Positions 1-36,414 of a stretch of 36,414 nucleotides of DNA are shown here, one piece after another. Position numbers and translations under genes: made by a program. Position 1 is the first letter of the stretch, and each line of letters opens with the position of its first letter. This DNA comes from Gluconobacter cerinus (GTDB lineage Bacteria > Pseudomonadota > Alphaproteobacteria > Acetobacterales > Acetobacteraceae), in assembly GCF_002723935.1 (NCBI RefSeq), contig NZ_BEWM01000011.1, positions 1 to 36,414 of the forward strand, read 5' to 3'. Below the pieces are notes generated by a model, which ran no database searches, was not told the DNA's origin, and saw nothing but the letters and a program-made list of their open reading frames with translations.

Positions 1-618
1 GGCTCCCGTATCAATCGTGACATTTGACCCGGTGCCCTGAATATTAACATCAGCTCCGCTGGAGGCGACAATGTTGGACGTCACACCACCCGCATACACA
101 TCGACAGCATTACCGGAGAAAAAAGTTCCGCCAGACAGGCTACCTCCGCTGCTGACCGCAACAGTTGCAGCTCCAGCAACGGGGCTTTCACTAAGGGATA
201 CGCCACTCTCAATGATCAGGGTCCCACCAGCACTTGTCCAGTTGTGTGGCCCCAAATTTCTATAAGCAGAAATTGTTCCGCCAGAAATAATGTAATATGC
301 TCCGCTATATTGCTGCGCTCCAGAATCAACGACAAGAGTGCCACCACTCAATAGTGTTAGAGTAGAAGATGAATACCCAATCAGAGATCCACTTTTTAGT
401 TCGATAGACCCACCCGAAGAAATGGTAATATCTTCATTGAGATTTCCGCCGCTGCTTACTACTATACTTCCGCCAGAACGTACAGTTCCGCTCCCGTACA
501 ATTCACCTCCCGACAAAATAACAATTCCTGAGGTCGAAGAACCATAGAAACTACCTGGGACGCCGGCCGAATTAACTGGGCTGTCTACGTACAGTATTCC
601 GCTAGATACATAACTCAT
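1..618 (-). CDS. SLS-repeat surface protein, N-terminal part (runs off left edge)
   Basis: An open leftward frame starts with ATG at 618 and runs 206 codons to the edge without a stop. The protein is rich in Gly and Ser and consists of imperfect repeats of about 20 residues around the motif SSGG or SGGT (for example VVSSGGNL, TISSGGSI, LLSGGTL). This is the strand-loop-strand repeat of AIDA-type autotransporter passengers, expected to fold as a beta-solenoid. No signal peptide is visible. A good Shine-Dalgarno (AGAGGA) lies 8 bases upstream, inside the end of the heptosyltransferase gene, and only 4 bases separate the genes, so translation is probably coupled. SLS proteins next to this glycosyltransferase are its usual substrates (established for the BAHT family). 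By analogy with the gene at 2935-4698 the missing C-terminus may carry a Hint domain; that is inference. Confidence 0.8.
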   Translation of the reverse strand, partial: MSYVSSGILYVDSPVNSAGVPGSFYGSSTSGIVILSGGELYGSGTVRSGGSIVVSSGGNLNEDITISSGGSIELKSGSLIGYSSSTLTLLSGGTLVVDSGAQQYSGAYYIISGGTISAYRNLGPHNWTSAGGTLIIESGVSLSESPVAGAATVAVSSGGSLSGGTFFSGNAVDVYAGGVTSNIVASSGADVNIQGTGSNVTIDTGA

Positions 619-622
619 TTTA

Positions 623-1906
623 TTATCCTCTCATTAACTTGATTCTATTTATCACCATTTCGGAAGTGATAAGTTTTGTGCACTCAAACTGCCTTTCGGA
701 GTTTTTGTGCCGCGGACACCACAAAAAATCGTGGTGATCAAAACGCTCCTTCGGATCATTCCAGCATGAATTACAGGTGTGCCAGTTGATTACGCGCCCG
801 GGCGTTTCAAACTCGTTATTTGGGTGGGTAAACCCTGAAATCATGATCACAGGGCAGCCTGCAGACCATGCGAGCCAGGCTAGGCCTGAACTGCCGCCAA
901 TAAAAAATGCTGCATGCTTAAGCCAGCGCGCTCGTTCTGCCAGAGGACGATTTCCTGTCTGGTCTTCAGCTCCATGCGGCAAGTGGTTCCATACCACGCC
1001 TGTCCCATGTTCGGCTTTCTGATCAATACAGACGACGCGATACCCTTGCTCTTTAAGCCACGTGATAACTTCGCGCCAACCTGTCGGGTTATTCCAATAT
1101 TTACATTGGGAGCTCGCCTGTACGGCGATACAGACATAAGGCTCTTTTAGAGGACGACTTTCGTCAGAAAGAGTAATCTTTGCAGGCTCTTCTTCAGGGG
1201 GAACCCCGAGGATATAGGCGGCTGTTTTATGTAGGCCGACAGATCGAAAATCAGTCGGTTGCCAGTCACATCCCACATCATCAAAAAACAGTCCTAAACT
1301 ATAGGTCCCGTAGAATGTGTCGCTGAGCTTTTGGTCAATGACCTCTTCGTGCGTAAAAAAGCGAATATGAGAATACGCTTTCTCAAACAAAGGACTGATG
1401 AGGCCTGAAAGAGCGCAGGTGACATGGGCACCATGTTTTTTCGCAAAGCGGTTTGCATAGGGCATCCAGGCCAATGTGTCGCCGAGTGTACCCACCGGGA
1501 ATTGGATTAGAATCTCTTTGTTTTGTGGGTCGAAGTGATGACTGAAAACCTGTTTCTCTGATTTGACGCTACCTTGAGGCTGACTTTCGATCCAAACATC
1601 TATGCCAAATCGGACATACCAACGCTTGCTGGAATGAATAAGACCTGCAGGGATCCCGGTTTTCTCAAAGAGAATATTGCCCGTATCAAGGTCTCTAAGT
1701 CGGACGTGCCATGTTTGCCCGTCTCCCAGAAGTGGTAGTTGAACACGACACCCAAAATTGAAATCAAACCGAATGCCATGATGAGCCTGTTGAGTCGGGA
1801 CTGACGCTGAAGGGGGATAGGCGGGCTTATCAGAAAGCTTGGAACCAAGGGGGTTCGCACCGCTCGAAGCGGCCTCTTGATCACTCGATATCAGGCTCTG
1901 AGGCAT
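623..1906 (-). CDS. Autotransporter strand-loop-strand O-heptosyltransferase
   Basis: The 427-residue protein looks like a member of the BAHT/TibC family, which transfers heptose from ADP-heptose to Ser residues of SLS-repeat passengers in the cytoplasm. The GT-B fold of glycosyltransferase family 9 is visible: QFPVGTLGDTLAWMPYA near residues 140-155, and a C-terminal nucleotide-sugar half with IAVQASSQCKYWN and FIGGSSGLAWLAW. The family's cysteine iron finger is present near the C-terminus: C378, C381, C397 and C409 (CNSC, LWCPRH, FEC). The gene is upstream of, and nearly contiguous with, the SLS-repeat gene starting at 618, which fits an enzyme-substrate operon. The Shine-Dalgarno is weak. 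A C12 tract lies about 110 bases upstream in the probable promoter region. Recognition is from motifs and context; no alignment was run. Confidence 0.88.
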   Translation of the reverse strand: MPQSLISSDQEAASSGANPLGSKLSDKPAYPPSASVPTQQAHHGIRFDFNFGCRVQLPLLGDGQTWHVRLRDLDTGNILFEKTGIPAGLIHSSKRWYVRFGIDVWIESQPQGSVKSEKQVFSHHFDPQNKEILIQFPVGTLGDTLAWMPYANRFAKKHGAHVTCALSGLISPLFEKAYSHIRFFTHEEVIDQKLSDTFYGTYSLGLFFDDVGCDWQPTDFRSVGLHKTAAYILGVPPEEEPAKITLSDESRPLKEPYVCIAVQASSQCKYWNNPTGWREVITWLKEQGYRVVCIDQKAEHGTGVVWNHLPHGAEDQTGNRPLAERARWLKHAAFFIGGSSGLAWLAWSAGCPVIMISGFTHPNNEFETPGRVINWHTCNSCWNDPKERFDHHDFLWCPRHKNSERQFECTKLITSEMVINRIKLMRG

Positions 1907-2013
1907 TAATTAAGAAGTTCCAAACTTTTATCGCGAGGCGGTAACGGTTAATTAGTAGTTAATAAAATAGAAATCATCAAGTGAATGTTTTTTTCATAAT
2001 GACAAAAATATTG

Positions 2014-2025
2014 CCCCCCCCCCCC
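2014..2025. repeat. C12 homopolymer tract upstream of the heptosyltransferase
   Basis: Twelve consecutive C followed by GCGGG. On the minus strand it reads as G12, about 108-119 bases before the heptosyltransferase start. It directly abuts the end of the IS5 remnant at 2033. A tract with the same core, in the opposite orientation, lies at 5959-5978. Slipped-strand length change is plausible but not shown. Confidence 0.9.
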
Positions 2026-2032
2026 GCGGGAA

Positions 2033-2850
2033 GAGTCGAAAAACTCTCTGGTTTTGAGGCTTTCTGTGTGACTCCATTCCTTCGATCTTGGGGCACGGCA
2101 TAGTGATATGAAGCAGCCAAGGTTCTTTTATGTTGATGAAGAGAGATTTACTCGGTTCAGAGGGCCTAGCGATCAATTGGAAGCGTAGATTCTGCAGTGT
2201 TCCGCTCTGGCCTGGAGCAGGATTTGGCTTATTCAGGGAGCACTCAAGGTTGACGTTCACCGTTTGATGTCGTGCTTATGTGTAAAATTCTGGTGATCTA
2301 GGCTTTGATCAACCTGTCTGATTAACGGACGGAATATCTGATCAACGACAGCCTGTCGTTCATGCGCTTCCTTGGTATGGGGCTGTCGAATCATGTTCCT
2401 GATGCCAAAACGATCTAACTATTCCGTTCTTTGGCTACAAATCACCCTCTCCATTGGCCGGAAATTCACGTTAATTCCTAAATGGAAAACGATGGATGTT
2501 GTTGCCAATGATGGCGCTAGGCTGCTGATAAAAATAGTGCAACCTGGTGCTCAAAAACCAAGAAGGACGTCATAGAGAAGCCAGACTTTGTCTCAAAGAA
2601 AGGTCCATTAGTCGCCTCTCAAGGCGTGGCTCCGGCGTATCCATAAATCCAACACTGGCAAGTCAACGATCCGACCTCGGATCGAGCATGTCTCTGCCGA
2701 CCAAAGTCACAGACAGGATTGCTCATCCGAATTCTCGGTATTACACGGGTCACAATGAGGATTGGGCTAGAATTATAGCCTATCAACATGCTCCGCTTTA
2801 TCTTCCTGAAACGGATCAGCCCTGCCGGCTAGCCGAGCCAGAGCAGGAAG
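2033..2850 (+). pseudogene. Decayed IS5-family insertion sequence, copy A
   Basis: Translated pieces in all three forward frames match, in order, the transposase at 10167-11445. From about 2110 comes the N-terminal start (RFFYVDEERFTRF, then SDQLEA), and at 2330-2400 LINDSLSFMRFLGMGLS. At 2430-2520 come PFFGYKS and IPKWKTMDVVANDGAR, and at 2560-2840 the 3' part ending in a copy of VTMRIGLA. Frameshifts and stops are numerous, so no protein is made. The left end reads GAGTCGAAAAACTCTC and resembles the ends of the other copies. The right end is not recognisable. The remnant fills most of the gene-free stretch between the heptosyltransferase and Hint genes. Confidence 0.75.
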
Positions 2851-2893
2851 TCCCCGCTCTGCTCACATTACAGAGCGGATATCAGACCATTCC

Positions 2894-2930
2894 ACCCTAA
2901 CCCAGCGTTTTGTTGACGCTGGGTTAGGGT
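2894..2930 (-). terminator. 14-bp perfect hairpin after the Hint gene
   Basis: The arms ACCCTAACCCAGCG and CGCTGGGTTAGGGT are perfect complements around a 9-base loop. The hairpin sits 4 bases beyond the leftward Hint gene stop. There is no T tract after the stem, so it may act as a 3' end stabiliser or a weak terminator and not as a classical intrinsic terminator. Confidence 0.65.
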
Positions 2931-2934
2931 CACG

Positions 2935-4698
2935 TCAAGCTTTTAGAGCGTGCAGGTCAGCTTCAGCGTCTGAGACCAGATATGGCCCTGAAGCGTGAAC
3001 CTGAAGCGCCATGAGCGCAATACTTCCAATCGGCCGGGACCCAAGAGGCAAGAGCGCGCTTCCGTTTGTCCAGCGGCACAGGCCGTCCTCGATATTGTTC
3101 CATCCGGACAGATCGATGTCCTGCAGATGAGATGTCAGGGTCTTCGTCGCATGCCCCTCGAAAAGCTGGACATCGCCCATCAGTAGGCCGAGCATACGAC
3201 GGTCATCGACGAACGGTCCAACAACATCACACGGGCGGCTTGCATTTGAAACAATCCGAACGTTTTCAACACCAGCCGGAATCATGAACATAACCCTGTC
3301 ATGATTCTTACGGATCGGACGGAGCGTCGTACCGGTATCTGTGACCAGGTGAAGATTGTTCTCCTGCGTCAGAGACGGAATATCAGTCATAAGAGGAGAA
3401 TTGAGGTGAACAGCTCGTGTCTCAATCTGACGGAAGAGGGGTTCGACAAGATCACGGGCCACTGTCAAAGACGCTGCTGCATCCTCCCAGGACAGATTAC
3501 GGGAAGGTGTCAGGGACACGACCTCTCCAGCCTGCCGAAACGCACTACGATTTCCAGTGTCAAGATAACTCTCAGTCAGGATACCATCTGCCATGATAAC
3601 TGAATGTTCTTCAGTTTCGATGTGATAGTAATCGTAAGAGGTTATCGACGTGTCATAGAAGATCGAACGACCATTTACGAGCATACGGGCCGGAACGAAT
3701 TTTCCATCAAAAAACAGGCAGTGCTCGGCTGTGATGAGCATATCCTTGAACGGTACGCCGTCGGATACCGCGTCCTTCAGAATACGGACGGGATAGCCCG
3801 CCTGATCCCGTGGAAGATACGGTCGCACCGTACAATGCGCATGTCCCGCCCACGTGACAATATCTGTATATATCCCCCCGTCTTTATAACAGAGGACTTC
3901 GTCACCCATGACGATATCCTGCACGGCCTTTTTTCCATCGGGGACAGAAATAATCGAATCCCTCAGGAAGCAAACCAAGACTCCGTTCTGGCTTGTGTTA
4001 TTTAATGGAGTCGAACTAATGAATAAATTCCCGTCCTGATATGACTGGAACAAATTATTATTTGTTCTATAGTCATAAAAATCTCCCGATACCGTGATTG
4101 TTTTTCCATTATCTGTGACGATATTTGTACTACTTCCGCTTTTTGAAACGGAAACAACCTTTGTTGCGCCAGGAATTTCTATGGTTGATCCCGCATTCTC
4201 AAATCCTGATATACTTTGAAAAGAAATGACGGATACATTACTTCCTGGGTTAATCAGAAGTGTACCACCACCTTTTCCGAAAGCTACTTTCGATCCACTT
4301 AAGGCAGAAATTGCAGCCTGGTTCTGTACTGAATTCAAGATCAGCTTTCCGCCAGAAGAGATATTATACGTCGAACCAGAAAGGGCTGATATCGTCGAGG
4401 CACTATCCATAGAAATGGTGCCTCCATCTGCTGTGAACGTCGCACCAGTCAATGCATTGACAACGCCACCAGTCAATCCAGTTACTGTTACAAAGGCGTT
4501 GTTGCTTGAGGTGACACTCCAAGGGTTTGCCAAGGAAATTAATGAGGGAGAAAAATTGACGGAAGCATTGACGTTTTTGCCCGAAAAATTAGCGCTCGCT
4601 CCGCCAATCGATATTATTCCAAGGACCGGCAAAGCTGGAACAAGAGTGTAACTCCCGCTTTTCGTGACAGTATGGTTGTATCCATATATCAGCGACAT
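2935..4698 (-). CDS. Hint-domain (Hint_2 type) surface protein
   Basis: The 587-residue protein has an N-terminal Gly/Ser/Thr-rich part (about 1-235) with weak beta-repeat character (SGSTYNISSGGKLIL, SGSKVAFGKGGGTLLI). A Hint (hedgehog/intein) domain follows from C243 (VCFLRDSII) through H326 (LITAEHCLFFDGKFVPARM) to about residue 385. The last 200 residues form a further domain (DYYHIETEEHSVIMADGILTE, RPCDVVGPFVDDRRM, GWNNIEDG) that is strongly similar to the C-terminus of the collar-Hint protein at 19695-21851. Hint domains self-cleave through an N-S acyl shift at the first Cys. Here the usual GTxI after it is DSII, so activity is uncertain. A strong Shine-Dalgarno (AAGGA) precedes the ATG. 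There is no signal peptide. Function is unknown; an adhesive or matrix role is inference. Confidence 0.82.
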   Translation of the reverse strand: MSLIYGYNHTVTKSGSYTLVPALPVLGIISIGGASANFSGKNVNASVNFSPSLISLANPWSVTSSNNAFVTVTGLTGGVVNALTGATFTADGGTISMDSASTISALSGSTYNISSGGKLILNSVQNQAAISALSGSKVAFGKGGGTLLINPGSNVSVISFQSISGFENAGSTIEIPGATKVVSVSKSGSSTNIVTDNGKTITVSGDFYDYRTNNNLFQSYQDGNLFISSTPLNNTSQNGVLVCFLRDSIISVPDGKKAVQDIVMGDEVLCYKDGGIYTDIVTWAGHAHCTVRPYLPRDQAGYPVRILKDAVSDGVPFKDMLITAEHCLFFDGKFVPARMLVNGRSIFYDTSITSYDYYHIETEEHSVIMADGILTESYLDTGNRSAFRQAGEVVSLTPSRNLSWEDAAASLTVARDLVEPLFRQIETRAVHLNSPLMTDIPSLTQENNLHLVTDTGTTLRPIRKNHDRVMFMIPAGVENVRIVSNASRPCDVVGPFVDDRRMLGLLMGDVQLFEGHATKTLTSHLQDIDLSGWNNIEDGLCRWTNGSALLPLGSRPIGSIALMALQVHASGPYLVSDAEADLHALKA

Positions 4699-4975
4699 CT
4701 TTTATCCTTCCGTTAATTTATCGTTGACGTGCTTTAATTGAATATGTTGCAAAGAGCAACTGTGCGTTACCTTAAAATATATTAATGCAATGAATTTAAA
4801 TATTTAAAATCTAAAATAGTTAATAATCAACAACATATGGTTGTATCTATAGAAATACATTTGAATATTATTTAGTTACTACTTGTATATAATTATTTTA
4901 TTTTTATTACCATATTTTTTACTGTGAAATTGAATAGGTTGGGAATTATCTTTCGTTGGTTTTCCATGTGAAGGA

Positions 4976-5605
4976 ATCGAAAAACCGTTAATTAAGGTAT
5001 CTTGGTTCTGATTTTTGGCTTTTGGTGATTTGATTGACGGTTCTGTGGGCTTGACGATCATTATGCGACTGCTTTGCTGGCTTGTCCCGCCAGTCCTCAG
5101 GGCTACTCCCAGCCCGGAGGTCGGACTTCTCAGCGTTGGTGTTCCGCTGCTTTGGAGTAGCCACCAGTGTGGCATTCAGGATCTGGCCTGACATCGGTAA
5201 ATACCCGGCGTTGCGCAGGATTGCGTCAAAGCGGTTGAACAGCCCATCGATGGCATTCGCTTGTGTCAGGCGTTCACAGAACAGGCGCTCGTCGATCATG
5301 TATACCGTCTGATCGTCGCACAAATTGTTCAGGGTCGGATCACCAGCATTTTGAACATTAGCACCTGATCAAACGGCGGACGTCAGCCTTTACTGTCGCC
5401 TGAAGGTGTCAAAGCCTGCTCCAGATCATGACGGAATACCTCAAAATCTACCGTCCGGGAGAACACTTCAAATGTGATCATCAAGCTCGCTCAGTCGCGC
5501 AAGCCGCTCTTCAACATCAAAGAAACCAGCCTGCTTAATCATCCATTCCCTTCAAGCATAACCGGACAAATGGAATCACACAGGACAGGCCAGAGGACTT
5601 TTCAA
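4976..5605 (-). pseudogene. Decayed IS5-family insertion sequence, copy B (internally deleted)
   Basis: Leftward frames encode the first half of an IS5-type transposase: ERLTQANAIDGLFNRFD, then LRNAGYLPMSGQILNATLV, then RNTNAEKSDLRAG. These match the copy at 10167-11445 almost residue for residue. After the segment equivalent to KDRHAR the frame runs into the element end (ATCGAAAAACCGTTAATTAA at 4976-4995), so the catalytic C-terminal half is missing. The other end, near 5575-5605, is GTTTGAAAAGTCCTCTGG on the minus strand and aligns with the left end of copy A. The 277 bases between this remnant and the Hint gene start at 4698 are very AT-rich; apart from the Hint gene ribosome binding site nothing was recognised there. 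Confidence 0.75.
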
Positions 5606-5615
5606 ACCCTACACA

Positions 5616-5795
5616 TTATCGGCGTGAAGCCTCACATTTCTCCTGCAGCCACTGCATAGCGTCTGGCGGCATTGGTGCGGTCATCATGGTTCTATAATTC
5701 ATGCAGGCGGCTGTCTCATGGGGTTGCGGCTCGTGTGAATTGCAAGCGCACCCTGCAAGAAATACCGCAGTTAGTGAAATGAGAATGAAACGCAT
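5616..5795 (-). CDS. Small lipoprotein, 59 residues
   Basis: Direct translation gives a 59-residue protein that begins MRFILISLTAVFLAGCACNS and ends LQEKCEASRR. The start is a short signal peptide with a clear lipobox (LAGC, Cys16), so the mature chain should be lipidated and membrane-anchored. The mature part carries Cys, a MNYRTMM stretch and PMPPDAMQWL. The ribosome binding site GGGAGA lies 5-10 bases before the ATG. The stop is only about 10 bases from the IS5 remnant B end, so the insertion landed just behind the gene. The function is unknown, and it is too short for most gene callers' default confidence. Confidence 0.72.
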   Translation of the reverse strand: MRFILISLTAVFLAGCACNSHEPQPHETAACMNYRTMMTAPMPPDAMQWLQEKCEASRR

Positions 5796-6283
5796 GATGC
5801 TCTCCCGGATTTGGCAATATTTGGTAAAGCGTGAGATCGTCCGCAGAGTTCAGGTCAGAGGATTTTATAGTCTATGTGCGCTCTTGAGAGGCCCTGACCA
5901 GAAGCCCCTATCTCAATAGGTTGATGTTGCGTACGGTTTCGTCGCTGAATATGGCTTGCCCCCCGCGGGGGGGGGGGGCGACAGCAGATCAAACTGCGAT
6001 GTCTAAAAATGTTTTTTTTGGAATTGAGCATCAGAACAGAACTGAATATTTTGCAACGAAATATCTCGTTTTTTTAGTCTATATAGGACGTTTTATGGTT
6101 TCCTCAAAGACGGAAAGTTAACGGAATAATTTATAGGTCGGGGAGAAATGATTTATATAATCCCTATCAACGAATGCATAATGCAATTTTTCAATAACGG
6201 GGGAATCAATCTTGATAAATCCCAACAATAGTTAATATCTTAAATATACGTCATTAACCATTGGATTAGTTCGAGTGTATCGA
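5796..6283. other. AT-rich gene-free stretch with G12 tract
   Basis: Apart from the CG tract at 5959-5978 and the lipoprotein promoter region nothing clear is present. A possible 65-codon forward frame (ATG at 5924 to 6121) would read through the G12 tract. Its start is poorly supported and it is not called as a gene. Confidence 0.5.
5959..5978. repeat. C6-GC-G12 tract
   Basis: The sequence is six C, GC, then twelve G. Its reverse complement (C12-GC-G6) contains the same C12GCGGG core as the tract at 2014-2030. The two tracts face each other across the Hint gene and IS5 remnants A and B. Confidence 0.9.
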
Positions 6284-6478
6284 TTAATAAAACGAAGATT
6301 TATTTTTATAATTACACAATATTCGCCATACAACGGAATAGATAATGCATACCAGCAGAGTCACGAACGCTCCGAACTCGCAATACCCTACATCCTCGTA
6401 GCTGTCTTGCATTCTGAAGTGCATGGCGCACAAAACACTAAATAGAATAGCTATTTTTAAAAGAAATAATCGCGACAT
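6284..6478 (-). CDS. Possible small two-helix membrane protein
   Basis: This is a 64-residue leftward frame. A hydrophobic segment at about 4-20 (LFLLKIAILFSVLCAMHF) and another at about 36-54 (AFVTLLVCIIYSVVWRILC) are separated by a short acidic loop. The C-terminus is basic (NYKNKSSF). The composition suits an integral inner-membrane peptide and not a shadow of another gene. A GGAG lies about 13 bases upstream, which is a poor spacing. No homologue is recognised, and the AT-rich setting makes a chance frame possible. Confidence 0.35.
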   Translation of the reverse strand: MSRLFLLKIAILFSVLCAMHFRMQDSYEDVGYCEFGAFVTLLVCIIYSVVWRILCNYKNKSSFY

Positions 6479-6784
6479 TGTCTACAAACCAGGCTCCATC
6501 TACAGCTGCTACTTGCTCGCGGTTCTAAAGTTAATTTCCAAAAATCATGAAGCGCCTAACGAAATTTCAACTATGATGCAAGGTTTTACTCACAATACAT
6601 CGTCACTTAGGGGTTTGATGATGTGATATGTTCACGCGTTTCGAAAGAATCCTTATGGGACAACCGCATCGTGGTGCTGAGGGAAGCGTTCGGGATCAAT
6701 CCGAAGAGAGTTGCGAAATTGCGCAAGGGCCAGACTGTGGAAGATCAGAAAACTGACTCTAAAGATCCGCGCTCAACTGGAAGG
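6479..6784. other. Gene-free stretch before the IS5/IS427 element
   Basis: A forward frame from about 6623 begins MICSRVSKESLWDNRIVVL and runs into the insertion element, so it may be the cut 5' end of a lost gene. No Shine-Dalgarno or family match supports it, and nothing else was recognised. Confidence 0.3.
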
Positions 6785-7690
6785 ATCGAAGAACCGGTAA
6801 TTGATATGCGTGGCTCGCAATTTCAGGCTTTTGGCGACTTAATTTCTGCTTCTTTGGGTCGCGTTGACAAGAGGTTTGATCCAGAGCCTTGCGGCGGCGA
6901 GGTTGAGGAAACTTATGAAGGACAAGACGGTCTTGTCGTATCGGGTCGCGATACGGCGCATCTGCTTGAGTTTGTTGAACATGCGCTCGATGCGGTTACG
7001 GTCCTTGTAACGCCGCCAGTCAGTGTTTTGTGGAGTGCTGCGGCCTTTGCGTGATGGAATAACCGGCAGGATACCACGGAGCAGCAGGTCCAGGCGGAAG
7101 CTGTCACTGTCATAGCTCCGATCAGCCAGCATAGCCTTGGGGGTCGGGACAGACAGCTTCATCAGGGCGTCTGTGGCTTTGTAGTCCGAGACCTGGCCTC
7201 CGGTAAGGACAAAGCCAAGAGGGCGCCCCTGAGTGTCACATCGGGCATGGATTTTGCTCGTAAAGCCGCCGCGTGATCGACCAAAAGCCTCCGAATGAGC
7301 CCCCCTTTTGCGCCCGTAGCCTGTGAATGGGCACGGACTTACGATGCTGTCGACCATATGCTGCCAGTTATCGGTTAGGCCGAGGTCCACCAGGGTTTGT
7401 AGCAGAGCATCCCCCCCCTGTTCAACCCAACGCCGGAACCGAACATAGACCGAGTTCCATTTGCCGTAGCGTTCATGCATGTCCCGCCACGGACAACCGA
7501 CGCGCAGGACATACAACATACCATTGAGAAACCGGCGGTTCTCTCCGGCTGGTCGAGCCCAACGTCCATGCTCAGGCGGCAGAAGCAGACCAATCAGCGC
7601 CCATTCCTGATCCGTCAGGTCGCCTCGCGCCATCCCCGCTTAACCTTATCGCCTTCGTCGAAGCAACCAGTGAATCAGATCTCAGGATGA
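6785..7690 (-). mobile_element. IS5-family (IS427-like) insertion sequence, apparently intact
   Basis: The element carries the complete transposase at 6839-7633. The 3' end (6785-6805) reads ATCGAAGAACCGGTAATTGA, shared with three other IS ends in the window. The 5' end could not be fixed: no matching inverted repeat was found before the transposase start, and 7690 is an estimate based on the change of sequence character. It is the only uninterrupted transposase copy here and so the only candidate for current mobility. Confidence 0.55.
6839..7633 (-). CDS. IS5/IS427-type transposase
   Basis: The 264-residue DDE transposase is in a single frame. An N-terminal DUF4096-like region (LTDQEWALIGLLLPPE, WRDMHERYGKWNSVYVRFRRW) is followed by the RNase-H-fold catalytic core. 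The likely acidic triad is D95 (HMVDSIV), D171 (MLADRSYDSD) and E216 (RNRIERMFNKLK). The last carries the N-R-x-E-R-x-F-x-x-L-K signature of this group. Many IS427-type elements need a programmed frameshift to join two frames; this one does not. The ATG follows GCGGGG, a weak ribosome binding site. It acts in trans on its own terminal repeats by cut-and-paste (family knowledge). Confidence 0.92.
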   Translation of the reverse strand: MARGDLTDQEWALIGLLLPPEHGRWARPAGENRRFLNGMLYVLRVGCPWRDMHERYGKWNSVYVRFRRWVEQGGDALLQTLVDLGLTDNWQHMVDSIVSPCPFTGYGRKRGAHSEAFGRSRGGFTSKIHARCDTQGRPLGFVLTGGQVSDYKATDALMKLSVPTPKAMLADRSYDSDSFRLDLLLRGILPVIPSRKGRSTPQNTDWRRYKDRNRIERMFNKLKQMRRIATRYDKTVLSFISFLNLAAARLWIKPLVNATQRSRN

Positions 7691-7762
7691 GCGTATAGAC
7701 CTTTTGTCAACGCGGCCTAAACCGATTTTCCAAACAGACTGTAAGGCATCACAGAAAATGCT

Positions 7763-10096
7763 TTAATAACTCCCTCGAAGAGTGAAATAGAATGTTCGTG
7801 GTTGACCGTAGATTGCGCCGTTATAAAAACCTGCTTGCCGGTAATAGGTTTTATTAGTCAGGTTGCTGATATTCCCGGTAATATTAAGCCAATTTGTAAG
7901 CCGATAGCGGGCCATCAGATTGATTAGCGTGTATCCGTTCAGGTACAGGTTAGACGCATCATACTTCCCGTTGCCTAACGGCCTACCTGGGTTGACTGGC
8001 CATGAGGTGCTGGTCTGTGTGGTAAAGCCGCCGCCAATCGTCAGGTTGTGTAGCGCTCCCTGAAAATTATAAGTTGTATTCATTTTAATCAAGTTATGTG
8101 GATCTTCCTGATATCCTAGTCCCTTTTCCTGAAGATAGCTGTAACCAAACAGGATATTCCATCCACGCGTGAGCTGACCGGAAATATCAAAATCAACACC
8201 TTCGGTTTTAACGCCATTAGCGGATGTATAAATTGTGTTCCCGGTGATGGAATTAGTCAGGCCAGTCGTTTTTGCGACGTTGTTTTGATTGTTAAGGTAG
8301 AACGCAAGTGAGCTATTTAGGCGACCATGGAAAAATTCGCCTTTGAGGCCGGTCTCGTAGCTTTTACCTAAAACTGGAGATAGTGGCTGGTTATTAGCAT
8401 CCCTGTAGGAAGATTGTGGAGTAAAAATATTCGTATAGCTTCCGTAAATTGAAATATTTTTAGTGATATCATAGACAAGGCCCGTGAACGGCGTAAGAAC
8501 TGCATTCTGATTCATCGAGCCAGAAGAAGCCGTATAAGAATTTTCTTTGTTATAGACTCCTGAATAATATTGATAAGAACTCATTCTTCCACCAAGAATA
8601 AGGTTCAACCCTTTCGATAATACGAAATGACCACTTACATACGCACCGTAGTTTCGTGTGACATCCACCTCGCGTGCGTTGGTGCGATGAGTGCTGAAAT
8701 TAGCATAACTCCCGTCCCAATTTTTCCAATCGGAAATTGCTAAACCGGTGGAACGGTATTGGCAGTTTGAGTAAGGTGTAACATTGGAGATATTACAATT
8801 TCCTAATGCTTTACTGAATGACCATGTCGTTAATTCATCACTGTATCCATTAAAGCCGAAGACGAGGCTTTGTGTGTGTCCGAGTGCCCTGAATTGTCCT
8901 GTCAAACGAACGTCTGCTGTGTCACGAGTGTCATTATATTCAGCATGGAGCGCATTAAGGTAGGCACCCGTGCCATCCTGGTTCCAAAATCCAGCGTATC
9001 CACCCGTACTTTTGGAACCATTGTTTACTTTAAGATTACCAAGATTTTGGTAATTCCCGCTCCATGTATGCATGTAGCTCACGCGAAGATGCCAGTTTTT
9101 TGAAAATCTGTGGTCATAATTTCCGAACGCCGACATTGAATTCGCTTCCGAGAAACTCCAATTGGCTACTGGGTTTGTGCTACGCGGTAGGCTTGTACGT
9201 GTACCGTCTGCATACCAGATTGGAACATTTGATCCCCAAGAAGCACCATTATCTCGTGTTTTTTCGTATTGAAACCCCCAGTTTATAACGTCTCGGCTCG
9301 AAAGATCCGCAGCAAAATTCGCAAGCGCACCAATGTTATAAAAGCTTTCACGCTGCCTGAAAGTGTCAGAGTCTTCCCAGGAAAATACATATCGACTTCG
9401 TATTGTTCCGGATTTATTCAACGGCTTGTTTATATCAAGCATGACACGATGATCATTCCAATTTCCGAGCCGGAGCATGGCGTTGATCTGCTGAGTTTTG
9501 GTTGGCTGCTTGCGTTCGAGATAGATGGTAGCAGATGGATCGCCTGTCCCCCCCATGAGACCATTTGCGCCACGGATGATTTGAATATTGTCGTACAGGT
9601 CCATATTCATGGTCGAACCTGATCCACTAAATCCTGTAGCACCGTTTATCTGCATGCCATCGACACGATAGTTTGTAATATCAAAGCCGCGGGCACGATA
9701 AGTAGTACGTCCTGCGTTATCATTTTGAAGCGATGTGACGCCCGCAGTCGTTTTCATGACATCGTCTAGTGTGTTTATCTGCATGTCGTCCATCAACTGG
9801 CGTGTAATGACGGTAACGGTCTGAGGCGTTTCACGCAGGCTCAAAGGAAGTCCAGTCGCTGCGCTGGTTCTGTGGATCGTATAGGTATTCAGAGTGTTAT
9901 TCGAACCTAAAACCGAAATATTTTCTATATTTTTATTTGTTATTGATATTTTATTTGCACCATTTTTAGGGTGATGGTGATTAGCTTTAAAATGTAAATT
10001 ATGCGCAGCAAATGCAGGAGCAGGAAGAATAAATGCAGAAGCGAAAAGGACGGAGCGCATAGAGAACCGAAACAGAGAAGGGGTTATTTCAAACAT
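7763..10096 (-). CDS. TonB-dependent siderophore receptor
   Basis: This is an outer-membrane receptor of about 777 residues, resembling the FhuE/FpvA group for ferric siderophores. A signal peptide (SVLFASAFILPAPAFA) is followed by a plug domain with SLRETPQTVTVITRQLMDD, TTAGVTSLQND, RARGFDITNYRVDGM and IQIIRGANGLMGGTGDPS. The beta-barrel then ends in the usual aromatic strand (PRTFYFTLRGSY). No secretin/TonB N-terminal signalling domain is present, so it should not signal to an anti-sigma factor. The longest frame begins with GTG at 10105. ATG at 10096 is preferred because AGGTG precedes it at good spacing, and a start 13 codons further in is also possible. A Fur-like box lies just upstream. 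IS copies flank it on both sides. The ligand cannot be told from sequence alone. Confidence 0.93.
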   Translation of the reverse strand: MFEITPSLFRFSMRSVLFASAFILPAPAFAAHNLHFKANHHHPKNGANKISITNKNIENISVLGSNNTLNTYTIHRTSAATGLPLSLRETPQTVTVITRQLMDDMQINTLDDVMKTTAGVTSLQNDNAGRTTYRARGFDITNYRVDGMQINGATGFSGSGSTMNMDLYDNIQIIRGANGLMGGTGDPSATIYLERKQPTKTQQINAMLRLGNWNDHRVMLDINKPLNKSGTIRSRYVFSWEDSDTFRQRESFYNIGALANFAADLSSRDVINWGFQYEKTRDNGASWGSNVPIWYADGTRTSLPRSTNPVANWSFSEANSMSAFGNYDHRFSKNWHLRVSYMHTWSGNYQNLGNLKVNNGSKSTGGYAGFWNQDGTGAYLNALHAEYNDTRDTADVRLTGQFRALGHTQSLVFGFNGYSDELTTWSFSKALGNCNISNVTPYSNCQYRSTGLAISDWKNWDGSYANFSTHRTNAREVDVTRNYGAYVSGHFVLSKGLNLILGGRMSSYQYYSGVYNKENSYTASSGSMNQNAVLTPFTGLVYDITKNISIYGSYTNIFTPQSSYRDANNQPLSPVLGKSYETGLKGEFFHGRLNSSLAFYLNNQNNVAKTTGLTNSITGNTIYTSANGVKTEGVDFDISGQLTRGWNILFGYSYLQEKGLGYQEDPHNLIKMNTTYNFQGALHNLTIGGGFTTQTSTSWPVNPGRPLGNGKYDASNLYLNGYTLINLMARYRLTNWLNITGNISNLTNKTYYRQAGFYNGAIYGQPRTFYFTLRGSY

Positions 10097-10109
10097 CGAG
10101 GGCACCTGA

Positions 10110-10130
10110 TGATAATAAGAGTAATTCGCA
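10110..10130 (-). promoter_or_regulatory. Possible Fur box of the siderophore receptor
   Basis: On the minus strand this reads TGCGAATTACTCTTATTATC plus A, about 14 bases before the preferred ATG. It matches the classic Fur-box pattern TGCAAATGATAATCATTATC in about 15 positions. Iron repression of such receptors by Fur is usual, but the match is imperfect and no promoter could be fixed. Confidence 0.4.
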
Positions 10131-10166
10131 ATAACATTTAGTCTGTGGCATGTGCAAGATAGAGGG

Positions 10167-11445
10167 ATCGACGAACCGTTAATTGATGTGCCTTGTTTCT
10201 AATTTTAGGCTGTGGGCGATTTGGTTGACGGGTCTTCGGTTCATTTTTGATCTACATTTTAAGCGGATCGGGGGCTGTTACCCGCTGGATTGCTATACTG
10301 CGGTGCTGATCCGCTCAAGGAAGAGGAAGCGGCGCATATTGTAGACGATATTGGCCAGTCCGACCCTCATGGTGGCTCGCGCGATACCGACAGTTCCGAC
10401 GAACAGCCCTGTCTGTGACTTCTGATCGGCAAAGACATGCTCGACACGCGAGCGGATGACCGACTTTCCAGCATTTGATTTCTGGATATGCCGAGGCATG
10501 GGCATTGAGATGCGGCTTTTTTCTATAACCTTCGAGACAAAGCCCTTCTTTTCGATGGAGTCCTTATTGGCTTTCGAGCGATAGGCTGTGTCTCTCTCCG
10601 CCATTATCCCATCAATGCTACGTATCGACGGGAGCCTGACTGGCTCCGCCCAGACACTTGAGGCTGTATTGGTTTTATCCAGCAGCCCCTCTCTCAATCG
10701 CGCACCATCACTGGCGGCGGCATGCGTTGTTTTCCATTTCCGGATGAACCGGTATTTCCGATCGATGGAAACATGCGATTTATAGCCAAAGAACGGGATG
10801 GCGAGATCGCTGGATGGCATGGTTCCATCGTCCTGTCCCTTCCGCCTTCGTGAACTTCAGTGTTCAGCGCGCATGACGGTCCTTATGCGACAGCTTTGCC
10901 GGTTTGTCCTGCCAGTCCTGTAAGATCCGTCCCTCCCGGAGGTCGGCTTTCTCAGCGTTGGTATCGCGCTGTTGTAGAGCAACTACCAATGTCGCATCCA
11001 GGATCTGGCCTGACATCGGCAGATAACCGGCGTTCCGCAGGGTTGCATCAAACCGGTCAAACAGTCTTCCAATGGCCCCCGCCTGTGTCAGGCGTTCACG
11101 AAACAACCAGACTGTTTTGGCAACCGATCTGAAAGCCCCAGACCAAGGAAGCGCATGAAGGAGAGGTAATCGTTGATCAGATACACTGTCCGTTCATCGG
11201 ACAAATTGTTCAACGTCTGGATCTCCAGGACCTTGAACATCAACACGGGATCAAACGGTGGTCGCCCGCCCTTGCTCCCATCTGAATAGACCAAGGCCTG
11301 CTCCAGATCAGGGCGGAACACTTCAAAATTCACCGTCCGGGAAAACGCTTCGAGCTGATCGCCAAGTCCGCTCAATCGAGCACGCTGCTCTTCAACATCA
11401 AAGAAACCAGCCTACCTCATGATCCATGCCCCCAATCAGAACCGA
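10167..11445 (-). pseudogene. Frameshifted IS5-family insertion sequence, copy D
   Basis: Three leftward frames together make one IS5-type transposase. The first, 11375 to about 11110, carries SGLGDQLEAFSRTVNFEVF and YLINDYLSFMRFLGLGLSD. The second, about 11106-10864, carries ERLTQAGAIGRLFDRFDATL. The third, 10820-10293, carries SDLAIPFFGYKSHVSIDRKY and SVIRSRVEHVFADQKSQTG. Frameshifts near 11108 and 10860 break it, and an apparent insertion interrupts the segment between LLDKTNTASSVWA and DTAYRSKAN. The 3' end at 10167-10187 is ATCGACGAACCGTTAATTGA. The 5' end seems truncated near 11445, where the aldo/keto reductase remnant begins. The copy is inactive, though it could be mobilised in trans if both ends were intact. 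Confidence 0.85.
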
Positions 11446-11760
11446 AGGCCGATCTATTCCTGGTCAGTTTCGCCTCGGTCATTGGGCCTCCCCACGGCGG
11501 CTGCGTGCTAACTGGAAAATATCGCACGGGCGCAAAGACGGTTTTTGTGAGCAGATGTTCCAAATCGAGGATAGTGCAATCCGCAAAACGACGATCGATA
11601 CGGTCCTTTCGATCGCTCAGGAAGTGAACGCCAGTCGCGATTGCCTGGGCAATCGGTCATGGTGCTGTGCCGATCATCGGCCCTCGTACGCTGGAGCAAG
11701 TGGAAAGGAATCTCGGTGCCGCCGAAGTTATGCTTTCAATAGAATATGTCGTCTACCTTA
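11446..11760 (+). pseudogene. Aldo/keto reductase, 3' remnant
   Basis: Two forward frames carry C-terminal aldo/keto reductase motifs. GGCVLTGKYRTGAK (near 11500-11540) corresponds to the family's SPLAGGLLTGKY. TIDTVLSIAQEVNAS is followed, after a frameshift near 11635, by IAWAIGHGAVPIIGPRTLEQ and VERNLGAAEVMLS, the NADP-binding IPG.R...Q...N signature. The 5' two thirds of the gene are missing, cut at the edge of IS5 copy D, and at least two frameshifts follow. No product is expected. The gene may once have been the first member of the detoxification block downstream (inference). Confidence 0.72.
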
Positions 11761-12051
11761 GTACGGCCACCACTTTCGCCAACAACAGCAGCATGCGCCC
11801 CATGCGTTCAACAGAGTGTCTATCGTAGCTTTTGGAAAACCTGCATCTACAAGGCTGACGTCCATTTGAACCAATGATGTCTTCATTTGGTTCTCTTCAA
11901 ACAGAGTATTACTTCCAATTTGGATGGAATAATTTTCCAACCTTTCCGTAGACCCGGAGGCCGCTGACGGACAGGGTACCTTTCAGTCAATGACCTGATA
12001 TCTGGCAGCATGTCACTGCTCAGTGTCCAGCTTTTTTGGAAGGATTATACC
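11761..12051. other. Intergenic region before yceI
   Basis: The stretch is about 290 bases long. A leftward frame of 60 codons (11940-11758) begins plausibly (MENYSIQIGSNTLFEENQM) but ends in a run of Cys and Trp that looks like chance translation, so it is not called. The promoter of the yceI operon should lie here; no confident -35/-10 pair was found. Confidence 0.4.
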
Positions 12052-12666
12052 ATGCGTTTTTCTCTACCTCGGATTGCTCTTATTGCAGCTTCCATCACGG
12101 CCCTGCCCGCCATCGCGTCCGCCCAGACCGTAACAAACCCGGCCCAGGTCCAGTCCGGCACCTATGTCATTGAGCCTGGCCATACGCAGGTTGGATTTTC
12201 CCTGCTGCATTTCGGTTTCACCTACTATAGCGGGCTTTTCTCCAATGTCTCCGGCACGCTGCAACTGAATGCCAAGACGCCGTCCGCTTCGAAATTGTCC
12301 GTAACGATCCCGGTCGCTTCCGTGCAGACAACTAGCGACAAGCTAACCGACGAACTCAAGAGCGACCAGTGGTTCGATACTGAAAAATTCCCGAATGCAA
12401 CCTTTGCCTCCACTGAGGTCAAGCGCGTCGGCAAGACAGATGCCATCGTGACGGGTAACTTGACCCTGCATGGCATCACAAAGCCCGAGACGCTGAAGGT
12501 GCATTTTGTCGGCGCCGGTATCAACCCGATGGATAAGAACTACACGACCGGCTTCGAAGCCGCTGCCACAATCAAGCGCAGCGACTTTGGTGTGAAGATG
12601 TACGTACCCTATGTCGGTGACGACGTAACGCTGCATATTGCCGGCGCCTTCGAAAAGCAGAACTGA
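12052..12666 (+). CDS. yceI: YceI-family periplasmic protein
   Basis: The start at 12052 is chosen because AAGGA precedes it at 8 bases and it exposes a signal peptide (MRFSLPRIALIAASITALPA then IASAQ). The longest frame would add 14 unlikely residues. The 204-residue protein shows YceI lipocalin-like features: GTYVIEPGHTQVGFSLLHFG, a KSDQWFDTEKFPNATF block, VTGNLTLHGITKPETLKV, and a C-terminal IKRSDFGVKMYVPYVGDDVTL. YceI proteins bind isoprenoid lipids such as polyprenyl quinones in the periplasm. The gene leads the set and is 4 bases from the cytochrome b561 gene, a frequent partner. Confidence 0.93.
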   Translation: MRFSLPRIALIAASITALPAIASAQTVTNPAQVQSGTYVIEPGHTQVGFSLLHFGFTYYSGLFSNVSGTLQLNAKTPSASKLSVTIPVASVQTTSDKLTDELKSDQWFDTEKFPNATFASTEVKRVGKTDAIVTGNLTLHGITKPETLKVHFVGAGINPMDKNYTTGFEAAATIKRSDFGVKMYVPYVGDDVTLHIAGAFEKQN

Positions 12667-12670
12667 GATC

Positions 12671-13279
12671 ATGAAAACAGTCCCGATGCTGATTGAGCGA
12701 ACATCGCAATATGGAGTGGTGGCGATCGTCCTACACTGGCTGATCGCAGGCGGGGTTCTGCTCCTGATCGGCATGGGGCTGACCATGGATCATGCTTCCC
12801 TTGATCCGATGCGCATGTTTCAACTGTATCAGTTACATAAATCCATTGGAATCTTGGTCCTGCTACTGGTCTGTTTGCGAGTAGGATGGCGACTGACCCA
12901 TGCGGCGCCTGCGCTTCCGGCCGATATGCCTGTCGCGGAACGTCGGGCCGCCCATCTGGCTCATCTGGCCCTTTATGGATTGCAGATCGTCCTCCCGCTC
13001 AGCGGGTGGGCCATGGTTTCTGCGTCTGTTCTCGGCATTCCAACAGTGCTGTTCGGCATGGTGCCATGGCCGGATCTTCCAGTTCTCACAACACTTCAGA
13101 ACAAGGCTCCTGTCGAAGCTGCCCTGAAGGGGTTTCACCATTGGGCCGCATGGACACTAGTCGTTCTGCTTGTCCTACATGTCGCTGCCGTTTTGCGCCA
13201 TGCTTTTATTCTAAAGGATTCAGTGCCTGGGCGTATGCTACCCTGGCAGGCTGGATCGTCCCAACGCAAACAGCCATAG
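12671..13279 (+). CDS. Cytochrome b561 family protein
   Basis: The 202-residue inner-membrane protein has four predicted helices, at about 14-38, 55-74, 96-122 and 155-178. Histidines positioned for two b hemes are H22 (VLHWLIAGG), H56 (YQLHKSIGIL), H156/H157 (GFHHWAAW) and H170 (LVLH). Such proteins move electrons between quinol and periplasmic acceptors, and are commonly encoded next to yceI. The start at 12671 is preferred over one 33 bases upstream that would overlap the yceI end. It sits between two yceI genes with gaps of 4 and 10 bases, so the three are probably co-transcribed. Confidence 0.9.
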   Translation: MKTVPMLIERTSQYGVVAIVLHWLIAGGVLLLIGMGLTMDHASLDPMRMFQLYQLHKSIGILVLLLVCLRVGWRLTHAAPALPADMPVAERRAAHLAHLALYGLQIVLPLSGWAMVSASVLGIPTVLFGMVPWPDLPVLTTLQNKAPVEAALKGFHHWAAWTLVVLLVLHVAAVLRHAFILKDSVPGRMLPWQAGSSQRKQP

Positions 13280-13289
13280 GATTTTTACA

Positions 13290-13859
13290 ATGCCATCCAT
13301 TAAACTGATCTCTGCCCTGGCACTTGCAGCGGGCCTTTCCCTGCCCCTGTCTGCCATGGCGACAGACTGGACGCTTGATCCGGCCCATAGCACGCTGGCC
13401 TTTTCGGGCAAGCAGACCGGAACGCCGTTCAGCGGTCATTTCGGAACATTCAACGGCTCTATTTCCTTTGATCCGACGCACCCAGAAGCTGGGCATGCCC
13501 ATGTGACGCTCGCTATGGCAAGTGCCGTCACGGGCGATCAGCAACGGGATGGTGCTTTACCAGGAAAAGACTGGTTCAATGTTGCTGGTTTTCCCTCCGC
13601 GGTGTTTGACGCACAGAGTTTTCGTGCCATGGGAGGAAATTCCTATGAAGCCGTCGGTACCCTGACGATACGTGGCATCAGCAAACCAGTCACTTTACCC
13701 TTCACGCTCGACATTAATGGCACCACAGCGCATGCGAAAGGGCATCTTGATCTCGTACGCTCCGACTTCGGAGTCGGACAGGGACCATGGGCGAGCGGGC
13801 AGTGGGTCTCACTGAACGTGGGCGTCGACATGGATATCACAGCCCAACGGAAGCCCTGA
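13290..13859 (+). CDS. yceI: YceI-family periplasmic protein (second copy)
   Basis: A 189-residue protein with a signal peptide (SALALAAGLSLPLSAMA) and the YceI core. The core reads TDWTLDPAHSTLAFSGKQTG, FSGHFGTFNGSISFDPTHPE, then GKDWFNVAGFPSAVFDAQSF, LTIRGISKPVTLPFTL and LVRSDFGVGQGPWASGQWV. It is diverged from the first copy and is closer to the short YceI form with GQGxW near the end. Tandem YceI proteins around a b561 cytochrome suggest a periplasmic quinone or isoprenoid carrier pair (inference). The next gene starts 3 bases after the stop. Confidence 0.93.
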   Translation: MPSIKLISALALAAGLSLPLSAMATDWTLDPAHSTLAFSGKQTGTPFSGHFGTFNGSISFDPTHPEAGHAHVTLAMASAVTGDQQRDGALPGKDWFNVAGFPSAVFDAQSFRAMGGNSYEAVGTLTIRGISKPVTLPFTLDINGTTAHAKGHLDLVRSDFGVGQGPWASGQWVSLNVGVDMDITAQRKP

Positions 13860-13862
13860 CCA

Positions 13863-14708
13863 ATGGGAGAGCTTCCTACCTCTTCGCACGGATTTGCCAT
13901 AGAGCAGGTCGTCCTGACAGTGAACGATCTGGAAAAGGTCACAACCTTTTATCAGGCAGTGATCGGCCTTGAACGACTTGGGCAGGACGGGGAGATCGTG
14001 CGCCTTGGTGCCGACGTTACGCCCTTGATCGAACTCCGACAGGATAGACATGCGCGGCAACGCTCCTCTCGGGAAGCAGGGCTATTCCACACGGCTTTCC
14101 TATTACCGTCCCGCTCGGCCCTGGCCTGTTGGATTGACCACGCAACGGAGCGGAAATTGCCGCTGGTCGGGGCATCGGACCATGATGTAAGCGAGGCCGT
14201 CTATCTGTCCGATCCGGAAGGGAACGGCGTCGAAATCTATGCCGACCGCCCTCCGTCCAGCTGGTACTGGCGGGACGGCACGATACGCATGGGCACAAAA
14301 CCTCTCGATATTCCCGCCCTGCTCGAACAGAGCCGCGGAGCACGCTGGGATGGCGCGCCCACCGGCACACAGATCGGACATGTTCATCTTCAGGTCGGCA
14401 CCATTGAGGTCGCGGAGGAGTTTTATGCTCGTAAACTCGGTCTGGATGTCACCTGCCGATATCCGGGGGGCACTTTCTATGCGGCGGATGGCTATCATCA
14501 TCATATCGCCACCAACATCTGGAACAGCCGTGGAGCGGGACAGCGTCGTTTCCCCTCGACTGGTCTGGCCGAGATAGCCCTGTCGGTCTCTCGGCCTCTT
14601 CCAGAAGGATTAGTGCCCGCCGCAGACGGAAATTCTTCTGGAACCACCGTGACGCTTGAAGACCCTTGGGGGACACCGATCCGGTTGCATAGTCAAAGGT
14701 TCCTGTAA
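13863..14708 (+). CDS. VOC-family ring-cleaving dioxygenase-like protein (CatE/MhqO-like)
   Basis: The 281-residue protein contains two vicinal-oxygen-chelate modules. The first is at about 10-125 (IEQVVLTVNDLEKVTTFYQA, HTAFLLPS, YLSDPEGNGVEIYADRP). The second is at about 168-280 (IGHVHLQVGTIEVAEEFYAR, HHHIATNIWNS, LEDPWGTPIRL). The arrangement and length match CatE / MhqO type proteins, linked in Bacillus to catechol and methyl-hydroquinone resistance. Metal ligands are likely among the paired His and the Glu of GVEIY, but a substrate cannot be assigned. It lies 3 bases behind the second yceI. Confidence 0.85.
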   Translation: MGELPTSSHGFAIEQVVLTVNDLEKVTTFYQAVIGLERLGQDGEIVRLGADVTPLIELRQDRHARQRSSREAGLFHTAFLLPSRSALACWIDHATERKLPLVGASDHDVSEAVYLSDPEGNGVEIYADRPPSSWYWRDGTIRMGTKPLDIPALLEQSRGARWDGAPTGTQIGHVHLQVGTIEVAEEFYARKLGLDVTCRYPGGTFYAADGYHHHIATNIWNSRGAGQRRFPSTGLAEIALSVSRPLPEGLVPAADGNSSGTTVTLEDPWGTPIRLHSQRFL

Positions 14709-14787
14709 GACCTTGGCCAGCAGTAGAGGGCATCGGGGCGGCCGTCGCTCCGTGGACCATAGCTTCTAATATCCTCTGAGGACTGGC

Positions 14788-15468
14788 ATGTTGGACGATC
14801 GTTTTCACACCTACCGGCCTGAAGACGGACATGGTCTTCTGCATGACCCCTTTAATGCCATCATCGCGCCACGACCGATCGGATGGATTGCGACGGTTGA
14901 TACGGAGGGTGTGCCTAATCTTGCCCCTTACAGTTTCTTCAACGCGTTCAACTATACCCCGCCGATCATCGGGTTTTCCTCAATCGGCTGGAAAGATACG
15001 GTCCGGAATGCACAGGAGACCGAGGCATTCGTCTGGAATCTGGTCACGAAGCCCTTGGTCGAGCGCATGAATCTTTCGTCTGCCGCATTCGACCGGCTGA
15101 CTGATGAATTTGATGTGGCAGGGCTGGCAAAAATTCCGTCCTGTCGCGTTCGGCCACCAAGGGTTGCGGCCAGTCGGGTGCAGTTTGAGTGCCGCGTGAC
15201 GCAGATCATCCAGCTTGAGGCGGCTTCCGGTGAGCGCCTGAAAAGCTGGCTTACGTTGGGGGAAGTAGTGACGATCCATATTGATCGCTCTTTTGTAAGC
15301 GAGGGAATCTACGAAACCGCTGCGACACGCCCTGTTCTGAGAGCGGGCGGAGCAGGATGGTATTCAGAAGTTGCTGAGGCGTCCATGTTTGACCTGCGCA
15401 GGCCTTCTTCATCTGGCGCAGCTCTGGATGAAGGCGCGGAGTTAGCGGTTCTGCCCTCCACGCCATAA
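14788..15468 (+). CDS. Flavin reductase family protein (DIM6/NTAB type)
   Basis: The 226-residue protein starts MLDDRFHTYRPEDGHGLLHD and carries the FMN-binding split-barrel fold: FNAIIAPRPIGWIATVDTEG, NLAPYSFFNAFNYTPPIIGF, then NAQETEAFVWNLVTKPLVER and a late region around HIDRSFVSEGIY. These proteins reduce or bind FMN and often supply reduced flavin to monooxygenases; some act on quinones. A GAGGA precedes the ATG by about 6 bases. It is the last rightward gene of the block, 79 bases after the VOC gene and 7 bases before the convergent LysR gene. Confidence 0.88.
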   Translation: MLDDRFHTYRPEDGHGLLHDPFNAIIAPRPIGWIATVDTEGVPNLAPYSFFNAFNYTPPIIGFSSIGWKDTVRNAQETEAFVWNLVTKPLVERMNLSSAAFDRLTDEFDVAGLAKIPSCRVRPPRVAASRVQFECRVTQIIQLEAASGERLKSWLTLGEVVTIHIDRSFVSEGIYETAATRPVLRAGGAGWYSEVAEASMFDLRRPSSSGAALDEGAELAVLPSTP

Positions 15469-15475
15469 AAGAAAA

Positions 15476-16390
15476 TTACCAGCCTTCGTCCCAGTCTGCC
15501 CGACTTCGGAAATAATCCGACAAAAAATCAGATAAAGCCCGGACCTTTGCGGCGAGATGCCGCGCGGGTGGGTAAAGGGCGTGTATTCCCAGCGCTGGCG
15601 GCTCAAAGTTGTGCAGCAGGGGCATCAGCTTACCTTCCCGTATTTTCGGACCTGCAATGAAGCTGGGTAGACAGGCTATTCCCAGACCCCGTTCAGCCGC
15701 TGTCAGGCAGGCTTCGCCGTTTGAAAAGGCGATGCGTCCGGTCACGGGAACCTGAATATCCTGTCCTGATGACGCATCGTGGAAAGACCAACTGTGGGGT
15801 GTACGGAAATTGGTGTCGATGATGCATACATGCTGCGATAGTTCTTCCGGACACTGCGGTGCGCCACGGGACGTGATGTAAGTTGGGGCGGCGACAGTGA
15901 CGATCCGGGCATCGCACAGCCTGCGGACAATCAGACTGCTGTCGGACAGACGCCCGATACGGACGGCGACATCAAAGCCCTCCTCAACCAGGTCCGCCAG
16001 CCGGTCCGAAAAACTGACATCGAGGCTGATGCCGGGATACTGCTCCGCAAATGCCAGCAATGCCGGAACCAGTTGGACCGCGCCAAACGACATCGGGGCA
16101 GTGATCCGCAGTCGGCCTGAAGGTGCACCCGATGTCTGGCGGATGGATGCATCGAGCGCGTCCCGCTCTTCGAGCAGAATCTTGACACGCTCATAATAGA
16201 CCTGGCCAATCTCGGTAGGGGAGAGGGCACGGGTTGTTCGCTTGATCAGTTGCACGCCCAGATCGGATTCAAGGCGGGACAGCATCTTGGAGGCCTGGCC
16301 GCTACTGACCCCCAGCCGCCCGGATGCCGCAACAAAACTGCCTGTTTCCAGAACAGCAACGAACAGGCGGTCAAGGCTCAGACGATCCAA
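15476..16390 (-). CDS. LysR-family transcriptional regulator (CrgA-like group)
   Basis: A 304-residue protein. The N-terminal winged helix-turn-helix is at about 1-60 (DRLFVAVLETGSFVAASGRL, GVSSGQASKMLSRLESDLGV, RTTRALSPTEIG). The effector domain starts near residue 90 (GRLRITAPMSFGAVQLVPAL) and includes GFDVAVRIGRLSDSSLIVRR and GLGIACLPSFIAGP. This is the typical length of the family. It is the last gene of a leftward set with the carboxylesterase and glutathionyl-hydroquinone reductase, so it probably senses an electrophile or quinone and controls those genes and perhaps the convergent operon (inference). Confidence 0.93.
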   Translation of the reverse strand: MDRLSLDRLFVAVLETGSFVAASGRLGVSSGQASKMLSRLESDLGVQLIKRTTRALSPTEIGQVYYERVKILLEERDALDASIRQTSGAPSGRLRITAPMSFGAVQLVPALLAFAEQYPGISLDVSFSDRLADLVEEGFDVAVRIGRLSDSSLIVRRLCDARIVTVAAPTYITSRGAPQCPEELSQHVCIIDTNFRTPHSWSFHDASSGQDIQVPVTGRIAFSNGEACLTAAERGLGIACLPSFIAGPKIREGKLMPLLHNFEPPALGIHALYPPARHLAAKVRALSDFLSDYFRSRADWDEGW

Positions 16391-16401
16391 ATCACAGGTC
16401 C

Positions 16402-17025
16402 TTAGGAGGCAGACGCACCCGGAAGCAGAAGGGACTGTATGAAGTCCTGTGCCCGCCTCACTCCCGAAGCCGTCAGAGTATGACCGACACCGGGCAGAAT
16501 GTCACATGTAACGGTCATGCCGATCGTGGTCAGGGTCTGTGCTGCTCTTTGAGATTCCTGCACCGGTATGATGGGGTCTGCGTCGCCATGGATCAGCAAA
16601 ATACGTGTTTCCGTGGAAGGAGCATAGACGGGGGACGAGGCAAGCCGCCCGGAAAAGGCAACCACGCCCGCCACGGGCCAACGGCCGGAGACCGCGGCAT
16701 CCAAGGCCATGATCGATCCCTGGGAAAAGCCCACAAGCACGACCCGGTCCAGCCTGTTTGCAAAGCCAGCCTCCGAGATACAGGACTGCAGCGTATCGTC
16801 AAAAGCCTGCCGCGCAGCGACGATCCGTTCCGTCCGGTTGGCCTCCGTCACGCCCTTGATGCTGAACCATTGTCGACCGTCTGGTGCAAGGTCGAACGTG
16901 AACGGCGCGTCAGGAGCGGCAAGGGCTATTGTGGGGAGGTTCACCCCCCATTGTGCCAGTAACGGCGCAAAACTGGCACCCCTACTGCCGACCCCATGTA
17001 GAAAGATGACCAGGCCGGCACTCAT
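16402..17025 (-). CDS. Alpha/beta hydrolase, phospholipase/carboxylesterase family (MhqD-like)
   Basis: The 207-residue serine hydrolase has an LIVFLHGVGSRG-type oxyanion loop, nucleophile elbow GFSQGS, an acid in HGDADPIIP and a late His in GVGHTLTASG. The start at 17025 is chosen because ATGA overlaps the stop of the upstream gene, a typical coupled junction; a frame 48 bases longer exists. Bacillus MhqD of the same family is co-regulated with a VOC dioxygenase and a quinone-reducing enzyme under quinone stress, and equivalents of both are present nearby. The substrate is unknown. Confidence 0.87.
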   Translation of the reverse strand: MSAGLVIFLHGVGSRGASFAPLLAQWGVNLPTIALAAPDAPFTFDLAPDGRQWFSIKGVTEANRTERIVAARQAFDDTLQSCISEAGFANRLDRVVLVGFSQGSIMALDAAVSGRWPVAGVVAFSGRLASSPVYAPSTETRILLIHGDADPIIPVQESQRAAQTLTTIGMTVTCDILPGVGHTLTASGVRRAQDFIQSLLLPGASAS

Positions 17026-18017
17026 GCTACTGCTCCCGACGGGCGGGGAGTTGGAGGCAGGTATGACGCCCATGCGAGGTCGGGCCCGAGGGGCACGATG
17101 CCGTTGGGGTTCAGCGCCTTGATCGAATAATAGCCGCGCTTGATATGATCAAGGTTGACGGTTTCCGCGACACCCCTGACCTCCAGCATCCGTTCCAGAT
17201 AGCGGCTCAGGCTTGGATAATCCGCAATGCGTCGGCGGTTGCACTTGAACAGCCCATGATAGGCAGCATCGAAACGGACCAGCGTCACGAACAGGCGGAT
17301 ATCACTTTCCGTCAACTGCCCCCCAACCAGCCATGAGGCACCGCTGGACAGCCGTTCTTCCAGCCTGTCGAGCATGTCAAAAACACCTGCGAAGGCTTCC
17401 TCATAGGCCAACTGTGTTGTTGCAAACCCGGTGCGATAGACGCCATTGTTGAGGTGCATGTACATCTCATTGTTCAAAGTGTCGATTTCACCGCGCAGGG
17501 CTTCGGGATAAAGGTCGTGGTTCGAGGACGCCAGCGTACCAAACCCGGAATTGAACATCCGCACAATATCGGCGGACTCATTGTTCACGATCGTCTGTTT
17601 TTCTGTGTCCCAGAGAACAGGAACCGTGGCACGACCGGTATAGTGGGGATCAGCGTGAGTATAGAGTTCGTGCATCCATGTCACACCATTAAGCCGATCA
17701 ATGGTGGCACTAGGATAATCGCCAAAGCGCCAGCCCTGATCGGTGAGGGCTGGCTCTACGACTGACACCGATACAATATTCTCTAGCCCTTTCAGGCTAC
17801 GGGCAATGAGTGTACGCGACGCCCATGGGCAGATCAGGGCAATATAAAGGTGATAGCGGCCTTTTATGGCTGTAAAACCTCCGTCCCCCGTCGGGCCGGG
17901 GCGCCCGTCAGGGGTAACCCAGTTCCGAAAGGAAGACATTTGGCGTACAAATCCACCCTTTGAGTCCTTGGCCTGAACGGGATGCCAGTTTTCAACCCAT
18001 TGTCCATCAACCAGCAT
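17022..18017 (-). CDS. yqjG: Glutathionyl-hydroquinone reductase
   Basis: The 331-residue protein closely follows Escherichia coli YqjG in its N-terminal part. It has MLVDGQWVENWHPV, then FRNWVTPDGRPGPTGDGGF, RYHLYIALICPWASRTLIAR and LENIVSVSVVEP. The catalytic Cys is C63 in CPWA, at the same position as in YqjG. The C-terminal GST helical domain includes EEAFAGVFDMLDRLEERLS and LTESDIRLFVTLVRFD. The enzyme reduces glutathionyl-hydroquinones to hydroquinones, clearing quinone-glutathione adducts in the cytosol. It is first in the leftward operon and overlaps the hydrolase by 4 bases. Confidence 0.93.
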   Translation of the reverse strand: MLVDGQWVENWHPVQAKDSKGGFVRQMSSFRNWVTPDGRPGPTGDGGFTAIKGRYHLYIALICPWASRTLIARSLKGLENIVSVSVVEPALTDQGWRFGDYPSATIDRLNGVTWMHELYTHADPHYTGRATVPVLWDTEKQTIVNNESADIVRMFNSGFGTLASSNHDLYPEALRGEIDTLNNEMYMHLNNGVYRTGFATTQLAYEEAFAGVFDMLDRLEERLSSGASWLVGGQLTESDIRLFVTLVRFDAAYHGLFKCNRRRIADYPSLSRYLERMLEVRGVAETVNLDHIKRGYYSIKALNPNGIVPLGPDLAWASYLPPTPRPSGAVA

Positions 18018-18562
18018 CAGAAGCTCCTATGCCCCACTATGTCGTTATGACCTCAGGCGAAAGCGCGACATCTGCTTGAACTGCCTATATCGCCCTTCCC
18101 TAGCGTCGTCTTAATCTGATGAATCATCAAAGATTATACACAGTGATCGCGATACATTCCTTCCCTAGGAGAAACAGTGCTCTAAAGCGGTATCCTGTGG
18201 CGAATGGAATTTGGGGCAAAGGGCAACATCAGCGTCTGTTCCTCATATCGTAGACCAGACATTCCGTTCACCCCTCGGTCCGCCTACACTTGCTTAGTAT
18301 TACAGCAGCTGACAGTCACCGTCTTGTCGGTCACAAGCGAAGCCGATTAAATTTTCCGAAGGTAGACACTCAAAGTCAGTTTTGTTCCTGGCGTCAGGAG
18401 TCATTCCTTTAGGCAGAATATGAAGCTTGCGGCTATGTGGATTGCAGCCAAAGCACGGGATGGCCAGATCGCTAAACGGCATGATTCCTTCGCTTTGCCT
18501 CAAGATAAAACCGAAATTACAGCCATAGGGAAGGTGCTATCAGTTCATATCGAAACTAGTAG
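18018..18562. other. Intergenic region with possible LysR operator
   Basis: The region holds the promoter of the leftward quinone-reductase operon and an IS5 scrap near 18440-18510. TGATGAATCATCA at 18117-18129 is a near-perfect dyad about 100 bases upstream of the yqjG start and could be the LysR site. No other gene is apparent. Confidence 0.4.
18440..18510 (-). pseudogene. IS5-family transposase fragment, copy E
   Basis: The leftward translation MPFSDLAIPCFGCNPHSRK matches MPSSDLAIPFFGYKSHVSID of IS5 copy D. The match fades after about 20 residues, so only a short scrap remains. No end repeat was found. Confidence 0.45.
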
Positions 18563-19468
18563 TTACTTCCTCGAAGCCTCCTCAGTTCTCAGTTTTTGTG
18601 CTTCGATGAAGGCTGATGCGCTATGAGCCATTTTTAGGGCTTGTAGAACATAATGATCTTGTAACAGTTGTGCTGAAACCCATGTGCCTCGGTCATCTTG
18701 CCCATAATGGCCAGCGTTTTGTACTTTTGACAGCAATCGTGCGACGTTGCCGCGGGAAACACCATAATGCTTTGCCATTGCACTGGCGCTGCCAAGATCA
18801 ACATAGACGCGATCGGCGTCCAATGGCATCGCTTTCTGTGCTCTTGTCATTTCGTTAAGAACGGAGATTCCAATCGTTGTGTTGATCAGAGGCGCAATCG
18901 ATGGAGGGGGCGCGTAATAGACCGGGTCATTGAGCATATGTCGCGCAAAAATTGGGTGCATATGAGTTAGAATACACGGATCTGCACTCGCGATGTCACC
19001 ACGACCAGCACCATCGATCAGATCCAGCCCTTGCAGACTGATCTGAAGATAGAGATAAAACATTTTTTCAGAAAATTCTGTCATGGCATAGGCCCGCACA
19101 CGCTGGTCCGCTTTGGATAGCAGGGTGATATAGCCTCGTGCATAAATTTCTTTCAGATAACTCGTGACCGTATTGGGGCTGGCTATTCCCGTATGTTCAA
19201 CCTCACGGAAAAGATTGGTTGCCGTGAGCGGCGGAAGATCCGGATTAATCTTGTGTGAAAAATTCAATGCAAGTGCACCGTGAGTCATGACCCAGCGGCG
19301 TAAATCAGCGACATAACGGACCTCTCGCGGCATTTTCCTGTGGATCGCCAAAAGTTGCTGGTTGCAGAAATTCAGGCACTGAAGGAAGCCCGGTAACGCC
19401 ATCAGATCATCGACTGTATATGATGGTACATTTTCATGATCGGATGGGGCAAAGCCAGTTTGTGTCAT
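18563..19468 (-). CDS. Putative transcriptional regulator with two winged-helix segments
   Basis: A protein of about 301 residues. No named family is recognised. Two winged-helix-like segments can be seen. One is at about 90-150 (TATNLFREVEHTGIASPNTV, TSYLKEIYARGYITLLS, RAYAMTEFSEK). The other is at about 225-275 (GSASAMAKHYGVSRGNVARL, LSKVQNAGHY, RGTWVSAQ). The first resembles MarR-like DNA readers. ATG at 19468 is preferred to a TTG 15 bases upstream. The gene is divergent from the collar-Hint gene with a 226-base AT-rich gap, so regulation of that gene is a reasonable guess. It could also be a plasmid replication or partition-linked DNA-binding protein; the basis is fold-level pattern only. 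Confidence 0.65.
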   Translation of the reverse strand: MTQTGFAPSDHENVPSYTVDDLMALPGFLQCLNFCNQQLLAIHRKMPREVRYVADLRRWVMTHGALALNFSHKINPDLPPLTATNLFREVEHTGIASPNTVTSYLKEIYARGYITLLSKADQRVRAYAMTEFSEKMFYLYLQISLQGLDLIDGAGRGDIASADPCILTHMHPIFARHMLNDPVYYAPPPSIAPLINTTIGISVLNEMTRAQKAMPLDADRVYVDLGSASAMAKHYGVSRGNVARLLSKVQNAGHYGQDDRGTWVSAQLLQDHYVLQALKMAHSASAFIEAQKLRTEEASRK

Positions 19469-19694
19469 GAAAAGCCCATTCAAATGATCAGGACATCCTT
19501 TTTAGAGATTTGTCGGAGGCAAGAAAGCCTTTTGTCGCATTTTTGGTGGGATTCGTGTTTCGACTTGTTTTTTATGAGATCAAGGTCGATAATAAATATA
19601 TATATTTCAAATATAAAATTTTTGGAGATACATTTTTGATATGATCATTTCTTATGAAATATAATTAACGAAATTATCAAGGGCTCATATCCGC

Positions 19695-21851
19695 ATGGCT
19701 ACTGCAACATTCGATAATAATCAGAAGACCATAACGCTGGCGCAGGCGATTGTCATCAACGGTAGCTATCCAGTGTACGGAAATGCTTCGGGTATGCCAA
19801 TCGGACTAATTCGAACCTTCGCTTTTGATAGTGCGTCGGTATCAAATACTTTGAAAAGTCAGGGGCAGATTCTTTCTATCGCTTCCAACCAGTCGCTATT
19901 TGCTCTTCTCGGAACTGTATATGGTGGTAATGCCTATGAAAATTTCGCTCTTCCGGATCTGGCAGGAAAAGTAGAAATAGGAAGCCAGAATGGCATAGGG
20001 CAGGTGACTGGTGAAAGCCAAACCACGCTGACCGAAGAGCAGTTTCCGTCATTATTGGGTGGCACCAGCCAGTCAGTGGATAACGCTCAACCCTCCCTGA
20101 GCGTCAGTTATGTTATTCGCGTGACAAGCGATCCGTCGTCACTGGGATTCGTGGGAGAAGTAGATGCTTTCGCAGGATCACCACTAGCGATCGTGGGTGG
20201 TGAGTTTCTCGCTGCAGCAGGGCAATTAGTTTCTATCGCAGAATATCCCCAGTTATTTGCGGTTATTGGCACCACTTATGGCGGAAATGGGGTGACAACA
20301 TTTGCGCTACCTAATCTGACTGGGCGCAACATTATCGGGACGTCCAGTACGTTAAGACTGGGGGCGGTCGTAGGAAAGCAGGCAGTCTCACTTAGTGACG
20401 CGAATGTCCCCGTGTCTGATGGGGGTAGCGGTACGTCTTTTGACAATCGTGCTCCCGGGCTCGCACTAAATTACATTATCTGTGTTAACGGCGCTTTTCC
20501 TAATTCAGGTAGCGATAGTGGTCCCGTCATGGGCGAAATTCGTGCTTACGCGGGATCAGCAGCCTCCATTCCTCAGGGGTGGGTATTGGCGAATGGTACA
20601 CTGCTGCCCATTGCTCAAAACCAAGCGCTTTTTGCCCTTTTGGGCACAACTTACGGCGGTAATGGCCTTACGAACTTTGCCCTTCCAAATCTTTCAGATA
20701 CAGTTGTCGCCGGAAGTGGCGGGTCTCAGAGTTTTGGGAAGACTTACGGAAGCAACACTGCCATTCTGAGTGTATCTGATGCCGCCTGCTTTTGTCGGGG
20801 AAGCCGTATACGTACGTCCAGAGGCGATCTTCCCGTAGAAGAGATCCAGATCGGCGATCACATTGTTGCCTTTGATGACGACGTGACAAAGGGCACCATC
20901 AGGCAGGTGACGTGGGTGGGGCGATCGCGTGCTGTCGTTCGAAAGCGTCTGCCGGATGATGAAGCTGGCTATCCGGTGCGTCTGTTGAAAGGGGCGATTG
21001 CACACGACGTTCCCTACAAAGATATGCTCATTACATCAGAACATTGTCTGTTTCTTGATGGCCGGTTCGTTCCAGTACGCATGCTGGTCAATGGGCGTTC
21101 GATTTTTTTCGATAAAAGCATAGAATCTTACGATTATTATCATGTGGAGACAGAGAATCACTCTGTCATTATGGCCGATGGCGTATTAACTGAAAGCTAC
21201 CTAGATACCGGTAACCGGTTTGCCTTCAAGCAGAACGGCCCGGTTGTCTCAATGAGGCAGAGCCGTAATTTAACTTGGGATGCTGCAGCGGCCCCGCTCG
21301 ATGCTTCGCGTGATTTTGTTGAACCTCTGTATCGGAGCTTTCAGTCCCTGGCCGATCGCGTCGAACATGCGGGTCGGTCGCAAGCTCCGATTCTGACATA
21401 CGAAGATGGGTTATGCCTTGTCACTGAAACCGGACGGCTGCTTCATCCTATCCGCAAGGTGAAAGACCGGGTCATGTTCAGGATCCCTTCTGGCGTGAGG
21501 TCTGTTCTTATTCTGTCCAATGCCAGCCGTCCTTGCGATGTGATTGGTCCTTTTGTGGATGATCGTCGTATGCTTGGTGTGCTGGTCGGTTATATTGAGC
21601 TTTTTGAATCTGATACGACGACGACGTTGGTTTCCCATTTGCAGGACGCTGACCTGTCTGGCTGGAACACTATTGAAAATGGTGCGATGCGCTGGACAAA
21701 TGGAAGCGCATTGTTGCCTCTTTGTTCTCGGTCACTTGGCAGCACAGCGATCATGGCGCTTCAGGTTCACAGCGCGGGTCCATACCTAGCTTCGGATAGT
21801 TGTTCCGACCTTGTGAAACGGCAAATGGGTGATCGAAGAACCGTTGATTGA
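19695..21851 (+). CDS. Triple tail-collar repeat protein with C-terminal Hint module
   Basis: The protein has 718 residues. Three tail-collar (phage tail-fibre collar / microcystin-dependent protein) repeats centre near residues 58-96, 176-215 and 301-340. Each has the pattern GxxLxIAxxxxLFALLGTTYGG followed by NFALPNL. A Hint domain follows: C365 (ACFCRGSRIRTSRGD), the GDHIVAFDDD turn and H450 (SEHCLFLDGRFVPVRM). Then comes the same C-terminal domain as in the protein encoded at 2935-4698 (RPCDVIGPFVDDRRMLG, GWNTIENG, RWTNGSALLPL). Self-cleavage at C365 would release the collar part (family knowledge applied by inference). No signal peptide is present. The last residues (GDRRTVD) come from an inserted IS end, so the natural C-terminus is altered. 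The Shine-Dalgarno is weak. The function is unknown; a surface or contractile-particle role is possible. Confidence 0.85.
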   Translation: MATATFDNNQKTITLAQAIVINGSYPVYGNASGMPIGLIRTFAFDSASVSNTLKSQGQILSIASNQSLFALLGTVYGGNAYENFALPDLAGKVEIGSQNGIGQVTGESQTTLTEEQFPSLLGGTSQSVDNAQPSLSVSYVIRVTSDPSSLGFVGEVDAFAGSPLAIVGGEFLAAAGQLVSIAEYPQLFAVIGTTYGGNGVTTFALPNLTGRNIIGTSSTLRLGAVVGKQAVSLSDANVPVSDGGSGTSFDNRAPGLALNYIICVNGAFPNSGSDSGPVMGEIRAYAGSAASIPQGWVLANGTLLPIAQNQALFALLGTTYGGNGLTNFALPNLSDTVVAGSGGSQSFGKTYGSNTAILSVSDAACFCRGSRIRTSRGDLPVEEIQIGDHIVAFDDDVTKGTIRQVTWVGRSRAVVRKRLPDDEAGYPVRLLKGAIAHDVPYKDMLITSEHCLFLDGRFVPVRMLVNGRSIFFDKSIESYDYYHVETENHSVIMADGVLTESYLDTGNRFAFKQNGPVVSMRQSRNLTWDAAAAPLDASRDFVEPLYRSFQSLADRVEHAGRSQAPILTYEDGLCLVTETGRLLHPIRKVKDRVMFRIPSGVRSVLILSNASRPCDVIGPFVDDRRMLGVLVGYIELFESDTTTTLVSHLQDADLSGWNTIENGAMRWTNGSALLPLCSRSLGSTAIMALQVHSAGPYLASDSCSDLVKRQMGDRRTVD

Positions 21852-21945
21852 TAATGTGCTGCGGCGCTGAATTTTTCCAGGAAGGAGACGCGGCACATGT
21901 TGTAGACGATATTAGCAAGACCGATCCTCATGAGCCGCTCTGAAA
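21832..21945 (-). pseudogene. IS5-family right-end fragment, copy F
   Basis: The end repeat ATCGAAGAACCGTTGATTGA at 21832 is followed by the leftward C-terminal coding scrap MRIGLANIVYNMCRVSFLEK, which matches MRVGLANIVYNMRRFLFLER of copy D. The transposase body is absent. The end repeat supplies the stop codon of the collar-Hint gene. The 140 bases from here to the nitrilase stop show nothing recognisable. Confidence 0.75.
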
Positions 21946-22087
21946 GAGGCGAAGACGCCCACTTCGCAACATCTATCCCCAATTAGAGGACATTTTACTT
22001 TCCCTCATAGCAGCCGGTCAGCGAATGCAGAAGGACGCGTAACTTCTAGGAACAGCTTCCATAAATACCACGATGGGCGGCACTATT

Positions 22088-23056
22088 TTATTCGATCTTC
22101 ATCGTGGGAAGTGAAGCACCGATCTCTTGCGCAGAGAACGATACCGGATTTTGACAGGCGTTGTTAACCTGCAAGCTGAAGATATCAGGACGGGCATAAT
22201 GCCCCGCCACGTCAAGGTCATATTTCCCCCGGATGACATCATCCAGATCAATATCCGCCGTAATGATGGCTTCACGATCATAGATCGGGCCTGCGATAAT
22301 TTCTCCGAGCGGATTGACGATCACGCTTCCGCCACGAATGAGAACGGTTTCCGGGTTGTTACCCTGATGACAGGTATAATTTTCCGGCGCATCCGCGCGC
22401 GTCATGTACTGACAGGCACTGAGCACAAACGTCCGTCCTTCATAGGCAATATGCCGCATGGAAGCCTGCCAGATATCGCGCTCATCCACCGTAGGCGCAC
22501 ACCAGAGATTGATACCCCGGGCATACATACTCTGACGTAGGTCGGGCATGTAATTTTCCCAACAGATCGCAGCTCCGATGCGCCCAATCTCTGTTTCGAA
22601 CACTGGAATGGTCGAACCATCTCCCTGTCCCCAGACCAGTCGTTCGGTGCCGGTCGGCATCAGCTTGCGGTGTTTGCCAAGAAGCGCCCCATCTGGCCCA
22701 AAAAAGAGCGCCGTACAATACAACGTCGCCCCATCTCGTTCGATAACCCCAACAACGAGATGGGCCTTCATCTTCGCTGCGAAAGAGCCGATCCGTGCTG
22801 TTTCTGCTCCCGGAACGTCAATGGCTGACTTCCAGTATCGAAGGTAATCCTCACGCCCTTCAGGGAAGCGGCTTCCAAGAATAGCGCCGAAACTCAGCCC
22901 TTTTGGATATCCACCGATATACGCCTCGGGAAAGACTGCGAGTTCAACCCCCTGCGCTGCAGCGGCTTCGCAATGGGCCTCCATCCGATCCAGTGTCCGG
23001 GGAGTGTCGAAAAGACTGGTTCCCGCCTGAATAACGGCGACGCGACGCTGGCTCAT
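22088..23056 (-). CDS. Nitrilase
   Basis: This is a carbon-nitrogen hydrolase of about 322 residues. The catalytic triad is complete: E44 (AVFPEAYIGGYPKG), K131 (GKHRKLMPTGTERLVWG) and C165 (GAAICWENYMPDLR). The EAYIGGYP, KLMPT and CWENYMP signatures are those of true bacterial nitrilases (nitrile to carboxylate plus ammonia), not amidases; cyanide-degrading relatives are an alternative. The start at 23056 is preferred over a start 15 bases upstream because GAGAG precedes it by 6 bases. It is divergent from a LysR regulator gene, its likely controller. The protein forms cytosolic spiral oligomers in related enzymes. Confidence 0.92.
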   Translation of the reverse strand: MSQRRVAVIQAGTSLFDTPRTLDRMEAHCEAAAAQGVELAVFPEAYIGGYPKGLSFGAILGSRFPEGREDYLRYWKSAIDVPGAETARIGSFAAKMKAHLVVGVIERDGATLYCTALFFGPDGALLGKHRKLMPTGTERLVWGQGDGSTIPVFETEIGRIGAAICWENYMPDLRQSMYARGINLWCAPTVDERDIWQASMRHIAYEGRTFVLSACQYMTRADAPENYTCHQGNNPETVLIRGGSVIVNPLGEIIAGPIYDREAIITADIDLDDVIRGKYDLDVAGHYARPDIFSLQVNNACQNPVSFSAQEIGASLPTMKIE

Positions 23057-23133
23057 GTCCGGCTCTCTCATGCATGTAGTGGATTACAGGAACAGGAAGA
23101 GTGGACTTTCTCCCATTATCGGGCAAATTGATT

Positions 23134-23150
23134 ATTTTGATAGTCAAAAT
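23134..23150. promoter_or_regulatory. Inverted repeat between nitrilase and LysR genes
   Basis: ATTTTGATAGTCAAAAT is a perfect 7-base inverted repeat with a 3-base spacer, 4 bases before the preferred LysR start and about 80 bases from the nitrilase start. Its position suits an autoregulatory LysR site. Confidence 0.45.
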
Positions 23151-23154
23151 CATT

Positions 23155-24078
23155 ATGGTCGATATTTCACGTCTTGATTTCAATCTGACGACTACTTTTC
23201 TGGCACTCTGGGAAGAACGCAGCGTCTCCCGAGCAGCAAAACGATTATCACTGAGCCAGTCAGCCGTCAGTGCGTCTTTGGGCCGCCTGCGGGAAGCGGC
23301 GGATGATCCTTTGTTCGTCCGCACCCGTGGGGGTATGCAGCCAACACTTCGGGCAATCGCCATGGCGGAACCGCTTCAGGGCGGGGTCGCTCTGATCCAG
23401 AACGCATTCTCGACTGTTACTGCCTTTGATCCCGCAACCAGCCGACAACATTTTTCCATAGGGATGTCTGACGATTTCCAGATTGCAATTGGGCCGCTGA
23501 TAACAAGGCGGCTGGCAGAAGAAGCGCCCCGTGTTTCAGTGACATTCAGGCAGGCTAACACACACCGCGTGGAGGCCCTTTTTGAAGCGGGCGAAATCGA
23601 CTTTGCCGTTGTCGCACAGCCGAATGTGCGCTCCGGATTGCAGCGGCAGGAGATCGGGCGGTCCGGTTATGCCTGCCTACTTGATCAAGTCGCCTGCGAC
23701 CTTACACTTCCTCTAACACTGGAAAATTATCTGTCTCTGCCACATCTTCTGGTCTCATTTTCAGGCCGCGAGGGCATTGTAGATCAAGCCTTGAAAGATC
23801 TTGGTCACTCACGGCGGGTGCAATCGGCGCTGACACATTTCTCTGCACTACCGCCCTTCCTGGTCGGGACGCGCGCCGTTGCCACACTACCTGTTCATGC
23901 CGCCCAAAGTCTTGCTGCTGTTTCAGGCCTTACTGTCTGCGCGGCACCCATTGATTTGGGAGACTATTCTGTATCGATCCTCTGGCAGAGAACGGCCGAT
24001 AATCTCTGGATGCGCCAGATGATGAGCGATGCCTTCCTGGCGATTTCACCGGACTTAGAGGCAATCTATTCGGGTTAA
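23155..24078 (+). CDS. LysR-family transcriptional regulator
   Basis: This is a regulator of about 307 residues. The N-terminal helix-turn-helix is clear (FLALWEERSVSRAAKRLSLS, QSAVSASLGRLREAADDPLF, VRTRGGMQPT), in the style of the NodD/NahR/LinR group. The effector domain includes FSIGMSDDFQIAIGPLI and HLLVSFSGREG. The frame is open from a GTG at 23101, but ATG at 23155 is preferred because the extra 18 residues are unlike the family and would contain the palindrome. Its divergent neighbour is the nitrilase gene. The effector is unknown. Confidence 0.9.
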   Translation: MVDISRLDFNLTTTFLALWEERSVSRAAKRLSLSQSAVSASLGRLREAADDPLFVRTRGGMQPTLRAIAMAEPLQGGVALIQNAFSTVTAFDPATSRQHFSIGMSDDFQIAIGPLITRRLAEEAPRVSVTFRQANTHRVEALFEAGEIDFAVVAQPNVRSGLQRQEIGRSGYACLLDQVACDLTLPLTLENYLSLPHLLVSFSGREGIVDQALKDLGHSRRVQSALTHFSALPPFLVGTRAVATLPVHAAQSLAAVSGLTVCAAPIDLGDYSVSILWQRTADNLWMRQMMSDAFLAISPDLEAIYSG

Positions 24079-24092
24079 TCTCGCATCGTGAA

Positions 24093-24108
24093 TGTCCGAT
24101 ATCGGACA
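24093..24108. other. 16-bp perfect palindrome after the LysR gene
   Basis: TGTCCGATATCGGACA begins 15 bases after the LysR stop. It is perfectly symmetrical and has no loop, so it suits a protein-binding site more than a terminator. Its role is unknown. Confidence 0.5.
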
Positions 24109-24117
24109 ACAATAAAC

Positions 24118-24270
24118 TGATTGTGTTGAAAAAGTCAGGTTGAGATGTTCGCTCAGGATTTCGTATGCAATTGGGAATGAAAAATCCCCATAATTACAGC
24201 GCTCTATACGTTGTGATATCGAACCTAAATGTTGAGTAGAAGCTCGAGCGGGACTTTTTCAACACAATCA
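24118..24270. repeat. MITE-like element with 19-bp perfect terminal inverted repeats
   Basis: TGATTGTGTTGAAAAAGTC at 24118-24136 and its exact reverse complement at 24252-24270 bound a 115-base centre with no reading frame. The ends resemble those of larger insertion sequences, so this may be a non-autonomous derivative. No clear target-site duplication flanks it. Confidence 0.65.
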
Positions 24271-24322
24271 ACTGATAGCCGACCTTCCACTTACCCCCCC
24301 CACAGCAAACAGAGAGCGCAGC

Positions 24323-24778
24323 TTAGCCCGTTCCAGTCTCATCAAGCGTTACCCCAATGCGATAAGGCCCTTCAAAAAAGTCCCCGAGCGCCAACCGTCG
24401 TCGGAACGTAAGCCGCCGTTGAGCCAGATGATATACGCGATCATGCAGCAGGTGGCAGCGCTGGCACAGCGCCCGAAGATTGCGCAACCGGTTGACCGTG
24501 GGGTCGTGGTTCAGATGCGCAGCGGCCAAAACCACCTTGGTCTGCCGGGTTTGAAGCAAAGCGATCAAATCCGGAGGCGCGACAGGTCGTCCCCTTCCAT
24601 TAAACCAATGCCCCGTCTCCGGATGCTTCCAACGTCCCCCGGGAAGGACCTGCAGGATTTGTCCATGGGGTCGGCCACACCGCTGGCACATTCCCCCGGC
24701 TCGCTCGAACCGCACCTGTCGGCTCAACTCGGGCCAGTTGGGAGGATAAAGCGCTTTCAGTTCCTGTCTGATCGGCAT
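24323..24778 (-). CDS. HNH endonuclease-like protein
   Basis: The 151-residue protein has a zinc knuckle CQRCG near residue 31, an AAHLNHDP motif near 110 and LRALCQRCHLLHDR near 122-137. This is the CxxC / His-rich / CxxC-H layout of HNH nucleases. An AAAGGAC ribosome binding site precedes the ATG. The N-terminus (IRQELKALYPPNWPELSRQV) is typical of small stand-alone plasmid or phage HNH proteins. It is divergent from scpB. Its role (defence, mobility or repair) is not evident. Confidence 0.85.
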   Translation of the reverse strand: MPIRQELKALYPPNWPELSRQVRFERAGGMCQRCGRPHGQILQVLPGGRWKHPETGHWFNGRGRPVAPPDLIALLQTRQTKVVLAAAHLNHDPTVNRLRNLRALCQRCHLLHDRVYHLAQRRLTFRRRLALGDFFEGPYRIGVTLDETGTG

Positions 24779-24893
24779 TCCAGTCCTTTAGCACAAAAAC
24801 AACGTTTAAAGACGACGTCTTCCGGAGCCTGGCCGCCAAAAGATCCACCCCGAGCATATCGCAAACCCTGGCGGAAAACGGAGAACCGGCCCT

Positions 24894-25430
24894 ATGTTCT
24901 CGACCATGACGTCTTCTGTCCCCGATCCCGTCCGTCTCGCTGAAGCCCTCCTCTTCCAGAGCAGCGGTCCTGTGTCCCGAATAATGCTGGCGCGGGCTCT
25001 GGGAGACGACGTAGAAATCGCCCAGATCCTGAACCAAGTGGCCAGACGCACCGAGGGGCTAGGGTTTGAGTTGGTCGCGGCCGGAGACGGCTGGATGTTC
25101 CGCACCGCCCCCGACCTGGCGGAAGCCCTGAGGGCGGTATTGGAGCGACCGCCAGAACGCCTGCCCCGGGCCGTGCTAGAAGTGCTCCTGCTGATCGCTG
25201 CGCGTCAGCCGATCACCCGACCCGAAATCGAAAGCTTCCGGGATGCCGCCCTTTCGCAGAAGACCTTGGCCCTTCTGCAGAAAAAGGATCTTATTCGCAG
25301 CCTCGGTCGCAAGCCAGTGCCAGGCCAGCCGCAGCTTTGGGGGACGACCGAGACCTTCCTCGTGACCTACGGCCTGAGGTCCCTGGCGGAGCTGGATCCG
25401 CTGCTGGAAGGCCTCAGAGGGCCGCTTTAG
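24894..25430 (+). CDS. scpB: ScpB-family segregation and condensation protein
   Basis: A 178-residue protein with the two winged-helix halves of ScpB. The first is at about 13-75 (VRLAEALLFQSSGPVSRIML, GFELVAAGDGWMFRTAPDL). The second is at about 98-165 (RAVLEVLLLIAARQPITRPE, LLQKKDLIRSLGRKPVPGQP, LWGTTETFLVTYGLRSLAEL). Chromosomal ScpB dimers hold the ScpA kleisin on the SMC condensin. Here the gene lies on a repA/recombinase backbone with scpA 2 kb downstream, not adjacent. The length is slightly below the chromosomal norm. An alternative ATG sits 12 bases inside. No smc gene is in the window, so it would have to act with the host SMC or in a distinct complex. Confidence 0.85.
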   Translation: MFSTMTSSVPDPVRLAEALLFQSSGPVSRIMLARALGDDVEIAQILNQVARRTEGLGFELVAAGDGWMFRTAPDLAEALRAVLERPPERLPRAVLEVLLLIAARQPITRPEIESFRDAALSQKTLALLQKKDLIRSLGRKPVPGQPQLWGTTETFLVTYGLRSLAELDPLLEGLRGPL

Positions 25431-25581
25431 GCCCTTTTGGGCTCGTTCTAAGGAAATTCTAGGACTGCTTTTTGTCATCATAACACGTGGTAATGTTCTC
25501 TTACCGCGCGTTAGATCAAGGTTGCCTTAATTGGTGTCTTACGGCAGACTCATTGGATATTTCAGAGGGAAGATCACCGGC

Positions 25582-26580
25582 ATGACAGTCCCGACAGATC
25601 CCGCAGAGCATCTCTCCGAAGCGCCCTCCCCTACTCTGCAGAGTGCCTTGGACGCAGCAAAAAACAGCGCCCGGACTGCGGCCTACGCACCCGAAACCCT
25701 GCGAGCGTATGCCCATGACTGGCAGGCCTTCTGTCACTGGTGCGACGAACACGGAACGTCCCCTCTTCCGGCCGCTCCTCCCGTCGTTGCGGCCTGGCTG
25801 CACAGTCTGGCACCACGTTTCAGCCGCTCGGCGCTCAACCGTCGCCTGGCGGCCGTCGGCTATCAGCATCGCATGCGGGGGTTGGAGTGGAGCTCCGGCC
25901 ATGCGGCCATCCGCACCACCCTCCGCGCGGCAGGGCGTGTGTATGGCGCGCCGCAGAAACAGGCCGCTGCCCTCACCTCCCAGGAACTCCGCAAGCTCGT
26001 CGCACCCGAGCATAGCAAAACCGTCGAAGCCTTGGCGGATCTGCGCGACCGGGCCCTTCTGCTGATCGGCTTTGCCGGGGCGCTGCGCCGTTCGGAACTG
26101 GTTGCTCTGACGACGGAGACCGTCCGGATCGTGGGGACCGGCGTGAAGCTCCATATCGCCCGCAGCAAGACTGACCCCGAACATCGCGGCGAAGAGGTGT
26201 TTCTTCCCCGCGGCAAGCATCGCGAAACCTGCCCGGTTTTGGCTCTCGAGCGCTGGCTGAAGAAAGCCGAGATTACGGATGGTCCCCTCTTCCGGTCGAT
26301 CAACCGCTGGGAGCAGGTGGGACGCGAGGCCCTGCATCCGGATGCCGTCCGGCAGATCCTGCTGCGCCGTGCCAGGGTGGCCGGACTTAAGGTGCCTTCC
26401 GGGGAACGCCTCAGCCCGCATGGGCTGCGTGCGGGCTTTGTCACCGAGGCCTTCCGGGCCAATGCCCGGGACGAGCAGATCATGGCACACACCCGCCACC
26501 GGGACCTGCGCAGCATGCGCCGCTATGTCCGTCGGGCCCGTCTGGATCTGGACTCTCCCGCCCATCTTCTGGACCTGTAG
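25582..26580 (+). CDS. Tyrosine recombinase / integrase
   Basis: The 332-residue site-specific recombinase has an N-terminal SAM-like DNA-binding domain at about 30-130 (YAPETLRAYAHDWQAFCHW). The catalytic domain carries R169 (GALRRSELVAL), K196 (RSKTDPEHRG), H280 and R283 (SPHGLRAGFVTEA), H306 (TRHRDLRSMRRYV) and nucleophile Y315. The start at 25582 follows GAGGGAAG; a TTG-initiated frame 51 bases longer exists. It probably resolves plasmid multimers, or integrates and excises the element. Its place between scpB and scpA suggests a maintenance role. No core sites were identified. Confidence 0.92.
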   Translation: MTVPTDPAEHLSEAPSPTLQSALDAAKNSARTAAYAPETLRAYAHDWQAFCHWCDEHGTSPLPAAPPVVAAWLHSLAPRFSRSALNRRLAAVGYQHRMRGLEWSSGHAAIRTTLRAAGRVYGAPQKQAAALTSQELRKLVAPEHSKTVEALADLRDRALLLIGFAGALRRSELVALTTETVRIVGTGVKLHIARSKTDPEHRGEEVFLPRGKHRETCPVLALERWLKKAEITDGPLFRSINRWEQVGREALHPDAVRQILLRRARVAGLKVPSGERLSPHGLRAGFVTEAFRANARDEQIMAHTRHRDLRSMRRYVRRARLDLDSPAHLLDL

Positions 26581-26583
26581 CCC

Positions 26584-27378
26584 ATGCCACAGACGACGGC
26601 TGAAATCATCGCGGACCTTGATGCGACAGTCGCGCGCCTGGAAGCCTATCGTCTGGAACTGGAAGCGCGCCCCGTTGCTCACGGGTATCTCGAACCGGGC
26701 CCCAGTAACGACGATGAGCCGGGGGTCGGCTTTCGTCTCCCCACTCGTCCAGCGCTCACCCGCCACACCCCAAGGCCACTGGCAAGCGGCACAGGGTTTT
26801 CAATCGCCGGGTCAGAGCCGTTAGAGCCGTTAGAGCCGAAGACCCCTCTTTCTCGTCCGCTATTCAATCCTCAACCGGACTGGCTGGCACATGTCTTGAC
26901 CGTCACAGGGTCAGAAGCCGTACTGGCCCGGTTCCAGGCAGCAGCAGCGGGGACTGGCCGTCTATCGTGGGGGCCGGATGTCACCAGCCGCGAAGATCTG
27001 AGCCGGTCCTTTCCCGTTGGGGACGCCCGGACAGCCGCTTTGATCGGCCAGATTGTCCAGAGCCATACGGTCCTTCTCGAACGGGAGGCAGGATCGGGCT
27101 CAGTTCCGTTTGACCTTAATGCCCTTTGTCCTATGCCTCTGAATCTTCTCTCCCTCGGCCCCGCTTCCTCCATGACACAAGCGTGGCTGTGGGAGCACTG
27201 GGGAACGTCGCGGCCACTGCAGCAGGTCGACGTCATGGACGGGCATCCGAAAAAGCATACCAACCGCTGGAGTGTTTCGTTCTGGTCGGCGGACTGGACG
27301 CCCTGGGCGGCTCTTCAAACCATTGCGACCCGATGGCCCGACCTCACCTTTGCCATACGCCCGCTTTACGATGTCTGA
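26584..27378 (+). CDS. YubB/DUF1281-like protein with coiled N-terminus
   Basis: The 264-residue protein is tentatively placed. It starts with a short helical stretch (TTAEIIADLDATVARLEAYR) and a Pro-rich linker in which a 9-base unit (GTTAGAGCC) is repeated around 26820-26840, giving PLEPLEPLEPK. The C-terminal half resembles plasmid YubB/Api92-type ferredoxin-like domains: WLAHVLTVTGSEAVLARFQA, PLNLLSLGPASS, WLWEHWGTSRPLQQVDV, WSVSFWSADWTPWAALQTIA and LTFAIRPLYDV. The family has no established biochemical role. It lies 3 bases after the recombinase and overlaps scpA by 8 bases, so the four genes scpB-recombinase-this-scpA are read together. Confidence 0.6.
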   Translation: MPQTTAEIIADLDATVARLEAYRLELEARPVAHGYLEPGPSNDDEPGVGFRLPTRPALTRHTPRPLASGTGFSIAGSEPLEPLEPKTPLSRPLFNPQPDWLAHVLTVTGSEAVLARFQAAAAGTGRLSWGPDVTSREDLSRSFPVGDARTAALIGQIVQSHTVLLEREAGSGSVPFDLNALCPMPLNLLSLGPASSMTQAWLWEHWGTSRPLQQVDVMDGHPKKHTNRWSVSFWSADWTPWAALQTIATRWPDLTFAIRPLYDV

Positions 27379-28129
27379 GGGACTGCTTTTGGAAGTTGGT
27401 GCCTGGCAGGGCCCGCTGGAGGCGCTCCTGCAGGCGGTCCGTCGTCGTGCGATAGATCTTGGGACGCTTCCGCTGAGAGAACTGATCGAACAGTTTTTGA
27501 TCTGCGTGGAAGAGGGGCTTAAAAACCGTCCCCTCGAACAGACTGCGAACGATCTTGTTCTGGCAGCAACCCTTCTTCAAATGCGCTCGGCTCTTCTGCT
27601 TCGGGAAGATACTGAAGAGCACCTTGCCGCCCACTCGGCAGCCGAGCAGCTCCAACGCGTCCTGCTTCGAAAGGACACGCTTTTGCAAGCCGTGGAGTGC
27701 TTTGAAACTCGGCCTGTGCTGGGCGAAAGTGTTTTTGGACGCGGGAAACTGCCCCCCTCGCCTTCTGCTGCTGAGACAGCGTCTTCAATCCTCACCCAAG
27801 ATCTACTGGACGCGCTTTTGTCAGCATCTCGTCGGAGGGCAAAGCTGCGGCCCCCAGAGAGTATCTTCCAGCCTTCTTTAGTACCGCGTGTTTCTGTTCA
27901 GGACGCTTTGGCATGGTGGCAGCGGAAAGTTCGGGACTATCCGGAGAGCACGTGGGACCTCGTCGAAGGCGTGATTCATTTTTCTCTTGGCGCGAGCCCT
28001 CAAAACCTAATGCAGCGCAAGGCCACGTGGGCTGCTCATCTTTCGGCCGTTTTGGAACTTGAAAAACGAGGAGAATTATATCTTAGACAGTTGCACCTGC
28101 CACGAACATTTGCAGTTGATCGTCCCTGA
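27371..28129 (+). CDS. scpA: ScpA-family kleisin
   Basis: The 252-residue protein starts at ATG 27371, inside a longer frame. The chosen start gives the family N-terminus (SEGLLLEVGAWQGPLEALLQ, VRRRAIDLGTLPLRELIEQF). The kleisin core motif follows (ANDLVLAATLLQMRSALLLR), then a variable middle and a C-terminal winged helix (DLVEGVIHFSLG, AHLSAVLELEKRGELYLRQL). ScpA bridges the two heads of SMC and binds ScpB. The start overlaps the stop of the preceding gene by 8 bases. It is divergent enough from typical chromosomal ScpA to be a dedicated plasmid copy (inference). Confidence 0.83.
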   Translation: MSEGLLLEVGAWQGPLEALLQAVRRRAIDLGTLPLRELIEQFLICVEEGLKNRPLEQTANDLVLAATLLQMRSALLLREDTEEHLAAHSAAEQLQRVLLRKDTLLQAVECFETRPVLGESVFGRGKLPPSPSAAETASSILTQDLLDALLSASRRRAKLRPPESIFQPSLVPRVSVQDALAWWQRKVRDYPESTWDLVEGVIHFSLGASPQNLMQRKATWAAHLSAVLELEKRGELYLRQLHLPRTFAVDRP

Positions 28130-28325
28130 CCAGCTATCCCGGTAAGCTTACTGTCGCAATCAGCGGATTCAGAATTATCTTCGATATCTCACTGAAGTTA
28201 AGGCTAATTTTATCCTACATTTAGAAATTAGGCCATTAGAATCAATATGTTTGGTTCTCTATTCAAACGGTACGATGAGAAATTTTTGCACCGCCTAACG
28301 GCCAGCTTATTGTGCCATTCAGTTG

Positions 28326-28654
28326 TTTGGACTCTTCTCGCTCTATCCCCCTCGCTGTCCGCATCATCCTCTTTCACATCTTTTGGACTCTTCTCGCACC
28401 CTCTTGGACTTTCCTCGCTCATTGCAGACAGCCGTAATCCACAGCGATTTGAATTTAAAACAGTTATCCCTTGGGGTCTCCTCGCTCATTTCTTGGGCTT
28501 TGCTCGCTACAATGGTGGTTATCCCTTGGACTCTGGTCGCGCATATCTAATAGATATATCTAATAATCTTCCTAGAGCGCGCGAGCAGAGTCCAAACCGC
28601 GGCGAGTGGAGTCCAAGGGAGTTCTGTGGAAAAATCGCCGCGAGCAAAGTCCAA
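28326..28654. other. Iteron-type replication origin (oriV)
   Basis: A 17-base unit, consensus TTGGACTCTNCTCGCTC, recurs upstream of repA. Six copies point rightward, starting near 28327, 28383, 28404, 28471, 28493 and 28526. Three point leftward (GAGCAGAGTCCAA-like), ending near 28595, 28616 and 28654. An AT-rich stretch at 28542-28571 separates the two groups and suits an unwinding element. GTAATCCACAG near 28434 is a weak DnaA-box candidate. The leftward copies overlap the repA ribosome binding site and start, which suits RepA autorepression. Origin assignment is inferred from iterons plus RepA. Confidence 0.82.
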
Positions 28655-29615
28655 ATTGACACCCGATCGCCGGCCATGGAAAGTCACGTTCATGGGTGAA
28701 ATACACAACCTTCTTGAACGCCATGGACTCCATGAAGCTCGGCGACAGGCGTCTCTCGATGGGCAGCTAAGCCGTGTATGTGTCGATGCTGCTCATGAAG
28801 TATTAAGTGATGAAGCTTTACAAATTGGCATCACTCATTCGGGCTTTGCGATGGCTGCTCTGCCTCATAAAAAGACTGAAGAGACCGTATGGGAACGTGA
28901 AGGCGGAGGAATCAAACTTCTTATTGAAAGCGGCTTAAACGACGACAAAACTCCCGTGGGTATTCCATACGGCTCAATGGCTCGTATGATTCTCCTCTAT
29001 TTACAAACTCAAGCAGTAAAAACACAATCCCGTGAAGTCGAGCTTGGCTCTTCGATGAATGCTTGGCTTAAAGTAATGGGAATTACTGTTGGTGGGAAAA
29101 CTTATAATTCCGTAAGAGACCAAGCAAAAAGAATCAGTCAGTGCAGACTAACATTTTTTCGCGTCCACAATGGAGCAAAAATGGTTAGTAACGGAGCATT
29201 TGTACGGGATGCAATCTTTCCAATTCAGGAAGATGAAAATCAACCTTCGTTTTGGAGAGAAGTTGTTCGTTTAGACGAAAGTTTTTACGAAAGCTTGATT
29301 GACCACCCTCTGCCACTTCGGGAAGTAGCAATTCGTCAAATATCCGGAAAATCAAAAGCGATAGATACATATATTTGGTTAGCTTACAGGCTACATATAC
29401 TCAAAGAACCAGTATCTATCTCGTGGTATGCTTTCAAAGGACAGTTTGGACCAGAATATGCGCGTATGCGTGACTTCAAACGTGATATTACAGGCCCACT
29501 AAAACTAGCCCTCTCTGTTTATCCAGAAGCACACGTAGATGTTGATATGGAAAAAGGGTTGATACTATATCCCTCCCCTCCTCCAGTACCAGAGAGACGT
29601 ATACTAGGGCGTTAA
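28626..29615 (+). CDS. repA: Plasmid replication initiator RepA (RPA family)
   Basis: The protein is about 329 residues from GTG 28626, which has AAGGGAG 5 bases upstream. An ATG at 28692 (MGEIHNLLERHG) is an alternative, 22 codons in. Family features include QIGITHSGFAMAALPHKK, GIPYGSMARMILLYLQTQAV, SREVELGSSMNAWLKVMGI, a winged-helix-like region RLDESFYESLIDHPLPLREV and AIDTYIWLAYRLHILKEPVS. It binds the iterons just upstream to open the origin (family knowledge). The DNA is more AT-rich than the scp block. It is the clearest evidence that the window is a plasmid. Confidence 0.88.
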   Translation: MEKSPRAKSKLTPDRRPWKVTFMGEIHNLLERHGLHEARRQASLDGQLSRVCVDAAHEVLSDEALQIGITHSGFAMAALPHKKTEETVWEREGGGIKLLIESGLNDDKTPVGIPYGSMARMILLYLQTQAVKTQSREVELGSSMNAWLKVMGITVGGKTYNSVRDQAKRISQCRLTFFRVHNGAKMVSNGAFVRDAIFPIQEDENQPSFWREVVRLDESFYESLIDHPLPLREVAIRQISGKSKAIDTYIWLAYRLHILKEPVSISWYAFKGQFGPEYARMRDFKRDITGPLKLALSVYPEAHVDVDMEKGLILYPSPPPVPERRILGR

Positions 29616-29706
29616 ATATATACCTATTGATTCGAAAAATAAAGATAAGGCCAAATATTGATTGTTAGGCGAAACAATAAGCAATTTGAATAATGCCTAT
29701 ATCGCT

Positions 29707-30027
29707 TTAGATATCATCTGGAAAATTATCGCTTGCCCAGGCAATAAAGCTATCAGAACGAATGAGCGGGACATAAAGGCCCCAATAGCTCTTCGCATTA
29801 CAAGCGATGTAAGAAAGCTGATCCTGATAACAATCAGAAAGTTTTCGCAAAGAATCGCTCTTACTGAGATCAAGTAGAAGAGTTTTTGCGTTTAAAAGAT
29901 GTTCCTTCAGGTGCGTCCGGTCACTCAGTTCAAAATCACAAGCGATCAGGAATTTGGCGAGATCGCCATACAGGCTCTCAATGTTTGCCAGCCAAACTAT
30001 CTGTAAACGTCCGCTTTCGAGAAGCAT
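29707..30027 (-). CDS. Hypothetical protein, 106 residues
   Basis: A leftward frame with balanced composition and a mostly helical look: IVWLANIESLYGDLAKFLIA, HLKEHLLNAKTLLLDLSKSD and LYVPLIRSDSFIAWA. No family is recognised. The ATG has only a short AGG at suitable distance. It is convergent with repA. It could be a truncated gene, since the preceding stretch (30028-30388) looks degraded. Confidence 0.42.
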   Translation of the reverse strand: MLLESGRLQIVWLANIESLYGDLAKFLIACDFELSDRTHLKEHLLNAKTLLLDLSKSDSLRKLSDCYQDQLSYIACNAKSYWGLYVPLIRSDSFIAWASDNFPDDI

Positions 30028-30388
30028 GTAGCCTGCATCTAACCGGCCGGAAGTGGGCGACTGCTGCCTGTCCGCTCCGTGATGCAGGAGCAGACAGGCA
30101 GATCAGGCGGGTGAGCAGAATGTCGGCTGTTGGGCGGTAAGACTGGAAAATCGGTCATTCGTGCAATCGACTGTCACGACACGAATGGGCGTCTCCTGAA
30201 GATCAACCTGACAACCTACTTCGTCGGGCGAGAGCTGTCCGTCTCATAAGACCCCGCATATATGCACTCGTCATGCCAGCGATAGGTTCATGGTCAGTGC
30301 CTGAGGGACGGAGCAGAAACTGCGGCCAGCGCGAGGCTGAAGCACTCCCTCTTTTTGGAGGAAATTGCTTCAGACCGCTTCTGTTCTC
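30028..30388. other. Gene-free stretch with two hairpins
   Basis: No convincing gene is present. CCTGTCCGCTCC at 30067 pairs with GGAGCAGACAGG at 30087 with one mismatch. A second hairpin lies at 30337-30373. A leftward translation from about 30215 (VDLQETPIRVVTVDCTND) looks protein-like but has no start and could be a decayed gene end. Confidence 0.4.
30337..30373 (-). terminator. Hairpin after the esterase gene
   Basis: CTGAAGCA pairs with TGCTTCAG, and CTCC inside pairs with GGAG, 15 bases beyond the esterase stop. No T tract follows, so termination is likely but unproven. Confidence 0.45.
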
Positions 30389-31411
30389 TCACTTTACCTT
30401 CGTAAAGGCATCGCGTAGGAAATGAGCCGCTTGGGCGACTGCGGCGGTGGCCGCCGGCGTCTTGGCAAGCGCATTGAGCATAACGAAATCGTGGATCGTC
30501 GCGTTATAGCGGGTCGTTATGACCGGCACGCCAGCTTCGACCAGGCGTCGGGCGTAGGCCTCGCCCTCGTCACGCAGGACATCGTTTTCATCTGTGATGA
30601 CCAGCGCTGGCGCCTGCCCGTGCAGGATGGAGTCCGGCGTGTTCAGCGGCGAGACATGCGGCTGGGCGCGGTCCGTGCCGGCAGGCAGATACTGGTTCCA
30701 GAAATAATCCATGGCTTTCGCTGTCAGCCAGGGGCCACTGGCGAACTCGCGATAGGATCCGTCATTCATTGCGGCATCGGTCACCGGATAGAACAGGAGC
30801 TGGGCTACGGGCCTGGGTCCATGCCGCTCCGCAACGAGGGCGGAGACGACAGCAACCATATTACCGCCGACGCTGTCTCCGGCGATGGCAATGCGGGATG
30901 GATCGATCCCGAATTCGACCGGATGACGAGCGACATACTCCAGAACCGCATAATCCTGCTCGATCGCAGTTGGATAACGCGCCTCGGGCGAGCGTTCGTA
31001 ATCGACGAAGATCACCACCGCACCGCTGCCCGCCGCTAGATCGCGCACGAGGCGGTCATGGCTGGCCGGGCCGCCCATCACCCAACCGGCACCATGATAA
31101 TAGACGATGGCCGGCGCATGGTTCGGGGCGTCGAACGGGCGATAGATCCGGATGCGTGTGCTGCCGGTCGGGCCAACGGGGAGCACGCGGTCGGTGATCC
31201 GGGCAGAGGGAGCGGTGACCTTCACCGATGCCTGCGCGCCGTCCAGCAGCGCACGGGCATCGTGCGGGGACAGCGAGGGGATGGCCGGGACATGGGCGGT
31301 GGCGAGGTCGTTGAGGAAATGCTGGGTCGTGGGCTCCAGCACGGGCGCGGCGAGCGCGGGCGCGGCGGCAATAGCGGTAGCCAAGGCGATGACTGTGGAG
31401 AGGCGCTTCAT
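30389..31411 (-). CDS. Secreted alpha/beta hydrolase of the HSL (lipase/esterase) family
   Basis: The 340-residue protein has an N-terminal signal peptide (MKRLSTVIALATAIAAAPAL then AAP), so it is probably periplasmic or exported. HSL motifs are HGAG at 106-109 (IVYYHGAGWVMGG, oxyanion hole), nucleophile S180 in AIAGDSVGGNM, an acid in ITDENDVLRDEGE and the His of TIHDFVML. It resembles bacterial hormone-sensitive-lipase-type carboxylesterases acting on short acyl esters. It is divergent from the OhrR-like gene, with an operator-like palindrome in the gap, so peroxide- or ligand-controlled expression is likely. The region is GC-rich compared with its neighbours. Confidence 0.9.
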   Translation of the reverse strand: MKRLSTVIALATAIAAAPALAAPVLEPTTQHFLNDLATAHVPAIPSLSPHDARALLDGAQASVKVTAPSARITDRVLPVGPTGSTRIRIYRPFDAPNHAPAIVYYHGAGWVMGGPASHDRLVRDLAAGSGAVVIFVDYERSPEARYPTAIEQDYAVLEYVARHPVEFGIDPSRIAIAGDSVGGNMVAVVSALVAERHGPRPVAQLLFYPVTDAAMNDGSYREFASGPWLTAKAMDYFWNQYLPAGTDRAQPHVSPLNTPDSILHGQAPALVITDENDVLRDEGEAYARRLVEAGVPVITTRYNATIHDFVMLNALAKTPAATAAVAQAAHFLRDAFTKVK

Positions 31412-31461
31412 GATGGAAAACTCCGTATCGATCAGGCTGCGATCGGCCTGTGAAGCACAAC

Positions 31462-31477
31462 ATATCGTGCACGATAT
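31462..31477. promoter_or_regulatory. Palindromic operator candidate for the MarR/OhrR regulator
   Basis: ATATCGTGCACGATAT is a perfect 16-base palindrome in the 162-base divergent gap between the esterase and regulator genes, followed at 31479 by a half copy (TATCGTGCA). It is the natural binding-site candidate for the dimeric regulator. Confidence 0.6.
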
Positions 31478-31573
31478 TATCGTGCAACATGATAAATTGC
31501 ATGACTCCTATGCATTAACATCGCCCAAGATTTGATATTACGCGATATAATGGCCCTACTTATGGAGGACGAT

Positions 31574-32044
31574 ATGAACGAAGACCCATCCACACCTGAT
31601 CTGTCGAATTTCGTGTGCTTCTCGCTGTATGCCGCGAGCCACGCCTTCAATCGGCTGTACCAACCGCTGCTCGAGCCGCTCGGTCTCACCTATCCGCAAT
31701 ATCTAGTAATGACCGTCCTGTGGAGCAGTGACGGCAGACTTGTCGGCGAAATCGGATCACAACTCGATCTGGTTAGCTCCACCCTGACCCCGTTGCTCAA
31801 GCGGCTGGAGGGCGCTGGCCTTGTGGAGCGCACCCGCGACCAGAAGGACGAACGACAGGTGCGCGTTCATCTGACCGAGGCCGGTCGGGCCCTGCGCGTT
31901 CAGGCCGAGACGATTCCGGCTTGTGTGTTAACGGCGACCGGGCTGTCGATCACCGAATTGCGGGACTTGCGTAATCGGGTCGACCGGCTGCGCCAAGCCG
32001 TTAGCTCTCCGCGTGCTCCGGGCTGCAATTCCGACGATCATTGA
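31574..32044 (+). CDS. OhrR-like MarR-family regulator
   Basis: The 156-residue protein starts at ATG 31574, behind GGAGG at 6 bases; a TTG-started frame is 42 bases longer. The N-terminus SNFVCFSLYAASHAFNRLYQ and LEPLGLTYPQYLVMTVLW match OhrR. Cys15, Tyr29 and Tyr40 fall at the positions of the peroxide-sensing Cys and its hydrogen-bonding tyrosines in Bacillus subtilis OhrR. The winged helix follows (VGEIGSQLDLVSSTLTPLLK, RLEGAGLVERTRDQKDERQV). OhrR repressors release DNA when organic hydroperoxides oxidise the Cys. The usual ohr peroxidase partner is absent; the divergent gene encodes an esterase instead. Confidence 0.88.
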   Translation: MNEDPSTPDLSNFVCFSLYAASHAFNRLYQPLLEPLGLTYPQYLVMTVLWSSDGRLVGEIGSQLDLVSSTLTPLLKRLEGAGLVERTRDQKDERQVRVHLTEAGRALRVQAETIPACVLTATGLSITELRDLRNRVDRLRQAVSSPRAPGCNSDDH

Positions 32045-32268
32045 GCCTGTCACCCATTGATAACCTTTTCCAGGGAGACTGGTCTTGAGTTCCCCCTACG
32101 CCCTACAGAGACAAACGGGGTGATCGCACTTGGCTGCTGGCACATACCGCGCATTTTAGGCGGGATGCTCGTGATGTTGGTCGTGATCGACAACAGCCTA
32201 TCCTCGCAAGCCATGAACACGTCCGTTTCAGAGAAGCGAAGAGCGACGCTCTGGCTTCTGACATGCGG

Positions 32269-32310
32269 GCGTAAGCGGACCTGCTGCTTACGCCTCATGC
32301 CGGGCATACA
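32269..32310 (+). repeat. Dispersed hairpin repeat, copy 1
   Basis: GCGTAAGC and GCTTACGC form a stem with a 9-base loop, followed by CTCATGCCGGGCATA. It is the left member of a direct-repeat pair around the gene at 32506-33252. The surrounding 32045-32505 stretch holds no gene; weaker similarity to copy 2 continues to about 32370. Confidence 0.65.
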
Positions 32311-32505
32311 GGCGGCTACATTGCTTTCCACATAGCGGACATAATTTGAACGCACCATTTTCTGCCAAAACCTAGTCAAAACGCTTTTTGAGTCAGGCTC
32401 TGAAAGAGCAAACCAGACTGCAATGAGGTGAAACGCCTAAAGGCGATAATTGCGTAATGTATCGAATCATCTAATAGTATCCAGTATAAAACGAGGTGAT
32501 ATCTA

Positions 32506-33252
32506 ATGTCATTAACCGACGCTCTTAAGACTGAATATTTAAAAATTCTTTCTGGATACGATATTAATTTCTTTGACCGCACCACAGTGGGGGAGGGTAT
32601 CGCGGGATACTCCGATATCTTTCTTCCGGGTGCTCCTTCTGAATGGAAGTCTGGCCGAAGAGTTATGATCGTCGGACGCGAAACGCGGGGGTGGAAACGA
32701 CCAGCGTCCACCGGCTCTTATGATACGCTTGAGCGCCACATCGATGCGATGGTTGAGTGTCATACGAATTTCTCGGCGCGCCATGGCAGCAAAAACAAGC
32801 AGAACCGAGGAGAAACTTTCTGGAACTTCATGCGGTCTGTAGGAGATATCGTTGGCGATGGGAACGTAGCCTGGTGCAACCTGTTTTGCATGGATTTCAA
32901 AGACAAAATGCCACAGCCAGGGCAGCCGTATTATGACACGGTCAAATCCCTGTCCGCGCAGCTACTGAAAGCTGAGATTAACGTTCTCCAGCCCGATGTT
33001 ATCATCTTTGCCAATGGGGGGGCATCTGTACTTGTCCGGCGAGAGTTTTTCCCCCTCTCCGGCCCAGAAAGTGTGTGCACTGACTGGCGACCAGTTGGAA
33101 AGTTTGACAAGACAAAGCTAGAACGTTTCACTCTATATGGCTCAATCGACTGTTATCGAATCAATCACCCTTCCTCGATAAGCCGGGAAAACCGTGCAGC
33201 CCGAACGCTTTTTCTAGAGCATTTGCGCTCTACCTTTGCGGCTTCCGTGTAA
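32506..33252 (+). CDS. Uracil-DNA-glycosylase-superfamily-like protein
   Basis: The 248-residue protein has a good ribosome binding site (GAGGTG, 8 bases). No close family is recognised. The order of motifs recalls the uracil-DNA glycosylase fold: VMIVGRETRGW near 53-63 in the place of the GQDPY loop, then FWNFMRSVGD, NVAWCNLFCMDF, LQPDVIIFANGG near 165 and INHPSS near 222 in the place of the HPS loop. Catalytic competence cannot be judged. The gene stands alone between two related repeats, which suggests a cargo gene. Repair or phage-defence roles are guesses. Confidence 0.6.
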   Translation: MSLTDALKTEYLKILSGYDINFFDRTTVGEGIAGYSDIFLPGAPSEWKSGRRVMIVGRETRGWKRPASTGSYDTLERHIDAMVECHTNFSARHGSKNKQNRGETFWNFMRSVGDIVGDGNVAWCNLFCMDFKDKMPQPGQPYYDTVKSLSAQLLKAEINVLQPDVIIFANGGASVLVRREFFPLSGPESVCTDWRPVGKFDKTKLERFTLYGSIDCYRINHPSSISRENRAARTLFLEHLRSTFAASV

Positions 33253-33279
33253 CGTTCAGCCATCAGACAGTGAACCGCC

Positions 33280-33305
33280 CGAAGATTGGCAGCGACCAAT
33301 CTTCG
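33280..33305 (+). terminator. Hairpin after the UDG-like gene
   Basis: CGAAGATTGG and CCAATCTTCG form a perfect 10-base stem with a 6-base loop, 27 bases after the stop. There is no T run, so the efficiency is unclear. Confidence 0.55.
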
Positions 33306-33369
33306 CACAGCATGGTGCTATGTCCGTTAATAGGAAGCGCGTACTGCTTCACCCACGTTTGACAAGAGA

Positions 33370-33412
33370 GCGTAAGTGGATCTTCTGCTTACGCCTCATT
33401 CCGGCCATATAA
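33370..33412 (+). repeat. Dispersed hairpin repeat, copy 2
   Basis: GCGTAAGT and GCTTACGC form a stem with a 9-base loop, followed by CTCATTCCGGCCATA, in the same orientation as copy 1 and 1.1 kb from it. Confidence 0.65.
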
Positions 33413-33531
33413 CCTCATTGTTCTGGTGTCCACATTCAAAAATTGAAGCGGCACCGTATTTCCTGAAAACATATCTTAATAAATCTTCAAAAGAACTATG
33501 TTAACTTATTGTTTATTAAAAATATTGCTAA

Positions 33532-34611
33532 TCAATAATCAACCCTATCTATTCTAACTTTATCTCTCCACATCTCTAAATAAACAGACCCGTAATTTTC
33601 AACAAACCATTTATTTTCTTTTATTATTTTCATAATTATATCCGCAAATTTGTCATGATATTCAATCCATTCCTCAGATTCCTTTCTATCTATGAAAAAA
33701 TCTTGAGAAAAATTATCAATTATATTTTTATATCTTTGCAAAGTTGGTGGATGAGTGTTTATATCCTGGAAAGAAGAATCAATTGAATTCATTACTTTTT
33801 CAAAAGAATATAGCGCCAAAAAAAAGTGTATAGAACCATGTATTAATTCGTTTTTCTTTTGGGTATCCGTTACAGCATTAATGGATTCTAGGTCTGCCTC
33901 AAATTCATTTTTCCATGCATGATTATAAATACTTATATGTTCCTCTATTTCTCCCCTACTTCGAGATATTCTTACGGTGTCAGAAAATTCATGTGCGAGC
34001 CTGTGGTGCGCATATTCATGTCCAATGATAAATTGTATTTGCGCTTCTGTCATTTCTTTTATTGCACAATCAATTTCCTTTGGAACAATTCCGCGTGGAT
34101 CAAGTTCAAAATCCATGGATTCTTTTTCCAACATTACTCTGATAGCGATGAGCGCTGCTTGTATCCGAATTTCTATAGGGATATCAAAAGAAGTCATGCT
34201 TAATGAAAAATAATAAATGAAGTATCTGAGAGCTTCAGATATTATTATGATATTGCCAAATTCTGTTTTCATGCACTGAGCTTCTGGAATTACGTCAAGA
34301 ATATATCCAGAAGGAATATCCTCTACTATCATTTTGTCAATTTCATCAAGATACGACATATATATTTGAAAATCTTTTTTGAACGGATCATCGAGCATAG
34401 ATTTTCCAGATTTTCGCACACGATTTAATCCAACCCTGTATAATCTTGTATGATCTGTGATAATATCAGCCCTCATCCTCAATAATAAATCGTAAGAATT
34501 TTTTGGATTTAGAACTTTATCTCTCTCTTCTATGTCTTTGCAAGCCATTGTCAAAAACAATTCTCTAGGATCCATATTTTCGTCTATAAAATTTTCATAA
34601 TTAGGACTCAT
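33532..34611 (-). CDS. HExxH zinc metallopeptidase-like protein
   Basis: The 359-residue protein starts at ATG 34611 (GGAG 8 bases upstream); a GTG lies 6 bases before it. It carries HEYAHH at about 198-203, NEFEADLESI near 235 and NTHPPTLQRY near 286. This is the order of an M48-like gluzincin: two His and a downstream Glu as zinc ligands, then a His-Pro substrate-side motif. No transmembrane segment or signal peptide is seen, so it should be cytosolic, unlike HtpX. The gene is strikingly AT-rich and Lys/Ile/Asn/Glu-rich compared with the rest of the window, pointing to recent transfer. The function is unknown. Confidence 0.72.
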   Translation of the reverse strand: MSPNYENFIDENMDPRELFLTMACKDIEERDKVLNPKNSYDLLLRMRADIITDHTRLYRVGLNRVRKSGKSMLDDPFKKDFQIYMSYLDEIDKMIVEDIPSGYILDVIPEAQCMKTEFGNIIIISEALRYFIYYFSLSMTSFDIPIEIRIQAALIAIRVMLEKESMDFELDPRGIVPKEIDCAIKEMTEAQIQFIIGHEYAHHRLAHEFSDTVRISRSRGEIEEHISIYNHAWKNEFEADLESINAVTDTQKKNELIHGSIHFFLALYSFEKVMNSIDSSFQDINTHPPTLQRYKNIIDNFSQDFFIDRKESEEWIEYHDKFADIIMKIIKENKWFVENYGSVYLEMWRDKVRIDRVDY

Positions 34612-35026
34612 TCTCACGTCTCCAGCAGTTTTTTTTGGGCGAAGAAATTTATATATGCCTTATGATTATTATAATGTGAATACTCTCACTGTCTTCTGTA
34701 GATATAGAAACTGATACAGTGATAACCTCACTACGATATGATCATTTAAAATTATTTCCTGAGAAAACAAAAAGACTGCGAGATAATATCTTCTTTATCG
34801 TGATTTCCCGATAGCTGACATTCCGTTCCCCTCCCATCGCTGCCAGCAGGTAGCTCACTGTGAGGGCATCCGGAGAAAAGAAATAATGGAGCCCTCCTGA
34901 GACAAGTCGTTGCTGAAGCATAATGTCTCTTCCGAGACAGGATCCTTGTCGTACCATTGATACGTCACTTCTCAGTCGCACAATGCAGGCCGACTATCCT
35001 CCTGTCACCAAACAGGAGAACCAGGA
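34612..35026. other. Intergenic stretch around a doubtful small frame
   Basis: AT-rich near the metallopeptidase start, then balanced. Apart from the frame at 34742-34981 nothing is recognised. Rightward transcription of the small-gene cluster must begin here or upstream. Confidence 0.4.
34742..34981 (-). CDS. Possible small hypothetical protein, 79 residues
   Basis: A leftward frame with a protein-like middle (GLHYFFSPDALTVSYLLAAM then GGERNVSYREITIKK). The GTG start has AGGAGG 16 bases upstream, which is too far. An ATG at 34957 is an alternative. No family is recognised. It would be divergent from the 35027 gene. Confidence 0.33.
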   Translation of the reverse strand: MRLRSDVSMVRQGSCLGRDIMLQQRLVSGGLHYFFSPDALTVSYLLAAMGGERNVSYREITIKKILSRSLFVFSGNNFK

Positions 35027-35431
35027 ATGACTGATACAGAGACCGGTGAGCAGCGTGTGCTGGAGATTACGGTATACGGTGTCGTGCTCCACGTTCTGCT
35101 CGATAACGTAGACGCCGTGATGGAGGCTGAGCCTGAAGAAGACATGCCAGAGAATTTGTTAGCTCTGCTGTCTCTCCGGAACCAGCCGTTCATGATTCAT
35201 GCGGTGCTGGACAATTATATTCTGAGCAGGCTCGGGAAAGAGTTTGGCGCGCTCGTCAGCGCGAACGAGGTGCTCTCGATCGCAGAGGAAAATGATCCGT
35301 ATTTTGGTACGTTGCTCGCCGCCGCTGTCGGTTCAGACATCATCACGCATCCTGATCCGTCCGCTACACCCTACTCGAACGCCCGGGTCTCAGTCGTGAA
35401 CGTTGAAGCATCGGAACTTCGGCACGAATGA
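35027..35431 (+). CDS. Hypothetical acidic protein, 134 residues
   Basis: An AGGAGA and AGGA before the ATG make the start clear. The protein begins MTDTETGEQRVLEITVYGVV and is acidic and probably globular, with EAEPEEDMPENLLALLSL and VLDNYILSRLGKEFGALVS. No family is recognised. It opens a run of small genes, several beginning with ATGACTGA. Confidence 0.65.
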   Translation: MTDTETGEQRVLEITVYGVVLHVLLDNVDAVMEAEPEEDMPENLLALLSLRNQPFMIHAVLDNYILSRLGKEFGALVSANEVLSIAEENDPYFGTLLAAAVGSDIITHPDPSATPYSNARVSVVNVEASELRHE

Positions 35432-35506
35432 TTTGCGGAACAGCATGAGGGCTGAGCTGGGGGAACACGGTATGACTGATGAGAAAGCAATCAGGAGATA
35501 TGAGAA

Positions 35507-35707
35507 GTGAATTTTGCTCGTGTCATTATGATCCGTCGAGAGCGCCAGCGCCAGCGGAGAGAGGGCGCCGCCGCAAAAGAAAGGCTCTCGGTGTCGCCAC
35601 TGCTTCGGAACACTTTTGCCGCTGACAAACAGCTTCAGCGCGGCTGGAAAGCAGAAGGACTACCGATCTGGAGGCGCCTGCTTCGGGCATTTTTAATTCA
35701 AGGATGA
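35507..35707 (+). CDS. Hypothetical basic small protein, 66 residues
   Basis: The GTG start has CAGGAG about 12 bases upstream. The protein is strongly basic (IRRERQRQRREGAAAKERLS, RRLLRAFLIQG). A 12-codon frame (35472-35510, MTDEKAIRRYEK) overlaps its start and might be a leader or the true short product. Its stop overlaps a 7-codon frame from ATG 35704. Unknown function; it could be chance coding. Confidence 0.4.
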   Translation: MNFARVIMIRRERQRQRREGAAAKERLSVSPLLRNTFAADKQLQRGWKAEGLPIWRRLLRAFLIQG

Positions 35708-35747
35708 CGGCCATGACTGACAAGTAATCGACGGAAAGGACCAAATT

Positions 35748-35915
35748 ATGAACGTAGAGATGGCCCATGACGATTGGATGCACAGATGGTTTAACCTGCT
35801 TGACGGAGGCCTTGGTTATTTCTGGTGTGGATGTTTAGCGCTAGTTGCCCTTTGGCTTGGCTTTGTGTGGTGCCGGCCGAACATTCAAAGGCTCCAGCGT
35901 AGAGACTATGACTGA
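35748..35915 (+). CDS. Small single-pass membrane protein, 55 residues
   Basis: AAGGA lies 9 bases before the ATG. The translation begins MNVEMAHDDWMHRWFNLLDG, then has a hydrophobic helix (YFWCGCLALVALWLGFVW) and a basic tail (RPNIQRLQRRDYD), which predicts an N-out/C-in anchor. It overlaps the next small gene (ATG 35908) by 8 bases, indicating coupled translation. Unknown function. Confidence 0.6.
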   Translation: MNVEMAHDDWMHRWFNLLDGGLGYFWCGCLALVALWLGFVWCRPNIQRLQRRDYD

Positions 35916-36042
35916 CAAACCGACGACCAGTTCGATGTCGGAGAACAACCTGGTTGAGTTTCGATCTGAATGTAAAGCCCGTGGTTTTATGGACAGCCGT
36001 TCCACGGCCGCTCGTGTCATGATGGACAGCCCTGCAGGCTGA
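35908..36042 (+). CDS. Hypothetical small protein, 44 residues
   Basis: It begins MTDKPTTSSMSENNLVEF and ends RVMMDSPAG. It overlaps the end of the membrane-protein gene and probably relies on coupled translation, with only a weak AGCGTAGAG upstream. No family is recognised. Confidence 0.45.
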   Translation: MTDKPTTSSMSENNLVEFRSECKARGFMDSRSTAARVMMDSPAG

Positions 36043-36137
36043 CCACAGGGCGCGGCTCTGCCCACAACGCCACAGGTTCAACACCAACAGCAATGTCTTC
36101 ATTCTTAAAATAAAATCGGCCGAACCGGCGTTGTCCC

Positions 36138-36414
36138 CTATCGAAAGTCCCGTGCTTTCAACAGCTCCGATCCCTGAAGCAATGGCGTTCTATCTTCCAG
36201 GCTGAGCACAACGATATGGATCACCTCGCCTTCCTTCTGTAGCCGCCCCTTGCAGGCCAGAAGACGGGAGGCGAGAAGAGGACGGCGGAATTTCTCCTGC
36301 AAATCCTTCCAGACAATCAGATTGGCCGTACCGGTTTCGTCTTCGATCGTGACGAACATGGTGCCATTCGCCGTCCCTGGCCTCTGCCGCATCAACACCA
36401 GTCCGGTGAGCTGG
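36138..36414 (-). CDS. dnaE2: Error-prone DNA polymerase DnaE2, C-terminal end (runs off right edge)
   Basis: The leftward frame is open to the window edge and its last 91 residues are visible. They form the DnaE2 OB-fold end: [57 protein letters not shown]. DnaE2 works with ImuA and ImuB in damage-induced translesion synthesis, and the three genes usually form an SOS operon; the other two would lie beyond the edge. The polymerase active site is not in view. The terminus is in keeping with a complete gene end. Confidence 0.9.

Follow-up and report, generated by a model that had tools for sequence, protein, structure and literature searches.

Gene order in the window

The window, that is, the whole analysed stretch of 36,414 nucleotides from Gluconobacter cerinus, is the entire contig C11 of the source assembly, and therefore only a part of a plasmid is covered. 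The order of features in it was confirmed as scpB, a tyrosine recombinase gene, a YubB/Api92-like gene, scpA, nine iteron-like repeats and repA. The scpB gene (24894–25430, plus strand) encodes the SMC-Scp kite subunit of 178 aa (PF04079, SMC_ScpB, 9e-37). The recombinase gene (25582–26580, plus strand), for which the ATG at 25582 is the best start, encodes a Xer-like protein of 332 aa (PF00589, Phage_integrase, 2.1e-10; PF02899, 2.5e-7). The third gene (26584–27378, plus strand), the marker of the module, encodes a YubB/Api92-like ferredoxin-fold protein of 264 aa, recognized by Foldseek. The scpA gene (27371–28129, plus strand) encodes a kleisin of 252 aa, in which PF02616 (SMC_ScpA, 1.4e-5) covers the N-terminal part only; the most upstream GTG of this reading frame is at 27272, and the ATG at 27371 was taken as the start. 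The sequence-only reading, which had proposed such a four-gene run with tight junctions, thus proved correct at both levels: the gap between the recombinase and the YubB-like gene is 3 bases, and the latter overlaps scpA by 8 bases. Two comparisons gave dN/dS of 0.06–0.35 for the four genes, indicating purifying selection on each.

The same reading had placed iterons and repA close to the module, and this holds as well. Nine repeats with at most three mismatches to TTGGACTCTNNTCGC, six on the plus and three on the minus strand, lie at 28327–28654, starting about 200 bases past the end of scpA, and are likely to mark the replication origin; seven more matches at this threshold occur elsewhere in the window. 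The next gene is repA (28692–29615, plus strand), encoding the replication initiator (PF04796, RepA_C, 2.5e-25), for which an alternative GTG start at 28626 is possible. On the other side, the divergent neighbour of scpB (24323–24778, minus strand) encodes an HNH-endonuclease-like protein of 151 aa, matched by the PADLOC HNH (ZorE) model at 1.1e-5 and by Pfam HNH at 0.08 only. Its profile has matches in 18 of 93 sources, and the gene perhaps lies outside the mechanism of the module.

The recombinase and its candidate site

The window recombinase has the complete catalytic set, Arg, Lys, His-x-x-Arg, His/Trp and Tyr, at positions which we take to be those of the general tyrosine recombinase motifs. 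In the aligned loci with a single recombinase these residues are mostly retained: Arg in 60 of 68, Lys in 56 of 67, His in 59 of 63, the second Arg in 62 of 64, and the second His and Tyr each in 58 of 61. The protein is neither a XerC nor a XerD equivalog by the NCBIfam models, scoring 46.4 and 40.5 bits with the cut-offs of 335.15 and 329.6, respectively. The best XerD match in the source genome, 283.7, is below the cut-off too, and two other Xer-type recombinases are encoded there.

Between scpB and the recombinase gene, at 25481–25513, there is a dif-like inverted repeat of the 13-7-13 form, TAACACGTGGTAA tgttctc TTACCGCGCGTTA, the arms differing at two positions; it had no place in the sequence-only reading. 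The alignment of the scpB–recombinase gap shows conserved arms and a variable core. The window contains no second repeat of this kind at up to two mismatches. One copy is found in each of six plasmids and two in the source genome, each before one of its two modules, with zero copies in the reversed-pattern control; away from these modules the source genome has no further copy at up to three mismatches.

The site is widespread among the compared loci, three of which are left out of the counts, their recombinase lying at the end of a contig. The strict variant (arms of 11, at most one mismatch) is present in 38 of 82 loci, L113 being counted twice, versus 0 of 1640 shuffles and 3 of 711 other windows. 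The relaxed variant (arms of 11, at most two mismatches) is present in 45 of 81 loci, versus 3 of 1620 shuffles and 5 of 605 other windows, and is not seen in the scanned stretch in the remaining 36. The window's own site does not pass the strict threshold. No site of this plan was found in the three plasmids of Roseomonas mucosa TT14 and in one of four Lichenicola plasmids.

The form of the site mostly follows the number of recombinases. Among the single-recombinase loci, 40 of 69 have a site with at most two mismatches, the core being of 7 bp in 38 of these and of 6 bp in the exceptions, L057 and L101. In loci with a strong second, divergent recombinase, a candidate with at most three mismatches is seen in 11 of 12 cases, always with a 6-bp core and in ten cases in the asymmetric GACAA/TTATC form; three of these 11 have three mismatches, and the shuffle backgrounds cover one and two. 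In 11 loci a strict candidate is situated further off, three of these (L094, L102, L135) having a 6-bp core.

We expected differing cores on co-resident plasmids and did not find them in the source genome or in Lichenicola: TGTTCTC is shared by both modules of the former, and three plasmids of the latter have near-identical sites. The host dif was not found in the source genome at up to three mismatches to a pattern which we take to be that of dif and which may be wrong.

Taken on sequence grounds, the repeat at 25481–25513 is likely the crossover site of the recombinase. The retained catalytic residues and the linked dif-like repeat, present in a single copy per plasmid, support the multimer-resolution half of the earlier interpretation.

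The YubB-like protein, ScpA and ScpB

The YubB-like label, on which Pfam is silent, is supported by the predicted fold. In the Foldseek comparison the model matches 2ijr (Api92) with probability 1.00, E-value 2.4e-3 and TM-score 0.36, and viral YubB proteins with the best E-value of 1.4e-6 and TM-score 0.58 by target; at E ≤ 0.001 there is no PDB match for this model or for that of ScpA. No YubB or DUF1281 model is among the Pfam families matched by 37 members (E ≤ 1), and PHROGs together with Pfam yield no useful name. The gene occurs in 50 of 72,556 plasmid records. The viral contigs yielded one relative, hence the module is hardly phage-borne.

The ScpA encoded on the plasmid appears to be a complete kleisin and to differ from the other copy in the host. 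The N-terminal SMC-neck domain is recognized by PF02616 in 35 of 38 plasmid ScpAs, and Rad21_Rec8 has matches in four of the 38. Solved ScpA chains are matched at 2.3e-8 (3zgx) and 8.7e-8 (3w6j), and the model contains a C-terminal winged helix resembling ScpA-C on the B. subtilis SMC head. The plasmid-ScpA profile matches all 30 of the best-scoring other ScpAs of the family, 29 of them at 6e-49 or below.

The source genome has SMC, ScpA and ScpB on contig C1, so that the scpA and scpB of the window are not the only copies in the host. The plasmid proteins are 34% (ScpA) and 42.3% (ScpB) identical to those on C1. ScpB scores 126.6 bits with PF04079 (cut-off 27.4) and 86.5 with TIGR00281, just below its cut-off of 89.2; PADLOC has no model matching the plasmid ScpA or ScpB. 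In the tree, built without an outgroup, a well-spread selection of 45 module ScpAs (out of 79) was compared with 30 other copies, the best PF02616 matches, taken as chromosomal on that score; the module ScpAs occupy a separate branch. Two branches of the tree, L143 and L059, are very long. Since the host encodes SMC, ScpA and ScpB on C1 and both kleisin ends are kept in the plasmid protein, it is plausible that the latter joins the host SMC.

Conservation of the module

We compared 92 loci with the YubB-like gene from the Acetobacteraceae and near kin; these are related, so the counts are not independent. The recombinase is encoded on the same strand as the YubB-like gene in 84 of 92 loci, starting at most 2.6 kb upstream or sharing its frame, and in some loci the YubB-like gene is in one frame with recombinase sequence. 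The scpA gene follows in 79 loci, in 78 of which its start lies within 13 bases of the YubB-like stop, if the nearest start is chosen, a choice that favours close spacing. In 13 loci scpA does not follow; 12 of them offer enough space for the gene, and there no other overlapping gene stands in for it. The site is kept in eight of these 12, hence site and recombinase there do without ScpA. The scpB gene was not seen in the stretch examined in 72 of 92 loci, and an extra ScpB is present in five of 19 chosen module-bearing genomes; scpB is an accessory gene, mainly a Gluconobacter/Acetobacter extra. Thus, of the four genes, the pair of the recombinase and the YubB-like gene is steady, whereas scpB and scpA are variable.

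Possible function

We suggest, with a probability of about one half, that the module is a unit for multimer resolution and post-replication disentangling, in most plasmids tied to the host SMC by a plasmid-owned kleisin. The gene linkage and overlap, the repeat and its copy number, the two kleisin ends and the low dN/dS are read from the sequences; we infer the steps that follow, namely that the site is recombined, that ScpA binds SMC, that the YubB-like protein is an adaptor, and in which direction the steering goes. The recombinase would bind the dif-like repeat and convert plasmid dimers, with two sites each, to monomers. The plasmid ScpA would join the host SMC, together with its own ScpB in Gluconobacter and Acetobacter and presumably that of the host elsewhere. 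Loading or release of the SMC complex thus labelled may be steered at the recombinase-bound site, by analogy with XerD acting on Smc-ScpAB of the B. subtilis chromosome, where XerD unloads SMC, according to passages of PMC12322038, PMC8669397 and PMC13342612. The YubB-like protein is a likely adaptor, because it accompanies the recombinase, overlaps scpA wherever that gene follows, and in some loci is in frame with recombinase sequence. The loci without scpA would represent the plain resolution form.

A bolder version is possible but doubtful: a private condensin, formed by the host SMC and a plasmid-only kleisin, would be loaded or released at the dif-like site by the recombinase via the YubB-like adaptor, loop extrusion and dimer resolution having become one machine on an older recombinase–YubB pair.

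An alternative, which we consider unlikely, is plain Xer- or Cre-like dimer resolution by the recombinase, the site and the YubB-like protein, with ScpA (and ScpB) as passengers or tuning the host SMC in some other way. The recombinase and the site are indeed the best-supported pair, both persist without scpA in at least eight loci, and in Cre-lox of P1 a dedicated recombinase–site pair is sufficient. However, in the large majority of loci scpA is present and its start is bound to the position of the YubB-like stop, and purifying selection extends to all four genes.

The repeat might instead be an autoregulation operator, the recombinase acting on DNA elsewhere. In the window, 68 bases separate the end of the repeat from the start of the recombinase gene, and a promoter could be situated there. 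This is improbable given the arms of 11–13 bp around a 6–7-bp core of varying letters, the correspondence between the form of the repeat and, mostly, the number of recombinases, and the lack of other copies in the source genome at up to three mismatches.

Still less probable is a decoy or dominant-negative kleisin disarming SMC-type plasmid surveillance by Wadjet-like complexes or by the host Smc-ScpAB. SMC-like complexes do act against plasmids, according to the abstract of PMC10586767. Most loci encode ScpA without its own ScpB, as would fit an unbalanced subunit. On the other hand, PADLOC covers Wadjet and its models match neither plasmid protein, both kleisin ends are retained, and the recombinase and the site would have no role.

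Partition genes

No parA, parB or smc was found in the window, the profile search of the source genome giving no AAA_31, ParB_N or SMC_N matches on C11. The sequence-only reading had suggested a ParAB-independent maintenance system, with the kleisin pair loading the host SMC in place of partition, which is most improbable, since a ParA-type gene is present on each of the six related plasmids that have the module or what is left of it, and a ParA pair recurs in the same assembly. Four of the six have ParA with an adjoining gene of about 100 aa, and two have a canonical parA–parB pair. The ParA pair of the closest relative, the H24 plasmid, is 99.6% and 99.0% identical to the pair on contig C9 of the source assembly, where the surrounding sequence is collinear with that of the H24 plasmid. 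Contigs C9 and C11 are likely one plasmid, and it is through C9 that the window's own plasmid would be credited with ParA-type genes. The proposed resolution and disentangling unit would work beside ParA-type partition, not in its stead.

Relation to known systems

Cre-lox of P1 and ResD-rfsF of F likewise resolve plasmids by a dedicated tyrosine recombinase adjoining a single short site, but in the module this enzyme is accompanied by a YubB-like protein and a kleisin. In streptococcal chromosomes there is an xerD-scpA-scpB neighbourhood, where the recombinase and Scp genes adjoin as in the module, but on the chromosome. XerC/XerD-dif with XerD-dependent Smc-ScpAB unloading has in common with the module a tyrosine recombinase, an inverted-repeat site with a short core and a functional tie to Smc-ScpAB, which in the module is a proposed one. 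The module differs by its location on plasmids, by the kleisin of its own and the YubB-like partner that usually come with it, and by having mostly one recombinase and a 7-bp core. Homologous ScpA and ScpB, with both kleisin ends, are shared with the chromosomal Smc-ScpAB, but the module has no smc gene and its Scp proteins are diverged and form, in the case of ScpA, a separate branch. The YubB-like protein resembles YubB/Api92 (DUF1281) proteins in the predicted fold, unlike them has no Pfam profile match, and occupies a fixed place after the recombinase.

Smc-ScpAB unloading by a tyrosine recombinase is already known from a chromosome, as passages of PMC12322038, PMC8669397 and PMC13342612 state. 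No description of a recombinase–kleisin plasmid module was found in the literature searched, with most subscription journals outside it. If the proposed function is correct, this would be a plasmid maintenance system new to that literature. The recombinase, its likely site and the kleisin form a small portable unit existing in many natural forms, which differ in the number of recombinases (one or two), in the presence of scpA or scpB and in gene fusion, and it can be dissected on a plasmid while the host SMC genes are left alone. The suggestion is that plasmids may sort their joined or tangled copies by their own version of a housekeeping system of the chromosome.

The module and its closest relatives

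The order scpB, tyrosine recombinase, YubB-like gene, scpA claimed by the sequence-only reading is confirmed: all four genes are open and co-directional in the window (24894–28129, + strand), of the last two junctions one is a gap of 3 bases and the other an overlap of 8 bases, and nine iteron-like repeats and repA lie downstream of scpA. The window corresponds to contig C11 in an assembly of 49 contigs and 3.58 Mb. Closest to it is a Gluconobacter oxydans H24 plasmid (213.8 kb, conjugative by typing), with identity of 95.6% across window positions 24.3–29.7 kb and 96.5% across 22.0–32.3 kb. An HNH-endonuclease-like gene divergent from scpB (24323–24778) adjoins the module in most Gluconobacter loci. 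Two Hint_2-domain proteins are encoded elsewhere in the window (2935–4698 and 19695–21851), the second also having phage tail collar domains.

The same strain has a second copy of the module on contig C7. The four proteins of the two copies are 90–97% identical, whereas the adjoining RepAs share just 46.5%, so either the module has shifted between plasmids of differing replication type or exchange has kept the copies alike. The dN/dS ratios of the four genes against two relatives are 0.06–0.35. The plasmid genes come on top of a separate scpA-scpB, an SMC and another two Xer-type recombinases, all encoded on the large contigs of the same genome. A description of this module was not found in the literature searched.

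The dif-like site

The alignment of the scpB–recombinase gap features an inverted repeat with arms TAACACGTGGTAA and TTACCRCGTGTTA flanking a varying 7-bp core. The window copy (25481–25513) is TAACACGTGGTAA-tgttctc-TTACCGCGCGTTA; its arms differ by two mismatches, hence it is missed by the strict scan (at most one mismatch) and recovered when two are allowed. At the latter threshold the window has no other such repeat, the mean for the shuffled window being 0.21. The repeat occurs once per plasmid in six plasmids and twice in the strain's own genome. The Gluconobacter thailandicus plasmid has a copy with a damaged right arm and, in the stretch examined, no recombinase. Distant genera retain the plan with different letters, e.g. 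AGGCACGATAA-N7-TTATCGTGCCT. With at most one mismatch, 38 of 82 loci have the repeat, compared with none of 1640 shuffles and 3 of 711 other windows; when two are allowed, the figures are 45 of 81 loci, 3 of 1620 shuffles and 5 of 605 other windows. The loci are related to one another, and no P value is attached to these counts or to those on core length below.

The core length mostly follows the number of recombinases. Twelve loci have a strong second, divergent recombinase upstream, and eleven of them yield a candidate site (at most three mismatches), always with a 6-bp core; the exception, L076, has no candidate within three mismatches. Ten of these candidates read GACAA (left) and TTATC (right), a form close to the plan of XerCD dif; the one in L125 differs and is doubtful. 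Three further loci are flagged for a weak second recombinase: L114 and L115 keep the 7-bp core and L133 lacks the site. Among the 69 one-recombinase loci, the site (at most two mismatches) is present in 40, with a 7-bp core in 38; the 6-bp exceptions are L057 and L101, the latter with a recombinase fragment further upstream. Eleven more loci have strict candidates at a greater distance: eight with a 7-bp core, among them L110, which does not follow this plan, and three with a 6-bp core. A core length that mostly varies with the number of recombinases is expected of a crossover site and not of an operator.

The stable core of the module

The marker gene of the module is the YubB-like gene. It is present in 50 of 72,556 plasmid records, in seven genera, and every record opened was from the Acetobacteraceae, counting Rhodovastum in this family. 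GTDB contigs contain 143 relatives; the 79 loci examined come mostly from Acetobacteraceae, Roseomonadaceae and Acidocellaceae, and a few are from metagenome genomes that carry other labels. In the order, 21 of 150 genomes have the gene, all 21 from the same family (the other 129 are only partly listed).

The gene was present in 92 of 93 scanned sources. A recombinase lies on the same strand in 84 of the 92 loci, at most 2.6 kb upstream or sharing the frame; a single open frame common to the YubB-like domain and recombinase sequence is seen in eight loci, mainly Komagataeibacter and kin. Downstream scpA is found in 79. One of the 13 others, L135, is cut short; in the remaining 12, with at least 1.6 kb of sequence available, no overlapping gene replaces scpA, and in one of them, L100, scpA is on the opposite strand. 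As eight of the 12 keep the dif-like repeat (L100 and the seven named below), the recombinase, the site and the YubB-like gene can exist without scpA, which is an addition both frequent and tightly coupled. L095, L098, L104, L132, L137, L139 and L141, combining recombinase, YubB-like gene and site with no downstream scpA found, perhaps represent an older form of the module. A decayed module is seen in L006 (NZ_CP043044 53039–70234): HNH and scpB are retained next to transposase genes, the right arm of the site is damaged, and recombinase, YubB-like gene and scpA are absent from the stretch.

The Scp proteins

Plasmid ScpAs have a GPLDLLLE-type motif at the N-terminal end and the kleisin motif LEL...Q at the C-terminal end. 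The window protein is 34% identical to ScpA of contig C1. Its model has low confidence in the middle (pTM 0.36); the final 78 residues are similar in structure to ScpA-C bound to the SMC head of B. subtilis, with a weak Foldseek E-value and other winged helices scoring close. A tree built from 45 module ScpAs and 30 others of the family splits these sets at a single branch (support 98/96).

ScpB was seen within the stretch examined in 20 of 92 loci, 19 from Gluconobacter/Acetobacter, including this strain, and L113. A single high-scoring ScpB, taken to be chromosomal, is found in each of 19 chosen genomes, and further ScpBs occur only in the five of these that are from Gluconobacter/Acetobacter; single plasmids of Roseomonas, Komagataeibacter, Acidisoma, Lichenicola and Acetobacter vaccinii have none. 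In Acetobacter nitrogenifigens (L072), several ScpB-like frames, one with an internal TGA, precede the recombinase. A total of 747 plasmid records contain an ScpB homologue; by the genera named they are mostly from Alphaproteobacteria, and some are of chromosome size. The DUF1403-ScpB pair of Methylocystis, the lone ScpB of Sulfitobacter and the overlapping scpA-scpB on a 709-kb Bosea plasmid (loci L060–L062) may be further cases in which plasmids employ Scp proteins.

Partition genes

The proposal of ParAB-independent maintenance does not survive comparison with relatives, as all six related plasmids carry ParA-type genes. In four, ParA has an adjoining gene of about 100 codons (in the G. albidus plasmid, the small gene beside ParA is unlike all others); in two, canonical parA-parB adjoins a second repA. 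A pair at 46.4–47.4 kb of contig C9 of our assembly matches the H24 ParA and its partner at 99.6% and 99.0% identity, respectively, and the stretch around it is collinear with the H24 plasmid (89.8%). A further pair, on contig C25, shares 59% and 46% identity with its counterpart on the G. sphaericus plasmid. The C9 and C25 pairs are candidate partners of C11 and C7. Beside H24 parA, a 440-base unit is repeated in tandem, its five copies being nearly identical (99% matches; L049 7138–9341, CP003927 47137–49340); this array may be the partition site of that parA.

Proposed mechanism

Predicted multimer resolution by the recombinase at the linked site is the firm part of the mechanism. The proposed SMC link rests on homology and precedent, the precedent being Smc-ScpAB and XerD of the B. 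subtilis chromosome: there XerD unloads Smc-ScpAB at the terminus, and large-replicon contact maps suggest wider unloading at dif (PMC12322038, PMC8669397, PMC13342612). The YubB-like protein would be the natural adaptor, because its gene constantly accompanies the recombinase, overlaps scpA and is fused in some loci. At the site, SMC might be loaded, retained or released.

The module is real and conserved. It is a recombinase–site–YubB unit, joined in most plasmids by a kleisin, and not a parAB substitute, which is a more specific description than the one first proposed.
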